A DNA stretch of 13,219 nucleotides from a bacterium (GTDB taxonomy: Bacteria; AUK180). Positions within the stretch are counted from its first letter, which is position 1. Each line of letters begins with the position of its first letter. The stretch spans positions 1 to 13,219 of the forward strand of contig JAUXGM010000056.1 in NCBI GenBank assembly GCA_030622125.1. The letters are read 5' to 3'. A model generated the notes under the pieces. That model did no database searches. It worked only from the letters and a program-made list of their open reading frames with translations, and was not told where the DNA came from. This document shows, one piece after another, positions 1-13,219 of the stretch. Position numbers and translations under genes: made by a program.

Positions 1-22
1 GGGACACAGTCATTCTATTCCC
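1..22. repeat. possible fragment of a second GGGACAC-type repeat
   Basis: The window begins with GGGACAC, the same heptamer that forms the foot of the hairpin at 72-78. It ends this stretch with TTCCC, so GGGA at 1-4 could pair with TCCC at 19-22. The element would be cut by the window edge, and the pairing is weak. It may be part of a neighbouring repeat copy or a related family, but nothing else supports it. Confidence 0.25.
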
Positions 23-38
23 TTTGATTATATTGTTC

Positions 39-123
39 TCGGGTGGTCTATCGTTATCTAATGAAGAGTCCGGGACACACCTCAACTTTAAAAATCAGAA
101 AGTTGAGGTAATGTCCCTCTTTT
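39..123 (-). repeat. 85-bp REP-like element, left copy
   Basis: This 85-bp stretch matches the reverse complement of 13135-13219 with only three mismatches, all in its outer third (around 44, 48 and 62). Its core, 72-117, is a long imperfect palindrome. Read on the minus strand it lies 3' of the DUF498 gene, starting 43 bp past the stop codon. It enters with AAAAGAGGGACATTACC, exactly as the right copy follows the cyclase gene. Short extragenic palindromes with GGGACA/TGTCCC-like feet are known in many bacteria and are often mobilised by IS200-like (RAYT/Y1) transposases. No such gene is in this window, so membership of that class is an inference. Confidence 0.9.
72..117. other. long hairpin in the left REP-like element
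   Basis: GGGACA (72-77) pairs with TGTCCC (112-117), and ACCTCAACTTT (79-89) pairs with AAAGTTGAGGT (99-109). That gives 17 base pairs interrupted only by C78 opposite A110-A111, with a 9-nt AT-rich loop (90-98). In RNA it could end or stabilise the 3' end of the minus-strand operon transcript. No U-tract follows the stem in that direction, so it is not a typical intrinsic terminator. Confidence 0.85.
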
Positions 124-166
124 ATGGCTTTTCGGAGATTAATATTGTTTTTTACTAATCCCTGTA

Positions 167-520
167 TTAACATGTCAAATGGAATAAAGCGACTAAATTT
201 TTGGAACGTTCTATTGTTTCATTATAAACCTTCACAATATCATTAGAGTTCCCATAGAAAAATATTATATCATTTTTTTGAATCCAATCAAAGATCTCTT
301 TGTGTATCTTCATACGGTTATTAAAACCGCAGCCAACAATTAGATACCTGTAATTTGTAATATTTTTTTCCACTATTTCAATGTCTTTCAGTTGTAAAAG
401 ATGACCCTTTTCTCGCCTCCAGTTATCTATGATTTTGCCCGGTAATATGATCAGATCGTTTGCATGGATTTTTCCTTCCATTCTCATTTGTCCGAATTGA
501 TATAGCTCGATCTTTTTCAT
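167..520 (-). CDS. Mth938/DUF498 family protein
   Basis: This 117-residue protein fits the small single-domain Mth938-like family (DUF498/DUF598, PF04430), whose mitochondrial relative NDUFAF3 is a complex I assembly factor. The bacterial biochemical role is not established. Family features visible are the N-terminal YQFGQMRMEGK strand (7-17), DNWRREKGHLLQLKDIE (32-48), the glycine turn IVGCGFNNRMKI (61-72) and the closing VALFHLTC (110-117), a common ending in this family. Length is normal. The ATG follows AAGGAGG with 4 nt spacing, and that Shine-Dalgarno overlaps the stop codon of the gene before it (9 bp gap), so it is the last gene of the operon. No membrane segment or signal peptide is seen, so it should be cytoplasmic. 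No intrinsic terminator is seen between its stop and the REP-like element. Confidence 0.88.
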   Translation of the reverse strand: MKKIELYQFGQMRMEGKIHANDLIILPGKIIDNWRREKGHLLQLKDIEIVEKNITNYRYLIVGCGFNNRMKIHKEIFDWIQKNDIIFFYGNSNDIVKVYNETIERSKNLVALFHLTC

Positions 521-529
521 AGATCCTCC

Positions 530-1282
530 TTATAAAATAAAAAACATTACCATTTCTCCACATTGAGAACCATCTCTCCTGAAAGAAAAAAATTTTTCTT
601 TTTTACTATATGTGTCCTCTTTAACGGAATAATTTTTTTTTACATTACTTTTTTCCAAATCAAAGACAACGGCTTTTTCCATAGATAAATAATACTTGCC
701 TGTATTTTTTTTGTATATGGCTTCGGGAAAACCCGCTTTTTCGAATTCTTCTACAACTTCACTGCCAACCTTGTATGAATTTTGTTGTATATTCGGACCG
801 ATAACAGCTGTAAGGTCAGATACATTTTCACCAAGATACTGCATTTTTCCAATTGCTCTTCTTACAATATGCTTAACGATTCCGCTCCAACCGCAATGAA
901 ATATTCCGGCATACCTTTTTCCGTATATCAACAGAGGAAGACAATCTGCAAATTTCACTCCTAAAAATATTCCTTTTTGATCTGTGATCAAACCATCAAC
1001 ATCTTTTATTGTCGTATCTTTTTTTATCTTCCTATTTATTACGTATATACTTGAACCATGAATCTGTTCGGGAAAAACCATTGGACCGAAAAAGTGGAGT
1101 TTTTCTTTAAATATTATATAATTTTTCACTATATTTTCCTTTTTATCCCCCCGCCCGTAATAAAGATTTAAAGAAGAAAACTTTTCTTTTGATACACCGC
1201 CGCTGCGGGTTGTATATCCTGCTAATATCGATGTTTTGAAGAGAAAAACAGAGCCTTCGGCATCAACAGTTCGGCAAAACAT
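530..1282 (-). CDS. pgeF: YfiH/PgeF-family multicopper-type (laccase-domain) protein
   Basis: A 250-residue member of the YfiH/PgeF/LACC1 family (Cu-oxidase_4, formerly DUF152). Members have been reported as purine nucleoside phosphorylase, adenosine deaminase and methylthioadenosine phosphorylase enzymes and, in E. coli, as a peptidoglycan editing factor. Family motifs run in order: GYTTRSGGVS (22-31), PEQIHG (71-76), DGLIT (96-100), FADCLPLL (111-118), HCGWSG (129-134) and IGPNIQ (161-166). The expected metal/catalytic ligands H75, C114 and H129 are present. HCGW replaces the usual HAGW, and the C-terminal RRDGSQCGEM (235-244) departs slightly from the common GR ending. Its ATG lies inside the 3' end of the RelA/SpoT gene (20 bp overlap), preceded by AGGAG 8 nt upstream, so this start is well supported. 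It is probably cytoplasmic, and translation is probably coupled to relA/spoT. Confidence 0.92.
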   Translation of the reverse strand: MFCRTVDAEGSVFLFKTSILAGYTTRSGGVSKEKFSSLNLYYGRGDKKENIVKNYIIFKEKLHFFGPMVFPEQIHGSSIYVINRKIKKDTTIKDVDGLITDQKGIFLGVKFADCLPLLIYGKRYAGIFHCGWSGIVKHIVRRAIGKMQYLGENVSDLTAVIGPNIQQNSYKVGSEVVEEFEKAGFPEAIYKKNTGKYYLSMEKAVVFDLEKSNVKKNYSVKEDTYSKKEKFFSFRRDGSQCGEMVMFFIL

Positions 1283-3398
1283 TTGTTATGCTCCTATCCG
1301 CCAAAAAAACATCTTTTATTTTATTAATTACCCTTGAAGTATTTATATCAATATGAATATAACCGGAATTAATTTTTTCTGTTTTTGCGGGTAAAATAAT
1401 TTCTAAATTTTCGTAGAAACCTTCATATTCTTTGAGACCGTTCTCTAATAATTTTTTTACTTTTTTCATTGCCTTTTTTTTGTCAATGTCTTCCTTAAAA
1501 GAGAAATATATCTTTGTATTCCACTTTTTTGCTTTGTGATCCGTTGCCCATCGTAATTTTATTATATTCTTATTTTTTATGCTTTTGCAATCTTCTTTAT
1601 GTATTTCAAATCCGTTTTTTGTTTTTATGCCGACTATCGGTTCACCAAGCATAGGACAACAACAGAAGGCAAGAGAAAAATTTGAGATCTCTTTATTTGT
1701 TTTAGGAATTATTATCTTATACATAGATTGAAGTGGAATCTTGTCCATTATCGGTTCTTTTTTTATATGCTTAATATTGGTGGGGTATATATCTTTATAG
1801 ATAGTTCTAACAATATCATAAATTGGGGATTTCCTTTCCGATTGTTCAATATCAATTATACTTTTTGAAAGTACTTTTATGATCTCTTCGTTGCTATAAT
1901 AGTGATACAACCAATTTTTTATTGCTTTAAATGCTTCATGTGTTCGGACGCTCAGCAACCAATTTATTGCCGGATGTACCTCCGGTGATGTAATTACTGT
2001 TATCTGATCTCCATTTTGGAGGATTTCATCATAAGCAACCTTTACCGATCTCTTTTTTCCCGCTCTTAATACTTTTGCTCCCTTACAATGATTTGCCAGG
2101 TCCGTGTGTATCCTATATGCAACATCAAGAACAGTAGAACCATAAGGCAGAATTATTTTGTCGCCTGCCGGGGTAATAACATTAACACTTACAACATTTG
2201 AATTTAACCTTCTTGATTTCAAGACATTTGCAAGGGTATCGTAGATCTTACCGATATCTTGATACTGTCCGGTTTGAAATTCCCATCCTTTGTATACCGG
2301 GTGAGCTGCCGGTCCATACTCATTGTATGCTTCCATTTCATCCGTTTTAATCTGAATCTCAACATAAATCCCCAATTTGGGTTCCAATATATCTATGTGT
2401 AATGATTTATATCCGTTGGCTTTCGGTTTTTCTATGTAGTTTTTTTCTCTAATATAACTTGAAAATATTTTTTTTACAACATTTAGTGCCTGATAGCATT
2501 CTACCTCTCGGTCAACAATTATTTTTACTCCGAATAAATCATATATTTGATCTATTGAAACACCCGCTTGCTGCATTTTTCTATAAATTCCGTATAGACT
2601 TTTTTCTCTGTATTTAATGTCCATAATTTTGATTTTCTTCTTTTTTAATTCGTTGGTTATTTTACTTATTACATTTTTCTTTATATATTTCTCGGCACTT
2701 TGCGATTTAAATGTTTCATTTTTAAAGGTATAGAGTTCTTCATATAGTAAATGAGAAAATTCTTGTTTTTGGATCTTAAATGCTAAATTTTCCAATCTGT
2801 GTTTAACCTTCCATATATTTAATACATCGGCGAGGGGAATATAGATATCTAATGTTTCCTTTGTTTTTGCTCGCTGCTGCTGAGGAGATGTTGCCATTAT
2901 CGTTTCAATATTATCTATCCTATCCATAAATTTTATAAGAACTATTCGTATATCTTTTTGGGCAAACATTATCAATTTCAAAAGAGAGGTTGCTTCTTTT
3001 ATCATCTTTGAAACGGCTTTCTCCTTAAAATCATATTTAGTCAAACCATCAACCAAATAGGCAATATTATATCCGAATTGTTTTTTTATTTTTTCTATGG
3101 AAACAGTTGAATCTTCCACAATGTCATGTAAAAGAGCAGCAATTACCATCTCCTTATCATATATCTTATAATAAGTAACACATTTAATTGCAACTTTAAT
3201 TGAATGCAATGAACACGGTTCGGAGTTCATTCTATGCCGTGGTCCCAATACCCTTAGTAAAAAATGAACTGCCTGTCCGATCTGTTCACAATCGGTTTTG
3301 GGGATAGCAATTCCTCTTACATTTTGAATTGCATCAAAGATCAATTTTTTTAATTTTTCCTCATCAAAAAATTCATCTATTGCGTTATTATTTTTCAT
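1263..3398 (-). CDS. spoT: RelA/SpoT bifunctional (p)ppGpp synthetase/hydrolase
   Basis: At 711 residues this is a full-length RelA/SpoT homolog that makes and degrades the stringent-response alarmone (p)ppGpp. The N-terminal HD hydrolase domain keeps H65, HDIVED (91-96) and D159 in MDRIDN, so hydrolysis looks intact. The synthetase domain (about 235-370) has YREKSLYGIYRKM (263-275), D287 in IYDL, KANGYKSLH (326-334) and E347 in EIQIKT. The usual RXKD motif of bifunctional enzymes reads REKN (317-320). A TGS domain follows (about 404-470). Then come a helical region, a zinc-finger-type cluster (CCC 579-581, H600, C604) and a weak ACT-like C-terminus. Its ATG overlaps the rmlD end by 11 bp (ATGAAAAATAA), and AAGGA lies just upstream. 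The symbol spoT reflects the bifunctional architecture; rel would be equally valid. Confidence 0.96.
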   Translation of the reverse strand: MKNNNAIDEFFDEEKLKKLIFDAIQNVRGIAIPKTDCEQIGQAVHFLLRVLGPRHRMNSEPCSLHSIKVAIKCVTYYKIYDKEMVIAALLHDIVEDSTVSIEKIKKQFGYNIAYLVDGLTKYDFKEKAVSKMIKEATSLLKLIMFAQKDIRIVLIKFMDRIDNIETIMATSPQQQRAKTKETLDIYIPLADVLNIWKVKHRLENLAFKIQKQEFSHLLYEELYTFKNETFKSQSAEKYIKKNVISKITNELKKKKIKIMDIKYREKSLYGIYRKMQQAGVSIDQIYDLFGVKIIVDREVECYQALNVVKKIFSSYIREKNYIEKPKANGYKSLHIDILEPKLGIYVEIQIKTDEMEAYNEYGPAAHPVYKGWEFQTGQYQDIGKIYDTLANVLKSRRLNSNVVSVNVITPAGDKIILPYGSTVLDVAYRIHTDLANHCKGAKVLRAGKKRSVKVAYDEILQNGDQITVITSPEVHPAINWLLSVRTHEAFKAIKNWLYHYYSNEEIIKVLSKSIIDIEQSERKSPIYDIVRTIYKDIYPTNIKHIKKEPIMDKIPLQSMYKIIIPKTNKEISNFSLAFCCCPMLGEPIVGIKTKNGFEIHKEDCKSIKNKNIIKLRWATDHKAKKWNTKIYFSFKEDIDKKKAMKKVKKLLENGLKEYEGFYENLEIILPAKTEKINSGYIHIDINTSRVINKIKDVFLADRSITNVLPNC

Positions 3399-4233
3399 CT
3401 TTCCTTTTTAAAAATTCTCTTAATTGTTCTTCCCATGTTAACGGAGTAATATTTAAAGCATCGGCAAGTTTTTGATTGGAAAGAGAACTATTTTTCGGTC
3501 TTGTTGCCGGACGCTGAAGCCTTGCAGAAGATATCGGAGTTATGCCAAATGGAAGCTTTAATACCTTTTTCAGATATATCGCAAATTGATATCTTGTTAT
3601 ATTCGCAGAGGAAGTTAAATTGTAAATACCGGCTGGAATCGATTTTTCTATTGATTGTTTTATTATTTCCGCTGCATACCATGAGAATGTAGGATCTCCC
3701 CATTGATCGTTGATTATTTCAAGATCCGTATCTTTATAATTAGTAATGAAATCAAAGAGCGTTTTTCTTTTTTCCCCTATTAGCCAGGCGACACGGAAAA
3801 TCTTGTATTTTTTAGAAATTCTTTCAACATATTCTTCTGCCATAATCTTTGTATAACCATAGAAATTTATTGCCTTTCTGAAATCAGCTTCCTTATATTT
3901 CTCTCCTTTTTCTCCGTCAAAAACATAATCTGTGGATATGTGAATAAGTTCAAAATTATATATATTGGAAAGCCTTGCAAGTTCTTTGGCAGAAAAACCG
4001 TTTATCTTTAGTGCTTTTTCCTTCTCTTGCTCGGCAAGATCTACATTGGTCATTGCAGCGGTATTGATCAGGATATTCGGTTTGATATTTACAATAATCT
4101 TTTTAAATTGATCTCTCTTTTCAAGATCAAATGTTTTGGAATTAAAGGGAAATACCCTGAATTCTGATCCGAATACCCTTTCTATCTCACTTCCGAGTAA
4201 TCCCGTTGAACCGAGAACCATTATCTTTTTCAT
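3388..4233 (-). CDS. rmlD: dTDP-4-dehydrorhamnose reductase (RmlD)
   Basis: A 281-residue extended short-chain dehydrogenase that fits RmlD, the last step of dTDP-L-rhamnose synthesis for surface polysaccharides. It has the NAD(P)-binding glycine motif GSTGLLG (8-14), INTAAMTNVDLAEQE (56-70), STDYVFDG (100-107), the catalytic Y125/K129 pair in YGYTK, and the family's C-terminal RP...NSSLSNQKLADALNI pattern (241-262). Length is normal. None of the other rml genes is nearby, so the sugar pathway must be completed elsewhere; a related reductase acting on another nucleotide sugar is possible. It has no Shine-Dalgarno. TATAAT ends 5 nt before the ATG, with TTGAAA 17 bp further up, so transcription may begin at or beside the ATG. 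It is the first gene of the rmlD-spoT-pgeF-DUF498 run, 30 bp after the kinase stop. Confidence 0.92.
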   Translation of the reverse strand: MKKIMVLGSTGLLGSEIERVFGSEFRVFPFNSKTFDLEKRDQFKKIIVNIKPNILINTAAMTNVDLAEQEKEKALKINGFSAKELARLSNIYNFELIHISTDYVFDGEKGEKYKEADFRKAINFYGYTKIMAEEYVERISKKYKIFRVAWLIGEKRKTLFDFITNYKDTDLEIINDQWGDPTFSWYAAEIIKQSIEKSIPAGIYNLTSSANITRYQFAIYLKKVLKLPFGITPISSARLQRPATRPKNSSLSNQKLADALNITPLTWEEQLREFLKRKDEK

Positions 4234-4238
4234 AATAT

Positions 4239-4267
4239 ATTATAATAATTAATTGATTTTTTTTCAA
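4239..4267 (-). promoter_or_regulatory. sigma70-like promoter for rmlD, probably leaderless
   Basis: On the minus strand TTGAAA (4267-4262), a 17-bp spacer and TATAAT (4244-4239) form a near-consensus promoter. The -35 box overlaps the TGA stop of the histidine kinase. The ATG of rmlD begins 5 nt after TATAAT, so a start site 6-8 nt past the -10 box would fall on the start codon. AT-rich sequence raises the chance of a random TATAAT, but the spacing and the -35 match argue for a real site. Confidence 0.6.
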
Positions 4268-5874
4268 CCGGGTTCCGGTGCTAATGGAATGACAAAAGAG
4301 AATTTGCTTCCTTCTCCATATTTGCTTTCTACAAGAAATCTACCCTTATGCAATGTAATTATCTGTCTTGATATCGACAGACCGAGCCCGGTGCCGCCCT
4401 TTTTTCTTGTCAGTTTGTTGTCTACCTGATAGAAAAGATCCCATATCTTGTCAAGATCCTCCGCTTTTATTCCGCTTCCCGTGTCTATAACCGAAACCTG
4501 TAAATATTTTCCGCCGGTTGATGGTTTTTTATTATATTTCATGCTGTTTGTCTGCATTACTTCAAGTGTAATGGAACCTTTCTCCGTAAATTTCACGGCA
4601 TTCCCAATAAGATTAGTAATAACTTGTTTTATTCGAAGCGAATCAAAAAAACCTGCTGTTACAAAATAACGGTATTGAGTTATAAATTTCAAGTTTTTGC
4701 TCTTTATAAGCGGAATTGTCTCTTTTTCTATTTTTTCCATGAACTCTTTAATATTTTGTTCTTCTAATTTAATGGAAAACTTTCTTAGATCAACCTTTGA
4801 AATATCAATAATATCATTTATAAGTTTTAACAGATCTTTTGCCGATACCTCGACCGTAGTTAAACCTTCCATCTGTTTTTTATTGATATTTCCAAGTATC
4901 TTCGTTTGGATCAATTGCGTATATCCGATAATTGATGTTAGCGGCGTTCTTAATTCGTGAGATATCATAGAAACAAATTGGGTCTTCATTCTATTCGCTG
5001 TTTCCGCTTCATTTTTTGCTTTTGAAAGTTCTGTCATGGTTTCATTTAATGTTTCGTTGATCTCTTTATAGTTTCTATTTATGACCTCAAGTTCGGTAAC
5101 GGTGGCGCTCAATGTTTGATTGCTTACATTCAATTCATCCGTTTTTAAATTTACCTGTTTTTCGAGTTCTTCGTTCCAATTTTTTAGTTTCTGTGAATAA
5201 TCATGGATGTCTTTTCTCATTTTTTCAAAGCTTCGGGCAAGCATTCCTATCTCATCATTACGATTAATCTCTATTTTCTTTGTAAAATTTGTTTTGCCGA
5301 GAGTTGCTATTTCATTAGCAAGATGAATGATCGGCATAGTAAGCGAATCTATAAAAAAGTAGGCAAGGATAAAAACAATAAAACCGATTAAAATCAAGAA
5401 TCCGACGAAATAATTTCCATATTTACTAATCTCATCTTTCATTTTTTTTTGGCATAAGGTTATTGTAATATAGTTGTTCTTCTCTTGATTTATCGAAAAA
5501 CCGGGTCCTCCCAAACTGCTTTCGCCAATTATCTTTTCTTTTAATACGATATCTTTGTGCGTGCATTTTTCCGAATGATTCTCATAAATATAAAACACTT
5601 CTTCCCCTTTATATATCTCTATTTTTGAAATTACCTTGTTTTTCCTTAATTCCGCTAATGTATTTTCTACTGTTTTCTTATCATTTGCCCACAACGGAAA
5701 GTCAAGGGTATTACTTACATTTTTTAATGTGAATTTCATACTCGATACATATTCTTCCTTGATAATATTGAAACTGAATTTAAGAAAAAATACTGAGATA
5801 AATATAAATGTGATAAGCAGTATTGGAATAAGATAAAAGATAAGATGGGTTTTTATAGAAACAAATTTTTTCAC
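4264..5874 (-). CDS. membrane sensor histidine kinase (HAMP-HisKA-HATPase)
   Basis: A 536-residue inner-membrane sensor kinase. Two membrane segments (about 11-35 and 154-176) bracket a periplasmic domain of about 115 residues. That domain contains a DFPLWAND stretch (58-65), like the small Cache/CHASE-type sensors of other kinases. A HAMP linker follows (about 177-228), then a coiled coil (about 228-295) and HisKA with H306 in SHELRTP. The ATPase domain has N425 (NLIGNAVKFT), DTGSG (464-468) and GGTGLGLS (493-500). All catalytic motifs look intact. There is no receiver domain, so it needs a separate response regulator; the two at 8691-10633 in the same run are natural candidates. The start is GTG, overlapping the previous stop as GTGA, with no close Shine-Dalgarno, so it probably depends on translational coupling. 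The ligand is unknown, but the periplasmic binding-like protein just upstream could present it. Confidence 0.93.
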   Translation of the reverse strand: MKKFVSIKTHLIFYLIPILLITFIFISVFFLKFSFNIIKEEYVSSMKFTLKNVSNTLDFPLWANDKKTVENTLAELRKNKVISKIEIYKGEEVFYIYENHSEKCTHKDIVLKEKIIGESSLGGPGFSINQEKNNYITITLCQKKMKDEISKYGNYFVGFLILIGFIVFILAYFFIDSLTMPIIHLANEIATLGKTNFTKKIEINRNDEIGMLARSFEKMRKDIHDYSQKLKNWNEELEKQVNLKTDELNVSNQTLSATVTELEVINRNYKEINETLNETMTELSKAKNEAETANRMKTQFVSMISHELRTPLTSIIGYTQLIQTKILGNINKKQMEGLTTVEVSAKDLLKLINDIIDISKVDLRKFSIKLEEQNIKEFMEKIEKETIPLIKSKNLKFITQYRYFVTAGFFDSLRIKQVITNLIGNAVKFTEKGSITLEVMQTNSMKYNKKPSTGGKYLQVSVIDTGSGIKAEDLDKIWDLFYQVDNKLTRKKGGTGLGLSISRQIITLHKGRFLVESKYGEGSKFSFVIPLAPEPG

Positions 5875-6737
5875 TTTAGAAATGTTATATTTCCTTCTGC
5901 CGTATTTATAGAAAAATTAAAACTTTTAATAATGTGGTAATTCACAAAGACCTTATAGTTTTTTATCTTAATGTTGTTTACTTCTCCTTTTTTTATACCT
6001 CTTTTTACCGCTTTTACGGTCTCAATGCCCATAGAATAGTAATCGGGAATAATTGATAGGTATGCTCCGCATTTAACAAATCCCTTCGTTAATCCGATAA
6101 AAGGAATTCCTCTTTTGTATGTTAATTTTAGTATGTTATAGGTATTTTCCGGTGTGTAGATGCTGCTGTCATAAACCGCCATTACAACGTAATCTTTGGG
6201 AATATTAAGGTTCAATAGAACCTTTCCTAGATCTTTCTTTATAATCTTAAATTGCAGGTCTATTCCTTCTTTTCTCATAGTTCTCACATAGTCATCACTA
6301 TTTTTTTCATACCATTGCCGGCTGCATGGAATAATTACTCCTTTTATGTCCGAAAGAATTGCCTTCAGGATAAGTATTTTTCTATAACTATCTATCTTTG
6401 GTTCAACATAAATTATTCTTTCGGGTTCAAAAGAATATTTCTCAATATCATATACCACTAAGGCGACAACTCTTATATTCTCCGTATTTTCCTTTAAATA
6501 ATTGAGGGCTTTTTCTCCGATGGCAAAACAGATATTTTCTTTTTTATCAACAATCTCCAATTTATCGTTATCCATTCTCAAATCAATAATTTTATAACTC
6601 TTTAATTCTTTTTTTATCCCTTCCGTTACCTCATTAAAGAGATCATAATCAAAGGATGAAACGAGATAGATATTTGATCCATAAGCCGTAATAAACAATA
6701 AAACAAAAATAAGGACTGATACTTTTTTAAAATTCAT
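5871..6737 (-). CDS. periplasmic substrate-binding-like protein (ABC_sub_bind type)
   Basis: A 288-residue exported protein with an N-terminal signal peptide (KK then a hydrophobic stretch, about 6-18, with likely cleavage near AYGSN). The remainder fits a periplasmic binding protein fold of the ABC_sub_bind (PF04392) type. The clearest parts are the second lobe, with YKRGIPFIGL (207-216), GAYLSIIPDYYSMGIETV (224-241), and the ending KVFVNYHIIKSF (262-273). There is no ABC permease or ATPase in the window, so it is an orphan. It sits between a TonB-dependent receptor and a histidine kinase, overlapping them by 11 bp (ATGAATTTTAA) and 4 bp (GTGA). This suggests a co-receptor that delivers a ligand signal to the kinase rather than an uptake-only component. 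Ligand unknown. It has no lipobox cysteine, so it is probably soluble in the periplasm. No strong Shine-Dalgarno precedes the ATG. Confidence 0.72.
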   Translation of the reverse strand: MNFKKVSVLIFVLLFITAYGSNIYLVSSFDYDLFNEVTEGIKKELKSYKIIDLRMDNDKLEIVDKKENICFAIGEKALNYLKENTENIRVVALVVYDIEKYSFEPERIIYVEPKIDSYRKILILKAILSDIKGVIIPCSRQWYEKNSDDYVRTMRKEGIDLQFKIIKKDLGKVLLNLNIPKDYVVMAVYDSSIYTPENTYNILKLTYKRGIPFIGLTKGFVKCGAYLSIIPDYYSMGIETVKAVKRGIKKGEVNNIKIKNYKVFVNYHIIKSFNFSINTAEGNITFLK

Positions 6738-8694
6738 AGTTTAATTCCACGCCGTAGGTTCTTCCCGGCATCCTCAGATCATACAGGTATGAAGATTTAG
6801 CTATCTTGTCTACATAGTACATCGTGTAGTACGATGTATCAAAAATGTTTTTGGCATAAGTAGATATGCCGACCTTTAAGCCCGAATATGTCAGATTAAC
6901 ATCTGTTGTAATATACGGTTTACCGTCCTCCTTTTCTTCGTTCCATTCCTTTCGCGGTCTCTTTCCAACATACATATTTGAAAGAGAAAGATTAAGATTC
7001 TCTAATATGGAAATACCCATCCACTGGACGATCTTCAGACTCGGATAACCGTATTGTATAAGATCTTCTACCTTTGCCTGCTGATAGGTAGATGAAACAG
7101 CAAGATCAAGTTTCTTATTATTGTATTCGAACAGTCCCGTTATTCCATATATCTTTTCCTCACCCATATTGTTATACTGAGCATTCCCTCCACCAATATC
7201 TATCTTTTCAATTAGTTTCTCAAGTCTCTGGTGAAAAAACTCCATTTTGAGACAAAGATTTTTTGGTGTAATTTTCATACCGAACTTATAGGAATTGATC
7301 GTTTCGGGTTCAAGATCCGGATTTGCCTCCGACCATGCATCGGTTTTCATAATCAACTCTCTCGGTGTTGGAGATCTAAAAGCACGACTGTAATTAAAAT
7401 TAAACGAAAGCTTATTTATCTTATATCCGATATTGAACTTGGGCGATAAAAAACCCTTGAAAAAATAATTATGATCATATCTAAGGGAACCGATAAATCT
7501 CACATTCTTTATATTTCTCGTTATCATCTGAAAAAATACCCCGTAGTTATCATAAACTATCGGATCAATGTAATAATTAGATGGTTCAAGGGGTTCGGAA
7601 GAGTGATTTATATAGTGATAATCCTTAATATCCCGAAGGTTATTAACATCAAAGTCAAATCCTAATAGTGTATTTGTGTATTCAAAGTTCTTATCAATCT
7701 TTAACTCTCCGAATATCTTTGAAGATAGTTTTTTTGCTTCTGTAAATTGTTCGTATTCGGGCTTCATGGAAGTTGTTGAATCATAAACCGTATAGCCCCA
7801 GATACCTTTTCTGTCAAAATTCTGATAATTCAGAGTAATGCTTCCATTCAGAGTATTATCAATTTCATGATCAATTCCTGCGGTTATAAATATATCGTTA
7901 TATATATAGCCGTAACTTCTGTTCTGAATTATCTCATTCCAACTACATATTTCATTTTTCAGTTCAAAAAATCTGTAATTGATATTATAGATCCTGAGAA
8001 AAAATCCCTTGTATTTAAAGAGTGATCTGAAAAATAGGTTCTCTCTCGGATTGTTTTCCAGCACATTTGGTTTACCCTTGTATGTTTTGTCAATCCCGAT
8101 TCCATCATCATCCAATTTTGAAATCGTAATGCCGTATTCAATATCATTCTTTTTACCAAAGATTGAAATTGTCGGCTTAAAAGATCCACCGGATCCGGCA
8201 TTTACTTTTAAATTATTTGGAAAATCCTCTTTTTCCACGATGTTTATATATCCGGCAAATGTTCCCGAACCGTATAAAGAAGAATATCCTCCGAAAGCAA
8301 CCTCTATCCTTTCAATATTCTCAAACGGGAAATACTCATCAACTATACTTTTGTTATATAATGGATCATAGATTGGAATACCATTAACAAGAAGGAGAAA
8401 TCGCTCATTGTGACAGTTTAGAATGCCATTTGTAAAAATCTGGGTTTCACCTGTTCTATATCTTGATTTGTACATTCTTGAGATAAAAGGAATTAAAGAT
8501 GCTACCGTATTGATGTTATTCTTCTGTAAAAATTCCTCAGAGAATATAATTATATCCTCTCCAAGTTCTCCGTATTCCATTTTGATCTTATATGAGGATT
8601 CTATAAGCATTTTATCAAGTCTTAAAAAATAATCCTCTTCGCAAAAAGTAACAACCATCAAAAAAACCGCAAAAAATGAAAATACTTTTTTCAT
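6727..8694 (-). CDS. TonB-dependent outer-membrane receptor
   Basis: A 655-residue outer-membrane beta-barrel receptor that would take up a ligand using TonB/ExbB/ExbD energy. A signal peptide spans about 1-18. The plug domain is about 45-155, with LLLVNGIPIYDP (100-111), NIERIEVAFGGYSSLYGSG (126-144) and GYINIVEKE (148-156), all typical plug features. The rest is a barrel with many aromatic, alternating strands. It ends in RMPGRTYGVELNYEF, with the terminal Phe expected for outer-membrane assembly. No clear TonB box is visible. The substrate cannot be read from sequence, and no TonB or ExbBD gene is nearby. The ATG follows GGGAGGG with a 3-nt spacing, and ATGA overlaps the stop of the preceding regulator gene. 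Its place between a regulator gene and a periplasmic sensor-like gene suggests ligand-dependent signalling. Confidence 0.93.
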   Translation of the reverse strand: MKKVFSFFAVFLMVVTFCEEDYFLRLDKMLIESSYKIKMEYGELGEDIIIFSEEFLQKNNINTVASLIPFISRMYKSRYRTGETQIFTNGILNCHNERFLLLVNGIPIYDPLYNKSIVDEYFPFENIERIEVAFGGYSSLYGSGTFAGYINIVEKEDFPNNLKVNAGSGGSFKPTISIFGKKNDIEYGITISKLDDDGIGIDKTYKGKPNVLENNPRENLFFRSLFKYKGFFLRIYNINYRFFELKNEICSWNEIIQNRSYGYIYNDIFITAGIDHEIDNTLNGSITLNYQNFDRKGIWGYTVYDSTTSMKPEYEQFTEAKKLSSKIFGELKIDKNFEYTNTLLGFDFDVNNLRDIKDYHYINHSSEPLEPSNYYIDPIVYDNYGVFFQMITRNIKNVRFIGSLRYDHNYFFKGFLSPKFNIGYKINKLSFNFNYSRAFRSPTPRELIMKTDAWSEANPDLEPETINSYKFGMKITPKNLCLKMEFFHQRLEKLIEKIDIGGGNAQYNNMGEEKIYGITGLFEYNNKKLDLAVSSTYQQAKVEDLIQYGYPSLKIVQWMGISILENLNLSLSNMYVGKRPRKEWNEEKEDGKPYITTDVNLTYSGLKVGISTYAKNIFDTSYYTMYYVDKIAKSSYLYDLRMPGRTYGVELNYEF

Positions 8695-10259
8695 AATCCC
8701 TCCCTAAAATATTTTACTCCGATATTTTTTTGTATTTCTCGATTATTATTGTTCCCGACTATTTTGACATTTAACTTGTTTTGAAGGTTTATAAGAGATT
8801 TGACAAGATCCTGCTTTATATAATTCTTTTCTATATCTTCTGTTAAAAGTTGGTGTAAAAAAACATAGTCGGGTTGGATTGCCATGATCGTGTCTAAATT
8901 GGATGCTATCGTTCCATAATTAAATATTGCTATTTTATGACCAAGATATTTCAACATCTCAATTTGCTCTCTGTAAGATAAAATGTTATTTGCTACATCT
9001 ATATCATCAAATGTAAAGATATAATTCTTAGGTAGTTTTTTTTCTCTTATAGTAAATATCATATCTTCGTTTACCGCTAATTTATGTATTGGAATAAAGA
9101 AATTTGCCTCTCCCGTAAAATTTGTCATCATCTTTTCGATAATAGCAATGTACATTTCTCTTATCTTTTTCGCATCGTTGCAAAATCTAAATATCTCGAT
9201 TATTTTCGTGCCTTCCACTATAAATTTTACGGCATACCCTATTTTTTCGTTGTCAATTGATTTTATCTCCTCATTTTTTAGATCAAAGTTTCCCGATATT
9301 ACGGAAAGGCGTATATATTCGTAGTATTTATCTTTTTCGTCGGCGATCTTTTTAAGGAGAGTGAAAATATTTCTATATATCTCTCTTTCAAATCTAACAT
9401 TTTTGTCCTTTTCAAATTGATGTCCCGTAATATAAAAAAAGTTTTGATATTCCGAAAAATTCGGGAAATTTTTCCTTGTTGTTTCTATTAAATTCTTTTT
9501 TAATTTCTCAATATTGAATTGACCTTCCTGATCTTTTTGTGAAAAGAACAGAATAAAATCTCCTGCATATACCTTTCTTACGCTGATCAATGTTTCGGCA
9601 CAGTTTTTATCAACAAATTCATTTATACTTTTAGAAATCTTATAGATGTAATCGTCTATTATTTTCCAATTAAATATTTTTTCGTATTTTAATATTTCAT
9701 CCGTATCTATATATACTATATAAAAACCCTTATCATATTTTTTCCTTAGATTTTCAAAAAGAGCTGGTAGAATGGGAAGCTTTGTCAATTTATCGATTGA
9801 CGCTCCTTTTTCCTTTTCGAACTCGGTTGCAATTTTTTTATATTCGCTATTTACTTTTTTTAAGGTTTCTGAAATCGTTCCTTTACTTATGATATTTTTT
9901 ATTCTGATATATAATTCTTCAAGATTAAACGGTTTTTTTATATAATCGTCCGCACCGAGTGAAAGTCCTTTAATTACACTTTCCGGGGTAGAAAGAGCGG
10001 TTAGCATAAGTATCGGGATCATAGAAAAAACCTTATGGTTTCTCAGATGTTCGCAAACCTCAAACCCGTTTTTTCCGGGCATCATAATATCCAGTATTAT
10101 TATATCGGGAATATTCTTTTTATTTTCGATCAGATCAAGAGCTTCTTCACCATCTTCCGCTTCTATGATCTCAAAACCTTTTGCCGTAAGATATTTATTT
10201 AAAACCAACCGGATATTTTCATCATCATCTGCAACCATTATTGTTCTTTTTTTTACCAT
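8691..10259 (-). CDS. response regulator with degenerate GGDEF-like and EAL-like regions
   Basis: A 522-residue cytoplasmic regulator. The receiver domain (about 5-125) is complete: acidic D11-D13, phospho-acceptor D57 (LDIMMPG), T87 and K109. A helical linker leads to a GGDEF-like region starting at DKLTKLPILPALFENL (156-171), but the signature itself reads YAGDF (231-235), so cyclase activity is unlikely. The C-terminal part follows the EAL fold. IPIHKL (389-394) stands where VNLS is usual, YIFTFDDID (413-421) where EITES is usual, and LGHKIAIFNYG (439-449) where G..IA.DDFG is usual; the end is FREGL instead of QGYL. No EAL or DDFG metal ligands survive. It is therefore probably a phosphorylation-controlled binding or scaffold protein, perhaps for c-di-GMP or a partner. 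GGAGGG precedes the ATG, 2 bp after the previous stop. The calls for the degenerate regions rest on reading alignment by eye. Confidence 0.82.
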   Translation of the reverse strand: MVKKRTIMVADDDENIRLVLNKYLTAKGFEIIEAEDGEEALDLIENKKNIPDIIILDIMMPGKNGFEVCEHLRNHKVFSMIPILMLTALSTPESVIKGLSLGADDYIKKPFNLEELYIRIKNIISKGTISETLKKVNSEYKKIATEFEKEKGASIDKLTKLPILPALFENLRKKYDKGFYIVYIDTDEILKYEKIFNWKIIDDYIYKISKSINEFVDKNCAETLISVRKVYAGDFILFFSQKDQEGQFNIEKLKKNLIETTRKNFPNFSEYQNFFYITGHQFEKDKNVRFEREIYRNIFTLLKKIADEKDKYYEYIRLSVISGNFDLKNEEIKSIDNEKIGYAVKFIVEGTKIIEIFRFCNDAKKIREMYIAIIEKMMTNFTGEANFFIPIHKLAVNEDMIFTIREKKLPKNYIFTFDDIDVANNILSYREQIEMLKYLGHKIAIFNYGTIASNLDTIMAIQPDYVFLHQLLTEDIEKNYIKQDLVKSLINLQNKLNVKIVGNNNNREIQKNIGVKYFREGL

Positions 10260-10261
10260 AT

Positions 10262-10633
10262 TTACCCTCCTAAATATTCCTTACAAACCTCAATCAATTG
10301 TTTTAAATTAAACGGCTTTGTTAAATAATAATTTGCTCCAAGCGTAATGCCTTTTTTGATATCCTCCTTTGAAACATAAGCTGAGGAAATGATTACCGGT
10401 ATTTTAAGATTAAATTTCCGTCTTATTTTTTTTAATACCTCAAATCCATTGATCCCTTCAAGCCCTATGTCAAGAAAGATTAATCCGATCTTTTTATTGT
10501 TCTCTTCTATATATTTGCATGCTGCCAATCCATTTTCAAAGATATTTTTCTTATTCCTAAAATCACTCAGGGTTAATGTTATTAATTTTTGAATTTTTTC
10601 ATCATCCTCAATAATCAAGATTTCCTTATTCAT
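10262..10633 (-). CDS. single-domain CheY-like response regulator
   Basis: A 123-residue stand-alone receiver domain. It has the acidic pair E9-D10-D11, phospho-acceptor D55 (FLDIGLEG), S84 in the switch position usually held by Thr/Ser, and K106 in LTKPF, so phosphorylation should be possible. There is no DNA-binding or other output domain, so it must act by protein contact, as a phosphate sink, or within a phosphorelay. The kinase in the same run (H306) is the likely donor. ATGA overlaps the macro-domain stop by 4 bp, with GAGGA 5 nt upstream. The gene for the larger receiver protein follows after 2 bp. It is not demonstrably a chemotaxis CheY, because no chemotaxis genes are present. Confidence 0.93.
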
Positions 10634-11151
10634 TGTGTTCCTCTATTTTTTATTTCCGTTTGGTAAGCATTATAAGTAATATTATCATAACATACAAAGA
10701 AGACATTTGTTATTTCTTTATTTTGTTTTAATTCATCTTTTACTGCCTTTACTGCTATTGGAACCGCTTGTTCTACCGGAAATCTATATGCCCCGGTACT
10801 TATTGAAGGAAATGCAATAGTTTTAATATTTCGTTTTTTTGCTTCTCTAAAAACAGATATGTAGCATTTCCTTAAAGAGTCTTTTTCGTTTTGGGCTCCA
10901 CCATGCCAAATCGGACCAACCGTATGAATTACATATTTTGCCGGTAAGTCATATCCCTTTGTTGTTATTGCTTCTCCGGTTTCACAACCTTTTAACTTTT
11001 TGCATTCATCCAATAATTTCGAACCGGCGGCTCTATGGATGGCACCATCCACACCGCCGCCGCCAAGTAATGAATTGTTTGCGGCATTAACTACGGCATC
11101 ACATTTTTGCTTCGTAATATCTCCTAAAATGGTTTTTATCCTTTCCAACAT
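10630..11151 (-). CDS. macro-domain ADP-ribose-binding protein (MacroD/YmdB type)
   Basis: A 173-residue single macro domain of the MacroD/YmdB type. Family members hydrolyse O-acetyl-ADP-ribose and can remove ADP-ribose from acidic residues. Visible motifs are GDIT (10-13), [20 protein letters not shown] (20-39) with N22, N25 and D35, YVIHTVGP (73-80), and the phosphate-binding loop ISTGAYRFP (117-125). Length matches the family, and no signal peptide is present, so it should be cytoplasmic. It is the first gene of the signalling run and overlaps the CheY-like gene by 4 bp. The ATG is preceded by AAGG at 7 nt and by a near-consensus promoter. Why such an enzyme heads a two-component and receptor operon is not clear; it may simply be a conserved passenger. 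Confidence 0.93.
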
Positions 11152-11168
11152 ATTCTAACCTTCACTAT

Positions 11169-11197
11169 ATTGTAATATTTTTTTTGCTTTTTGTCAA
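11169..11197 (-). promoter_or_regulatory. sigma70-like promoter for the macro-domain operon
   Basis: On the minus strand a perfect TTGACA (11197-11192), a 17-bp spacer containing eight consecutive A residues, and TACAAT (11174-11169) form a strong promoter. A start site near 11162 leaves a leader of about 11 nt that carries AAGG 7 nt before the ATG at 11151. It overlaps the divergent cyclase promoter: its -35 box sits within that promoter's spacer. Confidence 0.7.
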
Positions 11198-11212
11198 ATT
11201 TTTTGATATAAT
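11184..11212 (+). promoter_or_regulatory. candidate leaderless promoter for the adenylate cyclase gene
   Basis: TTGCTT (11184-11189), a 17-bp spacer and TATAAT (11207-11212) precede the ATG at 11218 by 5 nt. No Shine-Dalgarno is present in the run of A and T before the start. The -35 match is weak (TTG only), but the -10 is perfect and its distance to the ATG is identical to that at rmlD. It overlaps the opposite promoter for the macro-domain gene. Confidence 0.55.
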
Positions 11213-11217
11213 TCAAT

Positions 11218-13095
11218 ATGAAAAGGAAATTTTCCGTAATTATCATACTGTTTATCTTCACTGTTTTGCTCTTCTTTCCCATTCGTTTTTTTGATATCCT
11301 TGATCTAAAATGGTGGGATTTTGTTCAACACTCCTTTCCGGATAAATGGTCTTCAAAGGTTTTCATTGTTTCGATTGATGATGATGCTCTCAACGAATAC
11401 GGTAGATGGCCATTTGACAGAAAGGTGTTATCGAATTTAATTGACAAAATATCCGACCATAATCCAAAATTGATAGGACTGGATATTTTATTCCCTGAGA
11501 GATCAAACAGTGATGAAACATTTTCATCTGCCATATTTTACAGCGGAAATGTTGTCGGCTCGGTTTCCGTTGATGAAAAGCAACCGGTATCGAAAAACAA
11601 TAATGAATTGAACTTTTTTCCTTCCTTTAAGGGAGATGCTTACTTTAAAATCGTCTCTTTTCTCGGCAATGTTGAGAGTATATCCGATTCTTTTTTGTCT
11701 CGAGGACATATTCATATATTAAATGATTTTGACGGAACAATCCGACATTATCACCCGTTCTTTATATATAAGGAAAGGCTGATTCCGGGAATGGCATTTG
11801 AATTATACAGACTATATAAGGGTTATGAACTTTCAACATTGAAGATCATGAAAAATAAGATTCTAATTGGCGAAGATACAATACCAATTGATCATAATCG
11901 AAGGAATTTTATTCACTTCTTAAAAAATAGTGGAGATATCCCTCAAATAAAAATGACCGATATTATGACCGATAATGTAAAGTATGACCTTAATAATAAA
12001 ATAATTCTTGTTGGTGTTACGGCAACCGGGGCTCATGATTATAGGGTTTCACCCATTTCTCAATCTACCCCGGGAGTAGAGATAGAGGCAACAATTACCA
12101 ATAATTACCTCACTGGAAATTTGATCAAACCTCATAGAACCGTAAACTATATTTTGATCATATTTTTTATGTGGATATTAAGCATTTTTTATATTTTTTT
12201 CAATCGCAAATTTAATTTGGCGAGATCGCTTTATTCCCTTTTATTTCTTATTTTTATCTTTTTCTCCTTTCATTTTCTGTTTTTTTTACATTTCAAAATG
12301 GTATTTCATTTTCTTCTTCCTCTTCTTTTATATCTTTTTATTTTCGGATATCTTCTTGCATATCATTACCTTGTTTCATCCAAAGGTGCACGAAAATTAA
12401 AAATGATACTTTCTCATTACCTTTCTCCGAATATTATGAGTGAACTTCTTGAAAATCCGGAACTTGTGAAATTAGGAGGAAGTAAAGTAAATGTTAGTGT
12501 TCTTTTCGGTGATGTTGCCGGTTTTACCTCTTTTTCAGAGAATCATTCTCCCGAAGAGGTCGTAACATACTTAAATGAGATACTAACAATTCTTACACGA
12601 AGTGTTTTTCAATATAACGGTACACTTGATAAATATATCGGGGATTGTATAATGGCTTTTTGGGGAGCTCCTCTTCCGGATGTAAATAGTGCGGAGCATT
12701 GTGTTCTTGCTGCGATAAATATGATTGAAAATATTAATAAATTCAATGAAACGACACAGGATAAATTCTATATCGGTGTCGGCATTAATTCGGGCGCTGC
12801 GGTAATCGGCAATATGGGATCTGAAACCGTATACGATTATACCGCAATGGGAGATACGGTGAATACCGCTTCAAGAATGGAGGGCGTTACAAGAAATTTG
12901 AATAAAGCACTCGTAATAACAAGATTTACATACAATGAATTACCCGACTATCTAATGACAAGATTTGAAAAATATAATGAAAAAGTTATAGTAAAAGGAA
13001 AGGAAAAAGGCATTGAAGTTTATACACTCAAAGATCATCCGTTAAAAAAGAAGAAGGTAATAAGGAAAAAGAAGAGGTTCGAGGCTAGAGGTTAG
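11218..13095 (+). CDS. CHASE2-domain class III adenylate cyclase
   Basis: A 625-residue membrane cyclase that should make cAMP from ATP. A hydrophobic N-terminus (about 7-21) anchors an extracytoplasmic CHASE2 sensor domain (about 25-300; VFIVSIDDDALNEYGRWP and LIGLDILFPE are typical). Three membrane segments follow (about 308-328, 337-358, 361-385). The cytoplasmic catalytic domain (about 422-600) has metal ligands D432 (LFGDVAGFTSFS) and D476 (YIGDCIMAFWG), the substrate Lys K472, T542 in YTAMGDTVN, and N549 and R553. A Thr at 542, where class IIIa enzymes have Asp, is typical of class IIIb cyclases, some of which respond to bicarbonate. All catalytic residues are present. The C-terminus is a basic Lys/Arg tail whose last residues (RFEARG) are encoded by a DNA tandem repeat. 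It is transcribed alone and divergently from the macro-domain operon; no Shine-Dalgarno is visible. The CHASE2 ligand is unknown. Confidence 0.94.
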   Translation: MKRKFSVIIILFIFTVLLFFPIRFFDILDLKWWDFVQHSFPDKWSSKVFIVSIDDDALNEYGRWPFDRKVLSNLIDKISDHNPKLIGLDILFPERSNSDETFSSAIFYSGNVVGSVSVDEKQPVSKNNNELNFFPSFKGDAYFKIVSFLGNVESISDSFLSRGHIHILNDFDGTIRHYHPFFIYKERLIPGMAFELYRLYKGYELSTLKIMKNKILIGEDTIPIDHNRRNFIHFLKNSGDIPQIKMTDIMTDNVKYDLNNKIILVGVTATGAHDYRVSPISQSTPGVEIEATITNNYLTGNLIKPHRTVNYILIIFFMWILSIFYIFFNRKFNLARSLYSLLFLIFIFFSFHFLFFLHFKMVFHFLLPLLLYLFIFGYLLAYHYLVSSKGARKLKMILSHYLSPNIMSELLENPELVKLGGSKVNVSVLFGDVAGFTSFSENHSPEEVVTYLNEILTILTRSVFQYNGTLDKYIGDCIMAFWGAPLPDVNSAEHCVLAAINMIENINKFNETTQDKFYIGVGINSGAAVIGNMGSETVYDYTAMGDTVNTASRMEGVTRNLNKALVITRFTYNELPDYLMTRFEKYNEKVIVKGKEKGIEVYTLKDHPLKKKKVIRKKKRFEARG

Positions 13096-13101
13096 AGGTT
13101 G
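13074..13101 (+). repeat. heptamer tandem repeat across the cyclase stop codon
   Basis: Four consecutive 7-bp units, GAGGTTC, GAGGCTA, GAGGTTA and GAGGTTG, differ only in the last three positions. The TAG stop of the cyclase gene (13093-13095) lies across the third and fourth units, so the last residues of the protein come from the repeat. The purine-rich strand stands out from its surroundings. Such short heptamer arrays can expand or contract. Confidence 0.75.
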
Positions 13102-13134
13102 GTAAGTAAAACAATATTAAACTCCGTTCCAAAC

Positions 13135-13219
13135 AAAAGAGGGACATTACCTCAACTTTCTGATTTTTAAAGTTGAGGTGTGTCCCGGACTCTTCCTTAG
13201 ATAACGATATACCTCCCGA
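13135..13219 (+). repeat. 85-bp REP-like element, right copy
   Basis: This is the reverse complement of 39-123 with three mismatches, running to the last base of the window. It starts 39 bp after the cyclase stop codon. Read in the direction of cyclase transcription it has the same orientation as the left copy has relative to the minus-strand operon. The element may continue beyond the window edge. Confidence 0.9.
13141..13186. other. long hairpin in the right REP-like element
   Basis: GGGACA (13141-13146) pairs with TGTCCC (13181-13186), and ACCTCAACTTT pairs with AAAGTTGAGGT inside it around a 9-nt loop. It is identical to the hairpin at 72-117. It is the only strong stem-loop after the cyclase gene, so it may protect or terminate that transcript, although no U-tract follows. 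Confidence 0.85.

Follow-up and report, generated by a model that had tools for sequence, protein, structure and literature searches.

One operon in the analysed stretch of DNA (the window, 13,219 nucleotides, C123:1-13219, a contig of a 2.08-Mb draft genome that is 96% complete) probably encodes an envelope-spanning ligand sensor, in which a signal would pass from a TonB-dependent receptor (TBDR) to a periplasmic solute-binding protein (SBP), a sensor histidine kinase and two receiver proteins, the longer of which would act through degenerate GGDEF and EAL domains as a protein-contact adaptor. The unusual features of this cassette are the TBDR within it, the preserved dead GGDEF-EAL protein and the fixed company of a macrodomain gene and an adenylate cyclase gene.

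Organisation and conservation of the operon

The minus strand of the window carries six tightly spaced genes, beginning with a 173-aa MacroD-like macrodomain protein (10630..11151; PF01661, E 1.5e-46; NCBIfam NF001664 over cut-off). This is followed by a single-domain response regulator consisting of REC only, with D55 (10262..10633; PF00072, E 2e-23); a 522-aa response regulator combining REC (D57) with degenerate GGDEF and degenerate EAL domains (8691..10259; PF00072, E 6e-29; PF00563, E 5e-12); the outer-membrane TBDR (6727..8694; PF00593, E 3e-30; PF07715, E 3e-11); the periplasmic solute-binding-like protein of the PF04392 (ABC_sub_bind) family (5871..6737; PF04392, E 8e-11); and the histidine kinase (4264..5874; GTG start), with profile matches to a weak CHASE8-like periplasmic domain, HAMP, HisKA (H306) and HATPase_c. 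The macrodomain and receiver genes overlap by 4 bp, the receiver and the longer response protein are separated by a 2-bp gap, and the remaining junctions are overlaps of 4 bp (response protein/TBDR), 11 bp (TBDR/SBP) and 4 bp (SBP/kinase). The initial annotation had described the last five genes as a run joined by overlaps or a 2-bp gap, which the coordinates and profile families confirm; all five are present, but its list was incomplete, since it left out the macrodomain gene at the head of the run.

The best promoter-like site is a candidate sigma-70-type operon promoter, TTGACA-17-TACAAT (11197-11169, minus strand; an 11/12 consensus match), about 18 bp upstream of the macrodomain gene. A second 11/12 match (4267-4239) precedes rmlD, which immediately follows the kinase gene, and the two sites, as consensus matches only, would fit one six-gene transcript.

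The family comprises the window genome and four others, in all of which a protein search located the SBP; a single-sequence SBP scan of genome contigs gave no match, and an alignment scan recovered the four. Conservation counts refer to these five genomes. The order receiver, longer response protein, TBDR, SBP, kinase, whose conservation the initial annotation had proposed as a check, is kept in all five, unchanged in each of the four other genomes, where the 11-nt TBDR/SBP and 4-nt SBP/kinase overlaps are also identical. The TBDR is conserved throughout, and H306, D55 and D57 are invariant. Three window genes beyond the kinase (rmlD, relA and pgeF) do not adjoin the block in any of the four relatives, and its edges are therefore sharp. 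Chance gene order was rejected, since the flanks vary among genomes while the block stays.

The macrodomain gene heads the operon in four of the five genomes and is absent from L022, where 238 bp lie between the receiver and cyclase genes (L022:13280-13517); the congener L021 keeps the gene. On the other side of the intergenic region lies a gene that the earlier neighbourhood reading had overlooked, encoding a CHASE2-class III adenylate cyclase (11218..13095, plus strand; PF05226, E 3e-46; PF00211, E 3e-28), which is adjacent and divergent in all five genomes. Five cNMP-binding domains encoded in the genome could be readers of cAMP from this cyclase.

Two genomes of the same class and another family (L024 and L025) have the SBP gene preceding a hybrid kinase, and L024 additionally has a receiver and a GGDEF-like/EAL protein upstream of the SBP, keeping REC, EAL, SBP and kinase together. 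No TBDR was seen at either locus, where contigs end close by, and this counts against the favoured sensor route.

The envelope proteins and the proposed route of the signal

The SBP has a hydrophobic, signal-peptide-like N-terminal stretch with no lipobox Cys, and scores 42.1 bits against the PF04392 profile (cut-off 25.9) over residues 61-277; for two of its four orthologues in the family, the PF04392 match falls below E 1e-3. Its AlphaFold2 model is confident and two-lobed (pLDDT 87), with CD0873 as the best fold match (6hnj; Z 23.0, rmsd 3.4 over 266 residues), followed by the TrpX-type proteins 3lkv (Z 19.4, rmsd 6.4 over 266) and 3lft, which holds L-Trp (Z 19.1, rmsd 6.0 over 262). LuxP (1zhh, crystallised with LuxQ) and XylFII (5xsd, with LytS) are lower-listed matches. 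The SBP is thus a PF04392 member with, according to the model, the fold of the aromatic-amino-acid binders TrpX and CD0873; identity to solved proteins is 13-17%, so that no ligand can be named.

The TBDR matches both plug (PF07715) and beta-barrel (PF00593) profiles, and the cell has a TonB system. The initial annotation had reported no TonB/ExbBD, which is true of the window but not of the genome, where three ExbD matches, three TonB_C matches over the cut-off and about seven plug domains were found. The kinase carries the expected His in its HisKA-HATPase core, and the receivers carry the expected Asp.

In the favoured route, a molecule scarce in the surroundings would enter the periplasm through the TBDR and be bound there by the PF04392 protein, which, loaded or empty, would dock on the kinase at its small periplasmic domain (residues about 36-153). 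Docking is suggested because the overlapping SBP-sensor gene pair is conserved and SBP-kinase precedents exist. Through HAMP the change would reach the HisKA/ATPase core, and this core would control whether the lone receiver is phosphorylated at D55 and the longer protein at D57, both invariant residues. Co-transcription does not prove that both receivers belong to this kinase, which counts against this route.

YfiBNR provides a related precedent, in which an outer-membrane activator and a periplasmic repressor control YfiN, a CHASE8-HAMP transducer (PMC8294551). A relay of this type, with the periplasmic protein inhibiting a CHASE8-like receptor, the outer-membrane protein relieving the inhibition and no small ligand taking part, would occupy the same three layers and accords with weak CHASE8 matches at E <= 0.1 in three of the five family kinases and at E 1e-5 in the sensor of a locus outside the family (L092). 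It is nevertheless improbable here: the match of the window kinase, at 18.4 bits, is under the Pfam cut-off of 27, a plug-bearing TBDR stands in the outer membrane in place of an OmpA-like lipoprotein, and the periplasmic protein is modelled with a full two-lobe binder fold.

A response protein without catalytic motifs

The initial annotation had counted two receiver proteins lacking DNA-binding domains; both do contain REC, and no DNA-binding domain is among the profile matches of either, but the degenerate GGDEF and EAL domains of the longer one had been missed. Motifs were aligned with intact EAL proteins, namely paralogues in the same genome (L159 and L160), proteins of relatives (L162-L165) and the L024 locus. 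Compared with these, EAL.RG is changed to KFIVEG, EITE to FDDI, DD.G to FNYG and K.D to FLH, and the EGIE segment is deleted; the GGDEF motif position reads YAGDF or GASDF, departing from GG[DE]EF. The EAL catalytic motifs are replaced or deleted in all five family genomes, the replacing letters varying slightly, unlike the paralogues L159 and L160 and the EAL neighbour in L024, which are intact. These changes show domains that, judged by their motifs, would be unable to make or cut c-di-GMP by canonical chemistry, and an active c-di-GMP enzyme was ruled out by the loss of every catalytic motif. The output had earlier been proposed to be protein-protein or nucleotide based; with all motifs lost, the canonical nucleotide-enzyme route is effectively excluded for this protein, and we infer that protein contact remains.

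A pseudogene in decay was also ruled out, given a dN/dS of about 0.01 and a frame intact in five genomes. In a comparison of two species of one genus, where substitutions are few and values rough, dN/dS was 0.010 for the response protein and 0.013 for its pseudo-EAL part, the latter value indicating strong purifying selection, compared with 0.035 for the kinase, 0.070 for the lone receiver, 0.080 for the SBP and 0.107 for the TBDR. Change is fastest at the cell surface and slowest in the dead enzyme, as would be expected if ligand recognition diversifies while the partner of the pseudo-enzyme is fixed.

The genome encodes seven GGDEF domains, two intact EAL proteins and two PilZ proteins, so that a c-di-GMP network is available for the response protein to act on. 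The pseudo-GGDEF/EAL region is probably a protein-binding adaptor, perhaps acting on the true GGDEF/EAL proteins of the same cell. Alternatively, it could still bind c-di-GMP or another nucleotide as a LapD/FimX-like receptor under phosphorylation control. The structural model of the protein (pLDDT 79) is closest to the GGDEF-EAL module of LapD (6pwk_B; Z 21.6, rmsd 10.3 over 346 residues, the large deviation probably arising because the domain arrangement differs), other GGDEF-EAL proteins being among the closest solved folds and single EAL domains aligning to within about 3 A across some 200 residues. In addition, c-di-GMP machinery is encoded in the cell, and an intact EAL occupies the matching place in L024. 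Such a receptor is unlikely, however, as none of the EAL.R, N, E, DD, K.D and EG motifs survives in any of the five genomes, each being substituted or lost, whereas LapD and FimX retain part of the ligand-binding set.

PF04392 genes in other genomes and comparison with known systems

A PF04392 search of 386 diverse genomes gave 127 positives; about 120 further regions around such genes were retrieved, and the genes nearby were sorted by type using profiles made for this analysis. In the resulting census of 125 loci outside the window's family, which includes many short contigs and several loci from some genomes and, being drawn from best-scoring matches, favours ABC-type members, a sensor (kinase, chemoreceptor or GGDEF protein) without permease was present in the same run at 48 loci, a permease without sensor at 17 (SBP-permease-ATPase), a TBDR with a permease at one further locus, sensor and permease together at one, and neither at 58. 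Sensor and permease tend not to occur together (Fisher p 7e-4). In 45 loci the sensor gene immediately follows that of the SBP, and in one it lies directly upstream. TBDRs associate with sensors (p 0.011, with a home-made TBDR profile that misses some outer-membrane proteins, such as that of L148), and 11 loci have a TBDR immediately before and a sensor immediately after the SBP.

These counts bear on the possibility that the operon is an uptake system, in which the TBDR and SBP import a nutrient with the help of an ABC permease, or some other transporter, whose gene lies elsewhere, while the two-component proteins do no more than regulate or accompany it. Most TBDRs serve uptake, the structurally solved relatives in PF04392, such as TrpX, are binders of ABC importers, and the 17 SBP-permease-ATPase loci are of this kind. 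Such an uptake system is nonetheless unlikely, given that no ABC permease or ATPase gene occurs in the operon in any of the five family genomes, that permease and sensor come close to mutual exclusion in the census, and that both response proteins lack a DNA-binding domain through which transport genes could be controlled. The initial annotation had named two observations that would speak against its sensing interpretation, a gene order not conserved in relatives and an SBP consistently paired with ABC permeases instead of kinases. Outside ABC loci, PF04392 genes pair with sensors and not permeases; as the order is also conserved, neither was found, and the sensing interpretation survives with good support.

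The census sensors comprise HAMP kinases, hybrid kinases, chemoreceptors and GGDEF proteins. Pfam confirms HAMP-chemoreceptors and HAMP-HisKA kinases, some of the latter also bearing PAS, GAF or receiver domains, and weak hits to sCache_4 or CHASE8 fall in the periplasmic segments. Sigma-54-type regulators follow the kinase in L028, L091 and L096. The variety of sensors and downstream regulators indicates that outputs are exchangeable and that the TBDR-SBP-sensor triad is general. The system is therefore not the singular, undescribed one first supposed: distant bacteria have such triads too, in which the sensor is a kinase, hybrid kinase or chemoreceptor, and elsewhere DNA-binding regulators accompany them.

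Most census triads have no REC/EAL gene alongside. Together with the faster evolution of the TBDR and SBP relative to the receivers, this could reflect two independent units on one transcript, a TBDR-SBP-kinase unit with its regulator elsewhere and a macro-REC-REC/EAL unit answering to another kinase, but the unvarying, closely packed arrangement of all five genes in five genomes, and the similar grouping of REC, EAL, SBP and kinase in L024, leave this division only a slim chance.

Several other arrangements were observed. PF04392 proteins adjoin chemoreceptors in eight loci (L032, L080, L083, L084, L098, L099, L109 and L139), several with TBDR and CheA/CheB, as in L032:456-8311, which reads TBDR-SBP-chemoreceptor-CheA-CheB; these are likely an outer-membrane-receptor-linked chemosensory cluster. 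At least five tandem PF04392 genes lie on one contig in L060, and no permease was identified among the genes of that run. A phosphoglucomutase/phosphomannomutase gene directly follows the PF04392 gene in two genomes of one family (L094:4497-6876 and L103:5785-8185), a polyketide-cyclase-like lipid-transport protein precedes it in L141 and L153, with a Peripla_BP_4 protein following in L141, and an MtrB/PioB-like outer-membrane barrel, not a TBDR, precedes it in L148:3679-5838.

Tentatively, PF04392 proteins in diderms could largely be periplasmic co-receptors of a modular sensing class (outer-membrane receptor, binder and HAMP transducer, with kinase, hybrid kinase, Che array or GGDEF outputs), for which the output here would be a phosphorylation-controlled pseudo-GGDEF-EAL adaptor without nucleotide chemistry. 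If so, many genes named 'ABC transporter substrate-binding protein' by homology would be signalling receptors, and the TBDR-binder-transducer cassette would be a second outer-membrane-to-cytoplasm signal route, besides the anti-sigma-factor route. The preserved dead GGDEF-EAL protein offers a clean case for the role of such domains without c-di-GMP chemistry. In a literature search for PF04392 or COG2984 with TBDRs and kinases, which covered subscription literature poorly and so is weak evidence, the triad was undescribed.

Activation of kinases, chemoreceptors, GGDEF/EAL proteins and Ser/Thr kinases by ligand-loaded SBPs is an established mechanism (PMC9602780), and with a core module this widespread the operon is a variant of SBP-dependent two-component sensing, not a new category. 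LuxP-LuxQ, XylFII-LytS and BctC-BctE likewise pair a periplasmic binder with a kinase, but the present system differs in its PF04392 SBP family, same-operon TBDR and pseudo-enzyme response regulator. TrpX and CD0873 share Pfam family and fold with the window SBP, which differs from them in having no adjoining ABC permease or ATPase gene and in its 13-17% identity. The three-layer arrangement of YfiBNR is shared and the sensor domain gives a CHASE8 match below the cut-off, but beyond the difference in outer-membrane protein the binder does not have the YfiR fold and the kinase is not a diguanylate cyclase. Both output domains are degenerate in LapD and FimX, as they are here, and LapD is the top fold match; in contrast to these receptors, the window protein is soluble and REC-linked, and even its ligand-contact motifs are lost.
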